From positions 1 to 64,000 of the forward strand of contig JAFZMQ010000011.1 in assembly GCA_017551095.1 (NCBI GenBank): a stretch of DNA of 64,000 bases, given 5' to 3'. A model generated the notes under the pieces. The model did no database searches. It had not been told where the DNA came from and worked only from the letters and a program-made list of their open reading frames with translations. Made by a program: the position numbers and the translations under genes. Origin of the DNA: Clostridia bacterium (GTDB taxonomy: Bacteria; Bacillota; Clostridia; UBA1381). Positions 1 through 64,000 of the stretch are shown here, in pieces. The stretch's first letter is position 1; every line of letters begins with the position of its first letter.

Positions 1-34
1 CCTTTGACCTCATTCGGAGCAATCAAATAATTAC

Positions 35-62
35 GGCAGGTTAAATTAACCTGCCTGTTTTA
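35..62 (+). terminator. Terminator hairpin of an upstream gene
   Basis: A 10-bp perfect inverted repeat (GGCAGGTTAA / TTAACCTGCC, 1-nt loop) is followed by TGTTTTAT. It lies just before ybaK and probably ends a plus-strand gene left of the window. The T-run is short, so some readthrough into ybaK is possible. Confidence 0.6.
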
Positions 63-75
63 TAAGGAGATAAAA

Positions 76-546
76 ATGTCAGTTTTAAATGCAAAAGAAC
101 ATTTAAAAAAATACGGTTTAGACGGAAAAATTATGGAATTTACTAAGTCGTCCGCAACTGTTGCAGATGCCGCAAAGGCAATCGGCTGTAAAGAGGCAGA
201 AATCGCAAAAACTCTTTCTTTTAGTGTAAAGGATACGCCGATTTTAATTGTTGCGGCAGGTGATGCGAGAATTGATAACCGTAAATTTAAAGATGAATTC
301 CAAGAAAAAGCAAAAATGCTGCCCTTTGAAGATGTTAAAAAGCTTATCGGTCACGCAGTGGGCGGTGTATGTCCCTTTGGCATAAAAGACGGTGTTTTGG
401 TTTATCTTGACACCTCGCTGAAAAGATTTGAAACGGTTTATCCGGCTTGTGGGAGTTCAAATAGTGCTGTTAAACTAAGCTTAGCAGAGCTTGAAACGGC
501 TTCGGAATATAAGAAATGGGTAGATGTCTGCAAAGACATTATTTAA
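76..546 (+). CDS. ybaK: YbaK/ProX-family aminoacyl-tRNA deacylase
   Basis: Predicted cytosolic trans-editing enzyme that hydrolyses mischarged tRNA; known family members act on Cys-tRNAPro or Ala-tRNAPro. The single editing domain fills most of the 156 residues, a normal length. Lys45 in the IAKTLSF motif sits at the position of the family's catalytic lysine, and the glycine-rich motif HAVGGVCPFG (residues 93-102) lines the substrate pocket. The ATG is preceded by AAGGAG at 64-69. The gene is followed after 15 bp by rbgA and then apbE on the same strand, so it probably heads a short translation-related operon. Which amino acid it clears cannot be read from the sequence. Confidence 0.9.
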   Translation: MSVLNAKEHLKKYGLDGKIMEFTKSSATVADAAKAIGCKEAEIAKTLSFSVKDTPILIVAAGDARIDNRKFKDEFQEKAKMLPFEDVKKLIGHAVGGVCPFGIKDGVLVYLDTSLKRFETVYPACGSSNSAVKLSLAELETASEYKKWVDVCKDII

Positions 547-561
547 GAAAGGTACATTCTT

Positions 562-1422
562 ATGAATATTCAGTGGTACCCCGGACATATGGCAAAAACG
601 CGGCGTTTGCTTGAAGAAAATGTCAAAATTGTTGATGCTGTTGTTGAAATTTTAGATGCACGTATTCCATATTCCAGCAGAAATCCCAACTTTGATGACA
701 TTGTATCAAAAAAGCCACGCCTTATTTTGCTGAATAAATGCGATATGGCTGATGAGAAAATGACTGATAAGTGGGTAAGCTTTTATAAAAATAACGGTGT
801 GTCAGTCCTTCCTATAAGCTGTCTTAGCGGTTTTGGTATTAAACAAATTACCCCTGCAATTTTTGAACTTGTAAAGGATAAGACAGAAAAATACGCTGAA
901 AAAGGGATAAATAAGAGTATTAAAATAATGATAGTAGGTATTCCGAATGTCGGCAAGTCTACCGTCATTAACCGTCTTGTCGGAAAGGCTGCCGCAAAAA
1001 CGGGTGACCGTCCCGGCGTTACTACTTCAAAACAATGGATACGCATAAAAGACGGATTAGAGCTATTGGACACCCCAGGTATTCTCCCCCCTAAATTTGA
1101 GGACCAAAAAGTCGCGTTAAAACTTGCATACACAGGTGCAATCCGTGACGAAATTATGGAAATTGAAGAGATTGTCTCCTTACTTTTGGAGTTCTTGCGT
1201 GACAACTATTCCAAAAATCTTTCAGATAGGTACATATTATCTGAAATTGCATACTTGACAGGTTATGAGCTATTGAAAAAAATCGGAAAAAAACGCGGTT
1301 GCTTGGTTTCGGGAGGAGAAATCGACGAAACCCGCACTGCAAATATTGTATTGGAAGATTTCAGAAGCCTTAAATTAGGCAGAATTACACTTGAAAATAC
1401 GGAGGATATAAATGAGCAATAG
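562..1422 (+). CDS. rbgA: Ribosome biogenesis GTPase RbgA (YlqF)
   Basis: Circularly permuted GTPase needed for late assembly of the 50S subunit. The motif order is permuted as in the family: G4 NKCD (58-61) comes before G1 GIPNVGKS (126-133), G2 threonines (154-155) and G3 DTPG (170-173). The N-terminus IQWYPGHMAK is the family signature. The C-terminal 100 residues are the helical ANTAR-like RNA-binding part. At 286 residues it matches B. subtilis RbgA. Its stop overlaps the start of apbE by 11 bp, which indicates translational coupling. Confidence 0.96.
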   Translation: MNIQWYPGHMAKTRRLLEENVKIVDAVVEILDARIPYSSRNPNFDDIVSKKPRLILLNKCDMADEKMTDKWVSFYKNNGVSVLPISCLSGFGIKQITPAIFELVKDKTEKYAEKGINKSIKIMIVGIPNVGKSTVINRLVGKAAAKTGDRPGVTTSKQWIRIKDGLELLDTPGILPPKFEDQKVALKLAYTGAIRDEIMEIEEIVSLLLEFLRDNYSKNLSDRYILSEIAYLTGYELLKKIGKKRGCLVSGGEIDETRTANIVLEDFRSLKLGRITLENTEDINEQ

Positions 1423-2377
1423 CCAAAAAAGAGTACTTACGCTTTTTATAACAGTAATCGTAGTTTTATCTGTAATTTTTAGAATAAAAAGCACTGCAAA
1501 AGAGCGTAATGCCATTTTTTATGATTATTTTGACACCGTTACAGAGATTAAAGTGGTCTCAAAAAGCGACAAACCCATTTCCGATTGCAAGAAATATATA
1601 GAAAAGATGGACTCAGAGTTTTCAGCAGACAGCGAAAATGGGCTGATATATAGATTTAATAACGGTGAAACTGCTGATTTTGCAGATGATACCAAAGAGC
1701 TTATTGAATATGCGAGAAACTTCTCTAACGAAAATCCAGACTACTTTTCGGTATATCTTGACCCGCTTATAAAAGCCTGGGATATTAAAAATAACAAAGG
1801 GGTTATACCGGATGTACGTGAAAAACTTTTAGAATGTTCTAATGAAAACACACTTAATTTAGGCGGAATAGCAAAAGGATATGTTACGGAAAAGCTTGTT
1901 GAGATTCTCAAAAAAGACGGCGTTTCATCAGCTCTTATAAATCTTGGTGGAAATGCCTACGCCTACGGTAAAAAGCCCACTGGCGAAAGTTGGCGTATCG
2001 GTATTCAGAATCCAAAAGACGAAGATGGAATTGTTGGCATTATTTCAGCTGAAAATCTTGCAGTAATAACATCCGGCGATTATCAGCGTTATTTTGAGCT
2101 TGACGGTGTCCGTTACCACCATATTTTAAATCCGAAAACAGGATTTCCTGCAAATAACGGTCTGCATAGCGTTACGGTTATTTCAGATAACCCCACTCTT
2201 TGCGACGCACTTTCAACTTCCGCATTTGTTGCAGGTCTTAAAGACGGAATAGAGCTTTTAAAAAAATATAGCTGCATGGGAATTTTTATAACAGATGACA
2301 CCGTTTATTTTTCAAAAGAGCTTGAAAATATCTTTAAACAAACCGATTTTTCATATAAATATGAGTTTATATATTAA
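1412..2377 (+). CDS. apbE: FAD:protein FMN transferase (ApbE)
   Basis: Extracytoplasmic flavinyltransferase that transfers FMN from FAD to a threonine of target redox proteins such as Rnf/Nqr subunits. There is one N-terminal membrane segment (about residues 7-24) and no lipobox cysteine, so it is likely anchored by the signal segment. Family motifs are visible: NLGGIAKGY (~149-157), LINLGGNAYAYG, HHILNPKTGFP (~236-246) and the CDALSTSAF motif near residue 270 that binds metal and FAD. The 321-residue length is normal. The start overlaps rbgA and is preceded by GGAGG. No flavinylated partner is encoded in this window. Confidence 0.93.
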   Translation: MSNSQKRVLTLFITVIVVLSVIFRIKSTAKERNAIFYDYFDTVTEIKVVSKSDKPISDCKKYIEKMDSEFSADSENGLIYRFNNGETADFADDTKELIEYARNFSNENPDYFSVYLDPLIKAWDIKNNKGVIPDVREKLLECSNENTLNLGGIAKGYVTEKLVEILKKDGVSSALINLGGNAYAYGKKPTGESWRIGIQNPKDEDGIVGIISAENLAVITSGDYQRYFELDGVRYHHILNPKTGFPANNGLHSVTVISDNPTLCDALSTSAFVAGLKDGIELLKKYSCMGIFITDDTVYFSKELENIFKQTDFSYKYEFIY

Positions 2378-2402
2378 AAAAATGCCCTAAGGCATCTTTT
2401 TT
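2376..2402. terminator. Bidirectional terminator between apbE and the SLH protein
   Basis: AAAAAATGCC-ctaa-GGCATCTTTTTT forms a short stem with A/T runs on both sides. It can end apbE on the plus strand and the convergent SLH gene on the minus strand. Its right edge touches the stop codon of the SLH gene. Confidence 0.8.
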
Positions 2403-4662
2403 AAAAGCTTTTGCTTATTATATTATAAATCATTGCTGCTGCTTCGGCACGAGTTACACTTGCTATTGGTCGGAATGTATTATCAGGATAGCCTGACACA
2501 AAGCCGCGTTCAAACATCATATACACAGCCTCTTTTGCCCAATCGGGAATATCTGCATCATCATCAAATTTATTTTCAGACATACTTTCAAGATTTAAAA
2601 CCCTGCTCAGAATGGTTATTGCCTCAGCTCTTGTCAATGTGACTTGCGGTGAAAAGAAAAGGTTTCCCTTGCTCCCTGCTCTGCCTGCAATAATGCCCTT
2701 ATTTACCATTGTAAAAACATACGGCTTTGCCCAATCGGAAATTTTATCAATATCATCAAATTCTTTTTTACATTCGGTTGCAGTTTCAGTATTCACACCA
2801 AGCATTCTGCACATAATTACCGCAAATTCTTCTCTGCTTATATCCTTGCCGGGAAAAAACGAAAAACCGTTTTCTGTTTGATAACCGCTTACAATTCCGT
2901 TATCGTAAACATATTTTATCTGCTCTTTTGCCCAATGATTTTTTATATCCGAAAATGGATATGAACTTTCAACCTTTACGGGTATTTCACAAACTTTTTC
3001 ACCCGCTGATACCGATAAAATCCCCTCACCGCCGTTTGAAGTTACAGTCAATGTGTTTCCGTTTATTATGCCAATATCCTCGCTTACTGAAAGCTTAAAG
3101 CTATCTTGATTTGCTTTTAGCTTTTTGCCGTAATACCAAGCGTCAAATGAAAGCTTGATAGTATCGTCTTTTTGTAAATTTAATGATTTAATTTCATTCC
3201 CTGATTCATCTTTTATAACAATATCTGTCGGCGTTTCATAGCTATGGCAGTATGTTTCCGTCACCACATCTCCCGAAGTCGCAGTAAGTGTTACTGTTCC
3301 CGTGCCTTTTGCGGTAAAAATATTACCGTCAATCTCACCCGTAGACGCGGTTATTTTAACATCACTTGGCACTTCCATAGGATAAAAGTTAGTATCTACT
3401 GCCTTAGGTATTAAAACCTCCTGATAGCCTACAAGATAGTGTTCTTCAAAAGGATATAGGTGAATTCCACCTAATATTCCTGTTGGAGATTCATTGTTTT
3501 GTAAAAAGAGATAGTTTGCACAGCTTCGTAAATTGCTTCCGGAAGGAGAATTGATAACCTCACTTTCATAATATCCCGGGTAAATTCCTAAAAGCGATGT
3601 AGAGCCTCCGCCGTCTAAATTGATTGCATCAACACAACCCAGCTCCTTTAATCTTTTCGCAAGAGTTTCTATTTTTATACCGTAGCTATACCCGCTCTGC
3701 CGTCCGTCGATTACATAGAAAATAATTTCCCCGTTTTCAGTTATTCCAACCGCAGTTCTCGGTGCTGTACCTTGCGGGAAATCGTCTGCAATAACGCCGT
3801 TTTTGATAAGTGTTTCTCCAACGCTGCCCATAGCAAGTTTTACATTTTCAAAGCGTTCATCACTATCGGTATATGATGTAATCTTAACTTCGCTCCCTAT
3901 TTCAAGGCTATTGAGCTTATTAAACAGTTCCTCGTCACTGTTCTCGTTAAGGGTTAAAAGAAATTGTCCGTCAGGAATTTTAACTGCACCGGTATATATA
4001 AACTTATCACACACGGTAGCCGTAATTGTTTTCCCTATGCTTAAATCACCCTCAATTTCGTCTAAAATCAAAGTAAGAGACGGGATTTCGTTATGATTAT
4101 CTTCATCAAAATCAGGGGTATAAAGATTTATTATAGGTGTTGTGTCCTGATTATACTTATTGATATGCGATATTTCCAGCTCTATCTCATCAAATTTCAG
4201 CATAGTAGTTATTTTAAGCGGTGCAATAAAGGCACTGCCGTCACTATTTATGCCTATTGTTTCATATTCTTCGGTATCTTTTGTGATAATTTTTCCGTCA
4301 GAAATGGCAAGTCCCATAGGTATGCCCGTTGCAAAGGAAAAAAAGGACGCATTTATACCGATTAGCGGGTTTTGACCGCTGTTTTTCATAATCTCTTCTG
4401 CTTTTTTTATATTTCTAAGCCCCCAAACCGATTCACCACCTGCAAGATATGGCGTAACTGCGGTATTGGGCGTATATTTTGCATAATACTCCGTCTGCAT
4501 ACCTACGCCGCTTTGTGTTGACAGAAACTCATTTTTATATAAATCCGTGCCTTTCCCTATCTGGTGCGACCAGCCTGAAACCTCGTTTCCTAAAACCGCA
4601 CCGTAGGCAGTATTGGCAAAAAAAGTAAGTCCTATTAAAGTTGCCAAAATTCTTTTTTTCAT
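2401..4662 (-). CDS. SLH-domain phosphodiester glycosidase (NAGPA-type) surface protein
   Basis: Predicted secreted, cell-wall-attached hydrolase of 753 residues. A signal peptide (residues 1-22, MKKRILATLIGLTFFANTAYG) is followed by a NAGPA-like phosphodiester glycosidase domain (~70-390) with NASFF (~104-108), a basic APRTAVGI segment and NLDGGGSTSL near residue 345. A Big/Ig-like region (~430-560) follows, then three S-layer homology repeats (~575-753: FSDIKNHWAKEQI, FDDIDKISDWAKPY, FDDDADIPDWAKEA) that bind pyruvylated wall polymers. Relatives remove capping N-acetylglucosamine-1-phosphate or act on wall glycopolymers; the substrate here is unknown. GAGGT precedes the ATG. It is monocistronic between two terminators with its own promoter. 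Confidence 0.88.
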   Translation of the reverse strand: MKKRILATLIGLTFFANTAYGAVLGNEVSGWSHQIGKGTDLYKNEFLSTQSGVGMQTEYYAKYTPNTAVTPYLAGGESVWGLRNIKKAEEIMKNSGQNPLIGINASFFSFATGIPMGLAISDGKIITKDTEEYETIGINSDGSAFIAPLKITTMLKFDEIELEISHINKYNQDTTPIINLYTPDFDEDNHNEIPSLTLILDEIEGDLSIGKTITATVCDKFIYTGAVKIPDGQFLLTLNENSDEELFNKLNSLEIGSEVKITSYTDSDERFENVKLAMGSVGETLIKNGVIADDFPQGTAPRTAVGITENGEIIFYVIDGRQSGYSYGIKIETLAKRLKELGCVDAINLDGGGSTSLLGIYPGYYESEVINSPSGSNLRSCANYLFLQNNESPTGILGGIHLYPFEEHYLVGYQEVLIPKAVDTNFYPMEVPSDVKITASTGEIDGNIFTAKGTGTVTLTATSGDVVTETYCHSYETPTDIVIKDESGNEIKSLNLQKDDTIKLSFDAWYYGKKLKANQDSFKLSVSEDIGIINGNTLTVTSNGGEGILSVSAGEKVCEIPVKVESSYPFSDIKNHWAKEQIKYVYDNGIVSGYQTENGFSFFPGKDISREEFAVIMCRMLGVNTETATECKKEFDDIDKISDWAKPYVFTMVNKGIIAGRAGSKGNLFFSPQVTLTRAEAITILSRVLNLESMSENKFDDDADIPDWAKEAVYMMFERGFVSGYPDNTFRPIASVTRAEAAAMIYNIISKSF

Positions 4663-4685
4663 GTCGATACCTCGCTTTCAAGTAG

Positions 4686-4714
4686 ATTATACTGTAAAAA
4701 AGAAAAAAAGTAAA
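4686..4714 (-). promoter_or_regulatory. Sigma-A-like promoter of the SLH protein gene
   Basis: On the minus strand, TTTACT (4709-4714) and TATAAT (4686-4691) are separated by 17 bp, upstream of the start at 4662. The spacer is T-rich. This was found by eye and not scored. Confidence 0.65.
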
Positions 4715-4724
4715 TAAGCAAGAC

Positions 4725-4758
4725 AAAAAAATCTCCCCATTTTTATGGGAAGATTTTT
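4725..4758 (-). terminator. Terminator of the ferredoxin oxidoreductase operon
   Basis: On the minus strand a stem of AAATCTTCCCAT and ATGGGGAGATTT with a short loop is followed by a T-run. It is the first clear stand-alone terminator after the gamma subunit, and so ends the operon that starts at the T-box near 10.6 kb. Confidence 0.8.
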
Positions 4759-4767
4759 GGTTTTTTG

Positions 4768-5301
4768 TCAGAAATTGTAACCTGCCTCTAAGGCTTTTAG
4801 GTTAATTTCAAGCATATCTGCTTTTCTTGCCGGAATGACCTTTTTAAGTCCTTCCGAAATAGTATTAAAGTCAACCGCACCTGTTTCTTTTATAACCTTT
4901 CCTATCATTATCATATTTGCAAGAGTCGGAGCACCGATTTCCGTTGCCATTTTTGTTGCAGGAATATAGAATGCCTCAACATCATTTCTTTCAACCTTGC
5001 GGTCGATAAGAGTTGATTCTACAAATATTTTTCCGCCCGAAGCAGTTGCATTTTCGTATTTATCAAGCGACGGCAGATTCATCGCAATTAAAACATTCGG
5101 ATTTGACACAATAGGTGAACCTACGGGGGTATCGCTTAGAATAACACTACAATTAGCCGTTCCGCCACGCATCTCAGGACCGTATGACGGGAGCCAACTA
5201 ACCTGTTTGTTTTCTGTAAGACCCTTGTATGCAAGGCATTTACCGGCGAAAAGTACGCCCTGTCCGCCAAAACCGGCTATTAAAATATTAAAGGTACTCA
5301 T
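4768..5301 (-). CDS. 2-oxoacid:ferredoxin oxidoreductase, gamma subunit
   Basis: Gamma (POR_N-type Rossmann) subunit of a four-subunit 2-oxoacid:ferredoxin oxidoreductase, which oxidatively decarboxylates a 2-oxoacid to the acyl-CoA and reduces ferredoxin. The glycine-rich nucleotide motif GFGGQGVLFAG lies at residues 11-21 and the family signature YGPEMRGGTANC near 40-51. At 177 residues it is of normal length. It is the last gene of the operon and overlaps the beta subunit by 1 bp, which points to translational coupling. Closest in character to VOR/KOR-type enzymes, but substrate preference is inferred mainly from the alpha subunit and the operon. Confidence 0.9.
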   Translation of the reverse strand: MSTFNILIAGFGGQGVLFAGKCLAYKGLTENKQVSWLPSYGPEMRGGTANCSVILSDTPVGSPIVSNPNVLIAMNLPSLDKYENATASGGKIFVESTLIDRKVERNDVEAFYIPATKMATEIGAPTLANMIMIGKVIKETGAVDFNTISEGLKKVIPARKADMLEINLKALEAGYNF

Positions 5302-6047
5302 TATTTCGCCTCCCCGCTTCTGTCTTTATATACACCCAAAGGATAATACGGAATCATATTATCGTCTATCCATTTTAATGCGTCTTTCGGAGTCATTCCC
5401 CAGTTGGTAGGACAGCTTGAAATAACCTCAACCAAGGAGAATCCTTTACCGTTTACCTGATTTTCAAAAGCCTTTTTAATAGTCGCTTTTGCATTTTTTA
5501 TATTTTTTACATTATTTACCGCAACCCGTGCAAGAAATTCAGGTCCGTCAAGCTGTGAAAGCATCTCGCAAATCTTTACAGGGAAACCGCAAAGTGATGT
5601 ATCTCTTCCATATGGAGAGGTTTGTGTAACCTGTCCCGGAAGTGATGTCGGTGCCATTTGACCACCTGTCATACCGTAGATTGCATTATTTACGAATATA
5701 ACGGTTATATTTTCATTTCTTGTTGCAGAATGAACCGTTTCCGCCGTTCCTATTGACGCTAAATCACCGTCACCCTGATATGTGAAAACTATATTTTCGG
5801 GATTTGCCCGTTTTATACCTGTTGCAACAGCAGGAGCTCTGCCGTGAGCAGCTTCAACCATATCACAGGCAAAATAATCATATGCCATAACGGCACAGCC
5901 AACAGGTGCAACACCTATTGTTCTGCCCTCTATGCCAAGCTCGTCTATCGCCTCTGCAACAAGACGGTGAATAATACCGTGAGTACAGCCGGGGCAATAG
6001 TGGAGCGGTGCATCTGTAAGTGATTTCGGTTTATCAAATACTATCAT
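5301..6047 (-). CDS. 2-oxoacid:ferredoxin oxidoreductase, beta (TPP-binding) subunit
   Basis: Thiamine-diphosphate-binding subunit. The HYCPGCTHG motif (16-24) is typical of VOR/KOR beta chains. The TPP motif runs from GDGDLASIG (92-100) to the [13 protein letters not shown] segment (118-130). This beta chain has no separate 4Fe-4S ferredoxin domain; the clusters are supplied by the small delta subunit in the same operon. It is 248 residues long. The start overlaps the alpha stop by 1 bp and the stop overlaps the gamma start, so all three are probably translated as a coupled set. The enzyme is oxygen-sensitive and cytosolic, as expected of an anaerobe. Confidence 0.93.
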
Positions 6048-7111
6048 TAGTTTATACCCCCTTGTGTCTCTTTGATCTTCTGCAAAACTTCCTCAGGTGA
6101 CGGAATCATGCCGCCGACACGGTTGCAAAGCATTACGGGACGCGTACATTTGGTTGCAAGTTCAATATCCTCAACCATTTGTCCCATTGAAAGTTCAACA
6201 GAAATGAATGCTTTTACATTTTTTGAGGCTTCTAAAAGTCTCTTTTTCGGGAACGGCCAAAGCGTAATAGGTCTTATCATACCTGCCTTAATTCCCTGCT
6301 TTCTTGCCTCAACTACTGCGTTTTGTGAAACACGGGCAGCTATGCCGAATGCGACAATACAGATTTCTGCATCGTCCATCATAAATTCTTCGTACATAAC
6401 TTCGTTTTCTTCGATTTTTTTGTATCTCTCAAAACGGGTAAAGTTCTCTTTTTCAAGCTGTTCGGGTTTTAAATAAAGAGAATTTACAATATTATGTTCT
6501 CTTTTTTTCTGTGTTCCCGTTACCGCCCAAGGCTTATCAAAGGTCTTTATTTCAGCATCGTCACGGATTTCAACAGGCTCCATCATCTGTCCCATAGTTC
6601 CGTCAGCCAAAATCATAGCAGTCATTCTGTATTCATCAGCAAGTTCAAAGCCCTTTATAGTAAGGTCAGCCATTTCCTGAACAGACGCAGGTGCTAAAAC
6701 AATCATACGGAAATCACCGTGTCCACCCGCTTTGGTTGCCTGAAAATAATCAGATTGTGACGGCTGGATTCCGCCAAGACCGGGACCGCCTCTTTGCACA
6801 TTTACAACAAATGCAGGTAGGTCTGAACCTGCCAAATATGATAGTCCCTCGCTCTTTAATGCAACACCGGGGCTTGAAGAAGATGTCATTACCCTCTTTC
6901 CTGCCGCTGAAACGCCGTAAACCATATTTATTGCGGCAATTTCACTCTCAGCTTGTAAAAATGTTCCGCCGATTTTCGGCATTCTTTTTGCCATATAAGC
7001 AGCTATTTCTGTCTGCGGAGTTATCGGGTAGCCGAAATAATGACGGCAACCTGCTTTAATCGCAGCTTCTGCAATAGCTTCATTTCCTTTCATCAAAACC
7101 TTTTCAGCCAT
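6047..7111 (-). CDS. vorB: 2-oxoacid:ferredoxin oxidoreductase, alpha subunit (VorB-like)
   Basis: Alpha subunit carrying the pyrimidine-binding domain ([14 protein letters not shown], residues ~27-40) and the transketolase C-like domain (~250-345). The segment [17 protein letters not shown] and the [15 protein letters not shown] motif (~108-122) are typical of VOR/KOR alpha chains, where this 354-residue form is usually named VorB (3-methyl-2-oxobutanoate dehydrogenase). It therefore most likely acts on branched-chain 2-oxoacids from Val, Leu and Ile, making isobutyryl-CoA and its homologues. Aryl or straight-chain 2-oxoacids cannot be excluded. It lies 9 bp downstream of the ferredoxin subunit in the T-box operon. 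Confidence 0.9.
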
Positions 7112-7120
7112 TTAAAATAC

Positions 7121-7327
7121 CTACCTTTCTACTGTAATTATGCAATCGGGACACATTGTCGCACAAAATGCACAGCCAATACATTTTTCTTGGTCTGTCA
7201 TTTCAACAGGAGAGTGTCCCTTTTTGTTTATTTTATCCTTTGCAATAACAAGAATTTGCTTAGGACACGCATCAACACATAATCCGCAGCCTTTGCAAAG
7301 GTCTGTTTTAAAAGTAAGCTTTGCCAT
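7121..7327 (-). CDS. 2-oxoacid:ferredoxin oxidoreductase, delta subunit (2x[4Fe-4S] ferredoxin)
   Basis: Small ferredoxin-like subunit of 68 residues that carries electrons from the thiamine-bound intermediate to external ferredoxin. Two complete CxxCxxCxxxCP motifs are present: CKGCGLCVDACP (12-23) and CIGCAFCATMCP (~50-61), so two [4Fe-4S] clusters are expected. It starts 3 bp after the P-loop ATPase gene stops and lies 9 bp before the alpha subunit. The delta-alpha-beta-gamma order is the common one for VOR/KOR-type operons. Confidence 0.92.
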   Translation of the reverse strand: MAKLTFKTDLCKGCGLCVDACPKQILVIAKDKINKKGHSPVEMTDQEKCIGCAFCATMCPDCIITVER

Positions 7328-7330
7328 TTT

Positions 7331-8005
7331 TTAAATCTCCTTTTCTATTTTATAGTACTTTTTTTGAAGCTCAAGCTTAAAAAGCTCAGAATTACTGTTT
7401 TGAAATTCAGGGTAAACATTTTCAGAAACCGCCGTGAATACAACGGGAAGCTTGGAAAGCTCGGCAAGTTTTTTAAGCTCTTTTTCTTTTTTTGTTATAT
7501 CAAAAGCCGTCGTTTCGTCACCAATATTAGAGTTATGCACTATTCCCGTAAAGCGAATGTGTCCTGCAAGTTCAATCTCACGCATAACTTGAAGTGCATC
7601 TTCGGCAATTTGCGTTAAAGGTCTGTAAAAGTTTGCGACAAAGAGCATTTCAAAGTCATTTTCGTCTGTAATGTCAGGTGCAAATCTGCCTAATGCAACC
7701 GCTCCCCTGTCATCACCGCCGACATCTATCACAAGTTTTTTGCTTTTGTCGGCAATCCTTGCGTAAATCTCCTTAGGAAGTGCAGGAGCGTCAAGGTTTG
7801 TGTTTGCATATTCGGACGAAACAAGCTCAATACCGCATTTTTTCAGGTCTTCCTCGCTGTCTTTTGTGCGAAAGTAAGGATTTACTATGTCTAAATCTAT
7901 GATTGAAACATCAAAACCCTCACTTTTTATGAATTTTGCGTAATTTACGGCAATGTTTGTTTTCCCGCTGCCGTAATGACCAGCAAACAAGGTAATTCTC
8001 TTCAT
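7331..8005 (-). CDS. P-loop ATP-binding protein of the VOR operon (function unknown)
   Basis: A 224-residue cytosolic protein with an N-terminal phosphate-binding loop GHYGSGKTNIAVNYA (residues 9-23), a switch-like SIIDLDIVNPYFRT (~35-48) and a second acidic motif VIDVGGDD (~93-100). These place it in the SIMIBI (MinD/NifH/CobQ-like) superclass of dimeric ATPases. No membrane helix or cluster-binding cysteine pair is evident. It is tightly packed between the acyl-CoA synthetase fusion (9 bp) and the ferredoxin subunit (3 bp). Its role is not known to me. A chaperone or cofactor-loading role for the oxidoreductase is an inference from position only. Confidence 0.75.
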   Translation of the reverse strand: MKRITLFAGHYGSGKTNIAVNYAKFIKSEGFDVSIIDLDIVNPYFRTKDSEEDLKKCGIELVSSEYANTNLDAPALPKEIYARIADKSKKLVIDVGGDDRGAVALGRFAPDITDENDFEMLFVANFYRPLTQIAEDALQVMREIELAGHIRFTGIVHNSNIGDETTAFDITKKEKELKKLAELSKLPVVFTAVSENVYPEFQNSNSELFKLELQKKYYKIEKEI

Positions 8006-8014
8006 TATTGCTCC

Positions 8015-10297
8015 TTATAATTGCGAACGGATTATTTTTCCGCTTACCGTTTTTGGAAGTTCGTCACGAAATTCCACAATTCTTGGGTATTTATATGGTG
8101 CCGTATGCTCTTTTACATAGTTTTGGATTTCCTTTTTAAGCTCTTCTGACGGGTCTGTGTCCTTTGTCAAAACGATACTTGCTTTAACAACCTGACCTCT
8201 TACCTCATCAGGAGCGGCGGAAACTCCACACTCTAACACATACGGAAGTTCCATTATAACATTTTCAATTTCAAATGGCCCTATTCTGTAACCTGATGAT
8301 TTAATAACATCATCAATACGCCCAATATACCAATAGAATCCGTCTTCGTCGCGGGTCGCAATATCACCTGTGTGATAGAGCCCGTCATGCCAAGCCTCTT
8401 CCGTTTTTTCGGGGTCCAAATAGTATTCTCGGAATAATCCGCAAGGGGATTTTTCTGATGTTCTTATAACTATTTCTCCCGTTTTACCTATTCCGACGCT
8501 TCTACCGCTTTCGTCAACCAAATCAACATCATATCCCGGTACAGGTTTACCCATTGAGCCGATTTTGTGTGTTCCGCCAAAGAGATTTCCGATAACAAGC
8601 GAAGTTTCCGATTGTCCGAATCCCTCCATAACTTGCAGTCCTGTAAGACTTTCAAGCTGTTTAAATACCTCAGGATTTAGTGCCTCACCTGCTATTGTTG
8701 CGTGTTCGACAGAAGATAGGTTATATTTTTTAAGGTCTTCTTTTATCATCATCCGGTACATTGTTGGCGGTGCACAAAATGTTGTTATATGGTATTTGGC
8801 AAAAAGCGGCAGTATATCGTCTGCGTGGAATCTGTCAAAATCATAGACAAATGTTGCTGCCTCGCAAAGCCATTGTCCGTAAAGTTTGCCCCACATAGCC
8901 TTTGCCCAGCCCGTATCGGAAATGGTAAGGTGGAGTCCGTTCGGGTCTACACAATGCCAATAATTAGCAGTTACGAAATGCCCGAGCGGATATTTATAGC
9001 TATGAGCCGCAATTTTCGGATATCCTGTTGTGCCTGATGTAAAGAACATAAGCATAAGGTCATCACCGCAAGGGGTATCTGCGCTTCTTTCAAATTTATC
9101 CGAGAAAAGCTGATATTCGCTATTGAAATTATGCCAACCCTCTGCCTCTCCGCCGACTAAAATCTTTGTTTTAAGTGTAGGAGATGCTTTTTCGGCAAGT
9201 TCAACCTGTTCTTTTACTCCGCCGTCTGCCGTACATAAAATTGCAGTTACCCCTGCCGCATTAAAGCGATAGGAAAAATCGTGTTCTTGCAGTTGGTTGG
9301 TAGCAGGAATCGCAATTGCACCGATTTTGTGAAGTGCCAAAATCGCAAACCAGAATTGATAGTGCCTTTTTAAAACAAGCATTACTCTGTCACCTTTTTT
9401 AATACCTAAGGATTTAAAGTAGTTTGCCGTCTTATTTGACTCGGTTTTCATATCGAAAAAGGTGAATCTTCGTTCATTTTTATTAGAATCAAGGTGCAGC
9501 ATAGCAAGTTTTTCGGGGCGTTTTTCCGCAAGAGCATCAACTATATCAAATGCAAAATTGAATTTGTCCTCATTTTCAAAACGAAGCGAAATCAGTGCTC
9601 CTCTTTCGTCCTCTTTCGGATGAATAAAGTTATGATAAATACGCCTGTACGGCTGATGCGTTTTACTCTCTTTCGGATTATCAAGCTCAGTGTTTTTCTC
9701 TTCAATATGAGTGCCGTTTGCAGATAATACTATTGCATAAAATTCGCAGTCTTCACCGCCTACTGCTTTTAGCCCGTGCGGCGTCTGGCTGTTATAGTAG
9801 ATAGAATCGCCCTCATGCAAGATTTCCTTATGAGAGCCAAGCTGAATCATCAAAGTACCCGTTATTACAATGTCGCACTCTTGTCCATCATGCGTTGTAA
9901 GCTCAATTTCCTTATTTTCGGCATCTTTATCGTAAATAGCCTTTACATAAAGAGGCTCCGATACTCTGCGACGAAATTCAGATGCAAGGTTGTAATAAAT
10001 CAAACCGTGTGCCTGTTCTATTTTTTGTCCCTCGCCCTTTCGCGTAAGGGTGTATGATTTTAAAGTCGGGCTTGTTCCCTCGACAATATCTGTAACATCA
10101 ACATGGAACGCCAACGCACAACGGTATATAAAAGCAAAGCTCAAATCGTGCTGCCCGTTTTCACAGGCAAGATACTCGGAAACCGAAACATCGGTAAGTT
10201 TAGCCATTGTCTGCGGCGACATACCCTCGATTTCACGAAGCTCTTTAATTCTTGTCGCCATTTCTTTAATTTTAAGGTCCAGACTGTTTATTTCCAT
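8015..10297 (-). CDS. HTH-cupin-acyl-CoA synthetase fusion, copy A (VOR operon)
   Basis: A 760-residue fusion. Residues ~12-72 are an XRE-type helix-turn-helix (IKELREIEGMSPQTMAKLTD). Residues ~115-195 are a cupin with HDGQECD (His136) and TPHG (His174). Residues ~245-760 are an AMP-forming acyl-CoA synthetase with the A3 loop FTSGTTGYPK (419-428), GFGQSET, YHTGD, GRIDDVIKSSGYRIGPFEIE and C-terminal catalytic Lys754 (SGKIIRSQL). The adenylating part resembles the medium-chain/aryl (ACSM-like) branch, so it probably activates a short, branched or aryl carboxylate with ATP and CoA. GGAG lies 7 bp before the ATG. First gene of the VOR operon, behind a T-box. The HTH could make it self-regulating, which is inference. 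Confidence 0.9.
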   Translation of the reverse strand: MEINSLDLKIKEMATRIKELREIEGMSPQTMAKLTDVSVSEYLACENGQHDLSFAFIYRCALAFHVDVTDIVEGTSPTLKSYTLTRKGEGQKIEQAHGLIYYNLASEFRRRVSEPLYVKAIYDKDAENKEIELTTHDGQECDIVITGTLMIQLGSHKEILHEGDSIYYNSQTPHGLKAVGGEDCEFYAIVLSANGTHIEEKNTELDNPKESKTHQPYRRIYHNFIHPKEDERGALISLRFENEDKFNFAFDIVDALAEKRPEKLAMLHLDSNKNERRFTFFDMKTESNKTANYFKSLGIKKGDRVMLVLKRHYQFWFAILALHKIGAIAIPATNQLQEHDFSYRFNAAGVTAILCTADGGVKEQVELAEKASPTLKTKILVGGEAEGWHNFNSEYQLFSDKFERSADTPCGDDLMLMFFTSGTTGYPKIAAHSYKYPLGHFVTANYWHCVDPNGLHLTISDTGWAKAMWGKLYGQWLCEAATFVYDFDRFHADDILPLFAKYHITTFCAPPTMYRMMIKEDLKKYNLSSVEHATIAGEALNPEVFKQLESLTGLQVMEGFGQSETSLVIGNLFGGTHKIGSMGKPVPGYDVDLVDESGRSVGIGKTGEIVIRTSEKSPCGLFREYYLDPEKTEEAWHDGLYHTGDIATRDEDGFYWYIGRIDDVIKSSGYRIGPFEIENVIMELPYVLECGVSAAPDEVRGQVVKASIVLTKDTDPSEELKKEIQNYVKEHTAPYKYPRIVEFRDELPKTVSGKIIRSQL

Positions 10298-10327
10298 AAA
10301 ATCACTCCTTATAACCTTGGGGAAAAA

Positions 10328-10606
10328 TCAAAAACTCGCCCCAAAGACATACTAAAATCTTTGAGACGAGCATTAAACCCGTGGTACCACTCAAATTGCG
10401 TCAAATATGACGCCACTTCAAACTCTGACAAGTTCTATACACTAACGCAGCAAACTCGGAAAGGTTCTACTTACCAAAAAGGCTTTCTTCCTTTCAGCTC
10501 CGAAGCTACAAATATTCTAAAAAATCTGCACACTCACACCAACCGTCTGCTCTCTCGAAGATTTTTGCTTAGAATACCCTCTCCATCAACGCTTTTATAT
10601 TCAATT
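10328..10606 (-). promoter_or_regulatory. T-box leader 1 (controls the acyl-CoA synthetase A / VOR operon)
   Basis: tRNA-sensing leader on the minus strand. The antiterminator core reads GAGTGGTACCACGGG (10379-10393), with TGGT able to pair with the tRNA NCCA end. A terminator follows: CTCGTCTCAAAGA / TCTTTGGGGCGAG then TTTTT (10328-10370). Stem I shows GAGAGAGC, GGTTGGTG and a GATGG...GGAGC kink-turn pair. Anchoring on the kink-turn puts the specifier at GTA (Val, 10507-10509). Anchoring on GAA next to the upper helix would give TAT (Tyr, 10512-10514). Existence of the T-box is clear; its amino acid is not settled. Confidence 0.92.
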
Positions 10607-10612
10607 TCAATC

Positions 10613-10641
10613 ATTTTAGCATATCTAAACCTAAATGTCAA
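10613..10641 (-). promoter_or_regulatory. Promoter of T-box leader 1
   Basis: Consensus boxes TTGACA (10636-10641) and TAAAAT (10613-10618) with a 17-bp spacer, only 16 bp beyond the stop of the upstream paralogue. No terminator separates that gene from this promoter. Confidence 0.85.
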
Positions 10642-10657
10642 TACAAAATCGGAAAAT

Positions 10658-12919
10658 TTATAGCAAATTCCTTTGTATTTTACCGCTTATTGTCTTTGGA
10701 AGTTCATCGCGGAACTCAACAATTCTCGGGTATTTATACGGAGCAGTTTTTTCCTTTACATAGGTTTGTATTTCCTTTTTAAGTTCTTCGCTCTTTTCTG
10801 TTCCTTTTGTCAAAACAACACTTGCTTTTACAATCTGCCCACGGATTTCATCAGGCACGGCGGAGACTCCGCATTCTAAAACATACGGAAGCTCCATAAT
10901 TACATTCTCAATTTCAAAAGGTCCTATTCTGTAACCTGATGACTTGATAACATCATCCGTTCTTCCTACATACCAGAAATATCCGTCTTCATCACGCCAA
11001 GCAACGTCGCCTGTGTGATACAGACCGTCATATAGTACTTCGTCTGTCTTTTCTTTATTGTTATAATATCCCTTGAATAAGCCGTTTGGAGTGCCATTTT
11101 CGAGTCTTATAACAATTTCTCCCGACTCGCCTATATCGCATGACTTACCCTCTGCATTAACAATATCAATATTATACGGTGGAACAGGTTTACCCATAGA
11201 GCCAGGTTTTGGATTCATTCCAACAAGATTTCCGACGGTAAGTGTCGTTTCTGTCTGTCCAAATCCCTCCATGAGTGAAAGTCCCGTTGCTTTTTTGAAT
11301 TGCCTGAAAACTTCCGGATTCAGTGCTTCACCCGCAATCGTTGCGTGTTTTATAGATGATAAATCATATTTTGACAAATCTTCTTTAATCAGCATACGGT
11401 ACATTGTAGGCGGTGCACAGAATGTTGTAATGTTATATTTTGCAAAAAGCGGCAGAATATTCTCGGCATGGAATCTGTCAAAATCATATACGAAAATTCC
11501 TCCCTCGCACATCCATTGACCGTAAAGCTTTCCCCAAAGTGCCTTCCCCCAGCCTGTATCGGAAATGGTAAAGTGCAGTCCGTCACGCTCGGCACAGTGC
11601 CAATATTTTGCCGTAACAAAATGCCCGAGCGGATATTTATAGCTATGTACCGCAATTTTCGGATAGCCCGTTGTGCCTGATGTGAAGAACATAAGCATAT
11701 CGTCATCACCGCATGGTGCATCTTCCTCACGGACAAATTTCCTGCTGAATAATGAATATTCTTTATCGAAGCTATGCCAACCCATTTTATCTGTACTTGT
11801 TGTGATTTTTATTTTAAGGCTTGATACCTGCTTTGCGGCAAGATCAACCTGCTCTAAAATGTAGTCATCATTTGCACATACAATTGCTTTTACTCCTGCC
11901 GTTTCAAATCTGTAAATGTAATCATGCTCTTTTAATTGGTTTGTTGCAGGAATTACCACAGCTCCGAGCTTATGAAGTGCCAGAATCGAGAACCAGAATT
12001 GATAGTTACGCTTTAAAACAAGCATAACCTTATCCCCTCGTCCGATACCGAGAGATTTAAAGTAGTTTGCCGTCTGGCTTGATGCATCTTTAATATCCTT
12101 AAATGTAAAATTGCGTTCATTCATATCATTATCAAGGTGCACCATTGCAAGTTTATCCGGATATTTCCGTCCCAAAGCGTCAACTATATCAAAGGCAAAG
12201 TTGAACTTATCGGTATTTTTAAAGGAAATATCGGACAAAAAGCCGTTTTCCGTTTCTTTCGGCATAGCAAAATTATTGATAACAAGATTTTCCGACTGTC
12301 TTGCTGTCAGAATTGTATTTGCCATTTCCTCAGTATCAGTATTATCTTCACCCGACAGAACTACGGCACAGAAAACGCACTTTTTTCCGCCCATGGCTAT
12401 CATTCCGTGTGGTGTGGAACTATTATAGTATATTGAATCGCCCTCATTTAAAATCACGGTATGTTCGCCAACCTGAACTTTAAGGCTTCCTTCTAAAATA
12501 ATATCAAATTCCTGCCCCTTATGAGTTGTTAAATGTATCGGCAGGTGTTGTTGTTCCTCAGAATAGTCATAGGTAACATAATACGGCTCTGCAATTTTAT
12601 GTTTAAATAGGGGTGCCAAGTTAGAAATTGATATTCCGTCTTCCTTTGCAGTCTGATGTCCCTCGCCCTTTCTCGTCACATTATAGGACGAAAGATTAGC
12701 ACTGACACCTTCTAAAATGTCATTTATCTCTAAATGAAAAGCAAGGGCACATTTATGAATAAATGTGAAAGGAAAATCTATCTGTCCGCTTTCAAATTGC
12801 AAATACTTTTCAACCGGCACTTCTGTTTTAATCGCCATATCTTCCGGAGTAAAGCCCATAATCTCACGCATTTCCTTAATTCTTCCGGCAATTTCAATAA
12901 GCTTTTCATTTGATTCCAT
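10658..12919 (-). CDS. HTH-cupin-acyl-CoA synthetase fusion, copy B
   Basis: Paralogue of copy A, 753 residues with the same three-part build: XRE-type HTH (~10-70, IKEMREIMGFTPEDMAIKT), cupin (~115-195, THKGQEFD and STPHGM) and an AMP-forming acyl-CoA synthetase with FTSGTTGYPK, GFGQTET, YHTGD, GRTDDVIKSSGYRIGPFEIE and catalytic Lys747 (SGKIQRNLL). The C-terminal 70 residues are almost identical to copy A, while the HTH and cupin parts have diverged more, as expected if the two sense or bind different ligands. AAGGAGATGAG precedes the ATG. It has its own promoter and T-box, and ends 16 bp before the promoter of T-box 1. Substrate unknown; a branched-chain or aryl acid is likely from context. 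Confidence 0.9.
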   Translation of the reverse strand: MESNEKLIEIAGRIKEMREIMGFTPEDMAIKTEVPVEKYLQFESGQIDFPFTFIHKCALAFHLEINDILEGVSANLSSYNVTRKGEGHQTAKEDGISISNLAPLFKHKIAEPYYVTYDYSEEQQHLPIHLTTHKGQEFDIILEGSLKVQVGEHTVILNEGDSIYYNSSTPHGMIAMGGKKCVFCAVVLSGEDNTDTEEMANTILTARQSENLVINNFAMPKETENGFLSDISFKNTDKFNFAFDIVDALGRKYPDKLAMVHLDNDMNERNFTFKDIKDASSQTANYFKSLGIGRGDKVMLVLKRNYQFWFSILALHKLGAVVIPATNQLKEHDYIYRFETAGVKAIVCANDDYILEQVDLAAKQVSSLKIKITTSTDKMGWHSFDKEYSLFSRKFVREEDAPCGDDDMLMFFTSGTTGYPKIAVHSYKYPLGHFVTAKYWHCAERDGLHFTISDTGWGKALWGKLYGQWMCEGGIFVYDFDRFHAENILPLFAKYNITTFCAPPTMYRMLIKEDLSKYDLSSIKHATIAGEALNPEVFRQFKKATGLSLMEGFGQTETTLTVGNLVGMNPKPGSMGKPVPPYNIDIVNAEGKSCDIGESGEIVIRLENGTPNGLFKGYYNNKEKTDEVLYDGLYHTGDVAWRDEDGYFWYVGRTDDVIKSSGYRIGPFEIENVIMELPYVLECGVSAVPDEIRGQIVKASVVLTKGTEKSEELKKEIQTYVKEKTAPYKYPRIVEFRDELPKTISGKIQRNLL

Positions 12920-12937
12920 TTAACTCATCTCCTTAAA

Positions 12938-13204
12938 ATAAAAAACCGCCTCAAAGAAAACCTTTGAGACGGGTAAAAACTTTTTCCCGCGGTACCACTC
13001 AAATTGCACTATAAAGTGCCACTCAGGCTCCATCAAGCCTTATGCATTAACGCAGCAATCACGAAAGACACTACTACAAATTTCGCATCTTCGGCTCAGA
13101 AGCGATGGGTCATTGAAAGTCTGTTTTATTGGCTCGCAGCAACCGCCAACTCTCTTTAAAACAAATACTCTCGACCGTCTTCATCACAGCCTTTAATAAT
13201 TGTC
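12938..13204 (-). promoter_or_regulatory. T-box leader 2 (controls acyl-CoA synthetase B)
   Basis: Second tRNA-sensing leader on the minus strand. The core is GAGTGGTACCGCGGG (12987-13001), and the terminator is CCGTCTCAAAGG / CTTTGAGGCGG with a T-run (12938-12972). Stem I contains GTGATGA, AGAGTA, AAAGAGAG and a TGAGCC kink-turn partner, closed by GGCT/AGCC. The kink-turn register gives specifier ATC (Ile, 13104-13106), in the same frame position as GTA of leader 1 (x-GTA-g-CTTC versus x-ATC-g-CTTC). An S-turn register would give TTT (Phe, 13116-13118). Confidence 0.92.
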
Positions 13205-13210
13205 GGGTAG

Positions 13211-13239
13211 ATTTTAACACATTTTTTTTGTTATGTCAA
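13211..13239 (-). promoter_or_regulatory. Promoter of T-box leader 2
   Basis: TTGACA (13234-13239), a 17-bp spacer and TAAAAT (13211-13216), starting 13 bp beyond the metA stop. Same boxes and spacing as the promoter of T-box 1. Confidence 0.85.
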
Positions 13240-13252
13240 TAGTTTTTTTAAA

Positions 13253-14170
13253 TTATTCTATCTCGTCTATATTATATGGCGTTGTTTGATATACAAAGTA
13301 ATTAAGCCAATTTGAATAAAGAAGATTTGCACTGCTACGCCAACTGTTAATAGGCTCTTTATTCTCGTCATTATCCTCAAAATAGTTTTTTGGGATTGAA
13401 ATAGGTAGTCCCGCCTCTTTATCACGCAAATACTCTTTTTTGAGAGTATCCGTATCATATTCTGGGTGACCTGTAACAAATATTTGTCTTCCCCTATCGG
13501 TTGAAATAATATAAACTCCTGCTTCCTTTGAGGATGCGAGGATTCTAAGGTCTGGTATATTTTCAATATCCTCTCTTAAAATTGCTGTATGCCTCGAATG
13601 AGGAGCCATAAAGACATCATCAAAGCCACGCAGCAGTATCGACTGCTTATAGTCCGCTGTATGCTCATATATGCCAAAAAGCTTTTCAGGGAGCGAAATC
13701 TTTTTTACACCATAATAGTGATAAAGTGCCGCCTGTGCCGCCCAGCAGATATGGACCGTACTTGTTACATGCGTTCTGCTCCAATCCATAATTGTGCAAA
13801 GCTCATCCCAATAATTGACCTCTTCAAAATCCATAAGTTCAACGGGCGCACCGGTAATTACCATACCGTCATATTTTTCATTTTTGATTTCATCAAAGGT
13901 TTTATAAAAATCAATCATATGCTGCTCGTCGGTATGTGTCGCTTTATGCGTTGCCGTTTGCAGAAATTCAAGCTTTACCTGCAAGGGCGTGTTACCCAAA
14001 AGCCGTGCAAACTGCGTTTCGGTAGCAATTTTTGTCGGCATAAGATTTAAAAGCAAAATTCTGAGCGGTCTTATATCCTGCGTCAATGCCCTTGTTTCAG
14101 TAATCACAAATATATTTTCATTATTTAAAGTTTCTGTTGCGGGCAAATCGTTAGGGATTTTAATTGGCAT
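13253..14170 (-). CDS. metAA: Homoserine O-acetyltransferase (MetA family)
   Basis: Acylates homoserine in the first committed step of methionine synthesis. The 305-residue protein has the MetA signature: nucleophile Cys142 in HICWAAQ, the GHPEYD motif with catalytic His (~235) and Glu, and [12 protein letters not shown] near the N-terminus. Residue 111 is Glu (GAPVELM). In this family Glu at 111 goes with acetyl-CoA and Gly with succinyl-CoA, so this copy should make O-acetylhomoserine. This agrees with the adjacent metY, whose product uses that compound. The ATG overlaps the last base of metY. The gene ends 13 bp before the promoter of T-box 2 with no terminator of its own. Confidence 0.93.
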
Positions 14171-15447
14171 TATCTCACCTCATTTAACGCCTGTTTTATA
14201 TCGTTTATAATATCATTAACATTTTCAATTCCTACCGACATTCTGATAAGGTCAGGACCTATTCCTGCCGCTTTTAACTGTTCGTCGGTAAGCTGACGGT
14301 GGGTTGTCGACGCCGGATGCAAAACACAAGTCCTTGCATCTGCAACATGGACTACTATCGCTGCAAGTTTTAAGCTATCCATAAACTTAACGGCAGCCTC
14401 TCTTCCGCCTTTAATGCCGAAAGATATAACTCCACACGCACCCTTTGGCAGATATTTTTCTGCAAGAGTAAAATCACTGCTTGAATTAAGTTTGGGATAG
14501 TTTACCCACGCAATTTTATCGTTACTTTCCAAGAACTTAGCAACCGCTAATGCGTTTTCGCAGTGGCGTTCCATTCTTAAATGCAGAGTTTCAAGTCCCA
14601 TATTAAGTAAAAATGCATTCATCGCACTCGGTGCAACGCCAAAATCGCGGATAAGCTGCACTCTAAGTTTAGTTATAAATGCAGCCTTACCAAACTGTTC
14701 AGTATAAACTACGCCGTGATACGATTCATCCGGCTCTGTAAGCTCCGGGAATTTTCCGTTATTCCAATCAAATTTACCGCTGTCAACAACACAACCTCCT
14801 ACAACGGTTGCATGTCCGTCCATATACTTTGTTGTAGAATGAATTACAATATCTGCACCAAACTCAAACGGTCTGCACAAAATCGGTGTTGCAAAGGTGT
14901 TATCAACAAGAAGAGGCAGGTTATGCTTATGTGCGATTTTTGCGTATTTTTCAATATCCAACACGGTAAGTGCAGGATTTGCAATCGTTTCGCCGAAAAC
15001 CAGTCTTGTGTTTTCGTCAAAAAGTGCGTCAATTTCACTCTCTGTCATTTCGGGAGTTACAAAACGAACCTCTATACCTAATCTTTTTAATGTAACGGCA
15101 AATAAATTAACAGTTCCGCCGTATATAGAGGACAGGCTTACAAAATTCTGACCGCTTGATGTGATGTTCAATATTGCCAAGAGGTTTGCCGCCTGACCTG
15201 ATGTTGTAAGAGCGGCACCTACTCCGCCCTCTAAGTCTGCAATTTTATCCTCAACACATGCAAGAGTTGGATTTGAAATTCTCGAATACATATGTCCGGG
15301 GGCTTTTAAATCAAATAAATCGCCGAGGTGATTAGCAGAATCATATTTATAGGTCGTGCTTTGGTATATGGGAAGCACTCTCGGTTCACCGTTTTCCGGC
15401 TTATAACCGCTTTGGATACATTTTGTTTCTATGCTGAAATTTTCCAT
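14170..15447 (-). CDS. metY: O-acetylhomoserine aminocarboxypropyltransferase (sulfhydrylase) MetY
   Basis: PLP enzyme that joins O-acetylhomoserine and sulfide to homocysteine. The 425-residue length and motifs fit the Cys/Met-metabolism family: MYSRISNPT (53-61), TSGQAAN (82-88), VDNTFATP (181-188) and Schiff-base Lys207 in [10 protein letters not shown]. Together with metA it forms a direct-sulfhydrylation route, overlapping by 1 bp. AAAGAAAGG precedes the ATG. No SAM riboswitch or S-box fits in the 62 bp upstream. A 12-bp hairpin between secF and metY could be the only separation from secDF. Confidence 0.95.
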
Positions 15448-15478
15448 TTTATTTAACCTTTCTTTGTTTATTTAAAAG

Positions 15479-15504
15479 AGCAGTACAGAAGTTTCTGTAC
15501 TGCT
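15479..15504. terminator. Palindromic hairpin after secF
   Basis: A 12-bp perfect inverted repeat, AGCAGTACAGAA / TTCTGTACTGCT, has a 2-nt loop. On the minus strand it is followed only by CTTTTAAAT, so it is a weak terminator at best for secDF and may allow readthrough into metY. Confidence 0.55.
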
Positions 15505-15509
15505 GAAAA

Positions 15510-16406
15510 TTATTTAACTTTCTTTGCTGCAATTTCAGAAGCTTTCCACGAAGCCCAGAAAGGACTTGCTATAAAAATTGAAGTATATGCACCGATTATA
15601 ACGCCTATTATTAGCGGAAAAGCAAATTCTTTAATTGAATTTACGCCGAAGATGTAGAGCAAAAGAATTGTTATTAAAGTTGTTATTGTTGAGTTCAAAG
15701 TTCTTCCCATAGATTCTGAGATACTTCTGTTAACAACTTCCGCAACAGTTCCTCCCTTTTTAGCATTAAATCCACGCATATTCTCACGGATTCTGTCAAA
15801 TACGACAATCGTGTTATTTATTGAATATCCGACAACCGTAAGCATAGCTGCTATAAATGTTGTATTAAGCGGCGTATATGTTATCAAATAAACCGCAATC
15901 ATAACAATAACATTTATTGCAAGTGCAATAACTGCCATAACGGCACTTTTAATCTCAAATCTGATTGCAATATATGCCAAGATACAAAGAATTGCGATAA
16001 GAGTAAATATTAAAGCTTTTCTTTGAACTTGTGTTCCGAAACTTGCAGATGCACTATTTACTGACATTACTGCATTTTCGCCGTATTTTTCGGTAAGAGC
16101 TTCAATTAAGTTTGCCTTAGTTTCATCATCAAGCTCGGACATCTTAATTGTTGCTTGGGTGCCGTTGCCGATTTTTTGAACGACAGGAGCTGCAACATCA
16201 CCTGCAATTTCTGTAACAAGGTCTGCTATTTCCTTGTTTTCAAATTCTGAACCGACATTAACCTGCATTCTGATACCGCCGATAAACTCGGTATCAAAAT
16301 TGAATCCACGAACAAAGTAAAATATAAGTCCCACTATGATAATAGCTACGGGGAGCAGTAAAAATTTGATTCTGTTTTCAGTATATTTAAAATTCTTCAT
16401 TTTCAT
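15510..16406 (-). CDS. secF: Protein translocase subunit SecF
   Basis: Membrane subunit that works with SecD to use the proton or sodium motive force in late steps of Sec-dependent export. It has 298 residues with six membrane segments: one near residues 15-33, an external loop, then five from ~130. Family motifs GFNFDTEFIGG (~30-40), GYSINNTIVVFDRIREN (~190-206) and the NRSISESMGRTLNST segment (~225-239) are clear. It follows secD after 12 bp. The pair is separate rather than fused as in Bacillus. Confidence 0.96.
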   Translation of the reverse strand: MKMKNFKYTENRIKFLLLPVAIIIVGLIFYFVRGFNFDTEFIGGIRMQVNVGSEFENKEIADLVTEIAGDVAAPVVQKIGNGTQATIKMSELDDETKANLIEALTEKYGENAVMSVNSASASFGTQVQRKALIFTLIAILCILAYIAIRFEIKSAVMAVIALAINVIVMIAVYLITYTPLNTTFIAAMLTVVGYSINNTIVVFDRIRENMRGFNAKKGGTVAEVVNRSISESMGRTLNSTITTLITILLLYIFGVNSIKEFAFPLIIGVIIGAYTSIFIASPFWASWKASEIAAKKVK

Positions 16407-16418
16407 TCCCTCCCCTGA

Positions 16419-17687
16419 TTATGCACAAAACAGCTTACGGTTTTTAAATTGGAAATTAACCAGCTGTTTTAACAGGAATTTTGTTATAACTATTGCCGTA
16501 AACATACTAACAATAACACCGAGTCCCAAAGTAACTGCAAAACCTCTTATCGTTCCGATACCTGAAAGGTAAAGAACGATACAGGATATAATTGTAGTCA
16601 CGTTTGAGTCCAAAATTGCGGAAAATGCCTTGTCAAAACCGGAATCAACCGCAGCCTTTATAGATTTTCCGTTTCTTAGTTCTTCCTTCATTCTCTCAAA
16701 TATGATTACGTTTGCGTCGACCGCCATACCGAGCGAGGTTATAATACCTGCGATACCCGAAAGACTTAAGTTTACACGCAAAACACCCAAAAGAAGTGAA
16801 ATAAGTCCTACATAGATAGCCAAGGCTATTGATGCCAAAATACCTGACATTCTATAAATAACAATCATAAATAACATTATGATAAGAATTCCGATTGCCG
16901 CAGCTTTCATGGAAGACGGAAGTGCATCTGCACCAAGCTCTGCACCTATTGTTTCCTTAGTGATTGCTGTCAGTTCAAAAGGAAGTTGTCCCGATTTAAT
17001 CTGATTTGCAAGTTCCTGTGCAGTTTCGGGTGTGAAGTTACCCTCAATTATACAGGTTTCGGAATTGATTTCACTCTTAACAGACGGGCTTGAAATAATA
17101 TTTTCGTCCATTACGATTGAAATATAGTTTTTATTTTCCCCTGCCAATGCTGCTGCATTTCTTGTAGCTTCGGCAAACTTTTCAACAGCTTCGGGAGTTA
17201 AAGTGAGCTGAACATAAGCCTGTGCAGCACCTGTTGAAGATGTCTGTCCATACTTATACTCTGCATTTTTAATGTCTGTTGCACCGTCTAATACAACATT
17301 TCCGTCAGCATCCTGGAAAGTAAGCTTTGCAGTTGAACCTAAAAGACCTGCCGCTTCATCTGTGTTGGTAACAGAGGGGATTTCAACTGTTATCTGTCCG
17401 CCGTTTCCTCTTGAAATTCTTGCTTCGGTATAACCTGCACCGTTTAAACGGGCATTGAATATTGCCTCGACAATATCCATTTCAGCCTCGGTCGGATTAG
17501 CCTTATTTGCTTCAAAGGTGATTACCGAACCGCCTGCTAAGTCGATACCCTTTCTAATACCTTGCTCCTCATCAAATACGCCGCCGTATTTGAATCCTGA
17601 TACATCAAATCCCAAAAAAGCCACGCAGTTTAATATTACTGCAATTATGACCATTAGGATAAGAAGTAAAACACTCTTCTTTTTCAT
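16419..17687 (-). CDS. secD: Protein translocase subunit SecD
   Basis: Partner of SecF in protein export. I place the start at the ATG of MKKKSVLLLIL because GAAAGGA lies 8 bp before it; upstream in-frame codons have no such site. The protein has 422 residues: an N-terminal membrane segment, GIRKGIDLAGG near the first external domain (the D1 signature), the extracytoplasmic P1 domain and five C-terminal membrane segments. These carry AAIGILIIMLFMIVIYR, GMAVDANVIIFERMKEE and SGIGTIRGFAVTLGLG. Its own promoter diverges from that of the methyltransferase gene. Confidence 0.96.
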   Translation of the reverse strand: MKKKSVLLLILMVIIAVILNCVAFLGFDVSGFKYGGVFDEEQGIRKGIDLAGGSVITFEANKANPTEAEMDIVEAIFNARLNGAGYTEARISRGNGGQITVEIPSVTNTDEAAGLLGSTAKLTFQDADGNVVLDGATDIKNAEYKYGQTSSTGAAQAYVQLTLTPEAVEKFAEATRNAAALAGENKNYISIVMDENIISSPSVKSEINSETCIIEGNFTPETAQELANQIKSGQLPFELTAITKETIGAELGADALPSSMKAAAIGILIIMLFMIVIYRMSGILASIALAIYVGLISLLLGVLRVNLSLSGIAGIITSLGMAVDANVIIFERMKEELRNGKSIKAAVDSGFDKAFSAILDSNVTTIISCIVLYLSGIGTIRGFAVTLGLGVIVSMFTAIVITKFLLKQLVNFQFKNRKLFCA

Positions 17688-17728
17688 ATTTTGTCCATCC
17701 TTTCGTAATGTAAATAACATACTAACTT

Positions 17729-17757
17729 ATTATATCCTTTTTTTTCTAATTAGTCAA
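17729..17757 (-). promoter_or_regulatory. secD promoter
   Basis: Minus strand TTGACT (17752-17757), 17-bp spacer, TATAAT (17729-17734), about 45 bp upstream of the secD start. Confidence 0.75.
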
Positions 17758-17784
17758 TACCATTTTATTTTTTTATGCATTTAC

Positions 17785-17813
17785 TTGCCAAAAAATGTAA
17801 TTTGTTATAAAAT
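17785..17813 (+). promoter_or_regulatory. Promoter of the RNA methyltransferase gene
   Basis: Plus strand TTGCCA (17785-17790), 17-bp spacer, TAAAAT (17808-17813), 30 bp before the ATG at 17843. It is divergent from the secD promoter. Confidence 0.7.
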
Positions 17814-17842
17814 ACTATCACAAAATATGATTGGAGTTACCT

Positions 17843-18973
17843 ATGGAAAAGTTCAAGATTATTATTCCATGCCTTTTTGGTTTGGAGGCACTTGTTTCAA
17901 AAGAGCTCAAATGGCTCGGATATGAAACTTTTGCCGTTGAAGACGGGAAAGTCAGTTTTTTAGGTGATTTTGAGGCCGTGTGCCGTGCAAATTTATGGAT
18001 AAGATGCGGCGAAAGAGTTTTAATAGAAGTTGCACAATTTGATGCCGTCACCTTTGACGAGCTTTTTGAGAAAACAAAAGCTGTTAAATGGGCAGATTGG
18101 CTGCCAAAGGATGCTGCATTTCCCGTAAAGGGTTTTTGCCTTAAATCCACACTTGCAAGTATGCGTGACTGTCAGGCAATTATAAAAAAAGCCGTTGCGA
18201 CTTCCCTTTCGGAAAGCTACGGGATAGAATGGCTCCCAGAATCAGGCTCAATATATCAGTTGCAGTTTTCCGTTATGAAAGATAAAGTCACTCTTATGAT
18301 TGATACATCAGGCGACGGACTGCACAAAAGGGGCTACCGCCGTCTTTCAAATGCTGCTCCGCTTAAAGAAACAATTGCTTCGGCTATGGTAATGCTGAGT
18401 TTCTGGAAATATGAGTATCCCCTTTGCGACCTATTTTGCGGTAGCGGCACAATTCCGATTGAGGCGGCAATGTTTAAACGGAATATTGCGCCGGGACTAT
18501 CACGGGATTTTTCGGCTGAGAACTTTTCCCAAATCCCAACTGACCTTTGGAGAATTGCACGCGAAGATGCCCGTGATAAAATCAGAAACACACCACTTAA
18601 TATATACGCATCTGACATTGATGCCGAGATTCTCCCTATTGCTGAGCAAAACGCAAAAATTGCAGGTGTTGGTGATGCAATCACATTTGAATGTCAAGAT
18701 GCTACAAAATTCATATCAACCGAGCATTATGGAAGCATTATTTCAAATCCGCCATACGGTGAGCGTTTAGGCGACAAATCGGAATGTGAGGCACTTTACA
18801 GAAGCTTTGGTCATACCTTTTCTAAACTTAAAGATTGGTCATGCTATATTCTTGCCGCAGATGAAGATTTTGAAAAGCATTTTGGCAAGAAGGCGAGTAA
18901 AAAAAGGAAGATTTATAACGGTATGATAAAATGCAATATTTATCAGTACTTTGGCGAAAAACCAAAAAAATAA
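17843..18973 (+). CDS. THUMP-domain rRNA (guanine-N2-)methyltransferase, RlmL/YpsC-like
   Basis: Predicted SAM-dependent methyltransferase acting on 23S rRNA (m2G2445-type in E. coli RlmL). The start at 17843 is chosen because TTGGAG lies 6 bp before this ATG. In 376 residues it has an N-terminal ferredoxin-like/THUMP region (~1-155) and a class I methyltransferase domain. The latter has motif I CDLFCGSGTIPIEAA (~194-208), the ASDIDAEI acidic motif and catalytic motif IV NPPYGERLG (~304-312). It lacks the second (RlmK-like) methyltransferase found in E. coli RlmL, as is usual in Firmicutes. Convergent with dapL. Confidence 0.88.
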   Translation: MEKFKIIIPCLFGLEALVSKELKWLGYETFAVEDGKVSFLGDFEAVCRANLWIRCGERVLIEVAQFDAVTFDELFEKTKAVKWADWLPKDAAFPVKGFCLKSTLASMRDCQAIIKKAVATSLSESYGIEWLPESGSIYQLQFSVMKDKVTLMIDTSGDGLHKRGYRRLSNAAPLKETIASAMVMLSFWKYEYPLCDLFCGSGTIPIEAAMFKRNIAPGLSRDFSAENFSQIPTDLWRIAREDARDKIRNTPLNIYASDIDAEILPIAEQNAKIAGVGDAITFECQDATKFISTEHYGSIISNPPYGERLGDKSECEALYRSFGHTFSKLKDWSCYILAADEDFEKHFGKKASKKRKIYNGMIKCNIYQYFGEKPKK

Positions 18974-18996
18974 GCAGGATTTTTTCCTGCTTATTT

Positions 18997-20208
18997 TTAC
19001 TTAAAAAGCTTTTTAATATTTTCCATAGCCTCTATTGTCGCTTCTTTTGTGTTAAATGCCGTAAGCCGTATATATCCCTCGCCGTTTGCACCAAATCCTG
19101 CCCCGGGGGTTGTTACAACTCCTGCCTTTTCCAGAAGCTCGTCAAAAAACTCCCAGCTCGTTTTTCCGTCGGGTATTTTTGCCCATACATATGGCGAATT
19201 TACACCGCCGTATGCCTTTATACCAATACTTTTAAAAGCGTCTTTAATTATCTTAGCGTTTTCAAGATAATATAAAATGTTTGTCCGTACCTGCCGTTTT
19301 CCTTCATCTGAATATACTGCCGCAGCGGCTCTTTGAATAACATACGGAACACCGTTAAACTTAGTACATTGGCGTCTTAGCCAAAGCTTATTAAGCTCTA
19401 CTCCCTTAACTTTAACAGTTTTCGGGATTACGGTATATGCACACCTTGTTCCCGTAAAACCTGCCGTTTTTGAAAAACTGCGGAATTCTACCGCAACATC
19501 CTTTGCTCCCTCAATTTCGAAAATGGAATGCGGCACGTCAGGCTCGGTAATAAACGCCTCATATGCACCGTCAAACAAGATTATTGCACCATTTTCTTTT
19601 GCATAGTCAACCCATTTTTTAAGATGGTCTTTTGTTATTGCCACACCTGTCGGATTATTAGGATAGCAAAGATAGATAATGTCTGCCTTTTCTTTGGGGA
19701 TTTCCGGCACAAACCCGTTTTCTTCGGTAGCATTTAAATATATCAAATTATCCCATTTGCCGTTTTTATCTATTTCCCCTGCTCTGCCGCTCATTACATT
19801 TGTATCAACATAAACAGTATAAACAGGATCGCATACGGCAACTTTATTGTCCTTTGCAAAAATATCTACGATATTTCCGCAGTCGGATTTTGCACCGTCC
19901 GAAATAAATATGTCATCAGGCTCAATTCCAAGACCGTAATAGTCATTTTCGCAGATAAGCTCTCTTAAAAAGGCATACCCCTGCTCAGGACCGTATCCGT
20001 GAAAACCCTCAAAAGTTCCCATTTCATCCGTAGCCTTATGCATTGCCTCGATTACAGCTGGAATTAAAGGTCTTGTTACATCGCCTATACCCATTTTAAT
20101 AAGCTTTTTATCGGGATTTTTTTGTGAAAAATCCGCAACCTTTTTAGCTATATTGGTAAAAAGATAGCTTGGTGACAGTTTTAAAAAGTTCTCGTTAATT
20201 TTTGTCAT
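18997..20208 (-). CDS. dapL: LL-diaminopimelate aminotransferase DapL
   Basis: PLP aminotransferase that makes LL-diaminopimelate from tetrahydrodipicolinate in one step, for lysine and peptidoglycan. The start is set at the ATG of MTKINENFLKL, 9 bp after AGAGGAG; this gives 403 residues, close to the family's ~410. Motifs include GIGDVTRP (~41-48), CYPNNPTGVA (~175-184), the SFSKTAGFTGTRC Schiff-base segment (~244-256) and an arginine-bearing C-terminal EGYIRLTAFN. It follows dapF by 19 bp on the same strand. The DapL variant is typical of Clostridia, cyanobacteria and plants. Confidence 0.95.
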   Translation of the reverse strand: MTKINENFLKLSPSYLFTNIAKKVADFSQKNPDKKLIKMGIGDVTRPLIPAVIEAMHKATDEMGTFEGFHGYGPEQGYAFLRELICENDYYGLGIEPDDIFISDGAKSDCGNIVDIFAKDNKVAVCDPVYTVYVDTNVMSGRAGEIDKNGKWDNLIYLNATEENGFVPEIPKEKADIIYLCYPNNPTGVAITKDHLKKWVDYAKENGAIILFDGAYEAFITEPDVPHSIFEIEGAKDVAVEFRSFSKTAGFTGTRCAYTVIPKTVKVKGVELNKLWLRRQCTKFNGVPYVIQRAAAAVYSDEGKRQVRTNILYYLENAKIIKDAFKSIGIKAYGGVNSPYVWAKIPDGKTSWEFFDELLEKAGVVTTPGAGFGANGEGYIRLTAFNTKEATIEAMENIKKLFK

Positions 20209-20227
20209 TGTCTTTTGCTCCTCTTGT

Positions 20228-21046
20228 TTAAATTTCCCCGTCAAATACAAATTTGCACGGTCCTGTCATATACACACATTCGCCGTTCCATTCAATTTTA
20301 AGGTCACCGCCCAAAAGATGCACGGTTGCCGTTTCATCAATTAAATCGGAAAGCTTTGCCGCAACCATTGCAGCACACGCACCAGTTCCGCAGGCAAGAG
20401 TTTCACCCGCTCCTCTTTCCCATACACGCATTATGATATTTGAGCGGTCAATTACTCTGATAAATTCCGTGTTTATTCTTTCCGGGAAAATTGGATTGTT
20501 TTCAAATTTAGGTCCTATCTTTGATAGGTCGGGCATTTCGTCTATAAATACCACAATATGCGGATTTCCCATAGATACACCGGTTGTTTTATAGATTTTT
20601 CCGTCAATTTCAATGTCCTGCATTATAAATGTGTCCAAGTCCGATAAAATCGGAATGTTTTTAGGAAAAAGCTCAGGCTTTCCCATATTTACACGGACAG
20701 TTTCAACCGTTCCGCTTTCATTTAAATGTAATTGAAGATATTTAACTCCTGCAAGTGTTTCTACGCTGATTTCCGTTTTATCTGTAAGCTTCCTGTCATA
20801 AACATATTTTGCAACGCAGCGTATTGCATTTCCGCACATCTGCGCCTGTGTTCCGTCAGAATTATACATATCCATTCTGAAATCCGCAATTTCAGACGGT
20901 TTTATCAAAACAAGTCCGTCTGAGCCTATTCCAAAATGCCTGTCACTCAGCTTTTTGGCTGTTTCATTTATATTTTCAACTCTTTCTGAAAAGCAGTTAA
21001 CATATATGTAGTCATTTCCCAAGCCTTGCATTTTTGTAAATTTCAT
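20228..21046 (-). CDS. dapF: Diaminopimelate epimerase DapF
   Basis: PLP-independent racemase converting LL- to meso-diaminopimelate with two active-site cysteines. Both are present: MCGNAIRC near residue 70 and ETLACGTGACA near residue 213. The start is placed at the ATG of MKFTKMQGLGND, preceded by GGTGGTGAT, giving 272 residues, a normal length. It forms an operon with dapL, so the last two steps to meso-diaminopimelate are made together. Confidence 0.97.
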   Translation of the reverse strand: MKFTKMQGLGNDYIYVNCFSERVENINETAKKLSDRHFGIGSDGLVLIKPSEIADFRMDMYNSDGTQAQMCGNAIRCVAKYVYDRKLTDKTEISVETLAGVKYLQLHLNESGTVETVRVNMGKPELFPKNIPILSDLDTFIMQDIEIDGKIYKTTGVSMGNPHIVVFIDEMPDLSKIGPKFENNPIFPERINTEFIRVIDRSNIIMRVWERGAGETLACGTGACAAMVAAKLSDLIDETATVHLLGGDLKIEWNGECVYMTGPCKFVFDGEI

Positions 21047-21121
21047 ATAATCACCACCAAACATAACTGTAAGATATTATACCACAAAATACTTGAATAT
21101 GCAATAATTTACAATAATATT

Positions 21122-21895
21122 TTATTTTAAACCCACATCTAACGCCATCATAAGAACAAAGCCAAGTGCAAAAAATATTGTACCAATACTAAACTGTCCT
21201 TCATCCTCCTGCGTGGGCAAAAGTTCCTCAATCACAACATAAAACATCGCACCCGCCGCAAAACTTAAAAAATACGGCATAAGCGGTACAAAAAAACTTG
21301 CGGCGACTATTGTTAAAACCGCTCCGATAGGCTCTACAATTCCTGATAGTACGCCATAAATAAAGGCTCGTTTTTTTGAAACACCCCGTACTTTCAGCGG
21401 CATAGAGACAATTGCTCCCTCAGGGAAATTTTGAAGTGCAATTCCTACCGATAACGCCATTGCACTCATAATGTTTATGCCGCTATGTCCATATATTAAA
21501 CCGGCATAAACAATGCCAACAGCCATACCCTCGGGCAAATTGTGTATTGTTACTGCCAAAATGAGTTTTGTAGTTTTTGAAAGCCCTGTTTTTTTGGTGC
21601 TTTGAAAGCTAAAATGAGGCATTATAATATCTAATAATATTAAAAACAGTATTCCTGCCAAAAAACCGATTGAGGCAGGAATAAAAGATAAAATTCCCAG
21701 AAAACTGCTATTCTCAATTGCAGGTAAAATGAGGCTAAAAAATGATGCCGCCACCATCACTCCTCCCGCAAATCCGTTTAAGGCTCTGTTCATTTTTTCC
21801 GTTATATTTTTTCTTAAAAAAAATACGCAAAAAGAGCCTAAGGTAGTGCCTAAAAACGGAATCATTATTCCGTAAAATGCTGATTTTTCCGTAAT
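21122..21895 (-). CDS. ZIP-family metal transporter (ZupT-like)
   Basis: Integral membrane transporter importing Zn or related divalent metals. About eight membrane segments are visible in ~257 residues, with the metal-site motifs HNLPEGMAVG in segment IV and NFPEGAIVSMPL in segment V and a conserved EELLP toward the end. The start is unclear. The longest frame begins with GTG inside the GGAGGTG ribosome site (21901). An ATT at 21895 lies at ideal spacing after GGAGG. The first ATG is at 21865, 29 bp away, and begins the first membrane segment (MIPFLGTTLGS). I list the ATT position. The terminator downstream of this region belongs to the regulator gene to the right. Confidence 0.85.
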   Translation of the reverse strand: MTEKSAFYGIMIPFLGTTLGSFCVFFLRKNITEKMNRALNGFAGGVMVAASFFSLILPAIENSSFLGILSFIPASIGFLAGILFLILLDIIMPHFSFQSTKKTGLSKTTKLILAVTIHNLPEGMAVGIVYAGLIYGHSGINIMSAMALSVGIALQNFPEGAIVSMPLKVRGVSKKRAFIYGVLSGIVEPIGAVLTIVAASFFVPLMPYFLSFAAGAMFYVVIEELLPTQEDEGQFSIGTIFFALGFVLMMALDVGLK

Positions 21896-21977
21896 TGTCA
21901 CCTCCTTTTTTGCATTTTATCAGCCTTTTTATCATATGCAAAATGGAGATACTGTGACTCAATTTAATTTTCATAAA

Positions 21978-22009
21978 AAAAATCAAAATGCAGTTGCATT
22001 TTGATTTTT
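21978..22009. terminator. Terminator left of the HTH/zinc-ribbon gene
   Basis: A 15-bp perfect inverted repeat, AAAAATCAAAATGCA / TGCATTTTGATTTTT with a 2-nt loop, lies just past the stop of the regulator gene on the minus strand. Confidence 0.85.
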
Positions 22010-22028
22010 AAATACATTCATAAAAAAC

Positions 22029-22793
22029 TTATCTTTTTTTGTATAAAACTAATTCCGGATTTTTTCCCTCCGCCTCATAAGTGCATACCATAATAAAATC
22101 CATATTTGCAAGAACTCCAAAGCACCGTTCTCCGCCGAATTCCGATTCCAACTGATTACCAAGATAGGTTGTTCCGTCATTTAAAAATTTCACCTTTTCA
22201 CCGCTTGGAAGTCGGTATTCAAGATTTACATACTGTCCGACAAGAGCATTTAGCTTTTCGAGTTTGGGCATACCTTCAATGTTTAAGGCGTTTATTTCTG
22301 CAATAAGCTGTTTTTTGAATTTTTCAAATTCGCCGTTATCGCCAAGCTCCCCGTACCGTTTCCAATAGTTTAGTTCGGGAAGCCTTTGTTTCATATAATT
22401 ACGGGCTTGTTCTTCGGAAAAGTTCTCGTTTGCCATATGCTTAACGCAGACTTCTATTAAATCGTCCATATTTCCATATGTATATGTGCCGTCTGCATAG
22501 CACCATTTGCAGTATTCTTCATTAAAAGTGCCGTCCTTCTCCTTACTGATATTAGAATCCTCCAACGGCATACCGCAGCATTGACAAATAAGCTGCCGGG
22601 GAGAGCCTAACAGGGTGTTAATAGAAACATTAAATAGTTTTGACAATAGCTTCAAGGTTTCTGTATTAGGGGTTGTTTCCCCGTTTTCCCAGCGTGATAC
22701 CGCCTGTCTTGTGACATAAACTTTTTCTGCAAGTTCATCTTGCGATAAGCCGCTTTCTGTCCGCAATTTTAGAATTATATCTTTTGTTTCCAT
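22029..22793 (-). CDS. XRE-type HTH regulator with zinc ribbon
   Basis: A 254-residue predicted transcription regulator. Residues ~5-60 are a helix-turn-helix of the XRE class (ESGLSQDELAEKVYVTRQAVSRWENG). Residues ~70-95 carry CQCCGMP and CKWCYADG, a CxxC...CxxC zinc ribbon like that of the AraC/‘putative zinc ribbon' proteins. A helical middle follows, and a C-terminal ~75-residue domain (YVNLEYRLPSGEKVKF to the end) that I do not recognise. GAGGTGAAAATGCT precedes the ATG. A palindrome next to its own promoter suggests autoregulation. Ligand and targets are unknown. Confidence 0.8.
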   Translation of the reverse strand: METKDIILKLRTESGLSQDELAEKVYVTRQAVSRWENGETTPNTETLKLLSKLFNVSINTLLGSPRQLICQCCGMPLEDSNISKEKDGTFNEEYCKWCYADGTYTYGNMDDLIEVCVKHMANENFSEEQARNYMKQRLPELNYWKRYGELGDNGEFEKFKKQLIAEINALNIEGMPKLEKLNALVGQYVNLEYRLPSGEKVKFLNDGTTYLGNQLESEFGGERCFGVLANMDFIMVCTYEAEGKNPELVLYKKR

Positions 22794-22813
22794 AGCATTT
22801 TCACCTCAAACCT

Positions 22814-22858
22814 ACTATATCAGTTTAATTTACAGTTGACAAGCAACTCCCAGTTGCT
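22814..22858 (-). promoter_or_regulatory. Promoter and palindromic operator of the HTH/zinc-ribbon gene
   Basis: Minus strand TTGTCA (22837-22842) and TATAGT (22814-22819) with a 17-bp spacer. Touching the -35 box is a 7-bp perfect palindrome with 3-bp spacer, AGCAACT-ccc-AGTTGCT (22842-22858). A further AGTTG half-site sits at 22834-22838. This is a likely repressor site. Confidence 0.6.
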
Positions 22859-22907
22859 ATTACGAAATAAAATAGTTAAATTTGCTCAAACCTCTCATAT
22901 ATAACTA

Positions 22908-24092
22908 CTATAAAGACAAAAAGTCAGAATACAGTGCATTTTTCATTTCTGTTTGAATTTTAATATTCCAATTATGAACCTGCTGAAAATATGTAAGCGA
23001 TAATTTGTTTTCGGTGTCAACCAGAGCAAAAGCTCCTCCCGCTCCATCCCAGCCGAATTCACCGATTGGGCTTAGCGAATCATCTTTGCCTATTTTTGTA
23101 CGGACTCCCAGTCCGTAGCCATAGCCCGGCCTCATCTTCAGGAAATCTTCAAGCGGTTTTCCTTCAATCTGGCATGTTTTCATAAGTTTTACAGAAGACT
23201 CAGACAAAATCCTGTTTCCGTTTTTTCCAACACCACCATTTGCCATGGCGTCAAGAAAGACCGCATAATCCATAGTAGATGATGTGAGTCCTGCACCGCC
23301 GCTTTCATAATCCTCTGATATATTAAAATCATGTTGTAGCGGCAGACGTTTAAGATTCTTTTTATCATCATACGTATACCGGGCAGCCATTTTACTAAGC
23401 CTGTCTTCATCTTTTGGGACTCCGAAAAAAGTATTATTCATGCCAAGCGGGATAAATATATTTTCTTTCATATATTCTCCCAATCTTTGACCTGACAAAA
23501 CTTCAATTAAAGCACCAAGCACATCATGGCAAAGACTGTACCTGTATCTTGTGCCCGGTTCAAAACCCAAAACGGTTTCAGACATTGCCCTTACAATATC
23601 ACGCGTACTTGTTTTATTATTCGATAAAGCTTTTTTTATACCTTCTGCCTTCACATTATAATCCAATCCGGCTGTCATGGTAAAAAGATGTTTTATCGTT
23701 ATAGGGTTTACGGCATAGCATTCGCCATTTACCGTTGCTTCTTCACCCAAAGTCTTTCCGGTTGCAATATCGGCGGAGTTATTGTTAGTATATTGTTCTG
23801 ACGCAATACGCATCTTTTTAAATTCAGGCAAGTAATCAGAAACAGGATCTTCTAATTTGAACTTACCCTTTTCAAAAAGCTGCAATGCCGAAACGCATGT
23901 AAGCATTTTAGTCATTGAAAATATTGAAAATAATTCATTGCCGTTCATCAACTTGTTATTTTCTAAGTCGCTTTTTCCTGTATAGTATCTAAAAAGCAAG
24001 TCATGATTCTTATACACAGCACAATCAACGCCGGGGACATTATATTCTTCCAAAAAATTATCCATACATCTTTTTAGATTAATAAATTCCAT
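22908..24092 (-). CDS. Serine hydrolase (beta-lactamase/class C PBP-like)
   Basis: Serine hydrolase of the penicillin-binding-like fold, 394 residues. The nucleophile motif SMTK (SIFSMTKML, ~56-64), the tyrosine motif YSL in GTRYRYSLCHD (~175-185) and the third motif GWDGAGG near residue 350 are present. There is no signal peptide or membrane segment, so it is probably a cytosolic esterase, amidase or peptidase (EstB or AmpH-like group) and not a resistance beta-lactamase. AAGGAG lies 9 bp before the ATG. A weak promoter, TTGAAA (24138-24143) and TATTAT (24114-24119) with 18 bp between, is upstream. Substrate unknown. Confidence 0.82.
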   Translation of the reverse strand: MEFINLKRCMDNFLEEYNVPGVDCAVYKNHDLLFRYYTGKSDLENNKLMNGNELFSIFSMTKMLTCVSALQLFEKGKFKLEDPVSDYLPEFKKMRIASEQYTNNNSADIATGKTLGEEATVNGECYAVNPITIKHLFTMTAGLDYNVKAEGIKKALSNNKTSTRDIVRAMSETVLGFEPGTRYRYSLCHDVLGALIEVLSGQRLGEYMKENIFIPLGMNNTFFGVPKDEDRLSKMAARYTYDDKKNLKRLPLQHDFNISEDYESGGAGLTSSTMDYAVFLDAMANGGVGKNGNRILSESSVKLMKTCQIEGKPLEDFLKMRPGYGYGLGVRTKIGKDDSLSPIGEFGWDGAGGAFALVDTENKLSLTYFQQVHNWNIKIQTEMKNALYSDFLSL

Positions 24093-24206
24093 CGTTAACT
24101 ACTCCTTAATATAATAATATATTAACTTATCCAAAAATTTCAAAGGGTTGATTTTACCGCGAAAGACAAGGGGGACACCTATGCCCCCCATATCACAGAT
24201 TGACCA

Positions 24207-27200
24207 TTATTTTAAAGGAATTGTCTTAGCCGGACAGATTGGACGCATATTTGTCTGCCACCACATTATCTTTACATATGAACCGTTCGTATCATCGGCA
24301 AACTCAACATCAACCGTTTCCGCTGCTGAGTATTGCTTAACTTCAATTATTTTCTTATTAGCATTATACATTACCGCATAGATAGTTCCCATGCTTGTAT
24401 CACCGTAAAGGGATACGGTAAGTGAATCAGGATCTACTTCCATTCTGCTTTCCTGGGTGCTGCCCTGGTTGAAGCTTAAAGTTCCATCTACATAATACCA
24501 CTTTAATAGGCTACTTGCCGGTAATCCCGTGGCTTTTGACATAGTCGAGATTCCTATATTAAGTCCGCTTGTTACCTCATCTTTAAGTTGAGCAGTTGTT
24601 ACCTCGCTATTGTGTGAGCTTTGAACATATTCAGTTCCAATATAGTAGTTATTACGGTCTACTGAGTTCTCGGTTTTGACTGCAATATCAGATGCTTTAC
24701 CCGAGGTTGCATTAAGCCTTCCACAGAAGAAGCAAGAAGCGATCGAGCCATAGTTAGTTGATGCGATACCTCCCGGATTGTCACCTTCAACATAAGCACT
24801 TGACCAGCAGTTAACAATTTTTCCGCCCTCTTGCACCTCTAAGCATATACCTCCTGCCGTGCCTGTATTCTTAACACTTCCGGTTACACCGAGATTTATT
24901 ATTGTTCCTGTTACATATGGGAACAAGCATTGATCCGTATCAGATGTAATATCAATATTTATGGTATGTCCTGCTGCGTCATAAAAACCTGCAAAGGTCT
25001 CGCTGCTACCAACACCGGTATAGTCTTCAAGACCTGACAAATCTATGTCTTTCGTCTGTCTGAAATAAATGCCCGTATAATCCTCTCCGCCAATCATAGC
25101 ATCGGAAAGGGCTTTAAAATCTTCCGCTGATTCTATCAAATACGGACGGGCACGAGTGCCATCAGGCTCAGAAATTGTGTTTTCGCCGACAGTTATTGTT
25201 GCAACATCTGCCATACTGCCATCCTGGTGAGACTTTGCCATAACATCAAATGTTTTTGCGGTTTCATTTTTATCAATTACAAGGAATCCGTCAGATGAAA
25301 CAGTTGTTCCCTCTGAAACTTCACCCTCAATTGACCAGACAACCTCAAGTGACGGATTGTACTGACCTTTTACCTCTGCCGTGAGCAAAATACCGTCGCC
25401 CTTATCCACGGTTGCACTCGTTGGAGTTACGGTTACACTGGTAATAACAGGAATTGGAATATAAAGCTCCGGATAGCCGTTTTCATTAGTCCAATAAAGC
25501 ACATAAGACACATTGAGACCAAGACCACTTGCAGCTCCCGCACGGTTAGAATCTAATTTTGCTGCTAATTGAGTTTTTGCCTGAGCTACCGGTACCGCTG
25601 TACCTTCGACTCCTGCTTCTTTTTCAGTAGGTATTACCCCCCGTACATAATAACACTCCCAGAATTGGTATTTGTCTTCCTTGCCCATTCCGATCGGAAG
25701 GCTTACTTTACCGCTACTTAATTTTCCGCAGAAAGAGCAATTTCCTACAGCTCCGTAATTATAAGTTGTAATACCACCGGCATACGATGCTTTAACATTT
25801 GCATTTGAGTAACAGTTGATTACTTTTCCGCCGGTGGCTACATAACATGCTACTCCCGACGCATAACCGCCACTCTTAGAAGATATAATTGTTCCTTGTG
25901 TACCAACATTCATAAGAGTACCGGATACCTTTGGGAAAACAGAAACATCATTCTCTGAATTTACAGAAACAGTTATCTTCTTGCCGTATCCATCATATAC
26001 GCCTGCAAAAGTGACATCTTTTCCTATACCATTATATTCGCTAAATGTTGATAAATCTATATCTTCTGTCTGCCGTACATATTTGCCTTTGTAACTATTA
26101 CCTGCAATAATATTAGCTGTAAATTCCATAAAATCATAAGGGCTATCAAGTATATACGGATCGGTAGCAGTACCTTTTCCCGTTATTCCGTCACCCATGT
26201 CCACTTCCGTAACATGATTCCAGTCTTCTTCCTCCACCATTTCGGCAGGAACATAGAACTCCTTATTTATATACATCGCAGTCCTACCGGTTGTAGGGAT
26301 TCTTACGCCGTCTTTATAATATTCATCCTGATTAGCATATACATATTTATCACCATTGTTAAAGGTGAATTTTCTCGTAATAGTGTTATATTTTCCTATT
26401 TTAGTTACCTTCACAAAAAGTTCTTCCGATAAAGCGTCAAGGTTAACTCCCATTAAATCGGCACACCAGGGTGCAAGAGCCGTATTATCGATTACATAGT
26501 CCTCTCGTGTGCTTTGAGTATCGCCAAGAACAGGATTTAAACCTTTAACTAATGATACCCCCTCGGGAACATAAGCATATACACCAACATTATCACTTGT
26601 GTGGCTGAATGAATCCCATACAAGGTCTGTGGGCTTTATTCCTTCTCTTACATCTGCAACTGCATTTGTGGGGTCTTCAGGTATATGCAGTCCTCCTGTA
26701 TTGTGGTCAGGAGCACAAATGACAACTGTGTCGGTACGGCCTTTTGCAAAGTCTAATGCCACTTTAAATGCCGCATCAAAAGCGAGGTATTCACTTGTTG
26801 TTGTGCGAACATCGTTGCTGTGTCCACCTGTATCAACCTTTCCGCCCTCAACCATAAGGAAGAAGCCGTCGGGATCTCCTGTAAGAGCCTTAATTGCTCC
26901 TGCTGTCATTTCCGCCAGCGTTGCCTGTCCTTCCTTTAACTCAACATCATACGGATAAGTTTTGTCTACAATGTTACCCCAGATTTTTTCGCCCGGTTTA
27001 ACATTTAATAGGTCCTCTTTGGTTTCAACAACGGTATATCCGTTGTCAATGGCATTTTGAATGGTGGCATATTGAGATACCATGCCATAGCCTACGCCAA
27101 GAACTACCTCAAGGTCTTTATTTTCTACCTGCTGATAAATGTTAAGATCATCACCTCTGTCGATTGCATGAGCTGTAAATGTAGCAGGTGTTGCATGTGA

Positions 27201-28358
27201 CCAATGATATGTAGAAATAATTCCCGTTGCCTTACCTACCGATTCAGCCGCCTCAACAAGATTCGCCTTTGGAGTAAAGCTTTTGTCAACACCGACATAG
27301 CCGTTAACGGTTTTATAACCTGTCGCCATAGCAGTTCCCGCTGCGGCAGAGTCGGTAATGGCACTCGAAGCAGATTTAGTTATCATACTTCCCGCAAGTT
27401 GTGAACGCATACTCATCGGCTCTGTATCTGTAGGGGTTTTATAAGGGAATTTCTCCGTATTAAACCCTCCTGCAATCTTCACTAAATTAGCAAAATCATA
27501 GAGAGGATAGCCTCCCCCGTCAGGAATAAGATAAATTATGTTTTTAATTCCGTTGCCTGTTTCCCCACCAATAGCGTCTTCGCTGACAGTCACAACGCAT
27601 ACAGGAGCGATAATAGGACACGGCTTGATATCTTTGGCGTATGTTGACCAATCCACCGTAACCTCATCTTCAACAGTGCCGTCTGCCGTTACATAATATG
27701 TACCTGCTTTATCAAAAGAAAGCGATACCTCTCCTGACTCATCAGTTACTTTGCCATCAATTGCCGAAAAACTGCTGTCATTCCACAATCCTATTGAAAT
27801 TCCCGATAAAACTGCATCCTGCAAGTCCTCCTCCGTATATGCCATGCCTAAATGACCGCTTAAAGTAAGGGAAAATTCCTCATTTACCTTAACATTTTTT
27901 TGAGGAACATCAAAAAAGGTGTACCAATCTGCATAATATAAATCATCTTTGTTGATTGATGCAACTAACTTATCACCATTCTCAACAGTTTGTGAGCTGA
28001 CGCCGCTTATTCCGGTATTATTTACGAAAAACAGCGTGTTATATGTATCAGTACCCCACAGCTTAGTTACGCTTGTATAACCGTAAGAATCTGCTGTGGC
28101 ATATCCGTTCTCCGCATTATATGCCTTATGTGCGGCAATAAGTGCCTCATCATATGTGAGCGTCCCATCGCCGTCAATATCTTTTACTGTGACCTCACGG
28201 TTTGCCATAGGCGTTCCGTCGTTATCGGATGCGATAACACCCTTTACGCTTACGGTAAGGTAAACCTGTATTTCATTTTCTGCAAACACCGCATTTGGCA
28301 TTACTGTTAAACACATTAAGATTGCTAAGATTAAACTCAAAATTTTTTTCGACTTCAT
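24207..28358 (-). CDS. Large secreted alkaline phosphatase with Big/GLUG-type repeats
   Basis: A 1383-residue extracellular phosphomonoesterase. The start is the ATG of MKSKKILSLILAIL, 7 bp after GGAGGT. A signal peptide (~1-26, ending NAVFA) leads to an EF-hand-like DIDGDGTLTYDEAL segment in a DUF4430-like region (~40-130), then the alkaline phosphatase domain (~270-670). That domain has IPDGGG, nucleophile Ser in TDSAAAGTAMATGYK, GHSNDVR and APDHNTGG. The rest is a tail of two similar ~130-residue modules (NCYSNANV ... NCWSSAYV) separated by a Big-like Ig domain, and a C-terminal ~100-residue domain. No SLH or LPXTG anchor is seen. Probably released for phosphate or nucleotide scavenging. 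Confidence 0.88.
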   Translation of the reverse strand: MKSKKILSLILAILMCLTVMPNAVFAENEIQVYLTVSVKGVIASDNDGTPMANREVTVKDIDGDGTLTYDEALIAAHKAYNAENGYATADSYGYTSVTKLWGTDTYNTLFFVNNTGISGVSSQTVENGDKLVASINKDDLYYADWYTFFDVPQKNVKVNEEFSLTLSGHLGMAYTEEDLQDAVLSGISIGLWNDSSFSAIDGKVTDESGEVSLSFDKAGTYYVTADGTVEDEVTVDWSTYAKDIKPCPIIAPVCVVTVSEDAIGGETGNGIKNIIYLIPDGGGYPLYDFANLVKIAGGFNTEKFPYKTPTDTEPMSMRSQLAGSMITKSASSAITDSAAAGTAMATGYKTVNGYVGVDKSFTPKANLVEAAESVGKATGIISTYHWSHATPATFTAHAIDRGDDLNIYQQVENKDLEVVLGVGYGMVSQYATIQNAIDNGYTVVETKEDLLNVKPGEKIWGNIVDKTYPYDVELKEGQATLAEMTAGAIKALTGDPDGFFLMVEGGKVDTGGHSNDVRTTTSEYLAFDAAFKVALDFAKGRTDTVVICAPDHNTGGLHIPEDPTNAVADVREGIKPTDLVWDSFSHTSDNVGVYAYVPEGVSLVKGLNPVLGDTQSTREDYVIDNTALAPWCADLMGVNLDALSEELFVKVTKIGKYNTITRKFTFNNGDKYVYANQDEYYKDGVRIPTTGRTAMYINKEFYVPAEMVEEEDWNHVTEVDMGDGITGKGTATDPYILDSPYDFMEFTANIIAGNSYKGKYVRQTEDIDLSTFSEYNGIGKDVTFAGVYDGYGKKITVSVNSENDVSVFPKVSGTLMNVGTQGTIISSKSGGYASGVACYVATGGKVINCYSNANVKASYAGGITTYNYGAVGNCSFCGKLSSGKVSLPIGMGKEDKYQFWECYYVRGVIPTEKEAGVEGTAVPVAQAKTQLAAKLDSNRAGAASGLGLNVSYVLYWTNENGYPELYIPIPVITSVTVTPTSATVDKGDGILLTAEVKGQYNPSLEVVWSIEGEVSEGTTVSSDGFLVIDKNETAKTFDVMAKSHQDGSMADVATITVGENTISEPDGTRARPYLIESAEDFKALSDAMIGGEDYTGIYFRQTKDIDLSGLEDYTGVGSSETFAGFYDAAGHTINIDITSDTDQCLFPYVTGTIINLGVTGSVKNTGTAGGICLEVQEGGKIVNCWSSAYVEGDNPGGIASTNYGSIASCFFCGRLNATSGKASDIAVKTENSVDRNNYYIGTEYVQSSHNSEVTTAQLKDEVTSGLNIGISTMSKATGLPASSLLKWYYVDGTLSFNQGSTQESRMEVDPDSLTVSLYGDTSMGTIYAVMYNANKKIIEVKQYSAAETVDVEFADDTNGSYVKIMWWQTNMRPICPAKTIPLK

Positions 28359-28452
28359 TTTTTTGACCTCCAATCTTTTATACCTTTTATTATATCACTT
28401 GGTGAAATACACGTCAATATAAAACAGTAAGAAAGGTGTAAATATTGTAATT

Positions 28453-29316
28453 TCAACCTTGTTCCCCACTATTTATGATTTCATTGGCAATCTCATAAAG
28501 CATTATGCTGCTTCTTTCAAATAGCGAATCCGGCATCTTGTTTGGTGCAACGGTTTCAAGAGAAAATACGCCGTCATAGCCGATATCTTTAAGTGAGTGA
28601 GCAAAGGCTTTCCAGTCTATTGTGCCAAAATAAGGCATCAAATGCAAATCTTTGCCGCATTTATTATCATGGATATGCACTACTTTGATTTTGTCGCCAA
28701 GACGCCTTACTTCATCGCATAAGGATAAATCATCAAACACGGACACATGCCCTGTATCAAGGCAAATCTTAAAATTCTCGTCATTTATTTCTTCGACAAA
28801 GTTCAGAATTGCCGCCGGTTTTGCCATTGAAAACTTGGCCATGGGTATATTTTCAAGGCAAATAGTAATACCATATTTCTTGGCGGTTATTAGTAGCTCC
28901 CTCATAAACATAAGGTTTATATCCCACGTTTCCCTCTCGTTGCCAGTAAGCATATCACCAGCTCCAAGAGGCATCAATGGGTGAATAACCCAATTTTTAC
29001 AGCCGAGCAAGGAGGTAAAGCGAATTGATTTTTTCATTTTTTCCATACGTTCTGCTCTATCCTCAGGGCTGCCGTCTCTGGGAGGCGACCTCCACGGACC
29101 GTGAGTCTGGTATATTTCAATACCGGCTTCATCCGCAAGTGCTTTTTCATGAAGCAAAAGTTCCTCCGCCGCAGAAGATGTGTAAATCTCTGTATTGGTG
29201 TTTGACATATTGAAATCAATACAAGAAAATCCATGTTCTTTAAGTTTAAGATATTTTTTATCACCATAACGGCAGTAACCACTGTTAAAAAGATTGAATT
29301 CTATGCCTATTTTCAT
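28453..29316 (-). CDS. Sugar phosphate isomerase/epimerase-type TIM barrel protein
   Basis: A 287-residue xylose-isomerase-like/AP-endonuclease-2 TIM barrel. Metal-binding signatures are visible: ENIPM (~153-157, a glutamate ligand), CLDTGHVS (~185-192), VHIHDN (~215-220) and SLETV (~262-266). Such proteins isomerise or epimerise keto sugars or inositols in the cytosol, and sequence alone does not give the substrate. AAAGGGGA precedes the ATG. No sugar transporter or kinase lies next to it; it is monocistronic between the phosphatase and the tRNA gene. Confidence 0.85.
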   Translation of the reverse strand: MKIGIEFNLFNSGYCRYGDKKYLKLKEHGFSCIDFNMSNTNTEIYTSSAAEELLLHEKALADEAGIEIYQTHGPWRSPPRDGSPEDRAERMEKMKKSIRFTSLLGCKNWVIHPLMPLGAGDMLTGNERETWDINLMFMRELLITAKKYGITICLENIPMAKFSMAKPAAILNFVEEINDENFKICLDTGHVSVFDDLSLCDEVRRLGDKIKVVHIHDNKCGKDLHLMPYFGTIDWKAFAHSLKDIGYDGVFSLETVAPNKMPDSLFERSSIMLYEIANEIINSGEQG

Positions 29317-29505
29317 ATTAAAATCCCCTTTGCAACCGAAATATCTTTAAAAGACATTGTACCCTTATAATTTTTTCTTGTCAATATATAACACTTGGAA
29401 AACAATTTACGGATAAAAAATAGGACTACTGCCCAGTTAAATAGTAGTCCCATCTTGGAAAAGCCAAAATCTTTAGATGCATCTTAACGTAATGAATGAT
29501 ACACA

Positions 29506-29541
29506 TAAAAAGAAAACCGCTTAAAAGACGGTTTCCTTTTT
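29506..29541 (-). terminator. Terminator downstream of tRNA-Arg
   Basis: Minus strand GGAAACCG-tcttttaag-CGGTTTTC followed by TTTTT, directly after the encoded CCA end. Confidence 0.85.
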
Positions 29542-29617
29542 GGTACGCCGGAAGGGATTCGAACCCCCGACCTTTTGGTTCGTAGCCAAACACTCTATCC
29601 AACTGAGCTACCGGCGC
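29541..29617 (-). tRNA. tRNA-Arg (anticodon ACG), CCA encoded
   Basis: A full cloverleaf can be drawn on the minus strand. The acceptor stem is GCGCCGG / CCGGCGT with a G-U first pair, followed by A73 and an encoded CCA. The D arm has AGCTCAGTTGGATAGAGT, the anticodon stem TTGG / CCAA encloses CTACGAA with anticodon ACG, and the T arm has GGTTCGAATCC. It reads CGU/CGC/CGA after A34-to-I editing. It has its own promoter and terminator. Confidence 0.98.
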
Positions 29618-29634
29618 ATTTAGCAACAAGAAGC

Positions 29635-29664
29635 ATTATAGCACAAATAATACTTATATGTCAA
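29635..29664 (-). promoter_or_regulatory. Promoter of tRNA-Arg
   Basis: Minus strand TTGACA (29659-29664), 18-bp spacer, TATAAT (29635-29640), 18 bp upstream of the mature 5' end. Both boxes are consensus. Confidence 0.85.
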
Positions 29665-29685
29665 GCTATTTTGTAAAAAACTTCA

Positions 29686-30462
29686 CTAATTCATACCTAT
29701 TCCAAAATAGCAGTCAGAATAACTTTCAGGATAGACCATTGCTATCTTTTCACCGGCAATACCCTCTTTCACTCCTACAATATGTTTTTTACCGAAAAAC
29801 TCACCAATATCGTCTATCACATCTTCTCTTGTCAGGAGTTCGGGAATTGCAACCTTTTCCCCTGCCAAGTAGCAAAATGCACAAGCAACTATCCTGCCAT
29901 TTTTTGATAATTTAATATAATCACCATTATATATTTGAGCAAAATAATCAAGCATATTTTTGTCCCATTTGACGTATCTTTTGCTGTTAAAATATGCTTC
30001 TCTTAACGTAAAATATGCAGCGGAATCTATTTTTTCTACGCAAAAATCACTATTTTCTGCATGGGAAACCATCTTGTCTATCTTTATTGCACATTTTAGT
30101 TCTGAAAATCCAAACTTTCCATAAAATTCAAACAGTCCGGCGTTTTGCGGCAGAATAGCTAAAAATTTTTCATTTTTCTCCTGAATAAATCTCTTGGCAT
30201 ATTCAATAAGTTCTCCTGCAAAACCCCTGTTACGAAAGTTTTTATCCGTTGCAACCGCATAAACATATCTGCCATTATCAACGCTTATTTTTACGGGAAA
30301 AAGAGTCAGCATTGAAACTGTCTTTTTACCATTTTCAAGTACGAGCATATATTTACCAAAGCGATCCAGAAAATCCAAAATATATTTTTCTGCGTCACCA
30401 AATGCTTCTTGCCAAATTCTAACTATATCTTTTCTGTCAGTTTCCTTAAAAAAGCGTATCAT
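29686..30462 (-). CDS. GNAT-family N-acetyltransferase
   Basis: A 258-residue acetyltransferase with the acetyl-CoA loop in its N-terminal half (ATDKNFRNRGFAGELIEYAK, ~91-110; the R-N-R-G-F-A motif A) and an extended C-terminal half. The length and layout resemble the Eis-like/two-GNAT group. The substrate is unknown. The ATG overlaps the stop of the DUF2156 gene (ATGA), so the two are co-translated and may work on related substrates. Confidence 0.8.
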   Translation of the reverse strand: MIRFFKETDRKDIVRIWQEAFGDAEKYILDFLDRFGKYMLVLENGKKTVSMLTLFPVKISVDNGRYVYAVATDKNFRNRGFAGELIEYAKRFIQEKNEKFLAILPQNAGLFEFYGKFGFSELKCAIKIDKMVSHAENSDFCVEKIDSAAYFTLREAYFNSKRYVKWDKNMLDYFAQIYNGDYIKLSKNGRIVACAFCYLAGEKVAIPELLTREDVIDDIGEFFGKKHIVGVKEGIAGEKIAMVYPESYSDCYFGIGMN

Positions 30463-31340
30463 TTTACTACCTTTGCGTTATATTTTTTAATAATCTCATA
30501 CGGCTGATATGACAGTTTGGCTCGTCTTAATCCCTCATCCGCAGCGTCATCTTCACGGTTTACATACAAAAATCCGTTGCAGTTATGCCTTACAAATTCA
30601 CGGTTAATTATTGCATAAGCTCCATTTATGCTGCTGAACGCCTTTTCAATATGTACCAGCATAGTATCAGGGTTAAGCTTATCGCCTACCGAAAAAGCAA
30701 CCACTTCACCATTTGTTCTTATCAAACCGCCCGACAGTCCAAGTTCCTTGTAGTTTTTAAGGGCAATTTTTACGGCCTCTGTTTCTTCTTTTAACCCCTT
30801 GCGTTCGTTAAAGTCCTGCGTTTTGCACCATTTTTCGTGCATTTTTTTAACTTCATCAAGATTTTTTTCGGTGATTTCCTCATATTTCCAATCAGGGTTT
30901 TCTGCCTCAAACTTATTTATATGATTTCTTTTTGAGCTGAGTTTTTTGCCCTTTAAATTTGCAAGATTTTCAGAAAGATAGACATAATCTCCTGCATCAC
31001 GGTTTTCTGTAAAAGTGAATTTTTGGGGATACTCTTTTTCTAAAAAAATCTTTTGTCTATCATTCAGAGAATAAAACATAAGCCCGTCAGGGCATAAATC
31101 AATAAGCTTATCCACGGCACATTTCAAATCCCCTCTGCCGCACGGGAATAAATATGCCTTTTTGCCGCGCCCTGAGCGTATATAAAGTATGTCATCCTCT
31201 ATCGCAAATTCAATTCCATACTGATTTTGCCAGATAAATAAAAGAGTAAAATTATATTCCATAGACTCACACGGACTGCAATTTAGCAGACTGTCTATCT
31301 CTTTTTTATCCCCTATCTCCGCTTTTTTGAAAACCAACAT
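30459..31340 (-). CDS. DUF2156 (phosphatidylglycerol lysyltransferase-like) protein
   Basis: A soluble 293-residue protein resembling the C-terminal, aminoacyl-tRNA-using domain of MprF/LPG synthase (DUF2156, double GNAT fold). The start is the ATG of MLVFKKAEIGDK, 6 bp after AGAGG. Telling segments are LKGKKLSSKRNHINKF (~148-163), HEKWCKTQD and the C-terminal FVNREDDAADEGLRRAK. It has no membrane domain, so it is not an MprF flippase. Family members may transfer an amino acid to an unknown acceptor. It overlaps the GNAT gene by 4 bp. Confidence 0.82.
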   Translation of the reverse strand: MLVFKKAEIGDKKEIDSLLNCSPCESMEYNFTLLFIWQNQYGIEFAIEDDILYIRSGRGKKAYLFPCGRGDLKCAVDKLIDLCPDGLMFYSLNDRQKIFLEKEYPQKFTFTENRDAGDYVYLSENLANLKGKKLSSKRNHINKFEAENPDWKYEEITEKNLDEVKKMHEKWCKTQDFNERKGLKEETEAVKIALKNYKELGLSGGLIRTNGEVVAFSVGDKLNPDTMLVHIEKAFSSINGAYAIINREFVRHNCNGFLYVNREDDAADEGLRRAKLSYQPYEIIKKYNAKVVK

Positions 31341-31399
31341 TTTTTGCCTCTTTCTTCTCCTGTAATATCCACAATATACCACAAATCAATATTTATGTC

Positions 31400-31434
31400 A
31401 AATTAAAAGCCGTCATTTTGACGGCTTTTAATTT
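31400..31434. terminator. Terminator overlapping the end of the small YtxH-like gene
   Basis: A 16-bp perfect inverted repeat (AAATTAAAAGCCGTCA and its complement, 3-nt loop). It works on either strand and touches the stop codon of the gene at 31433. Confidence 0.8.
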
Positions 31435-31603
31435 AGTGCATAATGCTTATTGCACTGTCTATAATATTTCCAATGTTTTTAAAAACTCCCTCTGTTTTTT
31501 TCTGCATTTTTCGCTTTTGTTTATCGGATATAGGGTCAACAACCATTGTGACACAAGCACCTACTAAAAGTCCTGTCGCCATTCCTCGCATAAATCCGCC
31601 CAT
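31433..31603 (-). CDS. Small glycine-rich envelope protein (YtxH-like)
   Basis: A 56-residue protein. The start is the ATG of MGGFMRGMATG, because AGAGGAGTG lies 7 bp before it. A short hydrophobic segment (MRGMATGLLVGACVTMVVDP, residues 5-24) is followed by a basic helix KQKRKMQKK and an amphipathic tail. This looks like YtxH-type stress or spore-envelope proteins, but the match is only by character. It stands alone between two terminators. Confidence 0.65.
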   Translation of the reverse strand: MGGFMRGMATGLLVGACVTMVVDPISDKQKRKMQKKTEGVFKNIGNIIDSAISIMH

Positions 31604-31674
31604 TTTTTCACTCCTCTCAATCTTTTTATTTATATTTAGTATGTGCAAAAAAACGGCGAATAAATATACTTATT

Positions 31675-31706
31675 AAAAAAATCCTCAAAATTTTGAGGAT
31701 TTTTTT
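31675..31706. terminator. Terminator of the stalk-domain protein gene
   Basis: A near-perfect palindrome AAAAAAATCCTCAAAATTTTGAGGATTTTTTT right after the stop of the gene at 31707 (minus strand). Confidence 0.85.
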
Positions 31707-32180
31707 CTATTTTGTAATAGTAACCTTTTTTGTTAATTCATCATACTCTGTCGTGTATCCGTATGCAGAAGCCAACGAGCGAAGAGGTATCATAGTCCTG
31801 TCATCAACTATCACCGACGGTGCGTCTAAATCAATACGGGCACCATCTACAAATATGGCACTCTGACCAATTTGCAACACTACTGCGACATCATTTCTGA
31901 ATGCATAAACGGTTCTTGTTTCCGCATCCCACTGCACCTTTGCACCTAAGCACTCAAATATTGAACGCAGCGGAACCATTGTTATGTCATTTATAATACA
32001 CGGTGCGACATCTAAACCAACTGCTATATCGCCTTCAAAAACCATCTCTTTCTCACCGATTGTCATGCTGATTACAGGAGAAGTAGGTTTTAGCGTCTCC
32101 TCTGTTTTTTCCTCCGCAAAAGCTGAACTCATAAAGAGCATCAACCCTGCACATATCACACTCACAATTTTTTTATTCAT
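31707..32180 (-). CDS. Secreted copper-amine-oxidase N-terminal (stalk) domain protein
   Basis: A 157-residue exported protein. A signal peptide (MNKKIVSVICAGLMLFMSSAFA) is followed by two stalk units with the repeated MVPLRSIFE / MIPLRSLAS core, the ‘copper amine oxidase N-terminal domain' common in many copies in Clostridia. The domain is non-catalytic and is thought to bind cell-wall material or act as a spacer. The start is the ATG at 32180, 8 bp after GGAG. A consensus promoter lies upstream. Confidence 0.88.
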   Translation of the reverse strand: MNKKIVSVICAGLMLFMSSAFAEEKTEETLKPTSPVISMTIGEKEMVFEGDIAVGLDVAPCIINDITMVPLRSIFECLGAKVQWDAETRTVYAFRNDVAVVLQIGQSAIFVDGARIDLDAPSVIVDDRTMIPLRSLASAYGYTTEYDELTKKVTITK

Positions 32181-32204
32181 AAGTACAACTCCTTTTTTTC
32201 TTTC

Positions 32205-32233
32205 ATTATACATTAAATCAAAACGAATTGCAA
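32205..32233 (-). promoter_or_regulatory. Promoter of the stalk-domain protein gene
   Basis: Minus strand TTGCAA (32228-32233), 17-bp spacer, TATAAT (32205-32210), 24 bp before the start. Confidence 0.7.
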
Positions 32234-32304
32234 TATTTTTTAACACTTTTTATCGTGATTTCGTATTATAGAATAGGTCTTACATAATGTAAGGAGGTGA
32301 AAAT

Positions 32305-32559
32305 ATGTATTGTCCTGTAACCGATTCTGATTCTGACCGCTGCACATGCACGAGCCGCTGCTGCCGTCTTTATAATATTGCGCTCGGATTTTTAAGCGCC
32401 ATATTATTCTTTGTACTCGGCATAATCTTCGCTTTGTTAGAAGGCGAACTTGTGGCAACAGCACTACCACTTTTGGTAATAACATTTATCATTCTTTTTA
32501 TAGTATTTATAGTTACTGTTTTAACAAGAGGATGTTGCAACAACCAATCAAGACAATAG
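32305..32559 (+). CDS. Small cysteine-rich two-helix membrane protein
   Basis: An 84-residue protein that I cannot assign. An N-terminal cluster CTCTSRCC (residues 13-20) precedes two hydrophobic helices (~23-43 and ~51-72), and RGCCNN follows. With both ends likely on the same side, the five or more cysteines could bind metal or form disulfides. AAGGAGGTG lies 6 bp before the ATG, an excellent site, and its own terminator follows, so the gene is real. It lies just upstream of a metal-exporting ATPase, which makes a metal link possible but unproven. Confidence 0.75.
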   Translation: MYCPVTDSDSDRCTCTSRCCRLYNIALGFLSAILFFVLGIIFALLEGELVATALPLLVITFIILFIVFIVTVLTRGCCNNQSRQ

Positions 32560-32572
32560 CATAGAATAATAG

Positions 32573-32623
32573 AAAGTCTGTCTGCTGTTATTTTGAAAAG
32601 TAGGCAGACTTTTTTTATTTTTT
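32573..32623 (+). terminator. Terminator of the small membrane protein gene
   Basis: Plus strand AAAGTCTGTCT with AGGCAGACTTT and a T-run (TTTTTTTATTTTTT). Confidence 0.8.
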
Positions 32624-32626
32624 CTA

Positions 32627-32679
32627 TTGACAAATGCTATTTTGAATAATATAATGAACATATGAACAATTATTCATAT
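32627..32679 (+). promoter_or_regulatory. Metal ATPase promoter with ArsR/SmtB-type operator
   Basis: TTGACA (32627-32632), 17-bp spacer and TATAAT (32650-32655), a full consensus promoter. Four bases past the -10 box, over the expected transcription start, lies ATATGAACAATTATTCATAT (32660-32679), a palindrome with one mismatched pair. It closely resembles the ATATGAA...TTCA(G)AT sites of SmtB, CzrA and ZiaR repressors. This would block transcription until Zn, Cd or Co binds the repressor. No ArsR-family gene is next to it. Confidence 0.8.
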
Positions 32680-32693
32680 ATGGAGGTGTTTTT

Positions 32694-34517
32694 ATGGATA
32701 GCCGTCATTGCTGCTCTTGCGAAGACCACTGCCACGAACACGAAGAATCTCGTCTTCCCATTGTTATCAGGCTTATTTCAGGTGCAATCCTGTTTATTTT
32801 AGCACTTTTATTACATAACAATTTTCTGTTCACTCTTTCCTATATCATTTTAGGCTATGATGTGGTTTTTAAAGCGTTTAAAAATTACAAAAATCTGTTT
32901 AATGAAAGCTTTTTAATGACCGTTGCGACTTTCGGCGCTTTTGCTTTGGGAGAATTTGCCGAAGCCTGTGCTGTTATGCTTTTTTACCAGATTGGCGAAT
33001 TTTTGTCCGATTATGCGACAGATAAATCGAAAGAATCAATAGGCGAACTGATGGATTTGCGTTCCGATACGGCACATTTACTGTCCGCAGAAGGCGTAAC
33101 AGATGTTTTATCGGAAACTGTGCATATTGGAGATAACATTCGCGTTTTATCCGGCGAAAAAGTGCCTTTGGATGGGATTATCTCAAAAGGAGCGGGATAT
33201 TTTGATACGAAAAGTCTCACGGGCGAAAGTATACCTCAAAAGCTATTTGTCGGAGATACCGTTTTAAGCGGATACATTTCCACCAATTCACCCGTTGAAA
33301 TAACTGTCACAAAAGAATATGCTGACTCAACCGCATCAAAAATTTTAGCCCTTGTAAGTGATGAAAAAAAAGCAAATTCAGAAAAATTTATAACGAAATT
33401 TTCAAGGATTTACACACCTATCGTTGTTATTTTGGCACTTTTAATTGCGGTTATTCCCGTAATTTTTGGCGGTTATTATAAAACCTGGATATACCGTGCT
33501 ATGCTGTTTTTAGTTGTTTCCTGCCCGTGTGCATTGGTGGTTTCGATACCGCTTTCGTTTTTTGCCGGTATCGGCTGTGCGTCTTTAAAAGGAATTTTAA
33601 TAAAAGGTGCATTTGCTCTTGAAAAGGCGTCAAAAATCAAGAATTTTGCCTTTGATAAGACAGGCACATTAACAGACGGAAAATTTGCCGTACGATCTGT
33701 AAAAAGTGAAAATTACAGTGAAAATGAGCTTTTAAAATACGCCGCATACTGTGAATACTACTCAAATCATCCCATAGCAAATGCAATAAAGGAATACTAT
33801 GCGGAAGATATAGACGAAGGGCTGATTTCAGACTTTTCCGAAATTGCAGGAAAAGGCATTTTGGCAAAAATAGATTCTCACAACATTTCAGTAGGCTCTG
33901 CCGAATTTATCGGCGTTGAAAATTCACAAAAAGGGCTTATTTATGTTTCGGTAGACGGAGAATTTGCAGGAAGTATTTTGATTTCCGATGAAATTAAAAA
34001 TGAAGCAAAATCAGCAATTTCCGAGCTGAAAAAACTTGGCATCTCCCCCATAATCCTGACAGGCGACAGTTTATATAACGCTGAGAGCGTAGCAAACGAG
34101 CTTGATATTCCGTTTAAAGCCTCACTTTTGCCGCAGGATAAGGTTAGCGAAATCGGAAAATTAAAGAAAAACGGCGTTACGGCGTTTGTCGGTGACGGAA
34201 TAAACGACGCACCAGTACTTTCAAACGCAGATGTCGGAGTTTCTATGGGAAATATCGGTCAGGACGCCGCAATAGAGTCAAGTGATGTAGTTTTAACAAA
34301 TGATGACCTGTTAAAAATCCCGAAACTCATTCGCATTTCCGGAAAAACCATGCGGATTGTAAAGGAAAATATTATTTTTTCAATTTCTGTAAAAATTGCG
34401 GTAATGCTTCTTGGTGCTTTGGGATTTGCGTCAATATGGGGTGCTGTTTTTGCAGATGTCGGGGTATTGATTCTTGCTATTTTAAATTCGCTAAGGGCAT
34501 TTTTGCTTAAAGATTGA
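32694..34517 (+). CDS. cadA: Heavy-metal translocating P1B-type ATPase (Cd/Zn/Pb group)
   Basis: ATP-driven metal exporter of 607 residues. In place of a full HMA domain it has a short His/Cys-rich head (CCSCEDHCHEHEE, residues 6-18). There follow paired membrane helices, the actuator TGES (SLTGESIPQ, ~180-188), the CPC motif (VSCPCALVVS), phosphorylation motif DKTGTLTDG, a HP dipeptide (NHPIANAI) and GDGINDAP. The CPC motif and the His-rich head favour Zn/Cd over Cu. GGAGGTG precedes the ATG. It is driven by the promoter and operator directly upstream. The coaX promoter overlaps its stop codon. Confidence 0.93.
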   Translation: MDSRHCCSCEDHCHEHEESRLPIVIRLISGAILFILALLLHNNFLFTLSYIILGYDVVFKAFKNYKNLFNESFLMTVATFGAFALGEFAEACAVMLFYQIGEFLSDYATDKSKESIGELMDLRSDTAHLLSAEGVTDVLSETVHIGDNIRVLSGEKVPLDGIISKGAGYFDTKSLTGESIPQKLFVGDTVLSGYISTNSPVEITVTKEYADSTASKILALVSDEKKANSEKFITKFSRIYTPIVVILALLIAVIPVIFGGYYKTWIYRAMLFLVVSCPCALVVSIPLSFFAGIGCASLKGILIKGAFALEKASKIKNFAFDKTGTLTDGKFAVRSVKSENYSENELLKYAAYCEYYSNHPIANAIKEYYAEDIDEGLISDFSEIAGKGILAKIDSHNISVGSAEFIGVENSQKGLIYVSVDGEFAGSILISDEIKNEAKSAISELKKLGISPIILTGDSLYNAESVANELDIPFKASLLPQDKVSEIGKLKKNGVTAFVGDGINDAPVLSNADVGVSMGNIGQDAAIESSDVVLTNDDLLKIPKLIRISGKTMRIVKENIIFSISVKIAVMLLGALGFASIWGAVFADVGVLILAILNSLRAFLLKD

Positions 34518-34542
34518 CAAAAGATATGTAAAAGTATATAAT
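34514..34542 (+). promoter_or_regulatory. coaX promoter overlapping the cadA stop
   Basis: TTGACA (34514-34519), 17-bp spacer, TATAAT (34537-34542). The -35 box shares bases with the TGA stop of the metal ATPase gene (34515-34517). Confidence 0.85.
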
Positions 34543-34568
34543 CCTAATGTTAAAAGGTGGGATTTAAA

Positions 34569-35336
34569 ATGATTCTGGCAGTAGATGTAGGAAATACAAA
34601 CATAGTTATAGGTTGCATTGACGAGGGCAAAATAGTTTTCAGCGGACGGCTTACAACAAATGCACAAAAAACCGATATGGAAATTGCAGTTATGCTTAAA
34701 AACATCTTAACACTCAACGGAATTGCTACCGACAAATTTGAGGGTGCGATTGTTTCATCGGTTGTACCGCCTATGAATAAGGCATTAAAGTCTGCAATAA
34801 ATCTTGTTACGGGAAAAGACGCGTATATGGTAAACGGCTCGGAGGGGCTTACCATAGATATTGACGATCCGTCGCAGCTCGGCCCTGATTTAGTTGTCGG
34901 TGCGGTTGCGGTACTCAATGAATATAAGCCGCCAGTTGTGCTTATAGACTTAGGCACGGCTACTACTATTTTTGTGATTGACAAAGATAGCAAATATTTG
35001 GGCGGTGCAATTATGCCCGGTATTGCAATTTCCCAACAGGCTCTTTCTTCCAAAGCATCACTTCTTCCCTCAATAAGCCTTGAAGCACCTAAAAGCGTAA
35101 TAGGCAAAAACACAGTTGATTCTATGAACAGCGGAGCGGTTTTCGGTAACGCGTCTATGATAGACGGAATGCTTGACAGGATTGAAAAAGAGCTTGGGAG
35201 CAAAGTCACTGCCGTTGCGACAGGCGGACTTTCCCGATTTATTGCAAAGCATTGCAAACACGAAATTTTATATGAGGAAGATTTATTACTAAAAGGGCTT
35301 TGGCTCATATATAAAAAACACCGAGTTCAAAATTAA
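34569..35336 (+). CDS. coaX: Type III pantothenate kinase CoaX
   Basis: Phosphorylates pantothenate, the first step of coenzyme A synthesis; the type III enzyme is a potassium-dependent ASKHA-fold kinase. Start chosen at the ATG of MILAVDVGNTNIV after AGGTGGG. In 255 residues: phosphate-1 motif DVGNTN (5-10), GPDLVVGAVA (~104-113), IDLGTATT (~122-129) with the catalytic acid region, GGAIMPGI and the C-terminal ATGGLS. Own promoter upstream. Its 3' end overlaps the convergent carboxypeptidase gene by 32 bp within a shared terminator. Confidence 0.96.
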   Translation: MILAVDVGNTNIVIGCIDEGKIVFSGRLTTNAQKTDMEIAVMLKNILTLNGIATDKFEGAIVSSVVPPMNKALKSAINLVTGKDAYMVNGSEGLTIDIDDPSQLGPDLVVGAVAVLNEYKPPVVLIDLGTATTIFVIDKDSKYLGGAIMPGIAISQQALSSKASLLPSISLEAPKSVIGKNTVDSMNSGAVFGNASMIDGMLDRIEKELGSKVTAVATGGLSRFIAKHCKHEILYEEDLLLKGLWLIYKKHRVQN

Positions 35337-36435
35337 AAGTTTTGAACTCGGCTTTTTTTGAATCCCTGAAAATAAACCTTTTTATAAACATAAATGGCGT
35401 TTGCTTAACCTTTTGACCGCTTTTTACTGAAACTTTTGCAACGGGATATTCACCTAAATATATGTCTGCATATCCCAATAAATCGCCTATTTTGATTTCG
35501 GAATACTTTTCTTTCAAATGAATTTTTCCCGTTATTTTTACCCTTTTTCCGCTTACAAGCGGGATTTTAACATCATCTTCCGCAATAAGATTGACCTTTG
35601 TCCCATTGATTTCTCTTGTTGCTAAAATGCTGCCTTTTTTTATTATTTCCTTGTTTGTTATTTCACCAAACCCGTATTCAAATAGTTTTTTGTGCGTCTT
35701 CCAGTCATCAGGGTTGTTTAAAGTAACGGCAATAAGCCGTACACCGTCCTTTTCGGCAGTAGTAACAAGGCATCTTCCCGAAAGTTTAGTGTATCCCGTT
35801 TTCCCGCCCGTGCAGTACTCATACTGCCACAAAAGCTTGTTATGGTTTTTGAGGTATGTTGTGCTTTCGCAGTTGTCAATATTATAGCGTTTTGTACCAA
35901 CAATTTCCCTGAACTTTTCATTTTCCATGGCATACGCCATTATTAGTGCCATATCATACGCCGAGGAATAATGTCCCTCCTCGTTAAGACCGCTCGGGTT
36001 TTTGAAGTTGGTGTTTTTGCATCCGATTTTTTGTGCATTTTTATTCATCAGCTCTGCAAATGCCTCAACACTTCCGCTTACACCCTCGGCAAGTGCCGTT
36101 GCCGCATCATTCCCAGAATTTAGCATAAGTCCGTAAAGCAGGTCTTTTACCGAAATTTTGTCCCCCTCACGCAAGTAAATTGATGAGCCTTCCTGATTTT
36201 GTGCCTTTTGGGAAACGGTGAACATATCGTCTAAATCCGCATTTTCTATTGCTGTAATCGCCGTCATAATTTTAGTCGTACTTGCAATCGGGAGCGGTAA
36301 ATTCTCGTTTTCCCTTTTTATTATCTGCCTTGTTTTGCCCTCAATAAGAATATATGAGCTGTTTTCTTTTTCTGCAAATGCAGATGCTGAAATCAAAAAA
36401 ACAGCAAAAATAGCCAAAAGTATTCTTTTTAACAT
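35305..36435 (-). CDS. dacF: D-alanyl-D-alanine carboxypeptidase (DacF-like PBP)
   Basis: Low-molecular-weight penicillin-binding protein that trims the terminal D-Ala of peptidoglycan. The start is the ATG of MLKRILLAIFAVFLI after AAAGGAG. A signal peptide (~1-21) is followed by the three active-site motifs: STTK (ASTTKIMTAI, ~52-61), SGN (NSGNDAATAL, ~108-117) and KTG (GKTGYTKLSG, ~211-220). A PBP5_C-like beta domain runs to ~360. The C-terminal tail is partly encoded by the coaX terminator stem. With sigK and gpr nearby it could serve cortex or vegetative wall remodelling; which is not known. Confidence 0.93.
   Translation of the reverse strand: MLKRILLAIFAVFLISASAFAEKENSSYILIEGKTRQIIKRENENLPLPIASTTKIMTAITAIENADLDDMFTVSQKAQNQEGSSIYLREGDKISVKDLLYGLMLNSGNDAATALAEGVSGSVEAFAELMNKNAQKIGCKNTNFKNPSGLNEEGHYSSAYDMALIMAYAMENEKFREIVGTKRYNIDNCESTTYLKNHNKLLWQYEYCTGGKTGYTKLSGRCLVTTAEKDGVRLIAVTLNNPDDWKTHKKLFEYGFGEITNKEIIKKGSILATREINGTKVNLIAEDDVKIPLVSGKRVKITGKIHLKEKYSEIKIGDLLGYADIYLGEYPVAKVSVKSGQKVKQTPFMFIKRFIFRDSKKAEFKTFNFELGVFYI
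35321..35359 (+). terminator. coaX terminator inside the dacF coding end
   Basis: Plus strand CCGAGTTCAAAA-ttaaaag-TTTTGAACTCGG followed by CTTTTTTT. It covers the coaX stop and the last ~17 codons of the convergent carboxypeptidase gene. Confidence 0.88.
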
Positions 36436-36538
36436 AAATGCTCCTTTAATTAGTGAAAAAAATTGCATATTTCTATTTTTCCCTTAAAAAAGCGGTTTAT
36501 ACAAAAGGCTTTTTATGTATTATTTTTTGGAAAATCCC

Positions 36539-36567
36539 TTGCAAAAGAAACGAAACTATGATATATT
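36539..36567 (+). promoter_or_regulatory. Promoter of the structured RNA candidate
   Basis: TTGCAA (36539-36544), 17-bp spacer, TATATT (36562-36567). A start seven bases on falls at 36574, exactly the first base of the closing stem of the predicted RNA. Confidence 0.6.
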
Positions 36568-36573
36568 GATATT

Positions 36574-36778
36574 GCCAAATAAATTAAACAATTAAATATG
36601 GGGTATTTTTATTTTTATTCAAAATATTTTTTTCTTTTTTGCATATCCTAAGTATTGAATTTGTAAAAAAACGCAAACTCAACACTTAGGATGAATATAT
36701 CCCATTTTGTTTGATTTGTTTGGCGACAATCGGAGTTTGCGTTTTTTATGCGTCGGCTTCGGTTGACGCATTTTTTTA
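36574..36778 (+). ncRNA. Candidate structured non-coding RNA (~205 nt)
   Basis: No protein frame of note. Stem A is an 18-bp pairing of 36574-36591 with 36707-36724 (two G-U pairs). Stem A2 pairs GGGGTAT (36600-36606) with ATATCCC (36697-36703). Hairpin B pairs CCTAAGTATTGA (36647-36658) with TCAACACTTAGG (36679-36690), 11 of 12 matching. Strand C (36666-36680, mostly in the loop of B) is perfectly complementary over 15 bp to 36733-36747, which crosses A and B as a pseudoknot or offers an alternative fold. Terminator D, ATGCGTC / GACGCAT plus seven T, ends it. I recognise no known family. Confidence 0.6.
36748..36777 (+). terminator. Terminator of the structured RNA candidate
   Basis: ATGCGTC (36748-36754) and GACGCAT (36765-36771) around a ggcttcggtt loop, followed by a run of T. 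Confidence 0.85.
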
Positions 36779-36792
36779 TTTTAGGTTTTCTA

Positions 36793-37010
36793 AAAGCCCT
36801 CCTTGTGTAAAGGCAATTACGCCGAAATGCTGCCTGTGGCAGAGAAAATGAGGCGTAATTGGTTCGGTTTTAAGGAGCAATGCAAACGACAGTGAGCATA
36901 GCGACTATAAAACCAGCGGAATGGTGGCAGTCGTAAGACTGACGGAAGGATTGTGATCATAAAACAATCCCTCAGTCACTTCGTGACAGCTCCCTTTACA
37001 CAAGGGAGCC
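36793..37010. repeat. MITE-like repeat, copy 1 (with internal insert)
   Basis: Terminal inverted repeats AAAGCCCTCCTTGTGTAAAGG (36793-36813, one residue longer than shown here by family variation) and CTCCCTTTACACAAGGGAGC (36990-37009). The right half, from GGATTGTG through the palindrome CAGTCACTTCGTGACAG, matches copy 2 with only a few mismatches over about 65 bp. Copy 1 has an extra ~100 bp in the middle containing its own CAATTACGCC / GGCGTAATTG pair. No transposase is encoded. Confidence 0.8.
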
Positions 37011-37114
37011 AAGAAAATGAAGTGTGCAACTCCCTTTACTACATGCGGAGCCTATTAAAGAATGTTTTTAAGCCAAAAGGCATAAAAAATAAACAAATTT
37101 TAAGGAGGACAAAA

Positions 37115-38686
37115 ATGAAAAGAAAAATTTTGGTTTTCGGCATAGTTTTATGTATGCTGATTACAATGGCGGTAACGCCTGTGGGGGCAACAGTAGTTAA
37201 TAGTGGTACTTGTGGTGATAATCTTACTTGGACGCTTGACGATGTTGGCATACTAACCATAAGCGGCAGCGGAGCGATGGAGAATTATGGATATCCCCAT
37301 TATGCACCTTGGTATCTCTGGTCATCAGTTAATACCGTCATTATCCAAAATGGTGTAACAAGTATAGGTGATGGTGCGTTTATGGGTTGCAGCAATCTAG
37401 AAAACATCACAATCCCAGACAGCGTGACAAGCATTGGAGTGGGCGCGTTTTACTCTTGCAATAGTCTCATATCTATAACAATACCTGATAGTGTAACGAG
37501 CATTGGCACTCAAGCGTTTGTTGGTTGCTGTAGCCTTACCTCAATCACAATCCCAGACAACGTGACGAATATTGGCACTAGAGCGTTTTCCAGTTGCACC
37601 AGCCTCACAAGTATCACAATCGGCAATGGCGTAACGAGCATCGGGAATCAGGCGTTTTACGCTTGCAACAGTCTCACGAGCATCACAATCCCTGAAAGTG
37701 TGACGAGTATCGGCTATAGAGCGTTTAAAGGTGACAGCATGGAGGAAATAGCAGTTAGTCAAAATAATCAAAACTATTCTTCTGAAAACGGAGTTCTTTT
37801 TAATAAAAACAAAACATCCCTTATAGACTGCCCCAGCAAAAAAACAGGAAGTTATACAATTCCCAATAGCGTAACAACCATTATTGGTCATGCGTTTGAC
37901 AACTGTAGCAACCTCACGAGCATCACAATCCCTAATAGTGTAGCATCTATTTGTGAGTACGCATTTACTGTTTGTAGCAGCCTAACATCAATCACAATCC
38001 CAGACAGCGTGACAAGCATTGGCGAAAATGCGTTTCGCCTTTGCAGTAGCCTCACAAGCGTCACAATCCCTAACAGCATGACGAACATTAGTAAAGGTGC
38101 GTTTGAGAGTTGCGAGAGCCTTACTGATGTGTATTACGGCGGAATCAAGAGCGAATGGGACAGAATTTCAATAGGCTTACATAATGCCCAATTAACAAAT
38201 GCATTTATACACTGCAACGATATTTCTTCCAAGCAACTGACAAATGTGCAGGACAATAGTGGAAATACATTAACACTTCTTGAAAATGCAGTTCTTGACA
38301 TAGGCGAAAATTTATATTTCCGAAACGGGTATGTTGACGCGTCAAAGGGATACATAAAGACAGGCGACAGGAAGATTACGGGAAGTAATATACATTTTAC
38401 AAACGAGGGCAAAATCCGCTTAGATGACGGAGAAAATGCCAAAATCGTGCGTGACAATGGCGACGGCACAACAGACCAAGGATTTGTTTTCGGCAAATAC
38501 AATCCGTCAGGTATCGTAAAAGTAACATTAGATGCCACAGGCGAGGCAGGAGGCGTCGACTACACAGGAAAGACTGTTGAACATGAATTTGATTTTACAA
38601 GCAGTGAAATGTATGGACTTATCAATTTTGGGTTTGCAATAAATAATATTCCAAAGCCTATAAAGTTTTATGTTCACGAGGATTAA
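37115..38686 (+). CDS. BspA-like leucine-rich repeat surface protein
   Basis: A secreted 523-residue protein. The start is the ATG of MKRKILVFGIVL, 6 bp after AAGGAGG; frame upstream of it lies in the MITE-like repeat. Signal peptide (~1-26, ending PVGA), an N-terminal LTWTLDDVGILTISGSGAM module (~35-55), then about ten 23-residue LRR_5 units of the form VTSIGxxAFxxCxSLTSITIPxS, interrupted by an island (residues ~200-235). A C-terminal ~140-residue domain follows. The 69-bp repeats are very alike at DNA level. BspA-type proteins bind host or microbial surfaces. No LPXTG, SLH or other anchor is visible. Confidence 0.88.
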   Translation: MKRKILVFGIVLCMLITMAVTPVGATVVNSGTCGDNLTWTLDDVGILTISGSGAMENYGYPHYAPWYLWSSVNTVIIQNGVTSIGDGAFMGCSNLENITIPDSVTSIGVGAFYSCNSLISITIPDSVTSIGTQAFVGCCSLTSITIPDNVTNIGTRAFSSCTSLTSITIGNGVTSIGNQAFYACNSLTSITIPESVTSIGYRAFKGDSMEEIAVSQNNQNYSSENGVLFNKNKTSLIDCPSKKTGSYTIPNSVTTIIGHAFDNCSNLTSITIPNSVASICEYAFTVCSSLTSITIPDSVTSIGENAFRLCSSLTSVTIPNSMTNISKGAFESCESLTDVYYGGIKSEWDRISIGLHNAQLTNAFIHCNDISSKQLTNVQDNSGNTLTLLENAVLDIGENLYFRNGYVDASKGYIKTGDRKITGSNIHFTNEGKIRLDDGENAKIVRDNGDGTTDQGFVFGKYNPSGIVKVTLDATGEAGGVDYTGKTVEHEFDFTSSEMYGLINFGFAINNIPKPIKFYVHED

Positions 38687-38695
38687 AGGGGGAAA

Positions 38696-38851
38696 ATGGA
38701 TATGAAAAATTACGAAAAACCACAGATAATATTAGAGAAATTTGAAGTTGAAGACATAATGAAAGAAAGCGGAGTTCACAACCTTTTAGGCGGTATTACA
38801 GAGCTTAGCATTGAGCATCAGGAAAAATTCAGCGATTTAAAATTTAATTAA
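38696..38851 (+). CDS. 51-residue peptide with YEKPxI...EDIM..SG motif
   Basis: Small gene 9 bp after the LRR protein stop, with GGGGG before it. Two ATGs are possible: 38696 (51 residues) and 38702 (49 residues, better spacing). The product begins MKNYEKPQIILEKFEVEDIM, then KESGVHNLLGG and an acidic-basic tail. Small peptides of the pattern K-x-Y-x-K-P...DI...SG recur in Clostridia, to my knowledge without a proven function. The NLLGG could be a double-glycine leader cleavage site, but no peptidase, transporter or modifying enzyme lies nearby. Likely co-transcribed with the LRR gene. Confidence 0.7.
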   Translation: MDMKNYEKPQIILEKFEVEDIMKESGVHNLLGGITELSIEHQEKFSDLKFN

Positions 38852-38902
38852 CTATAAAAAGCCACCCTTGTGTAAATTTAGGCTAAAATAGAATGAATAC
38901 CA

Positions 38903-39013
38903 AAAGCCCTCCTTGTGCAAAGGAGGGTGCTGAGCGTATGCGAAGCGGGAGGATTGTGAGCAGAAAACAATCCCTCAGTCACTTCGTGACAGCTCCCTTT
39001 ACACAAGGGAGCC
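38903..39013. repeat. MITE-like repeat, copy 2
   Basis: A 111-bp element with terminal repeats AAAGCCCTCCTTGTGCAAAG and CTCCCTTTACACAAGGGAGC, and the GGATTGTG...ACAATCC and CAGTCACTTCGTGACAG internal palindromes shared with copy 1. Similarity to the flank of copy 1 continues weakly (CTTCCTTTACTACAT). The 38852-39135 interval holds no gene besides this repeat. Confidence 0.82.
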
Positions 39014-39135
39014 AAGAGAAAAAGAGGAGCGTTAATAACTTCCTTTACTACATCCAGAGCAAGAAATTTCGGTGGTGACAGTGCTAACAAGGCAACAAGG
39101 GAGCCGAATATAAATTTATAAAAAAAGATTATCAC

Positions 39136-39165
39136 AAAAAAATCCCTCTTATGAGGGATTTTTTT
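39136..39165. terminator. Terminator of fprA
   Basis: AAAAAATCCCTC-ttatGAGGGATTTTTTT lies just beyond the fprA stop on the minus strand. It could also stop transcription coming from the LRR/peptide genes. Confidence 0.85.
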
Positions 39166-40318
39166 ACTTTAAAAGCTCCTGTGCCAAAGCGGTTATTTCA
39201 TCTTTATTTTTATCTGTCATTACCGAGCGGATATGTACCGCATTTTCTGCAAAGGTTATATTTTTTGACTTTTCAAACCGAGCCTTAATCACCTTTTCCG
39301 CCATAGGTGTCCATGTTCCGTTCTCGATAATTCCAACCGTTTTATTTTGGAAATTCCGCTCCAAAAGCTCGTCAATGAAAATCCGCATAAACGGGAAAAT
39401 TTCGGCGTTATATGTTGTTGTAGCAAGTACAATTTTGCCGTACCTGAATGCGTCCTCAACGGCTTCCGCCATATCGCATCTCGCCAGATCATTTACCGCA
39501 ACCTTTGGGCATCCTCCCTTTTTAAGTTCCTCCGCCAAAAGCTCCGCTGCGGCTTTTGTACCGCCATAAACCGAAGTATAGCATATTACAACGCCGTCTG
39601 TTTCCACGCCGTATGAAGTCCAGATTTTATACAAATTCAGATAGTATTCAAGATTCTCTGAAAGGATAGGTCCGTGAAGTGGGCAGATTGTTTTAATATC
39701 CAATTTTAAAGCCTTATTGAGAAGTGCATTTGCCTGAACGCCGTATTTTCCGACTATTCCGAAATAGTAGCGTCTTGCCTCACATGCCCAATCTTCATCA
39801 GTATCAAGCGTTCCGAATTTGCCGAATGCGTCGGCAGAAAACAGGATTTTATCTACATCATCATATGTTACTATTACCTCTGGCCAATGTACCATGGGTG
39901 CGGTGTAAAAGGTTAATGTGTGCTTTCCGAGAAGTAGCGTATCCCCCTCTTTTACGGCAATTTTTCTATCGGCAAAATCGCTACCAAAAAACTGCCCCAT
40001 CATTGAAAATGCCTTTTCACTTGCGACAATTTTCGCATCTTTATAACTATCCGCAAAATTTTTGATGTTTGCCGAATGGTCAGGCTCCATATGCGAAACT
40101 ATCAAATAGTCGGGAGTTCTGCCGTTTAAGGCATTTTTAAGATTTTTAAGCCATTCCTCCCCGAAATTTTTATCTGCGGTATCAAAAACGGCTACCTTTT
40201 CGTCCAAAATTACATACGAATTGTATGCCATACCGTTTTCAACCATGAACTGACCTTCAAAAAGATCGATTTTTTTGTCATTTACTCCGATATACTTAAT
40301 ATCTTTTGTGATTACCAT
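39164..40318 (-). CDS. fprA: FprA-type A-type flavoprotein (flavodiiron protein)
   Basis: Flavodiiron protein that reduces O2 to water (or NO to N2O) to protect anaerobes. The 384-residue protein has an N-terminal metallo-beta-lactamase-fold diiron domain with ligands HMEPDHSAN (H-x-E-x-D-H, ~80-88), HWPE and LHGP. A C-terminal flavodoxin domain starts near residue 250 (CYTSVYGGTKAAAELLA). There is no fused rubredoxin or NADH-binding domain, so electrons must come from separate rubredoxin or coenzyme partners that are not encoded here. It follows the M16 pair after 12 bp and is probably co-transcribed with it. Confidence 0.95.
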   Translation of the reverse strand: MVITKDIKYIGVNDKKIDLFEGQFMVENGMAYNSYVILDEKVAVFDTADKNFGEEWLKNLKNALNGRTPDYLIVSHMEPDHSANIKNFADSYKDAKIVASEKAFSMMGQFFGSDFADRKIAVKEGDTLLLGKHTLTFYTAPMVHWPEVIVTYDDVDKILFSADAFGKFGTLDTDEDWACEARRYYFGIVGKYGVQANALLNKALKLDIKTICPLHGPILSENLEYYLNLYKIWTSYGVETDGVVICYTSVYGGTKAAAELLAEELKKGGCPKVAVNDLARCDMAEAVEDAFRYGKIVLATTTYNAEIFPFMRIFIDELLERNFQNKTVGIIENGTWTPMAEKVIKARFEKSKNITFAENAVHIRSVMTDKNKDEITALAQELLK

Positions 40319-40330
40319 TTTCTTTTCCTC

Positions 40331-41614
40331 CTAATCAGGTTGTATTTCCGACATTACGCACAAATCCTCGTCAAACAGTTTTGAAAACCGCTCCGATATG
40401 TCGGAAAATGTTATTTTTTGGTACTCATCATAATAGTCAAAGTAGTTTATGTCTAAAAGAGACATTGTTATGAACGTATTGGAATACCCCTCTATATCGT
40501 TAAATGAGCGGATATAATCGCCCCATATAACCTTTTTTATACGGTCAAAATCAGCTTCTGAAAGACCGTCATTTTTGAGCTTTTTAATATACGCATTTAC
40601 CCTTTCATAGACCGCTTTCGGATTTTCGCTTTGCCCGTCAATTTCGATATACGAATAGTCCTTTTGCGGTGCAAATTCAAAGGAAAAGCTTTGGTTTATA
40701 AGTCCCTCGCTATAAAGCTCGTTATAAAGTGCTGAGCCTTTGCCGAATATCATTTCCAGCAAAATTTCCATTTCAATGGATTTTTTAAGAAGCTTTTTGC
40801 CGTCAAAACCTACGTCATTATCTTTCCAGCCTATCATAAACATGGGCATAGCAACGCTTATTTTCTGTGTTTTGAATTTACCTGCAACTGTTTTTGGCTC
40901 GTCCGGATAGATACGCTTTATTTCCTCGGTAAACGGGTTCACATTTTTTATGTTTTTCTTGATGATTTCAAGCGTTTTTTCGGGGTCTAAATTGCCCGTT
41001 ACAAAAAGCGTCATATTTGAAAGATTGTAGAATGTGTTATAGCATTTATAAAGCAGGTTTTCGTCAATCCGGGATATACTTTTAACAGTTCCTGCAATAT
41101 CGAGCTTTACAGGATTATTGTGATACAAAAGTCCCAAAAAGTTGAAAAACAGACGCCAAGGCGCATTATCGTCATACATTCCTATTTCCTGTGCAATAAT
41201 TCCCTGCTCCTTTTGTACGCTCTCTTTTGTAAAATATGGCGACTGCACATAATCCATAAGAGTTTCAAGATTTTCATAAAAATGCTCTGTCGCGGAAAAC
41301 AGATACGCCGTCATATTAAAGCTCGTATATGCGTTTGCTTCACCGCCAAACTTTGAAAACTTTTCAAAAACATTGCTCCCGTCGGGTTGGTCAAACATCT
41401 TATGTTCAAGATAGTGAGCAATTCCGTCCGGAACTTTTGTGACATCAGTTTCGTTTGGAACAACAAATTCCGAGTCGACAGAGCCGTATTTTGTCGCAAA
41501 AATCGCATAACTTCCCGTATAGTCTTTTCTCGGCATAATGTATATCGAAAGTCCGCTTTTGTCCTTTTCAAAATAAAGACATTCGCCCGAGTGTTTATCA
41601 ATTCTCTTTTCCAT
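40331..41614 (-). CDS. M16-family zinc peptidase (YmfH-like, catalytic)
   Basis: A 427-residue insulinase/pitrilysin-fold protein with the inverted zinc motif HYLEHKMF (HxxEH, ~66-73) and the downstream glutamate in the conserved EQGIIAQEIGM segment (~136-146). It is the catalytic partner of a two-gene pair, matching YmfH of Bacillus. The start overlaps the upstream M16 gene by 17 bp, consistent with a heterodimer made in equal amounts. Likely cytosolic peptide turnover; no specific substrate is indicated. Confidence 0.9.
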   Translation of the reverse strand: MEKRIDKHSGECLYFEKDKSGLSIYIMPRKDYTGSYAIFATKYGSVDSEFVVPNETDVTKVPDGIAHYLEHKMFDQPDGSNVFEKFSKFGGEANAYTSFNMTAYLFSATEHFYENLETLMDYVQSPYFTKESVQKEQGIIAQEIGMYDDNAPWRLFFNFLGLLYHNNPVKLDIAGTVKSISRIDENLLYKCYNTFYNLSNMTLFVTGNLDPEKTLEIIKKNIKNVNPFTEEIKRIYPDEPKTVAGKFKTQKISVAMPMFMIGWKDNDVGFDGKKLLKKSIEMEILLEMIFGKGSALYNELYSEGLINQSFSFEFAPQKDYSYIEIDGQSENPKAVYERVNAYIKKLKNDGLSEADFDRIKKVIWGDYIRSFNDIEGYSNTFITMSLLDINYFDYYDEYQKITFSDISERFSKLFDEDLCVMSEIQPD

Positions 41615-42869
41615 AGTCCACCCCTGTAATAAAATAAACCGTATCGAGCGTCACCTTTGACATAACTCTTACTACATCATCTTTTTTTAACCTTAATATT
41701 TTGTCTTTATAGTCCCTTATTTCCATATCCGACTGCATAAGCCTCTCGCCGTGATAGTAGGAAATCATTTCAAATTGGTCATCATCATATGAATTTAAAC
41801 TGTTTATAATGAAATTTTTGCTTGACTCTATTTCCTCGTCCGAAATATTGCCATTTTTCATTTCGTCAAGTTGTAAAAGAATCTCTTCTTTTGTCTTTTC
41901 AAAGTTCTCTATTTCAATTCCTGCATTTACTGTCAAAAAACCCTTCGCCCTGTTCAGAACCGAACCTGCATAATACGCCAAACTCAGCTTTTCACGGACA
42001 TTGTTGAATAGCTTACTTTGAGCTCCTCCGCCAAAAATCGTATTAGCAAGGACAAGGGCAATACTGTCCTCGTCTGTTGCCCCGATATGCGTCAAAAATC
42101 CCATTGAGAGTTTGCCCTGTGTTACATTGAATTTTTCTGTAACAAAATTTACGGCATTTTTGTCCTTTAAAATGCTGTCCTTTGCCCTTTTTGCAGGTTC
42201 AAAATCAATATTATTAATAGCCTTGGTAACAAGCTTTTTTAAATCGTCAATGTCTGTATCACCGCAGACAAAAATATCTATAATTGAGCTTTTTATTATT
42301 TTTTTATAATACCGATATACCTCTTCTTTGGTGAGCTTTTCCATATCCTCGGCATATCCGAGCCTTGGAACGCTGAAAATATCGTCCTTTGACATTTCCT
42401 CCTGGCAGCGATAATTTGCATAAATCCTTTTATCATTTATCATGCTTTTGATTTTTGTGATTGAATTTTGCCGTTCAGTTAAAAATGCATCGCCGTCGAA
42501 CTCGTCCTTTGCGTCAAAAAGAATTGACAGAAGCAGTTTTAAAAGCTCATGCGTCAATTTTTCGCCGTTTGGTGCAAATTTATCAGAAATTGTTTCGCCC
42601 TCAAAGCACAAAATATGGAAATTTCCCTTTTTTGAAATCCCTGCCGACATTTTTGCACCGTACAGATTTTCTAAAAAATGTTCAATTTTTGTGCGGTTTT
42701 CAAATTCTTTGCAACCATTTTTCAAAATGTGCGGAAGTATCGCATTTTTTGACGCCTCATCTTTATTTAATTCCCTGCTTAGATATATCCCGATGGTAGT
42801 TGTTTTAAGTTTTTCCATTGGGATATAGTTAAGCGAAATATTCTCATTTATGGAAATTGAATTTATCAT
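41598..42869 (-). CDS. M16-like protein (YmfF-like, no zinc motif)
   Basis: A 423-residue partner of the catalytic M16 gene. The start is the ATG of MINSISINENIS after AAGAGGAAATC. It has the M16 fold segments (FGGGAQSKLFNNVREKLSLAYY, ~290-311) but the HxxEH position reads HILKNG, so it cannot bind zinc in the usual way. This matches YmfF, the non-catalytic half of paired M16 enzymes. It lies between gpr and the catalytic subunit gene. Confidence 0.88.
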   Translation of the reverse strand: MINSISINENISLNYIPMEKLKTTTIGIYLSRELNKDEASKNAILPHILKNGCKEFENRTKIEHFLENLYGAKMSAGISKKGNFHILCFEGETISDKFAPNGEKLTHELLKLLLSILFDAKDEFDGDAFLTERQNSITKIKSMINDKRIYANYRCQEEMSKDDIFSVPRLGYAEDMEKLTKEEVYRYYKKIIKSSIIDIFVCGDTDIDDLKKLVTKAINNIDFEPAKRAKDSILKDKNAVNFVTEKFNVTQGKLSMGFLTHIGATDEDSIALVLANTIFGGGAQSKLFNNVREKLSLAYYAGSVLNRAKGFLTVNAGIEIENFEKTKEEILLQLDEMKNGNISDEEIESSKNFIINSLNSYDDDQFEMISYYHGERLMQSDMEIRDYKDKILRLKKDDVVRVMSKVTLDTVYFITGVDYGKEN

Positions 42870-42929
42870 ATGATTTCCTCTTTTACATAATTTGCATATC
42901 AATAATTTTAACCCAAAAATCCCTTAATG

Positions 42930-43865
42930 TCAATAACTTATATAACTTTCTATTTCGGAAAGTGTGAGGTCTTTATGCAGTGCCAGATTTATGCCGTTTG
43001 CCACAGTTTTTGACGCTTTTTCTATTACCGAATCAATATCCTTTGGCGTGACCATCATATTCCCCACACTTTTTGCAAGTAATGAATAAATTTTATCACG
43101 CCCAAGCTCTTTAATTCTTTCATTTGTGTTTGCTAAAACTGCGTCAATACTGTCCGACGCAACCGTTGCGGCGTCGACCACAGTCGGAACACCGATTGCA
43201 ATAACTTTTATGCCGAGTGCCGCTTCGTTTATGCCCTCACGCCTGTTTTCAACGCCAGAGCCCGGATTTATGCCCGTATCGGAAATCTGCACCGTATTTG
43301 AAATTCGGTCCATGCTCCTTGACGCAAGTGCGTCTATTGCTATAACTATTTCAGGCTTTGTTTTTTCTACCACGCCCTTTATTATATCAATTGTTTCAAT
43401 TCCCGTAGTGCCTAAAACTCCCGGAACTATGGCACAAACACGGCTAAAAGAATCGCCCAAAAAATCATTTCCCTGCTTTATGTGATTTGTTACAACAAGG
43501 TTTGAAACGGCTTTCGGTCCTAATGCGTCGGAAGTTATCGCCTTATTCCCAAGTCCGACTACGAGCGTTTTTGTTTTGTCTGTGATTTTTATAAGCGTTT
43601 CAAGTTGTTTCGCAATCTCCTGACAGGCACTTTGGTATGCCTCATCAGAGTATTTAAGATTTGGAATTTCGAGCGTTATATAGTTTCCTTTCGGTTTTCC
43701 CAAAATTTCGCTCCCCTTTTCATTTGTTACAGTTATCCGTGTTATGAAAACATCTCCGTTTTTATATTCTTCTACATCTATCCCGTCTAAATGATTTTTT
43801 TCAGCCTTTTCCTTACTGCACATTTCGTGTGCCTCTATGGCAAGGTCTGTCCTGATTTTTTGCAT
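42930..43865 (-). CDS. gpr: Germination protease GPR
   Basis: Aspartic-type endopeptidase that degrades small acid-soluble spore proteins at germination, made as a zymogen in the forespore. The start is the ATG of MQKIRTDLAIEAHE, 5 bp after AAAGGAGGGG; the TDLAIEAHE segment resembles both the autoprocessing site and the cleavage site in its substrates. In 311 residues: TLVVGLGNKAITSDALGPKA (~105-124), PGVLGTTGIET (~148-158) and AIDALASRSMDRI (~180-192). Its presence is direct evidence that the organism makes endospores. It lies 42 bp downstream of sigK. Confidence 0.95.
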   Translation of the reverse strand: MQKIRTDLAIEAHEMCSKEKAEKNHLDGIDVEEYKNGDVFITRITVTNEKGSEILGKPKGNYITLEIPNLKYSDEAYQSACQEIAKQLETLIKITDKTKTLVVGLGNKAITSDALGPKAVSNLVVTNHIKQGNDFLGDSFSRVCAIVPGVLGTTGIETIDIIKGVVEKTKPEIVIAIDALASRSMDRISNTVQISDTGINPGSGVENRREGINEAALGIKVIAIGVPTVVDAATVASDSIDAVLANTNERIKELGRDKIYSLLAKSVGNMMVTPKDIDSVIEKASKTVANGINLALHKDLTLSEIESYISY

Positions 43866-43907
43866 TATAACCCCTCCTTTCACTTATTTTTTTCGTTATG
43901 ATAAAAA

Positions 43908-44588
43908 CTATTCCTTTATTTTTTCCGAAAGCTTTTTTATGGCTCTTTTTTCTATCCTTGACACATATGAGCGTGAAATTCCGAGTATTTTTGAAATTTC
44001 TTTTTGTGTTTTTCTTTTTTCATTGTTAAGTCCAAACCGCCAAATCAAAATATTTTTTTCATCCGGCGTCAAAACTTCGGAAATGGCTTTATATAGCCTT
44101 TTTATGTCCGATTTAAGCACCATTTTGTCAAACACATCTTCGTTCTCCGACGCCAAAATATCGGAAAAGGTCATATTATTACCCTCTTTGTCTGTGCCGA
44201 TACACTCTTCAAGCGAGATTTCAGGCGACTTTTTCTTATAGCTCCTGAGAGTCATAAGGACTTCATTTTCAATGCATCTTGCAATATATGTAGTTAGCTT
44301 TGATGTTTTTTTTGAATCGAATGTGTTTATCCCCTTAATAAGCCCGATTGTGCCGATTGAAATTAAATCGTCAAGTGTTTCTTTATCGGTTGCATATTTT
44401 TTTGCGATATGTGCGACAAGGCGAAGATTATGCTCAATCAAAACATTTCTTGCATTTTCGTCGCCCTTTTCGTAAAGTTCTATATACTTTTTTTCCTCCT
44501 TTTCGCCGAGTGGCTTAGGAAATGTACTTCCTCCCACGAATCCCAAAAGCAGAAATATCTTTTGCAAAAGTTCCATTAAGAACGGCAT
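43908..44588 (-). CDS. sigK: Sporulation sigma factor sigma-K, uninterrupted, with pro-sequence
   Basis: Late mother-cell sigma factor. The start is the ATG of MPFLMELLQKIFLLL, 7 bp after GAGGTG; 226 residues. The N-terminal ~20 residues are hydrophobic (LLQKIFLLLGFVGG) and precede TFPKPLGEKEEKKYIEL, the same place as the cleaved pro-sequence of B. subtilis pro-sigma-K. Region 2 shows LIEHNLRLVAHIAKKY and DLISIGTIGLIKGI, and region 4 shows RKTQKEISKILGISRSYVSRIEKRA. There is no skin-type insertion. A SpoIVFB-like protease, needed to activate such a pro-form, would be elsewhere in the genome. Confidence 0.93.
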   Translation of the reverse strand: MPFLMELLQKIFLLLGFVGGSTFPKPLGEKEEKKYIELYEKGDENARNVLIEHNLRLVAHIAKKYATDKETLDDLISIGTIGLIKGINTFDSKKTSKLTTYIARCIENEVLMTLRSYKKKSPEISLEECIGTDKEGNNMTFSDILASENEDVFDKMVLKSDIKRLYKAISEVLTPDEKNILIWRFGLNNEKRKTQKEISKILGISRSYVSRIEKRAIKKLSEKIKE

Positions 44589-44657
44589 ACAAATCACCTC
44601 AAAAAATTATATGTCTTTTTCGACCTTTTCGTGCTTATCCGCCCTTTTATAAAATCA

Positions 44658-44699
44658 AGCCCTATTTACAAACGGGTAAAAGTGTGGTAAAATAGGGCT
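44658..44699 (+). promoter_or_regulatory. obg promoter flanked by a 10-bp inverted repeat
   Basis: TTTACA (44665-44670), 17-bp spacer and TAAAAT (44688-44693). The promoter is bracketed by perfect 10-bp arms AGCCCTATTT (44658-44667) and AAATAGGGCT (44690-44699), which overlap both boxes. Confidence 0.65.
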
Positions 44700-44722
44700 A
44701 TACTATTTTTAGGAGAAATTTT

Positions 44723-46003
44723 ATGTTTACCGATAAAGCGAAAATTTTTATAAAGGCAGGTAACGGCGGAAACGGTGCTATTGCCTTTCACCGTGAGAAG
44801 TATGTCGCAGCAGGTGGTCCTGATGGCGGTGACGGCGGAAGAGGCGGAAATATCCTGTTCCGTGCCGACGAGTCCTTAACTACGCTTATGGATTTTAAAT
44901 ACAAAAGAAAGTATATTGCGGAAAACGGCGGCGGCGGTATGGGAAAGCATATGAACGGCAAAAACGGCAGTGATACCCTTATTTTAGTTCCGCAGGGCAC
45001 AGTTATTCGCGATAGTGTAAGCGGCAAAATCATAGCCGATATTTGCGACACAAAAAATCCCGTATGCTTAGCCAAAGGTGGAAACGGCGGGTTTGGAAAT
45101 GCACATTTTGCAACACCGACACGCCAAACTCCTAATTTTGCAAAAAACGGGCAAAAGGGTGATGAGCGTGAGATAATATTGGAGCTGAAACTCCTTGCAG
45201 ATGTCGGACTTTTAGGCTTTCCTAACGTAGGAAAATCGACGCTTTTATCCATGACAACCAAAGCCGAGCCAAAAATCGCAAACTACCATTTTACAACCCT
45301 TGTCCCAAACCTGGGCGTTGTATCGCTTGGCGAAGGTATGAGCTTTGTCCTTGCCGATATACCCGGGATTATCGAGGGTGCAAGTGAGGGTGCAGGGCTC
45401 GGGCACGAATTTTTACGGCACATTGAGAGAACACGCCTTTTAATTCATGTTGTAGATGTTTCAGGCGTTGAGGGGCGTAATCCCATTTCCGATTTTGATA
45501 TAATAAACTCCGAGCTTAAAAAATACAATATAGATTTGGAGAACCGTCCGCAGATTATCGCGGCAAACAAGACAGACATAATAACCGACCAGAAGCTATA
45601 TGACGATTTTATTGCCGAAATGGAAAAGCGTGGCTATAAGGTATTCCCCATTTCCGCTGCAACTAAAAACGGCGTAGACGAGCTTATGAAATACACCTAT
45701 TCCGAGCTTTCAAAGCTTCCGCCTATCAAGGAATTTGATGCTGAAATTGATATTTTTGAGGAAAAATTCATTGATAAGACAGACAAAGGCTTTGAAATTT
45801 CAATAGATAACGGCGTTTATGTTATAAGCGGCAGCTGGATTGAGGCGGTTGGGGCAAGTGTCAACTTTTCCGACAACGAAAGTTTGCAATTTTTCCAAAG
45901 TGCCTTAAAAAGCAGGGGCGTTATAGACGAGCTGATTGAAAAGGGCATAAAAGAGGGCGATTCCGTCCGCATAGGCGATTTGGAATTTGATTTTGTTTGG
46001 TAG
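44723..46003 (+). CDS. obg: GTPase Obg/CgtA
   Basis: Essential ribosome-associated GTPase tied to 50S assembly, stringent response and, in Bacillus, sporulation. The 426-residue protein has the glycine-rich Obg fold (1-158, with GGDGGRGGNILF), a GTPase domain with GFPNVGKSTLL (~166-176), DIPGIIEGASEG (G3, ~213-224) and NKTD (G4), and the C-terminal OCT domain (~345-426). AGGAG precedes the ATG, and its own promoter lies upstream. It is followed by mltG after 9 bp. Confidence 0.97.
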   Translation: MFTDKAKIFIKAGNGGNGAIAFHREKYVAAGGPDGGDGGRGGNILFRADESLTTLMDFKYKRKYIAENGGGGMGKHMNGKNGSDTLILVPQGTVIRDSVSGKIIADICDTKNPVCLAKGGNGGFGNAHFATPTRQTPNFAKNGQKGDEREIILELKLLADVGLLGFPNVGKSTLLSMTTKAEPKIANYHFTTLVPNLGVVSLGEGMSFVLADIPGIIEGASEGAGLGHEFLRHIERTRLLIHVVDVSGVEGRNPISDFDIINSELKKYNIDLENRPQIIAANKTDIITDQKLYDDFIAEMEKRGYKVFPISAATKNGVDELMKYTYSELSKLPPIKEFDAEIDIFEEKFIDKTDKGFEISIDNGVYVISGSWIEAVGASVNFSDNESLQFFQSALKSRGVIDELIEKGIKEGDSVRIGDLEFDFVW

Positions 46004-46012
46004 GATTTTGTT

Positions 46013-47005
46013 ATGAGAAGAAAGAAAAAAAAGTTTTTTAAACGGCTTATAATTGCGCTTTTGATAATAGCTATGGCAAACACGGCTTTGCGTGCTATTA
46101 AAAAAGGAACGGCAAGTATCACTATTCCCGAGGGTGCAAATTCGATAGAAATCTCCGAAATCTTAAAAGAAAACGGGCTTATAAATAGCAAAACTTATTT
46201 TTTGGCAAGGCTCTATTTTTCACAATACCGTGGTAAATTGCAGTACGGCAAATTCAAGATTGACAAAAATGCATTTTTAAACACGATTTTTGATACTCTT
46301 TCAAAGGACGGAGCAAAAAAAGAGACTATTTCTGTCACAATCCCTGAGGGGTTTTCGGTAGAGATGATTGGCGACAGGCTTGAAAGCCTCGGACTTTGCA
46401 CAAAGGCTGAATTTGAAAATGCAGTAAAGTCTGATTATGACTACGACTTTTTGAAAGCTATCCCGAAATCCAAGGACATAAAATACCGTCTGCAAGGCTT
46501 TTTATACCCCGAAACCTATGAATTTTACAGTGATGAAACGGCAACAAATATAGTTGACACACTGCTGAAAGAATTTGATAAACGGGTTTCGCCTCTTAAT
46601 ATTCCAAAAGACAAGATTTTTGAAATTATCACAAAAGCGTCTATGGTTGAGCGTGAGGCAAAACTTGACAGTGAGCGTGACATAATTGCAGGTGTTTTTG
46701 AAAACCGATTAAAGAAAAATATGCGGTTGCAGATTGATGCGACCGTAGCATATGCCGCTACAAACGGCAGGTATAACATAAACAGAGTTATGAAAAGGGA
46801 TTTAAAAGTGCAGTCAAAATACAACACCTATATGTATTCGGGACTACCCGTAGGACCTATCTGTTCCCCGTCGATAAAGTCGATTTCTGCGGCACAAAAT
46901 CCAAAAAAGCATAACTACCTCTACTATCATACCGATACCGCAAAAAATGACGGCTCACACATTTTCAGCGAAAGCTATGCCGAGCATACCTCGACTATAA
47001 AGTAA
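46013..47005 (+). CDS. mltG: Endolytic murein transglycosylase MltG (YceG-like)
   Basis: Membrane-anchored lytic transglycosylase that cuts nascent glycan strands and sets their length. The 330-residue protein has a basic N-terminus RRKKKKFFKR, one membrane segment (~11-27), a LysM-like subdomain (ITIPEGANSIEISEIL) and the YceG catalytic domain with the glutamate of ASMVEREAK (~210-218), LQIDATVAY and YNTYMYSGLPVGPICSPS. A weak ribosome site suggests coupling to obg. A bidirectional terminator follows ~100 bp on. Confidence 0.93.
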   Translation: MRRKKKKFFKRLIIALLIIAMANTALRAIKKGTASITIPEGANSIEISEILKENGLINSKTYFLARLYFSQYRGKLQYGKFKIDKNAFLNTIFDTLSKDGAKKETISVTIPEGFSVEMIGDRLESLGLCTKAEFENAVKSDYDYDFLKAIPKSKDIKYRLQGFLYPETYEFYSDETATNIVDTLLKEFDKRVSPLNIPKDKIFEIITKASMVEREAKLDSERDIIAGVFENRLKKNMRLQIDATVAYAATNGRYNINRVMKRDLKVQSKYNTYMYSGLPVGPICSPSIKSISAAQNPKKHNYLYYHTDTAKNDGSHIFSESYAEHTSTIK

Positions 47006-47070
47006 AAAAGCTTCTGATAGAAGCTCCGTCTGCGGACGTGGGTACAAGGTAGCTGTTTTGTTATTTCGTC

Positions 47071-47091
47071 ATTACAACAAAATGTTGTAAT
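47071..47091. other. Palindrome between mltG and the M42 cluster
   Basis: ATTACAAC-aaaat-GTTGTAAT, 8-bp perfect arms. It lies after mltG and before the terminator at 47104. It could be an operator or an RNA hairpin. AGCTTCT-ga-TAGAAGCT at 47007-47024 is a second small hairpin. The interval has no gene. Confidence 0.4.
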
Positions 47092-47103
47092 TTCCTACAT
47101 AAT

Positions 47104-47135
47104 AAAAAATACGGCAAATTCTTGCCGTATTTTTT
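47104..47135. terminator. Bidirectional terminator between mltG and the M42 genes
   Basis: AAAAAATACGGCAA-attc-TTGCCGTATTTTTT, 14-bp arms, serving obg-mltG on the plus strand and the M42 genes on the minus strand. Confidence 0.9.
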
Positions 47136-48100
47136 TAGTTTTCGCAAAATGCTGTTATCAGGTCTATTACTGCCGTTAAATCATCTTTATTTATCATTTC
47201 AGACGGAGAATGTATATAGCGTGTAGGGATTGAAACTCCACCCGTTTTCACTCCGCCGCGTGAAAAGTGTATAACTCCCGCGTCCGTTCCGCCCTCTGTC
47301 ATTACTTCAAGCTGATATTTAATATTTTTCTTTTCCGCAAGTAAAATAAGGGTGTCTTTTACCTCTTTATCGCAGATTACCGAGTAATCCATAACCTTAA
47401 TTGCCGCACCCAAACCAAGTTTTACCGCCACTTTATCGCATTTTGGGGTATCACCGCTGTCGGTAACATCAACCGCCAATGCAAAATCAGGATTTATCGC
47501 AAATGCAGCTGTTCTTGCTCCCCGGAGCCCTACCTCTTCCTGCACCGTAAAGACAAAATAGAGGTCATTTTCCGATTTTACACGCTTTAAAGTCTCAATT
47601 AGAGCTAAGCAGCCTACCCTATCATCAAGTGCTTTCCCTATTATCACGCCGTTTTGCTCGGTGAAATTACCGCAAAAAGCACCCATATCACCGACATTTA
47701 CGCATTTTTCGGCATCTTCCTTGCTTGTTGCACCAATATCTATATACATTTTTGAAAGTGCATTTTTATCGTTTTTAGGCTCAGTAAAAATAACGCCCTC
47801 TGTACCGCTTTCAAAGACAACACGCCTACCTGCAAGATATTTCGTATAAAGACCGCCGACATCTGCAAAACGCAGGTATCCGCTATCCTCAATATATGTC
47901 ACTACAACCCCGATTTCGTCCATATGTGCGGACAGCATAATTTTCTTTCCGCTGCCTTTTTTATGTGCAATAAGGTTTCCGAGGCTATCACTATACACCT
48001 CATCTGCATAATCTTTTACAATATTCTTTATAAAATCCGAAAGCTTCGCCTCACGCCCGGAAGTAGCGTTAAAAAGCGATAATTCTTTTAAAAGTTCCAT
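47135..48100 (-). CDS. M42-family metallo-aminopeptidase, copy 3
   Basis: Dinuclear zinc/cobalt aminopeptidase of the TET/FrvX (M42) family, 321 residues. Metal and catalytic motifs are clear: AHMDEIG (~58-64), LDDRVGC (~168-174), catalytic VQEEVGLRGA (~200-209), AVDVTDSG and GGTDAGVIHFS (~271-281). TET enzymes form 12-mers that degrade peptides released by the proteasome or Clp proteases. It is the last of three tandem paralogues and overlaps the second by 1 bp. Confidence 0.92.
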   Translation of the reverse strand: MELLKELSLFNATSGREAKLSDFIKNIVKDYADEVYSDSLGNLIAHKKGSGKKIMLSAHMDEIGVVVTYIEDSGYLRFADVGGLYTKYLAGRRVVFESGTEGVIFTEPKNDKNALSKMYIDIGATSKEDAEKCVNVGDMGAFCGNFTEQNGVIIGKALDDRVGCLALIETLKRVKSENDLYFVFTVQEEVGLRGARTAAFAINPDFALAVDVTDSGDTPKCDKVAVKLGLGAAIKVMDYSVICDKEVKDTLILLAEKKNIKYQLEVMTEGGTDAGVIHFSRGGVKTGGVSIPTRYIHSPSEMINKDDLTAVIDLITAFCEN

Positions 48101-49113
48101 TATAACACCTCATCTATTCTTTCTAAAAACAGCTTGACCAAGCTCAAAACGGCGTTTAAATCTTTAACTGATGCGACAGATGCCGAAGAGTGAATATATC
48201 TTGTCGGCAAGGAAACAGACGCAGTTTTTACGCCCTTTCCCGACAGGTGTATCCGCCCTGCATCATTTCCGCCCGAGGTTGAGCATTTATACTGAACGGG
48301 GATATTTCCCTCTTTTGCCATTTCAAAAAGCTGTTTACGAAACGCATTATCTACTATTGTTGTTCCGTCCATAAAGGTAACAGCCGCTCCGCAGCCTAAT
48401 TTTGTAACACTCTCATGCGGTTCGAATCCGTAAACATCACTGCACGAGGTAGACTCTACAACCAAGGCAATATCAGGGTTTATTCTGTTTGCAACAACTC
48501 TTGCACCGCGAAGTCCGACTTCCTCCTGCGTTGTAAAGCAAAAATATGTGTCATACTTTACGGGGTTTTTGATTGTTTCCATAAGCACCGCACACCCTGC
48601 CCTATCGTCAAGAGCCTTTGCTTTTACGGTTTCGTTGCTCAACTGTTCAAATTTGGTTTCAAAAGTTGCATAATCGCCCAAATTTATGAGTTTTTCAGCA
48701 TCTTCTTTGTCTTTTGCCCCGATATCAATAAAGAGGTCCTTAATTTCGGGCGTTTCTTCCCTTTCCGACTTCTTTTGAAGATGAACGGCTTTCATTCCGA
48801 TTACGCCTAAAATATTGTTTTTGCCTATTCTAAGGCGTTTTGCAAGGATTGTCCTTGTATCAATGCCGCCCACCGTTTTGAATTTTAAATACCCTTTTTC
48901 AGTTATCTCACTTATGATAAACCCGACCTCGTCCATATGTGCCGAAAGCATTACTTTTTTACTGCTATCGCCTTTTTTAAGGGCTATGACATTTCCCATT
49001 GTATCAACTGTTATTTCGTCCGCATACGGCGTTATTTTGAAAATTATAAAATCCCGCACTTCCGTTTCATTTCCGCTGACTCCCGAAAGATTTGTGAGTT
49101 CTTCTAAATACAT
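48100..49113 (-). CDS. M42-family metallo-aminopeptidase, copy 2
   Basis: Second of three tandem M42 aminopeptidases, 337 residues. Motifs are AHMDEVG (~58-64), LDDRAGC (~169-175), catalytic TQEEVGLRGA, VVESTSC and GGNDAGRIHLS. It differs from copies 1 and 3 in the loops and in having Cys in the ESTSCSD segment, so a distinct residue preference is likely. It overlaps copy 3 by 1 bp and copy 1 by 10 bp, so all three are translationally coupled and could build a mixed TET particle. That last point is inference. Confidence 0.92.
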   Translation of the reverse strand: MYLEELTNLSGVSGNETEVRDFIIFKITPYADEITVDTMGNVIALKKGDSSKKVMLSAHMDEVGFIISEITEKGYLKFKTVGGIDTRTILAKRLRIGKNNILGVIGMKAVHLQKKSEREETPEIKDLFIDIGAKDKEDAEKLINLGDYATFETKFEQLSNETVKAKALDDRAGCAVLMETIKNPVKYDTYFCFTTQEEVGLRGARVVANRINPDIALVVESTSCSDVYGFEPHESVTKLGCGAAVTFMDGTTIVDNAFRKQLFEMAKEGNIPVQYKCSTSGGNDAGRIHLSGKGVKTASVSLPTRYIHSSASVASVKDLNAVLSLVKLFLERIDEVL

Positions 49114-50135
49114 ATGAAATCCTCCTCTCCCGAAAGTTCGCCTATGAATGCTGTAATTAGCTTTGCTACATCCTCGGCATCACTTATGCTTATAGTTTCT
49201 ACAAGCGTATGCATATATTTAAGCGGAATTGACAAAAGCCCCGTAGGTATTCCCTCACGCACGACCTGTATCTGCCAAGCGTCTGTGCCTGTGTTTCCAC
49301 CGTCAACATCTATCTGGAATTTGATGTTATGCTTTTTAGCCGCATTTGTTAAAAGTTCGTACATTTTGGGGTGAATATTCGGGCCGCAGGTGATAACTGC
49401 TCCCCCGCCTATTTCATAGGCACAGTATGAGTTATCAGGCGTGATTCCGTGACACACATCTATTGCAATCGCAAAATCAGGCTCTACCGAAAATGACGCC
49501 GTCATAGCACCAAAGCCGCCGACTTCTTCCTGAACCGAGCAAACTGCATAAACATCAACCGCTAAATTAGAAATGTTTTTCATTACATCAATCAAAACTG
49601 CAATACTTGCTCTGTCGTCCAGCGATTTCCCCGTAATCTGACCGTCTGCAAGTTCTTCTGCCACTGTTGAAAATGAGATTGAATCACCGACAGATACTTG
49701 TTTTTTTACTTCCTCAAAGGAAAGTCCGGTGTCTATCGACATATCTTCAATTTTTACCGATTTTTTGTCCTCGCCGTCCGACATAATATGCGGCGGTTTT
49801 GCACCGATTACGCCCTTTAAGTCCTTTTTACCGTGAACAATAACCTCCATTGCGGGAAGTATTCTTGCATCAACTCCGCCGACATTGACAAAAGTTATGA
49901 ACCCGTTTTCGTCAATATTTTTGACCATAAGCCCTATTTCGTCGATATGTGCTTCAATCAGGAGTTTTTTTGCGTTTGGTTTTCCGCAGTATTTTACCGC
50001 TATCACATTTCCTAATGTGTCGATTTTCACCTCGTTACAATAAGGAGAAAGCATATCTTTGATTTCGCCGTTTATGCGGTATTCAAAACCTGAAATCCCA
50101 TGCAGTCCGCTTAGCTTTTTTATTAACTCTTTCAC
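49104..50135 (-). CDS. M42-family metallo-aminopeptidase, copy 1
   Basis: First of the three tandem M42 genes, 343 residues, starting at GTG 5 bp after GAGGTG. Motifs are EAHIDEIG (~63-70), LDDRAS (~178-183), catalytic VQEEVGGFGA (~209-218), AIDVCHG and GGNTGTDAWQIQ. The third metal-ligand segment is more divergent than in copies 2 and 3. It lies 4 bp downstream of murD, so the cluster is probably transcribed with murD from the promoter at 51.5 kb. Confidence 0.92.
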   Translation of the reverse strand: MKELIKKLSGLHGISGFEYRINGEIKDMLSPYCNEVKIDTLGNVIAVKYCGKPNAKKLLIEAHIDEIGLMVKNIDENGFITFVNVGGVDARILPAMEVIVHGKKDLKGVIGAKPPHIMSDGEDKKSVKIEDMSIDTGLSFEEVKKQVSVGDSISFSTVAEELADGQITGKSLDDRASIAVLIDVMKNISNLAVDVYAVCSVQEEVGGFGAMTASFSVEPDFAIAIDVCHGITPDNSYCAYEIGGGAVITCGPNIHPKMYELLTNAAKKHNIKFQIDVDGGNTGTDAWQIQVVREGIPTGLLSIPLKYMHTLVETISISDAEDVAKLITAFIGELSGEEDFICI

Positions 50136-50139
50136 TTTT

Positions 50140-51498
50140 TCACCTCAGATTATTTACAAAGTCTTTAAAAAGATTTCCTCTTTCCTCAAAATTTTTGAAC
50201 ATATCAAAGCTTGTCGATGCCGGTGACAATATTACAATGTCGCCGTCTTTTGCAAGGCTTTTTGCAGTATCTACGACTTCCGGATATGTCTCGCATTTTA
50301 TGATTTTTATATCGGTATCTTTATCATAGTCCTTTAAGGATTTTTCGATTTTATCTGATGTTTTGCCGATAAGTATCAATATTTTAACCTTTTCCGCAAG
50401 ATGCGGACCTAAATCGTCATAGGGTATGCCTTTATCTTTTCCACCTGCAATTAAAATCACTTTTTTATCAAATACTTTAAGCGTGTTAATTGTGCGGTTG
50501 GGGCTGGAATCAATGGAGCTGTTATAGTAGCTTACGCCGTTTAAATTCCTGATGAATTCAATCCTGTGCGGGACACCGCCAAAAGTTTTTGCAACCTCCA
50601 AAACCGCCTCGTCCGTTGCCAATCCTTCTGTTGCTGCGATTGCCGCCATATAATTTTCAACATTATGCATACCGGGAATTTTTATATCGGAAATTTTTAA
50701 AACCGGTTTTCCGTTTCTTAAAATAACGCCGTCTTTTAGTGACATATACGCATCTATCTTAGAGGAAAAATCCAAGAGTTTCCCCTTTGCCTCTTTGCCG
50801 ATTTTAGCAGTTACATCATTTGCCGCATTGACTATCAGAATATCGTCCTCATTTTGATACCGCATAATGTTCTTTTTGGCGTCAATGTATTCTTCGTAAT
50901 CCTTGTGCATATCAAGATGATTTGGTGTAATGTTGGTAATAACCGCAACATCAGGCGATTTTTTCATAGAATGCAGTTGGAAGCTGGAAAGCTCCAAAAC
51001 TACTATATCGCTTTTTTTCATCTTTTCTGTATCGCATAAAAGCGGATTTCCGATATTTCCGCCAAGCCAGACTTTATATCCACTCTTTTTCAAAATTTCA
51101 TAAATCAGCGTTGTAGTTGTTGTTTTTCCGTCACTACCCGTAACTGCGATAATTTTTGACGGGCATACTTCAAAAAACACTTCCATTTCGCTCGTTATTA
51201 TAGCACCTTTTTCCTTTGCTTTTATAAGCGACGGATTATCAAACCTGAGCCCCGGAGTTTTAAAAACCATTTCACCCTCTATATTATCAAGATAGTTTTC
51301 GCCCAAAACTGTTTTTACTCCGAGCTTATTCATTTCATCATAAATCTCGCCAAGCTGCTCTTTTGTTCGTTTATCGTAGGCGGTGACTTCCGCACCGGCA
51401 TCCTTTAAGTATTTTATTAGCGGTCTATTGGAAATGCCAATTCCTATTACCGCTATTTTCTTATTTTTAACGCTGTCTTTGAATTCATTTATGTTCAT
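50140..51498 (-). CDS. murD: UDP-N-acetylmuramoyl-L-alanine:D-glutamate ligase MurD
   Basis: Cytosolic Mur ligase adding D-Glu to UDP-MurNAc-L-Ala in peptidoglycan synthesis. The 452-residue protein has an N-terminal Rossmann domain, ATP loop TGSDGKTTTT (~116-125), NITPNHLDMH (~183-192) and a C-terminal domain with the GGKDKG (~351-356) and LSPASTSFDMF motifs. GAGGG precedes the ATG. It stands apart from any mra/dcw cluster and instead heads the M42 aminopeptidase genes. Confidence 0.96.
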   Translation of the reverse strand: MNINEFKDSVKNKKIAVIGIGISNRPLIKYLKDAGAEVTAYDKRTKEQLGEIYDEMNKLGVKTVLGENYLDNIEGEMVFKTPGLRFDNPSLIKAKEKGAIITSEMEVFFEVCPSKIIAVTGSDGKTTTTTLIYEILKKSGYKVWLGGNIGNPLLCDTEKMKKSDIVVLELSSFQLHSMKKSPDVAVITNITPNHLDMHKDYEEYIDAKKNIMRYQNEDDILIVNAANDVTAKIGKEAKGKLLDFSSKIDAYMSLKDGVILRNGKPVLKISDIKIPGMHNVENYMAAIAATEGLATDEAVLEVAKTFGGVPHRIEFIRNLNGVSYYNSSIDSSPNRTINTLKVFDKKVILIAGGKDKGIPYDDLGPHLAEKVKILILIGKTSDKIEKSLKDYDKDTDIKIIKCETYPEVVDTAKSLAKDGDIVILSPASTSFDMFKNFEERGNLFKDFVNNLR

Positions 51499-51537
51499 AT
51501 TAAAATCCCTCTCGATTTTTTATTTAGTTACCGTAAT

Positions 51538-51566
51538 ATTATAACACATTCTCCTGAATTTAACAA
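51538..51566 (-). promoter_or_regulatory. murD promoter
   Basis: Minus strand TTGTTA (51561-51566), 17-bp spacer, TATAAT (51538-51543), 40 bp before the murD start. Confidence 0.7.
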
Positions 51567-51574
51567 GGCAAATA

Positions 51575-51607
51575 CAAAAAAAGGACTTTATGCAAGTCCT
51601 TTTTTTC
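51575..51607 (-). terminator. Terminator of the ispH-rpsA operon
   Basis: AAAAAAAGGACTT-tatgc-AAGTCCTTTTTTT (arms read the same on both strands) directly after the ispH-rpsA stop and upstream of the murD promoter. Confidence 0.88.
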
Positions 51608-51608
51608 A

Positions 51609-53789
51609 TTATTCTTGCGGCTCTTCCTCTGCCTTTGGTTCTTCTTCCTTAGGCTCTGCCTTTTTCCTTGTTCTTCTTACAGTCTTTTTAGGAGCTTCTT
51701 CCGCAGGTTCTTCTGCCTTTTCTTCCTCTTGGGGAGCTTCCTCTGCCGGTTCAGAAGGTGCAGGAGCTTCTTCTTTTACTTCGTCTTTTGCATCTTCTTC
51801 TGCAATAAACTTTTCAATATCAACAGGAACCGTTTCCTCTTGCGGTACAGGCTCTTCTGCTACTTCTTCCTCTTTCTTTTCTTCAACAGAAGGAGCAATT
51901 AAAGCTCTTATAGAAAGGCTGATTTTATTCAAATCCCAATCAAGTGCTACAACCTTTGCTTCAACTTCCTGACCTATTGATAAAACATCCTCAGGTTTAC
52001 CGATTTTTCTATCTGCAATTTGCGAAATATGGATAAGACCGTCAATATTAGGCATAATCTCTGCAAATGCACCAAACGGCATCATACGCACGATTTTACA
52101 CTTAACAACATCACCTAAGTTAATTTTAGCCTTTGCAATAACCCAAGGATTATCCTCAGCCTTTTTATAGCCCAAGGAAATCTTTTTGGTTTCAGCATTC
52201 AAGTCCTTTATATAAACCTTTAAAACATCGCCTTCGCTTACAACTTCTGACGGGTGCTTAATCTTATTCCATGAAAGTTCGGAAACATGAACAAGTCCGT
52301 CAATGCCGCCCAAATCAACAAAAGCACCAAAAGATGTAACAGACTTAACTACGCCGGAATACTCCTTGCCGATTTCAGCCTCGCTCCAGAATTTGTCCTC
52401 AGCTGCCTTCTTTTCTTCTTCAAGAAGAACTCTTACCGAGCCGATTGCTCTCTTTCTTCTCTCATCCATTTCGATTAGACGGATTTTAACGTTATTGCCA
52501 AGCAGCATATCAAGATTTTGAACATATCTTAATGATGCCTGTCTTGCAGGAATGAATATTTGCATATCGTCTGCAAGGGCAATAACTCCGCCGCGGACAG
52601 CCTTGATGATTTTGCCTTCCAAAACAGTCTTGTTTTCAAAAGCTTCTTTCATCTTGTTCCAGCTTTCCATTGCGATAACTTTCTTTCTGGAAAGGACAAC
52701 CTTGCCCTCTGCATCGTTTACGCCTACAACGTAAACCTGAATTGTGTCGCCAACCTTAACGATGTCGGATGCCTTCAAATACGGATCGTCCGACAACTGA
52801 TCAACTGCAAGTTGACCGTTATATTTAAAGCCGCCGAGGTCCACAATGACCTCATTGTTGCGAATTTCAACAACTGTTGCGTCAACAATATCTCCGTTAT
52901 TCAAAGTTTTTGTTCCGTACTTTTCAAAAAGCTCGGCGAAAGATTCCTCATTTCTGATTTTTTCTTCCATAGTCGTAAAAACCTCCTCGATAGTTCGTGC
53001 CGGAGTTGACGCCCCCGCCGTTATGCCTATCTTTTTATTTTTTATATGTAAATCCTGAGGGATTTCCTCAAAATTTTCAATAAAGTAAGTTTCAGGGCAA
53101 TTTTCGCTTGAAATCTTGAATAGCTTTCCCGTATTTGAGCTTTCCTTGCTTCCTATAACAAACATCATATCCGAACGTTTTGAAAGCTCTGCCGCCTCAC
53201 CCTGTCTATCCTTAGTAGCTCCACATATTGTATCAAAAACTAACACCTTTTTGCAAGTATTTTTAATATTTTGTACTATTTGCACAAAAACATTCCTGTT
53301 TATTGTCGTTTGTGCTACAATACATATGGGTTTTTCCGCAAATTCCTGCGGCATTTTAAAGTTTTCATCATAGGTAATTATAGCATCATCACCGCACCAG
53401 CCGTTAATCCCTATCACTTCGGGGTGATTTTTGTCACCTACTATGACAATTTTATAGCCGTTTTTATAATGTTCTTCTGCTATTTTATGTATTTTAGATA
53501 CAAAAGGGCATGTCAAGTCGATTATTTTATGGTCTTTAAGCGAGTCTATAACGCTCTTTTTTACCCCGTGTGTCCGTATGATTACAATCGCACCGCTTGG
53601 TATATCTTCGATATTTTCATACGAAAAAACACCGTGCTTTTCCAAGTCGGAAACGACTACGCGATTATGTATAAGATGCCCGAGTGTTACAATTTTGCCG
53701 TCTTCTCCTTCGATCGCCTCGTATGTTTTTTGAACGGCTCGTTTTACGCCATAGCAAAAACCCGCGGTCTTTGCAATTTCTATACTCAT
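51609..53789 (-). CDS. ispH-rpsA: IspH (HMBPP reductase)-ribosomal protein S1 fusion
   Basis: A 726-residue fusion seen in many Clostridia. Residues 1-280 are 4-hydroxy-3-methylbut-2-enyl diphosphate reductase, the last enzyme of the MEP isoprenoid pathway, with the three cluster cysteines in GFCYGVKRA (Cys12), DLTCPFVSKIH and DTICGATKDRQ. Residues ~300-630 hold four S1 RNA-binding domains (GTILDATVVEIRN, GVIALADDMQIF, GAFVDLGGIDGLVHVSEL, GAFAEIMPNIDGLIHISQ). The last ~100 residues are low-complexity Glu/Pro/Ala with one basic patch TVRRTRKKA. It overlaps plsC by 4 bp in the cmk-plsC-ispH order typical of Firmicutes. Confidence 0.96.
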   Translation of the reverse strand: MSIEIAKTAGFCYGVKRAVQKTYEAIEGEDGKIVTLGHLIHNRVVVSDLEKHGVFSYENIEDIPSGAIVIIRTHGVKKSVIDSLKDHKIIDLTCPFVSKIHKIAEEHYKNGYKIVIVGDKNHPEVIGINGWCGDDAIITYDENFKMPQEFAEKPICIVAQTTINRNVFVQIVQNIKNTCKKVLVFDTICGATKDRQGEAAELSKRSDMMFVIGSKESSNTGKLFKISSENCPETYFIENFEEIPQDLHIKNKKIGITAGASTPARTIEEVFTTMEEKIRNEESFAELFEKYGTKTLNNGDIVDATVVEIRNNEVIVDLGGFKYNGQLAVDQLSDDPYLKASDIVKVGDTIQVYVVGVNDAEGKVVLSRKKVIAMESWNKMKEAFENKTVLEGKIIKAVRGGVIALADDMQIFIPARQASLRYVQNLDMLLGNNVKIRLIEMDERRKRAIGSVRVLLEEEKKAAEDKFWSEAEIGKEYSGVVKSVTSFGAFVDLGGIDGLVHVSELSWNKIKHPSEVVSEGDVLKVYIKDLNAETKKISLGYKKAEDNPWVIAKAKINLGDVVKCKIVRMMPFGAFAEIMPNIDGLIHISQIADRKIGKPEDVLSIGQEVEAKVVALDWDLNKISLSIRALIAPSVEEKKEEEVAEEPVPQEETVPVDIEKFIAEEDAKDEVKEEAPAPSEPAEEAPQEEEKAEEPAEEAPKKTVRRTRKKAEPKEEEPKAEEEPQE

Positions 53790-54373
53790 TCGGATTCCTC
53801 CAAAGAATAGATTTTATCCAGAATTTCCTGACTAAGCTCCGTAAGCTTTTCCGAACTTAATTTTTGGTCATAGTATTCATCAAGATAAATGGGCTTTCCG
53901 TAAATTACCGTGATTTTATGCATAAACTTATACTCACCGCATATTTTAATCGGCAAAACAGGCACTTTCGCATGGGTTGCAAACATTGCAACTCCCGGTT
54001 TTGCAGGAACAATTTCGTCCTTATCAATTCGTTTGCCCTCCGGAAAAAGCATCATAACCTTATCCTGTTTTAAAATGCTGAGCCCTGTCTTTACTGCACC
54101 AATATCCCCTTTTCCGCGGTTTACAGGGAACGCTCCCAAGGATTTTAAAATATATCCGAATGGCTTAAACTTAAACAGCTCCTTTTTGCCCATAAACGCA
54201 ATCTGCCTTTTTGATGTAGCAGCAATAACCACCGGGTCATAGCAAGACCTATGATTTGCGGCATAGATAATTCCGCCGCTTTTTATCTCATTTTCATTTC
54301 CTACCGCTTTAATTCTGAATACAAAAAACAGATAAATCCTGGCAAGAGTGACTGCAAATCTGTAAAACATCAC
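53786..54373 (-). CDS. plsC: 1-acyl-sn-glycerol-3-phosphate acyltransferase PlsC
   Basis: Membrane-associated acyltransferase making phosphatidic acid from lysophosphatidic acid. The 195-residue length is usual for the short Firmicutes form. Motif I NHRSCYDP (NHx4D, ~37-44), GKKELFKF (~58-65), LFPEGKRID (~110-118) and PVLPIKICG (~139-147) are all present. An N-terminal hydrophobic segment (~5-18) anchors it. It overlaps cmk and ispH-rpsA by 4 bp each. Confidence 0.94.
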   Translation of the reverse strand: MMFYRFAVTLARIYLFFVFRIKAVGNENEIKSGGIIYAANHRSCYDPVVIAATSKRQIAFMGKKELFKFKPFGYILKSLGAFPVNRGKGDIGAVKTGLSILKQDKVMMLFPEGKRIDKDEIVPAKPGVAMFATHAKVPVLPIKICGEYKFMHKITVIYGKPIYLDEYYDQKLSSEKLTELSQEILDKIYSLEESE

Positions 54374-55029
54374 ATTTTCTCCTTTGCAAGTTTTAAAATG
54401 CAGTTTTTGACGTCGTCAATAGACATAGTTGTAGTATCAACCAAAATAGCGTCATCCGCTTGTCTTAGCGGTGCAAATTCACGCTCAGAGTCGTTTTTGT
54501 CCCGATATTCAATATCCCTTTTAACCTGTTCAAAATCTGCTGTCTGCCCTTTTTCATGAAGCTCTTTTAATCGTCTTTTCGCACGTTCGTCGGAAGATGC
54601 GGTAAGAAAGATTTTAAGCTCGGCATCAGGTAGAACATATGTGCCTATATCCCTGCCGTCCATAATTACATCATGACCTTCTGCAAGTTCGCGTTGAAGT
54701 TCAACAAGTTTAAGTCTTACCGCCGGAATAACGGCTATATTCGACGCTCCGATACTCACATCTGCCTCTCTTATGCGTTTTGAAACATCTTTTCCGCAGA
54801 GAATGATTTTCTGCCCGTCCTCGTCATATTCTATATCAATTTTAATTCTATCCAAAACTTCTTTTGTGAATGACTTTTCACAAATTTCAATCCCGTTTTC
54901 AATTGCATAGAGTGCTGACGCACGGTACATTGCACCCGTATCTATATAGATAAACCCAAGCTGTCTTGCAACTAATTTTGCGATTGAACTTTTTCCTGCA
55001 CCCGCAGGTCCGTCAATAGCTATTTTCAT
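54370..55029 (-). CDS. cmk: Cytidylate kinase Cmk
   Basis: Phosphorylates CMP and dCMP. The 219-residue protein has the P-loop GPAGAGKSSIAK (6-17), the DTGAMYRA motif (~31-38) and the MDGRDIGTYV segment (~95-104), and ends in the LID/C-terminal helices. GGAAAAG precedes the ATG. Its stop overlaps plsC. Part of the conserved cmk-plsC-ispH-rpsA cluster. Confidence 0.97.
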   Translation of the reverse strand: MKIAIDGPAGAGKSSIAKLVARQLGFIYIDTGAMYRASALYAIENGIEICEKSFTKEVLDRIKIDIEYDEDGQKIILCGKDVSKRIREADVSIGASNIAVIPAVRLKLVELQRELAEGHDVIMDGRDIGTYVLPDAELKIFLTASSDERAKRRLKELHEKGQTADFEQVKRDIEYRDKNDSEREFAPLRQADDAILVDTTTMSIDDVKNCILKLAKEKM

Positions 55030-55053
55030 AACACTTTTCCTTTCAATGTTGAT

Positions 55054-56271
55054 TCACGCATTTTCTCCTGCTAAAACGCCTGTTGAAAATGCAATTTGCA
55101 GGTTAAATCCGCCTGTATAGGCATCAACGTCAATCATTTCGCCTGCAAAATAAAGACCTTTCACAATTCGTGATTCCATAGTTTTTGGATTTATTTCGGA
55201 AACCGCAACCCCGCCTGATGTTATTATCGCTTCCCCGATAGGTCTTGCACCTGAAACGGTAAGCGGAAGTGCCTTAATAACATTTAAAATCCTTTTCCGT
55301 TCTTCTTTTGACACGCTTGATGTTTCCTTATGCGGCTCTAATCCTGCAATGCTTATTATAACAGGAATCAGGGCTTTTGGCAATAGCTCTTCAAGAGAAT
55401 TTACAAGGTGCTTTTTTGAGAATTTTTCAAAATCTCTTATAATTCTTTTATCAAGCGTTCCCATATCAAGTGCAGGTTTTAAGTCAATATACGCCTTGCA
55501 CGGCATTTTATCCTTTATGTGTGCCGATGCGGAAAGTATGATAGGTCCTGAAACTCCGAAATGTGTAAAAAGCATTTCCCCAAAATCGTTATAGAGTTTT
55601 CCGTTTTCATCAAAAAAGCTTATTGAAACATTCTTTAATGTGAGTCCCATCAGGCTTTTAACCCACTTTTCCTTTGTCACAAGCGGCACAAGCGATGGTT
55701 TTATCGGTGTTATCATATGCCCGAGCTTTTTTGCGATTTTATATCCGCTCCCGTCCGAGCCTGTAAGAGGATATGACGCTCCGCCCGTTGCGAGAATCAC
55801 ACTGTCTGCCGCAAAAACGCCCTTATCTGTTTTTACCGCTGAAACTACTCCGTTTTCTGTAACTATATCTATTGCATTTGCCTTTATAATCCGTACATTT
55901 TTCCCCTTCGCAAATTTAACAAGCGCATCCGCAACATCTTTCGCCCTGTCGCTTTCGGGAAAAACACGCTCCCCTCTTTCAACCTTTGTAGAAACCCCAA
56001 GTTCCTTTAAAAGTTCTATCATATCAACATTTGAAAAATTGTTAAAGGCACTGTATAGAAATTTGCTGTTTGTCGGAATATTTTCAAAAAACTTATCAAT
56101 AGGCAGTGCATTTGTTATATTGCATCTGCCTTTTCCCGTGATTCTGAGTTTTCTACCTAAAATATCATTTTTATCAATGAGAATAACCTTTTCGGCTCTG
56201 TTTTTTGCGATTCCGCAGCTCATAAGCCCTGCTGCTCCGCCGCCGATTATTACAATCGTTCTATCCGTCAT
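55054..56271 (-). CDS. HI0933/YhiN-family flavoprotein (BaiN-like)
   Basis: A 405-residue FAD-dependent oxidoreductase. N-terminal dinucleotide fold GGGAAGLMSC (10-19), KLRITGKGRCNITN (~41-54), ATGGASYPLTGSDGSGY (~161-177) and the C-terminal GLYFAGEMIDVDAYTGGFN (~373-391) are the family signature. Cellular function is not settled; one relative (BaiN) acts in bile acid 7-alpha-dehydroxylation, but members are widespread in Firmicutes without that pathway. It overlaps the RpiR gene by 4 bp and lies 24 bp upstream of cmk. Confidence 0.88.
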   Translation of the reverse strand: MTDRTIVIIGGGAAGLMSCGIAKNRAEKVILIDKNDILGRKLRITGKGRCNITNALPIDKFFENIPTNSKFLYSAFNNFSNVDMIELLKELGVSTKVERGERVFPESDRAKDVADALVKFAKGKNVRIIKANAIDIVTENGVVSAVKTDKGVFAADSVILATGGASYPLTGSDGSGYKIAKKLGHMITPIKPSLVPLVTKEKWVKSLMGLTLKNVSISFFDENGKLYNDFGEMLFTHFGVSGPIILSASAHIKDKMPCKAYIDLKPALDMGTLDKRIIRDFEKFSKKHLVNSLEELLPKALIPVIISIAGLEPHKETSSVSKEERKRILNVIKALPLTVSGARPIGEAIITSGGVAVSEINPKTMESRIVKGLYFAGEMIDVDAYTGGFNLQIAFSTGVLAGENA

Positions 56272-57122
56272 TTTGTATCATATACTCCGTATTCGTCCCA
56301 GATTTTTTCAAGCCGTTCAAAATTTGTATGTAAAAGCTGTCTGTTTTTAAGTCCTACGGAAGCTATAAGCGCGTTTATAAGACTTATTGCAGCCGTCAGA
56401 GAATCCGCAAATGAAGTTGTATCACATTCGGCAAAGAGGCATATATCGGACATATTTGAAACAGGCGAATTTTTGCTGTCTGTAATTCCGATTACCGTTG
56501 CATTGTTTCTTTTTGCGTATTCAAGAGCTTTTATGGTGTTTTGTGAATATCTCGGAAAGCTCATGCCTATAAATACATCACCCTCTTTGATATTCATAAT
56601 CTGCTCAAAAAGGTCATCACCGCCCGTAGATTTTATAAGACGCACATTATCGAAAATCAGATGCAGATAAAATCCCGCAAATTCGGCAAGAGCCGCAGCA
56701 CTCCTCACGCCTGTTATATAAATTCTTTTTGCCGACGATATTGCTTCTACGGCTTCTTCAAACTGTTTTCTATCAATATTTTCAAGCGTCTTTTCAATAT
56801 GCATAATATCCGATTTTAAAACTCTGTCTAAAACGCTCTCCTCGTCCATTTTTTCGTATGTGAGCTCCATTCTCTGAATTGAGGTGAGTTTTCCTTTCAC
56901 ATAGCTTAAAAGGTTTTTTTGGAAAATCGGATATCCCGAAAAGCCAAGTTTTTCGGCAAATCTGACAACGGTGGCTTCGCTTACTCCCGTTCTCTCGGAC
57001 AGCTTTGACACCGTCATATACGCCGTTTTTTCAGGATTATTGATTATAAAATCGGCTATTTTTTTATGACTTTTACTTAAAGTGTCTCTTTTATCTCTTA
57101 CAAGAGCTAATATATCAGTCAT
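56268..57122 (-). CDS. MurR/RpiR-family transcription regulator
   Basis: A 284-residue regulator with an N-terminal HTH_6 domain (~1-75, SKLSERTGVSEATVVRFAEKLG) and a C-terminal SIS phosphosugar-binding domain (~105-245; IYITGVRSAAALAEF, GMSFPRYSQNTIKALEYA). I place the start at 57122, where AAGGA lies 8 bp upstream; an ATG 9 bp earlier has no usable spacing. It overlaps the end of the upstream substrate-binding protein gene. Such regulators respond to amino-sugar or sugar phosphates; no catabolic genes flank it. Confidence 0.88.
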   Translation of the reverse strand: MTDILALVRDKRDTLSKSHKKIADFIINNPEKTAYMTVSKLSERTGVSEATVVRFAEKLGFSGYPIFQKNLLSYVKGKLTSIQRMELTYEKMDEESVLDRVLKSDIMHIEKTLENIDRKQFEEAVEAISSAKRIYITGVRSAAALAEFAGFYLHLIFDNVRLIKSTGGDDLFEQIMNIKEGDVFIGMSFPRYSQNTIKALEYAKRNNATVIGITDSKNSPVSNMSDICLFAECDTTSFADSLTAAISLINALIASVGLKNRQLLHTNFERLEKIWDEYGVYDTK

Positions 57123-58665
57123 TTTCCTCATCCTTTTTCACGGCATTGTAAAAATACCATTTTCCTATATTTTTATACCTTTGCGACAAAGTAGGCTCGG
57201 TTATTCCGGAAACATTCGTTCCGTAAAAAACTTCACAAGTGGTGAAAAACAGCGGAACATACGGCGGATTTTCAGAAAATTTGCGTACTATTTTGCCGAC
57301 TGTTTCACGGTATTTTTCTTTATCCCGTTCCCCGTAAAGTTTGGAATATAATTCATTTAACTCCGCCACATCAAATCCAAAATAGTTTTTATTGGAATCA
57401 AGCATTTCCAAAGGATTTATAACTGAGCTTGTTTCGATTTCGCCGACAAACATATCAAAATTTCCTGAATTTATGCGGCTTAAATATGAGCTATAATCAA
57501 TTTTTATTACAGAAACCGAAATTCCCAAAGATGAAAGCGTTTCCGCGATTGTATCTGCTATCGTCATACGCTTTTCATTATTTGAGTTCACTATGAGGTC
57601 AAATTCCATCTTCCCGCTTTCATTTTCATAAACGCCGTCAGAAAGCGTATATCCGCTACGCTCTAAAAGCGTCGCTATATATTCCTGAGAAGTCCCCTCC
57701 AAATCCGCTCCGACATATGCCCATGAGTTTGGATTTATTGAACTGTCGCACACCTTGCCATATCCGTAGGCATTTTTTTCAAGGATTTTCTGCTTGTCCA
57801 GCATAAGCATTATAGCCCGTCTTATTTCCTGTGAAAGCTTTTCCTTTTGTGTATTGAATCCCAAAAATACCATATTTGATGAGGTAATCTGCTTTGTTTG
57901 GGGATTTCCCGTATTTGCAATTTGCTCCCCTGCCTCTGGAATTATGGCATCTGTTTCATTCACGCCAAACGCCTCTGCAACGGCGGAATTGTCACGCAAA
58001 ATCTTTATTATGACCCTTTTTTGCGGTTCATAATCGCCATGCCAGATTGAGTTTGGTATAAAGACTATTTCATTTTCGCTTTTGCTTTCAAATCTATAAG
58101 CACCCGTGCCTATCGGCACAAAATCCAACCCGTTTACATACCGCGTATTTCTTGAAAGAATCGGGAAAGTCAGATTATATGCAAAATCAGGTTCTCTGCT
58201 ATTTAGGTTAATCACAACTTCGTGGTTCGAAGTTGCAGTAAATCCGCTTATTTTTTTTGCCGTTTTTTGATAGAGTCCGTTTGAGTGTATGAGCTTACTT
58301 AAAGTAAAAATTACATCATCTGCCGTGAAATTCGTGCCGTCATGCCACTTTATGTCATCTCTTAAACGCAGCGTTATCTGCCGTCCGTCGTCAGAAAGCT
58401 TGTAGCTTTCAGAAAGAACGGGCACTGCATTCATTTTTTCATCCAATTCAAAAAGCGGCTCATAGACAATATTCATAATGCTTTGTATATTAGCTGAAAC
58501 GGTTTCAAGCGGGTTTAGGTTTCCAGAATTTGCTATCGCGAGTTTTATATCCGAATTATCCTCCAAAACGACAAGGGACTCGCTATCCGAGGATTTTTTT
58601 TTGCAGCCGCACATTGTTAACAGAATAACAACTATCAGCGTTAAAGACAATATTCGTTTTTGCAT
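57115..58665 (-). CDS. Peptide/nickel-type ABC transporter substrate-binding lipoprotein
   Basis: Family 5 (OppA/DppA-like) extracellular solute-binding protein, 516 residues from the ATG of MQKRILSLTLIV, which follows AAGGGTGATA. The signal peptide ends at a cysteine pair (MCGCKKK), one of which should be lipidated. The SBP_bac_5 core runs from GNLNPLETVS to the C-terminus with DDIKWHDGTNFTADDV (~98-113). No permease or ATPase genes lie beside it, so it is an orphan that would use a transporter encoded elsewhere or act as a sensor. It lies 4 bp from uvrC and overlaps the RpiR gene. Confidence 0.88.
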   Translation of the reverse strand: MQKRILSLTLIVVILLTMCGCKKKSSDSESLVVLEDNSDIKLAIANSGNLNPLETVSANIQSIMNIVYEPLFELDEKMNAVPVLSESYKLSDDGRQITLRLRDDIKWHDGTNFTADDVIFTLSKLIHSNGLYQKTAKKISGFTATSNHEVVINLNSREPDFAYNLTFPILSRNTRYVNGLDFVPIGTGAYRFESKSENEIVFIPNSIWHGDYEPQKRVIIKILRDNSAVAEAFGVNETDAIIPEAGEQIANTGNPQTKQITSSNMVFLGFNTQKEKLSQEIRRAIMLMLDKQKILEKNAYGYGKVCDSSINPNSWAYVGADLEGTSQEYIATLLERSGYTLSDGVYENESGKMEFDLIVNSNNEKRMTIADTIAETLSSLGISVSVIKIDYSSYLSRINSGNFDMFVGEIETSSVINPLEMLDSNKNYFGFDVAELNELYSKLYGERDKEKYRETVGKIVRKFSENPPYVPLFFTTCEVFYGTNVSGITEPTLSQRYKNIGKWYFYNAVKKDEEND

Positions 58666-58669
58666 AATA

Positions 58670-60538
58670 TCACCCTTCTGAATTAAAATGCTCATATACA
58701 TTTTTTGCCGATAGCCTGTCGATTACCTTTTCAAGTTCAGAAATATCCGCATTTTTTATATTTTGAACACTTTTAAAATGTGTTAAAAGCTTACTTTTTT
58801 TGGCTTTTCCTATCCCTTTTATTTCATCAAGTTCGGAATTTGCAATTCGTTTGCTCCGCTTATTCCGGTGATAGCCTATTGCCGTCTTGTGTACCTCTTC
58901 CTGCACATTTACGATAAACCGGAAAACGCTGTCTGTCGGTGAGAGCGAAACTTCGCCGTCCTTTGAAATCAGTCCTCGGGTTTTGTGTTTATTATCCTTT
59001 ACCATACCGAAAACGGGAACATCAACATCTATACTCTCCATAATTTCCAAAACCGAGGACAGATGCCCTTTTCCGCCGTCTAACAAAATCAAATCCGGAA
59101 GCGGCAGAAATTTTGCCTTAATGCTTTCCATTTCACCTTTATTTATGAGATTCTCTTCCTCTTTTGCGTGGCGGAAACGCCTATATATAACCTCTTGCAT
59201 GGCAAGGTAATCGTTTGCTCCGTCGACAGATTTAATGTTAAAGTTTCTGTAATCCTTTTTAGACGGCTTACCGTTTACAAATACCACCATTGACGCAACA
59301 TTATCTGCTCCTTGGATATTTGAAATATCATAACTTTCTATCCTTATCGGCAGGTGTTCAAGTTTTAATTTTTTAGCAATTTCAGCCGTTATTTTGTTCC
59401 TGGATTCTGCAAGTTTAAGTCCTGAAATTCTGTAATTTTCAGCAGAAATTTCCGCATTTTTCTTTACCATATCCACGAGGCTCTTTTTATAGCCCTTTTG
59501 CGGAACGGTAAATGCAACTTTTTTTCCTTTCCGTCCGCCAAGCCACTCGGATATGAGCTTTTCATCCGATACTTTTTCCTGCAAAAGAATTTCACTTGGG
59601 ATATAGTCGCTCTCAGCATAGTACTGCTTTAAAAAATCGGACAAAAATTCCGTCGGTTCAAGATACTTTGCCGCGTCTATTCTATAACTCTTTCTGCCCG
59701 TTATTCTGCCCATTCGCACATAAAAGATTTCCGCAAAAACATTACTTTGATCCATATAAAATGCAATTACATCCGTATCGGTCTGTTTATTTGCATTTAT
59801 CACCTTTTGCTTTTCCTCAAAATTCTTTATGGCGGAAATCTTGTCCCTGAGTGCCGCAGCCTTTTCATACTCTGTGTTTTTAGATGCAACCGCCATTTTA
59901 TCGGTCAGGTCGGAAATCAACTTTTCATGATTTCCCTCTAAAAATGAGCATATTTCAAAAAAGATTTTTCGGTATTCGTCCTTGAAAATTTTGCCAAAAA
60001 TGCACGGTGCAAAGCATCTATCTATGTGATAGTTAAGGCATGGTCTGCCCTTTCCGATATCATCGGGGAAACTTCTTCGGCAAAGCGGGATTTTGAATAT
60101 TTTTTGCACTATATCAATAGTCCCTTTTACCGTTTGCATACTCGCATACGGTCCGAAATATTTTGCTCCGTCCTTTTTAAGCGTCCGCGACATAAAAATG
60201 CGTGGATACTCCTCATTTATCGTGACCTTTATATACGGATACTGCTTATCGTCCTTTAAAAGTATGTTATACTTTGGTCTATGCTTTTTTATGAGATTGC
60301 ATTCTAAAACCAACGCCTCAATTTCGGTATCGGTTACAATATACTCAAAATAAGCAATATTTGAAACCATTGCCAAAACTTTGGGCGAATGATTCTTGTT
60401 TTTTTGAAAATACTGCCGTACTCTGTTTTTTAGAATTTTTGCCTTCCCGACATAAATTATTTCGCCGTCTTTATTATGCATTATATAAACGCCCGGCTGC
60501 TCAGGAAGGTTTTTCAGCTCTTCTTCTAAATTAAACAT
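58670..60538 (-). CDS. uvrC: Excinuclease ABC subunit C (UvrC)
   Basis: Dual-incision nuclease of nucleotide excision repair. The start is the ATG of MFNLEEELKNLPEQPG, 5 bp after TTGGAGA; 622 residues. Domains in order: GIY-YIG nuclease (~10-90; PGVYIMHNKDGEIIYVGKAK), UVR motif (~195-230), RNase H-like C-terminal nuclease (~360-540; ISNIQGADNVASMVVF, DLILLDGGKGHL) and a helix-hairpin-helix end (~560-620; LDEIKGIGKAKKSKLLTHF). It follows the HPr terminator and shows no clear promoter of its own. Confidence 0.97.
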   Translation of the reverse strand: MFNLEEELKNLPEQPGVYIMHNKDGEIIYVGKAKILKNRVRQYFQKNKNHSPKVLAMVSNIAYFEYIVTDTEIEALVLECNLIKKHRPKYNILLKDDKQYPYIKVTINEEYPRIFMSRTLKKDGAKYFGPYASMQTVKGTIDIVQKIFKIPLCRRSFPDDIGKGRPCLNYHIDRCFAPCIFGKIFKDEYRKIFFEICSFLEGNHEKLISDLTDKMAVASKNTEYEKAAALRDKISAIKNFEEKQKVINANKQTDTDVIAFYMDQSNVFAEIFYVRMGRITGRKSYRIDAAKYLEPTEFLSDFLKQYYAESDYIPSEILLQEKVSDEKLISEWLGGRKGKKVAFTVPQKGYKKSLVDMVKKNAEISAENYRISGLKLAESRNKITAEIAKKLKLEHLPIRIESYDISNIQGADNVASMVVFVNGKPSKKDYRNFNIKSVDGANDYLAMQEVIYRRFRHAKEEENLINKGEMESIKAKFLPLPDLILLDGGKGHLSSVLEIMESIDVDVPVFGMVKDNKHKTRGLISKDGEVSLSPTDSVFRFIVNVQEEVHKTAIGYHRNKRSKRIANSELDEIKGIGKAKKSKLLTHFKSVQNIKNADISELEKVIDRLSAKNVYEHFNSEG

Positions 60539-60554
60539 AAGTTTCTCCAAATTC

Positions 60555-60586
60555 AAAAATAACTCTACTTTTAAAAAAGCAGAGTT
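60555..60586 (-). terminator. Terminator of ptsH
   Basis: Minus strand AACTCTGCTTTT-tta-AAAAGTAGAGTT followed by ATTTTTG, between ptsH and uvrC. The uvrC ribosome site follows at once, so uvrC may depend on readthrough. Confidence 0.75.
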
Positions 60587-60605
60587 ATCGGTCTATCGGC
60601 AAAAA

Positions 60606-60869
60606 TCATTCTGTAAAATTCGAGGCAATCAAATTAACCAGCGTAACAACTGCTTCCTCTTCATCAACGCCGTCAGCAATCACGTTTATGGTCGTTCCTT
60701 TTGTAATTCCAAGCGAAAGAACTCCTAAAAGGCTTTTTGCATTTACTTTACGCTCGTCCTTTTCAACCCATATACTTGATTTAAATTCATTTGCTTTTTG
60801 TATAAAGAAGGTTGCAGGGCGTGCGTGCAGTCCTGCCTGATTAAGCACTTCAACTTCCTTTGAAAACAT
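60606..60869 (-). CDS. ptsH: HPr phosphocarrier protein
   Basis: Cytosolic phosphocarrier of the sugar phosphotransferase system. It has 87 residues with active His15 in GLHARPA and Ser46 in NAKSLLGVLSLG, the site of HPr kinase used in carbon catabolite control. Having His15, it is HPr and not Crh. GAGGAGGG precedes the ATG. It stands alone here, without ptsI, with its own promoter and terminator. Confidence 0.95.
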   Translation of the reverse strand: MFSKEVEVLNQAGLHARPATFFIQKANEFKSSIWVEKDERKVNAKSLLGVLSLGITKGTTINVIADGVDEEEAVVTLVNLIASNFTE

Positions 60870-60906
60870 TTGGAACCCTCCTCGAAAACATAAGTCCTTC
60901 TAATAC

Positions 60907-60935
60907 AGAATACTAAAAAAATCGCTATAAGTCAA
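60907..60935 (-). promoter_or_regulatory. ptsH promoter
   Basis: Minus strand TTGACT (60930-60935), 17-bp spacer, TATTCT (60907-60912), 37 bp before the start. Confidence 0.65.
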
Positions 60936-60991
60936 GACTTTGTATTGCAAAAACAGAAATTTTAGTTAAAGATACCCTAAACCTTGCTTAA

Positions 60992-62074
60992 TTATTCCTC
61001 ATTTTTGTTATTTTCGACAACAAAATTTTCGGCATCACCCGATTTTTTAATATTTAACCGCTCTTTTACCTGTCTTTCTATGTCATCTCTGAACTCAGGA
61101 TTTTCCGCCATATACTCCTTGATTTTATCTCTGCCCTGACCAAGTCTTTCGCCGTTATATGAAAACCATGCTCCGCTCTTTTGGATTATATCAAGCTGAG
61201 TCGCCATATCTAAAATGTTACCCTCTTTTGAAATGCCTTTTCCATACATTATATCAAATTCTGCCTCTTTAAAGGGCGGTGCTACTTTATTTTTAACAAC
61301 CTTAACACGCGTTTTATTACCTATAATCTCAGAGCCGTTCTTAATTGCTTCCTGTCTCCTTACATCAAGACGCACCGATGCAAAAAACTTTAAAGCTCTT
61401 CCGCCCGGCGTTGTTTCGGGATTTCCGTAAACCACGCCAACCTTTTCTCTTAGCTGGTTAATGAAAATTACTGCTGTACCTGATTTTGAGGTTATGCCTG
61501 TTAGTTTTCTCAATGCCTGAGACATAAGTCGTGCTAAAAGTCCTACATGGGAATCGCCCATTTCGCCCTCAATTTCGGCTTTTGGAACAAGCGCTGCAAC
61601 CGAGTCGATTACAACAACATCCAAAGCTCCGCTTCTTACCAACGCTTCTGCTATTTCCAACGCCTGTTCGCCCGTATCAGGCTGTGCGACTATCAAATTA
61701 TCTATATCCACGCCAAGATTTTGTGCATACACAGGGTCTAATGCGTGTTCCGCATCAATAAAAGCAGCCTCTCCGCCCCTCTTTTGTGCTTCTGCTACAA
61801 CATGAAGCGCTACGGTTGTTTTACCCGACGATTCCGGTCCGTAAATCTCGGTTACACGCCCTTTTGGAATACCGCCAATACCGAGTGCAACATCCAGCAT
61901 TAAAGAGCCTGTCGGAATTGCGTCAACATCTACCTTTGGAGTATCGCCAAGCTTCATAATACTGCCTTTTCCGTATTGCTTTTCAATAGCTCCGAAAACG
62001 GCTGAAAGTGCTTTTTTTCTTTCCTCTGCGTCACCAAGTGCAGTTACGCTGTTTTTCTCTTGTTTCTTATCCAT
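60992..62074 (-). CDS. recA: Recombinase RecA
   Basis: DNA strand-exchange ATPase of recombination repair. The start is the ATG of [11 protein letters not shown], 8 bp after GGAGG; 360 residues. Walker [14 protein letters not shown] (~78-90), [20 protein letters not shown] (loop L1 region), [22 protein letters not shown] (L2) and the family C-terminal domain with an acidic tail. No perfect GAAC-N4-GTTC LexA box is visible in the 70 bp upstream. It is monocistronic upstream of ptsH on the same strand. Confidence 0.98.
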
Positions 62075-62108
62075 TTGACAATCCTCCAAAAATTCAATTT
62101 ACTAAATT

Positions 62109-62137
62109 ATTATACACAATTTTTACAAAAAATGCAA
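62109..62137 (-). promoter_or_regulatory. recA promoter
   Basis: Minus strand TTGCAT (62132-62137), 17-bp spacer, TATAAT (62109-62114), 34 bp before the start. Confidence 0.7.
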
Positions 62138-62144
62138 TAGTTTA

Positions 62145-63326
62145 TCATTTTTTTGGGTAGATAATAACCGTTTCCGTTTCATCTACCGCTTTTTTTACCA
62201 GCCCGTCAAAATCAAGATGCGATTCGCTCTTTTCTATTTTTGAAAGAGTGGGCTGAGTAGTAGGATTTTTTGGTGTAAACACCGTACAGCAATCCTCATA
62301 CGGAAGTATTGAGGTTTCAAAAGTACCTATCTTTTCCGCACGTTCTATTATCTCGGTTTTATCCATACCAATGAGCGGTCTTAAAACCGGCATTTTTACG
62401 ACCGCATTCGTTACATTCAGTGCCGCCAAGGTTTGCGACGCCACCTGTCCCGCACTTTCGCCTGTAATTAAAGCCTGTGAGCCATTCTTTTCGGCTATTA
62501 TTTCGGCAATTTTCATCATAAAACGCCTCATCAAAAGCGTCATATGCTGCTCGGGACAGTTATCCCTTATCGCAAGTTGGATTTCGGTAAAGGGTACTAT
62601 ATGAAGTTTTACAGATGATGTGTACTGTGCAAGAATTGATGCAAGTTCTATAACCTTTTCCTTTGCCCTCTCACTCGTATATGGATAGCTGAAAAAATTC
62701 ACCGCCTCGATTTTTGTGCCCCTTTTTGCCATCATATGTCCGGCAACCGGGCTATCAATTCCGCCGGATAGCAAAAGCGTTGCCTTTCCGCCTGTTCCCT
62801 GCGGCATACCGCCCTGACCTTTTATGCGGTTTTCACGGCAATATACATACGCCGCAGTATCGCGGACTTCAACCTTTACTGTAACTTCGGGATTATGCAC
62901 ATCTACTATAAGCCCTTCAAAATTATCGTCTAAGAATCCGCCGACTTCCATAGATATTTCTATCGAATTAAGCGGAAAAGTCTTATCAGAGCGCTTTGCC
63001 TCGACTTTAAAGCGTTTCCCTGAAATCAGGTCGTCCTTTAAGTACGCCTTTGCAGTGTTTTCAATAGACTCAATCGTTTTTTCGCACACACTCGCTTTTA
63101 CAATGCTTACAACGCCGAAAACTTTTGCAAGACGCTCGGTCACCAAATCAATTTTTTCTGCATCTGAAACATCTACATATACGGTAGCCTGTGCGACTGT
63201 TATTTTTGTTTCTGCCACATTTTTCAAGGCATTTGACATATTCTCTATGAGAGTTTTTTCAAAACGGGAGCGGTTTCCGCCCTTTAAAATTATTTCCCCG
63301 TATTTTACTAAAAGAATTTCTTTCAC
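62145..63326 (-). CDS. thiI: tRNA 4-thiouridine synthetase ThiI (short form)
   Basis: Installs 4-thiouridine at tRNA position 8 using sulfur from a cysteine desulfurase. The 393-residue protein, starting at GTG after GAGGTAG, has an N-terminal ferredoxin-like and THUMP region (~1-165) and a PP-loop adenylation domain with SGGIDSPVAGHMM (~187-199). It ends without the rhodanese domain of E. coli ThiI, as in Bacillus. The persulfide is then taken directly from the partner desulfurase, whose gene lies 5 bp upstream. Confidence 0.95.
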   Translation of the reverse strand: MKEILLVKYGEIILKGGNRSRFEKTLIENMSNALKNVAETKITVAQATVYVDVSDAEKIDLVTERLAKVFGVVSIVKASVCEKTIESIENTAKAYLKDDLISGKRFKVEAKRSDKTFPLNSIEISMEVGGFLDDNFEGLIVDVHNPEVTVKVEVRDTAAYVYCRENRIKGQGGMPQGTGGKATLLLSGGIDSPVAGHMMAKRGTKIEAVNFFSYPYTSERAKEKVIELASILAQYTSSVKLHIVPFTEIQLAIRDNCPEQHMTLLMRRFMMKIAEIIAEKNGSQALITGESAGQVASQTLAALNVTNAVVKMPVLRPLIGMDKTEIIERAEKIGTFETSILPYEDCCTVFTPKNPTTQPTLSKIEKSESHLDFDGLVKKAVDETETVIIYPKK

Positions 63327-63331
63327 AAATG

Positions 63332-64000
63332 CTACCTCACATATTTTCTTATTTTCCGGGCTTCTTCTGCTAAGACTGAAACCACATAATCAGAGTCAAA
63401 ATCATCATCACAAAAACTGAAACGAATTGCACCTTCAATGTTTTCTCTGCCGACTCCCATAGCCGTTAGCACATGGCTTGGCTGCGGTTTATTAGAAGAA
63501 CACGCGGAGCCTGTCGAAACATAGATTCCCTTGGCTTCCAAGCTATGCAAAAGAATTTCTGCCTTTATTCCCAAAAAGGAAACATTTAAAACATATCCGC
63601 TGTTTTCGGCTGTACCGTTTACCTTTACATCAGGGATTTTTGCGGTTATTTTGGCTATAAGTTCGCTACGCTTATCGGTCGAAATCGGCTTTATATCCTT
63701 TATGGCGGCGGAAAATGCTGCGATTCCTGCCGTATTTTCCGTGCCTGAGCGTATGCCTTTTTCCTGTCCTCCGCCAAGGATTATCGGGTCTAAATGGACA
63801 TTCTCGGCAATATATAATGCTCCTGTGCCTTTTAGTGCATGAATTTTATGTCCGCTTACCGATAGCATATCTACACCCCATTTTTTTGGGTGCAGCGGGA
63901 TTTTACAAAAAGCCTGAACGCAGTCGCTATGAAGTACCGCTTTTGGCGATTTTTTTTGCATTATGGCTTTTAGTTTATCTATCGGCTGAATCACACCCGT
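63332..64000 (-). CDS. Cysteine desulfurase (NifS/IscS family), 5' end outside window
   Basis: C-terminal ~222 residues of a PLP cysteine desulfurase. The frame is open through the window edge (TGVIQPIDKLK), so the start lies beyond 64000. Schiff-base lysine in SVSGHKIHALKGTGALY, GGGQEKGIRSGTEN and the active cysteine in STGSACSSNKPQPSH are present. Position directly upstream of thiI matches NifZ of Bacillus, the dedicated sulfur donor for ThiI. No iscU or other iron-sulfur assembly gene is visible on this side. Confidence 0.93.
   Translation of the reverse strand, partial: TGVIQPIDKLKAIMQKKSPKAVLHSDCVQAFCKIPLHPKKWGVDMLSVSGHKIHALKGTGALYIAENVHLDPIILGGGQEKGIRSGTENTAGIAAFSAAIKDIKPISTDKRSELIAKITAKIPDVKVNGTAENSGYVLNVSFLGIKAEILLHSLEAKGIYVSTGSACSSNKPQPSHVLTAMGVGRENIEGAIRFSFCDDDFDSDYVVSVLAEEARKIRKYVR

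Follow-up and report, generated by a model that had tools for sequence, protein, structure and literature searches.

A multi-copy structured RNA of Clostridia with mutually exclusive helices, probably acting as a conditional transcription terminator

The 64,000-nucleotide stretch of clostridial DNA analysed here, hereafter called the window, contains a structured RNA element at 36574-36776 of the forward strand. The element is one of three copies in its own genome (C2:36574, C5:53926 and C26:63135, located with the covariance model R1), and R1 matches, taken as the RNA family, occur in 65 of the 95 genomes of the order with up to 16 copies each. The family has mutually exclusive helices that are maintained by compensatory change and lies directly before a gene start in most copies, which together point to a cis-acting transcriptional switch, i.e. 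a conditional terminator, a reading to which we assign a probability of about 0.78.

All the features that an earlier note had described in the window copy were present: a promoter, a closing stem, an inner stem, a hairpin, a 15-nt complement and a terminator (Table 1). The hairpin, there given 11 of 12 base pairs, is longer, with 17 of 19 positions paired. The 15-nt strand is indeed a perfect complement of a region outside the closing stem, but only about half of it is loop, the rest belonging to the 3' arm of the hairpin, so that hairpin C and the C:C' pairing compete. The closing stem, P1, has 18 base pairs, two of them G-U, and is formed only in RNA of the + strand. The predicted fold of 36574-36790 had an energy of -66.6 kcal/mol versus -34.6 (sd 3.8) for shuffled sequences (z -8.5), and the RNA of the opposite strand was less stable (-49.7 kcal/mol). 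The opposite strand was rejected as the RNA on account of this weaker fold and the strand-specific G-U pairing. The fold is thus much more stable than chance would give, but a perfect 15-nt complement is less remarkable: in a stretch so rich in A and T, 2.4 % of dinucleotide shuffles have one. A promoter scan of the window alone found two promoters with 2.8 expected, which is not above chance. The single window sequence is suggestive of a structured RNA; comparison with homologues settles that the structured RNA is real.

Table 1 Features of the RNA element and its surroundings in the window
Feature	Position	Strand	Remarks
Promoter, sigma-A type	36539-36567	+	TTGCAA-17-TATATT, extended -10 (TGn)
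P1, 5' strand	36574-36591	+	First base is the inferred transcription start
P2, 5' strand ATGGGGTAT	36598-36606	+	Minimum free energy fold
Hairpin C, 5' arm	36645-36663	+	Fold; inner 7 bp counted in alignment
Strand C	36666-36680	+	Second half of loop and first part of 3' arm; pairs with C'
Hairpin C, 3' arm	36674-36692	+	Fold
P2, 3' strand ATATCCCAT	36697-36705	+	Minimum free energy fold
P1, 3' strand	36707-36724	+	36716-36719 also 5' strand of X
Helix X	36716-36729	+	UUGU 36716-36719 with ACAA 36726-36729; excludes middle of P1 and AT
Antiterminator AT	36727-36765	+	36727-36737 with 36755-36765, plus GCGU 36739-36742 with 36750-36753
Strand C' GAGUUUGCGUUUUUU	36733-36747	+	Overlaps AT 5' arm
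Intrinsic terminator T	36748-36777	+	10-bp stem, UUCG loop, U-run (stem-loop 36748-36771)
MITE-like repeat	36797-37010		Inverted ends 36801-36813/36993-37005
Probable regulated gene, BspA-type leucine-rich repeat protein	37115-38686	+	LRR_5 1.5e-79; hydrophobic N-terminus; RBS AAGGAGG at 37102-37108

The earlier note missed the multi-copy nature of the RNA. R1 was built from 42 copies; its E-values are rough, and weaker reverse-strand matches, shadows of the same helices, were removed. In a sample of the class, 71 of 391 genomes and at least 47 of 220 genera gave matches, counts that are floors since at most six candidates were scored per genome, and in a phylum-wide sample of 299 genomes R1 found the window's own genome and no new one. 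At E ≤ 1 a DNA search gave relatives in each of the 61 genomes; many are due to chance, but several align across the entire element with 71-81 % identity. A pattern taken from the conserved 3' part was found at no fewer than 118 places in public genomes. Their titles name Clostridia or Bacillota throughout, and almost all come from uncultured gut isolates of ruminant, rabbit or other origin. The copies fall into two length classes, a long one of about 190-230 nt to which the window copy belongs (R1 scores of 120-197 bits) and a short one of about 145-180 nt (50-110 bits), which share the promoter, P1, C core, C', AT and T. At L030, L052, L054, L064, L196 and L204 elements stand in tandem, and every one of them has a promoter and a terminator to itself. 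In 61 of 111 long copies (among them L021, L023 and L108) the element contains a further small hairpin, of the form GG..CC and with a U-run, which is perhaps a pause site or an early terminator and is degenerate in the window copy.

No Rfam 15 family reached its gathering threshold for the RNA, and searches with the window copy, L108 and L186 gave nothing credible at that threshold or at E values up to 10. The conserved string GGAGTTTGCGTTTTT was absent from the open-licence literature, where no matching family description was found. The family is therefore provisionally regarded as undescribed. The earlier description as an unrecognised structured RNA with a pseudoknot-capable pairing and a promoter and terminator of its own was borne out. 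Exact matches were found neither in viral contigs (0) nor in plasmids, and a phage origin was rejected, the one copy of that kind being in an unverified phage-labelled faecal contig (L214, MT835503.1, 338-531). There the element leads an EcoRI-type methylase gene, behind which lies a GmrSD/HNH endonuclease gene. The idea that strand C binds some other target in the genome was also considered and rejected; in the own genome the C-strand pattern occurred only in the copies and at one further place with one mismatch.

The promoter is a constant part of the element. Of the 156 copies with enough upstream sequence, and with spacers of 15-18 allowed, 134 have a -10 box 6-7 nt upstream of the element, 134 have TGn in front of the -10, and 128 have a -35/-10 spacer of 17. 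This fixed spacing makes a transcription start at the first base of P1, as proposed for the window copy alone in the earlier note, well supported by comparison between copies.

Comparison of the copies shows P1, C:C', AT, T and X to be kept by compensatory change. In alignment A2, the combination of P1, C:C' and T had 98.3 % paired cells and 15 pairs changed on both sides, versus 7.0 in shuffles, none of 500 reaching 15, and 1-6 in slid versions; the alternative combination of P1, hairpin C and AT had 96.3 % paired cells and 13 such pairs. Across 102 copies P1 had 95 % of its cells paired and showed numerous compensatory changes; AT was paired in 98.8 %, including an A-U/U-A swap (e.g. CAATC/GGTTG for CTATC/GGTAG), and T in 99.5 % with compensatory changes, its upper stem changing freely among copies. 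P2 rests on the fold, the alignment there being too poor for a covariation count. A stem search made without a prior structure was topped by C:C' (15 bp), AT (10), P1 (8), C (7) and T, and the top ranks of mutual information in 102 long copies were pairs of P1, AT, X and T. On the tree, same-branch compensatory changes numbered 12, 24 and 11 in P1 versus 1.2, 3.9 and 0.6 expected, and 3 and 2 in AT versus 0.2 and 0.1, with unrelated column pairs at chance.

For C:C' (A2 columns 115-129/193-207) 97.8 % of cells were paired and four pairs had changed on both sides, a count to be read against the near invariance of C and C' in the long class, which leaves few variable pairs, and against the 80 loci that came via a pattern fixing part of C', which makes conservation there partly a matter of construction. 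The tests of P1, X, AT and T are mainly independent of the letters so fixed, and independent support besides the pattern-derived loci comes from BLAST-derived copies and the short class. Co-changes were found at L023 and L048 (GUUUACG with UGUAAAU) and at L030, new sequences in both strands at L054 and L055, and internal mismatches in the short class. Homologues that break the closing stem (stem A of the earlier note) and C-C' without compensation were looked for and not encountered, changes in P1 and C:C' being compensated.

Two helices, the antiterminator AT and helix X, had been missed in the earlier note, and it is their addition that gives a terminator/antiterminator switch. AT, which belongs to the computed fold of the window copy, shares its 3' strand with T, excludes T with the support of covariation, and is mutually exclusive with C:C'. 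In helix X, the UUGU of the P1 3' strand pairs instead with the ACAA that follows it. Its four pairs were compatible in 148-156 of 162 copies, with pair types of GC 149/AT 5/TA 1, TA 145/CG 1, TA 97/AT 26/GT 25/CG 2 and TA 131/AT 4/CG 3. Mutual information gave covariation of 3p14 with tail11, and at an ACAA position four of four changes on the tree coincided with pair-keeping changes of the partner (0.3 expected). Support for X is not uniform, as the pair 3p13-tail12 had two coincident changes that break pairing. The helix is weak (-1.6 kcal/mol) and would matter only with P1 open, a role that we infer. Neighbouring helices share strands in the series P1-X-AT-T, and mutual information and the stem search together recovered the chain 5p8-3p14-tail11-T17-T8, which runs through P1, X, AT and T by a single column of each, so that the four helices constitute a strand-exchange relay. 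The possibility of a two-state switch raised from the window copy is thus strengthened, its mutually exclusive helices being kept by compensatory change. An unpaired AAUA after P1 and the C loop are also conserved.

The following course of events is proposed. Transcription would start at the first base of P1, and P1 and hairpin C could form during synthesis. In the ON state hairpin C would hold strand C and P1 its own 3' strand, leaving CAAUCGGAG free, so that AT could form and RNA polymerase would read into the gene. In the OFF state C would pair with C' and block AT, X may take the P1 3' strand, and T would form and stop transcription after about 200 nt. A factor, be it a metabolite, a protein or an RNA, would shift the balance between the two. 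Mean energies were -16.5 kcal/mol for C:C', -15.6 for T, -16.6 for AT and -4.4 for inner C, and the average state energies of -32 kcal/mol for C:C' with T versus -21 for inner C with AT suggest that OFF, i.e. termination, is the resting state, which stays uncertain since these energies ignore the pseudoknot cost and folding kinetics. At L035 (about 1729-1827) the middle of the element is lost and the promoter, the P1 5' strand and the terminator are kept, with a gene behind; if the model holds, this natural deletion should terminate constitutively.

Of 170 copies, 93 have an RBS and start codon no more than 40 nt behind the terminator (73 of the 118 long copies, 20 of the 52 short ones); the control counts were 2 of 162 for the opposite side of the elements and 25 of 510 for random places. 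The family thus has its intrinsic terminator in a 5' leader, with a gene immediately behind it, and gaps of this size leave no room for a separate promoter. A stand-alone regulatory RNA, one of the readings offered earlier, finds no support as a general description, most copies being leaders with a gene start right after the terminator. In the window 339 nt separate the element from the start of the BspA-like gene. A MITE-like repeat lies in this interval and was probably inserted between terminator and gene; six more places in the genome are related to this repeat, one of them at 38946-39020, beyond the BspA-like gene. Position and the arrangement in relatives make regulation of this gene by the element probable.

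The downstream genes are unrelated to each other and code for BspA-like proteins, lipoproteins, and other secreted and accessory proteins. BspA-type LRR_5 was found in 16 of 112 distinct downstream proteins, and other domains were dockerin, SLH, CHAP, trypsin, zinc-ribbon, AMP-binding and MazE/AbrB-like; simple rules gave a hydrophobic N-terminus for 68 of 116 proteins and a lipobox for 31 of the 116. Directly behind the element a family of proteins of about 40-60 amino acids (YKxMYxxLxxxVxxxIExL...Q...EExYI) was observed at L024, L025, L026, L036, L068, L121, L190, L199, L203 and L204, one of which, when tested, had no match in Pfam, and a small cysteine-rich protein (LTPGE..xCLGNGE.GFECCCDECDY) recurs at L064, L072 and L082. 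About 30 of the 52 short copies have no gene start behind them on the same strand (among them L175, L183-L187, L189, L191, L197, L200-L202 and L212). These often face convergent genes, near mutS2, leuS and others, with the switch parts still conserved. They may act in trans, affect the neighbouring gene by antisense or precede small genes that escaped recognition.

The short copies before convergent genes are also what lends some credit to a stand-alone, trans-acting small RNA next to which the downstream genes would be coincidental or served by other promoters, as do the promoter and terminator carried by the element and the tandem copies with a promoter each (L030, L054 and L204). This explanation is nevertheless unlikely, given the strong excess of gene starts within a gap too short for another promoter and an antiterminator kept by compensatory change, for which a pure small RNA would have no obvious need. 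Transposition could be served by the structure if the element were a MITE-like mobile repeat, as many dispersed and some tandem copies would allow, but the P1 strands pair through G-U, as in RNA rather than in DNA repeats, copies that share a genome differ strongly from each other and show compensatory changes, the promoter is fixed and the copies are oriented towards genes, which makes such an origin very improbable. Translation of a leader peptide might choose between AT and T in a ribosome-dependent attenuator, in keeping with the terminator/antiterminator architecture and an ATG-to-stop frame from 36598 onward in the window copy. That ATG, however, has no Shine-Dalgarno sequence, lies less than about 25 nt from the start and is missing in other copies (e.g. 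L017), and an internal start led by a Shine-Dalgarno sequence was present in only 14 of 156 copies; a conserved translated short frame was not encountered, and this hardly credible alternative was rejected.

That the RNA has diverged from a switch already known, such as a c-di-GMP riboswitch, a BglG/RAT or ANTAR target or an L20 leader, is brought to mind by the many unrelated surface genes, which recall c-di-GMP regulons, and by a weak match of L20_leader to L108 (20.1 bits versus a cut-off of 58.7, E 0.089), yet with no Rfam family at threshold it is very doubtful. GGDEF proteins were not detected in the copy-rich genomes G005 (7), G030 (6), G055 (5) and G039 (3), some of the genomes being incomplete drafts, and these several-copy genomes make c-di-GMP unlikely as the universal signal. 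Of 61 genomes only 6 have proteins with CAT_RBD, and none of these 6 carries the RNA; such proteins were absent from the window's genome and from all RNA-bearing genomes sampled. An ANTAR protein is present in the window's genome, and none was found in G049 (16 copies) or in many other RNA-bearing genomes. Obligatory control by c-di-GMP, BglG or ANTAR is thus unlikely.

The proposed conditional terminator resembles riboswitches that combine a pseudoknot with a terminator platform (fluoride, preQ1 and ZMP) in being a 5' leader with P1, a pseudoknot-type pairing, and a mutually exclusive terminator and antiterminator with strand exchange. It differs from them in having no known ligand or Rfam match, in regulating unrelated genes, in the overlap of the C:C' strand with the antiterminator and in the sharing of strands by four serial helices. 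As with c-di-GMP riboswitches, many copies per genome, including tandems, precede genes for surface and secreted proteins, but the RNA has no Rfam match and several genomes rich in it have no detectable GGDEF protein. A factor-dependent choice between antiterminator and terminator, as in protein-controlled attenuators (BglG/RAT, ANTAR, PyrR and L20 leader), is one possible mode, although the BglG-type RNA-binding and the ANTAR domains are absent from many RNA-bearing genomes and the conserved parts of the element do not match those of the four systems. T-box leaders are likewise clostridial leader RNAs with a terminator and an antiterminator, but the T-box model has no match here and the genes are not amino-acid related. 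The window itself has two T-box leaders on the - strand, at 10359-10598 and 12962-13196, above the Rfam gathering score. The expression platform would work like that of a riboswitch or attenuator; membership in a named class is not claimed.

A wider and more tentative proposal, to which we give somewhat less than even odds, is that the RNA belongs to an undescribed class of switches responding to a signal, in which the promoter, the P1-X-AT-T relay, the C:C' lever and the terminator form a portable cassette that puts dispersed and mutually unrelated surface and accessory genes of gut Clostridia under one signal, with the gene-less short copies acting in trans as its decoys or reporters. The exposure of several mutually exclusive helices by compensatory changes is unusual for an expression platform and offers ready-made mutants, and the covariance model allows annotation across many genomes now. 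If the proposed switch is real, it would be a common yet unlisted regulatory RNA that apparently controls surface and accessory proteins of uncultured gut Clostridia, with a regulon that points to interaction with the host, food or neighbours.
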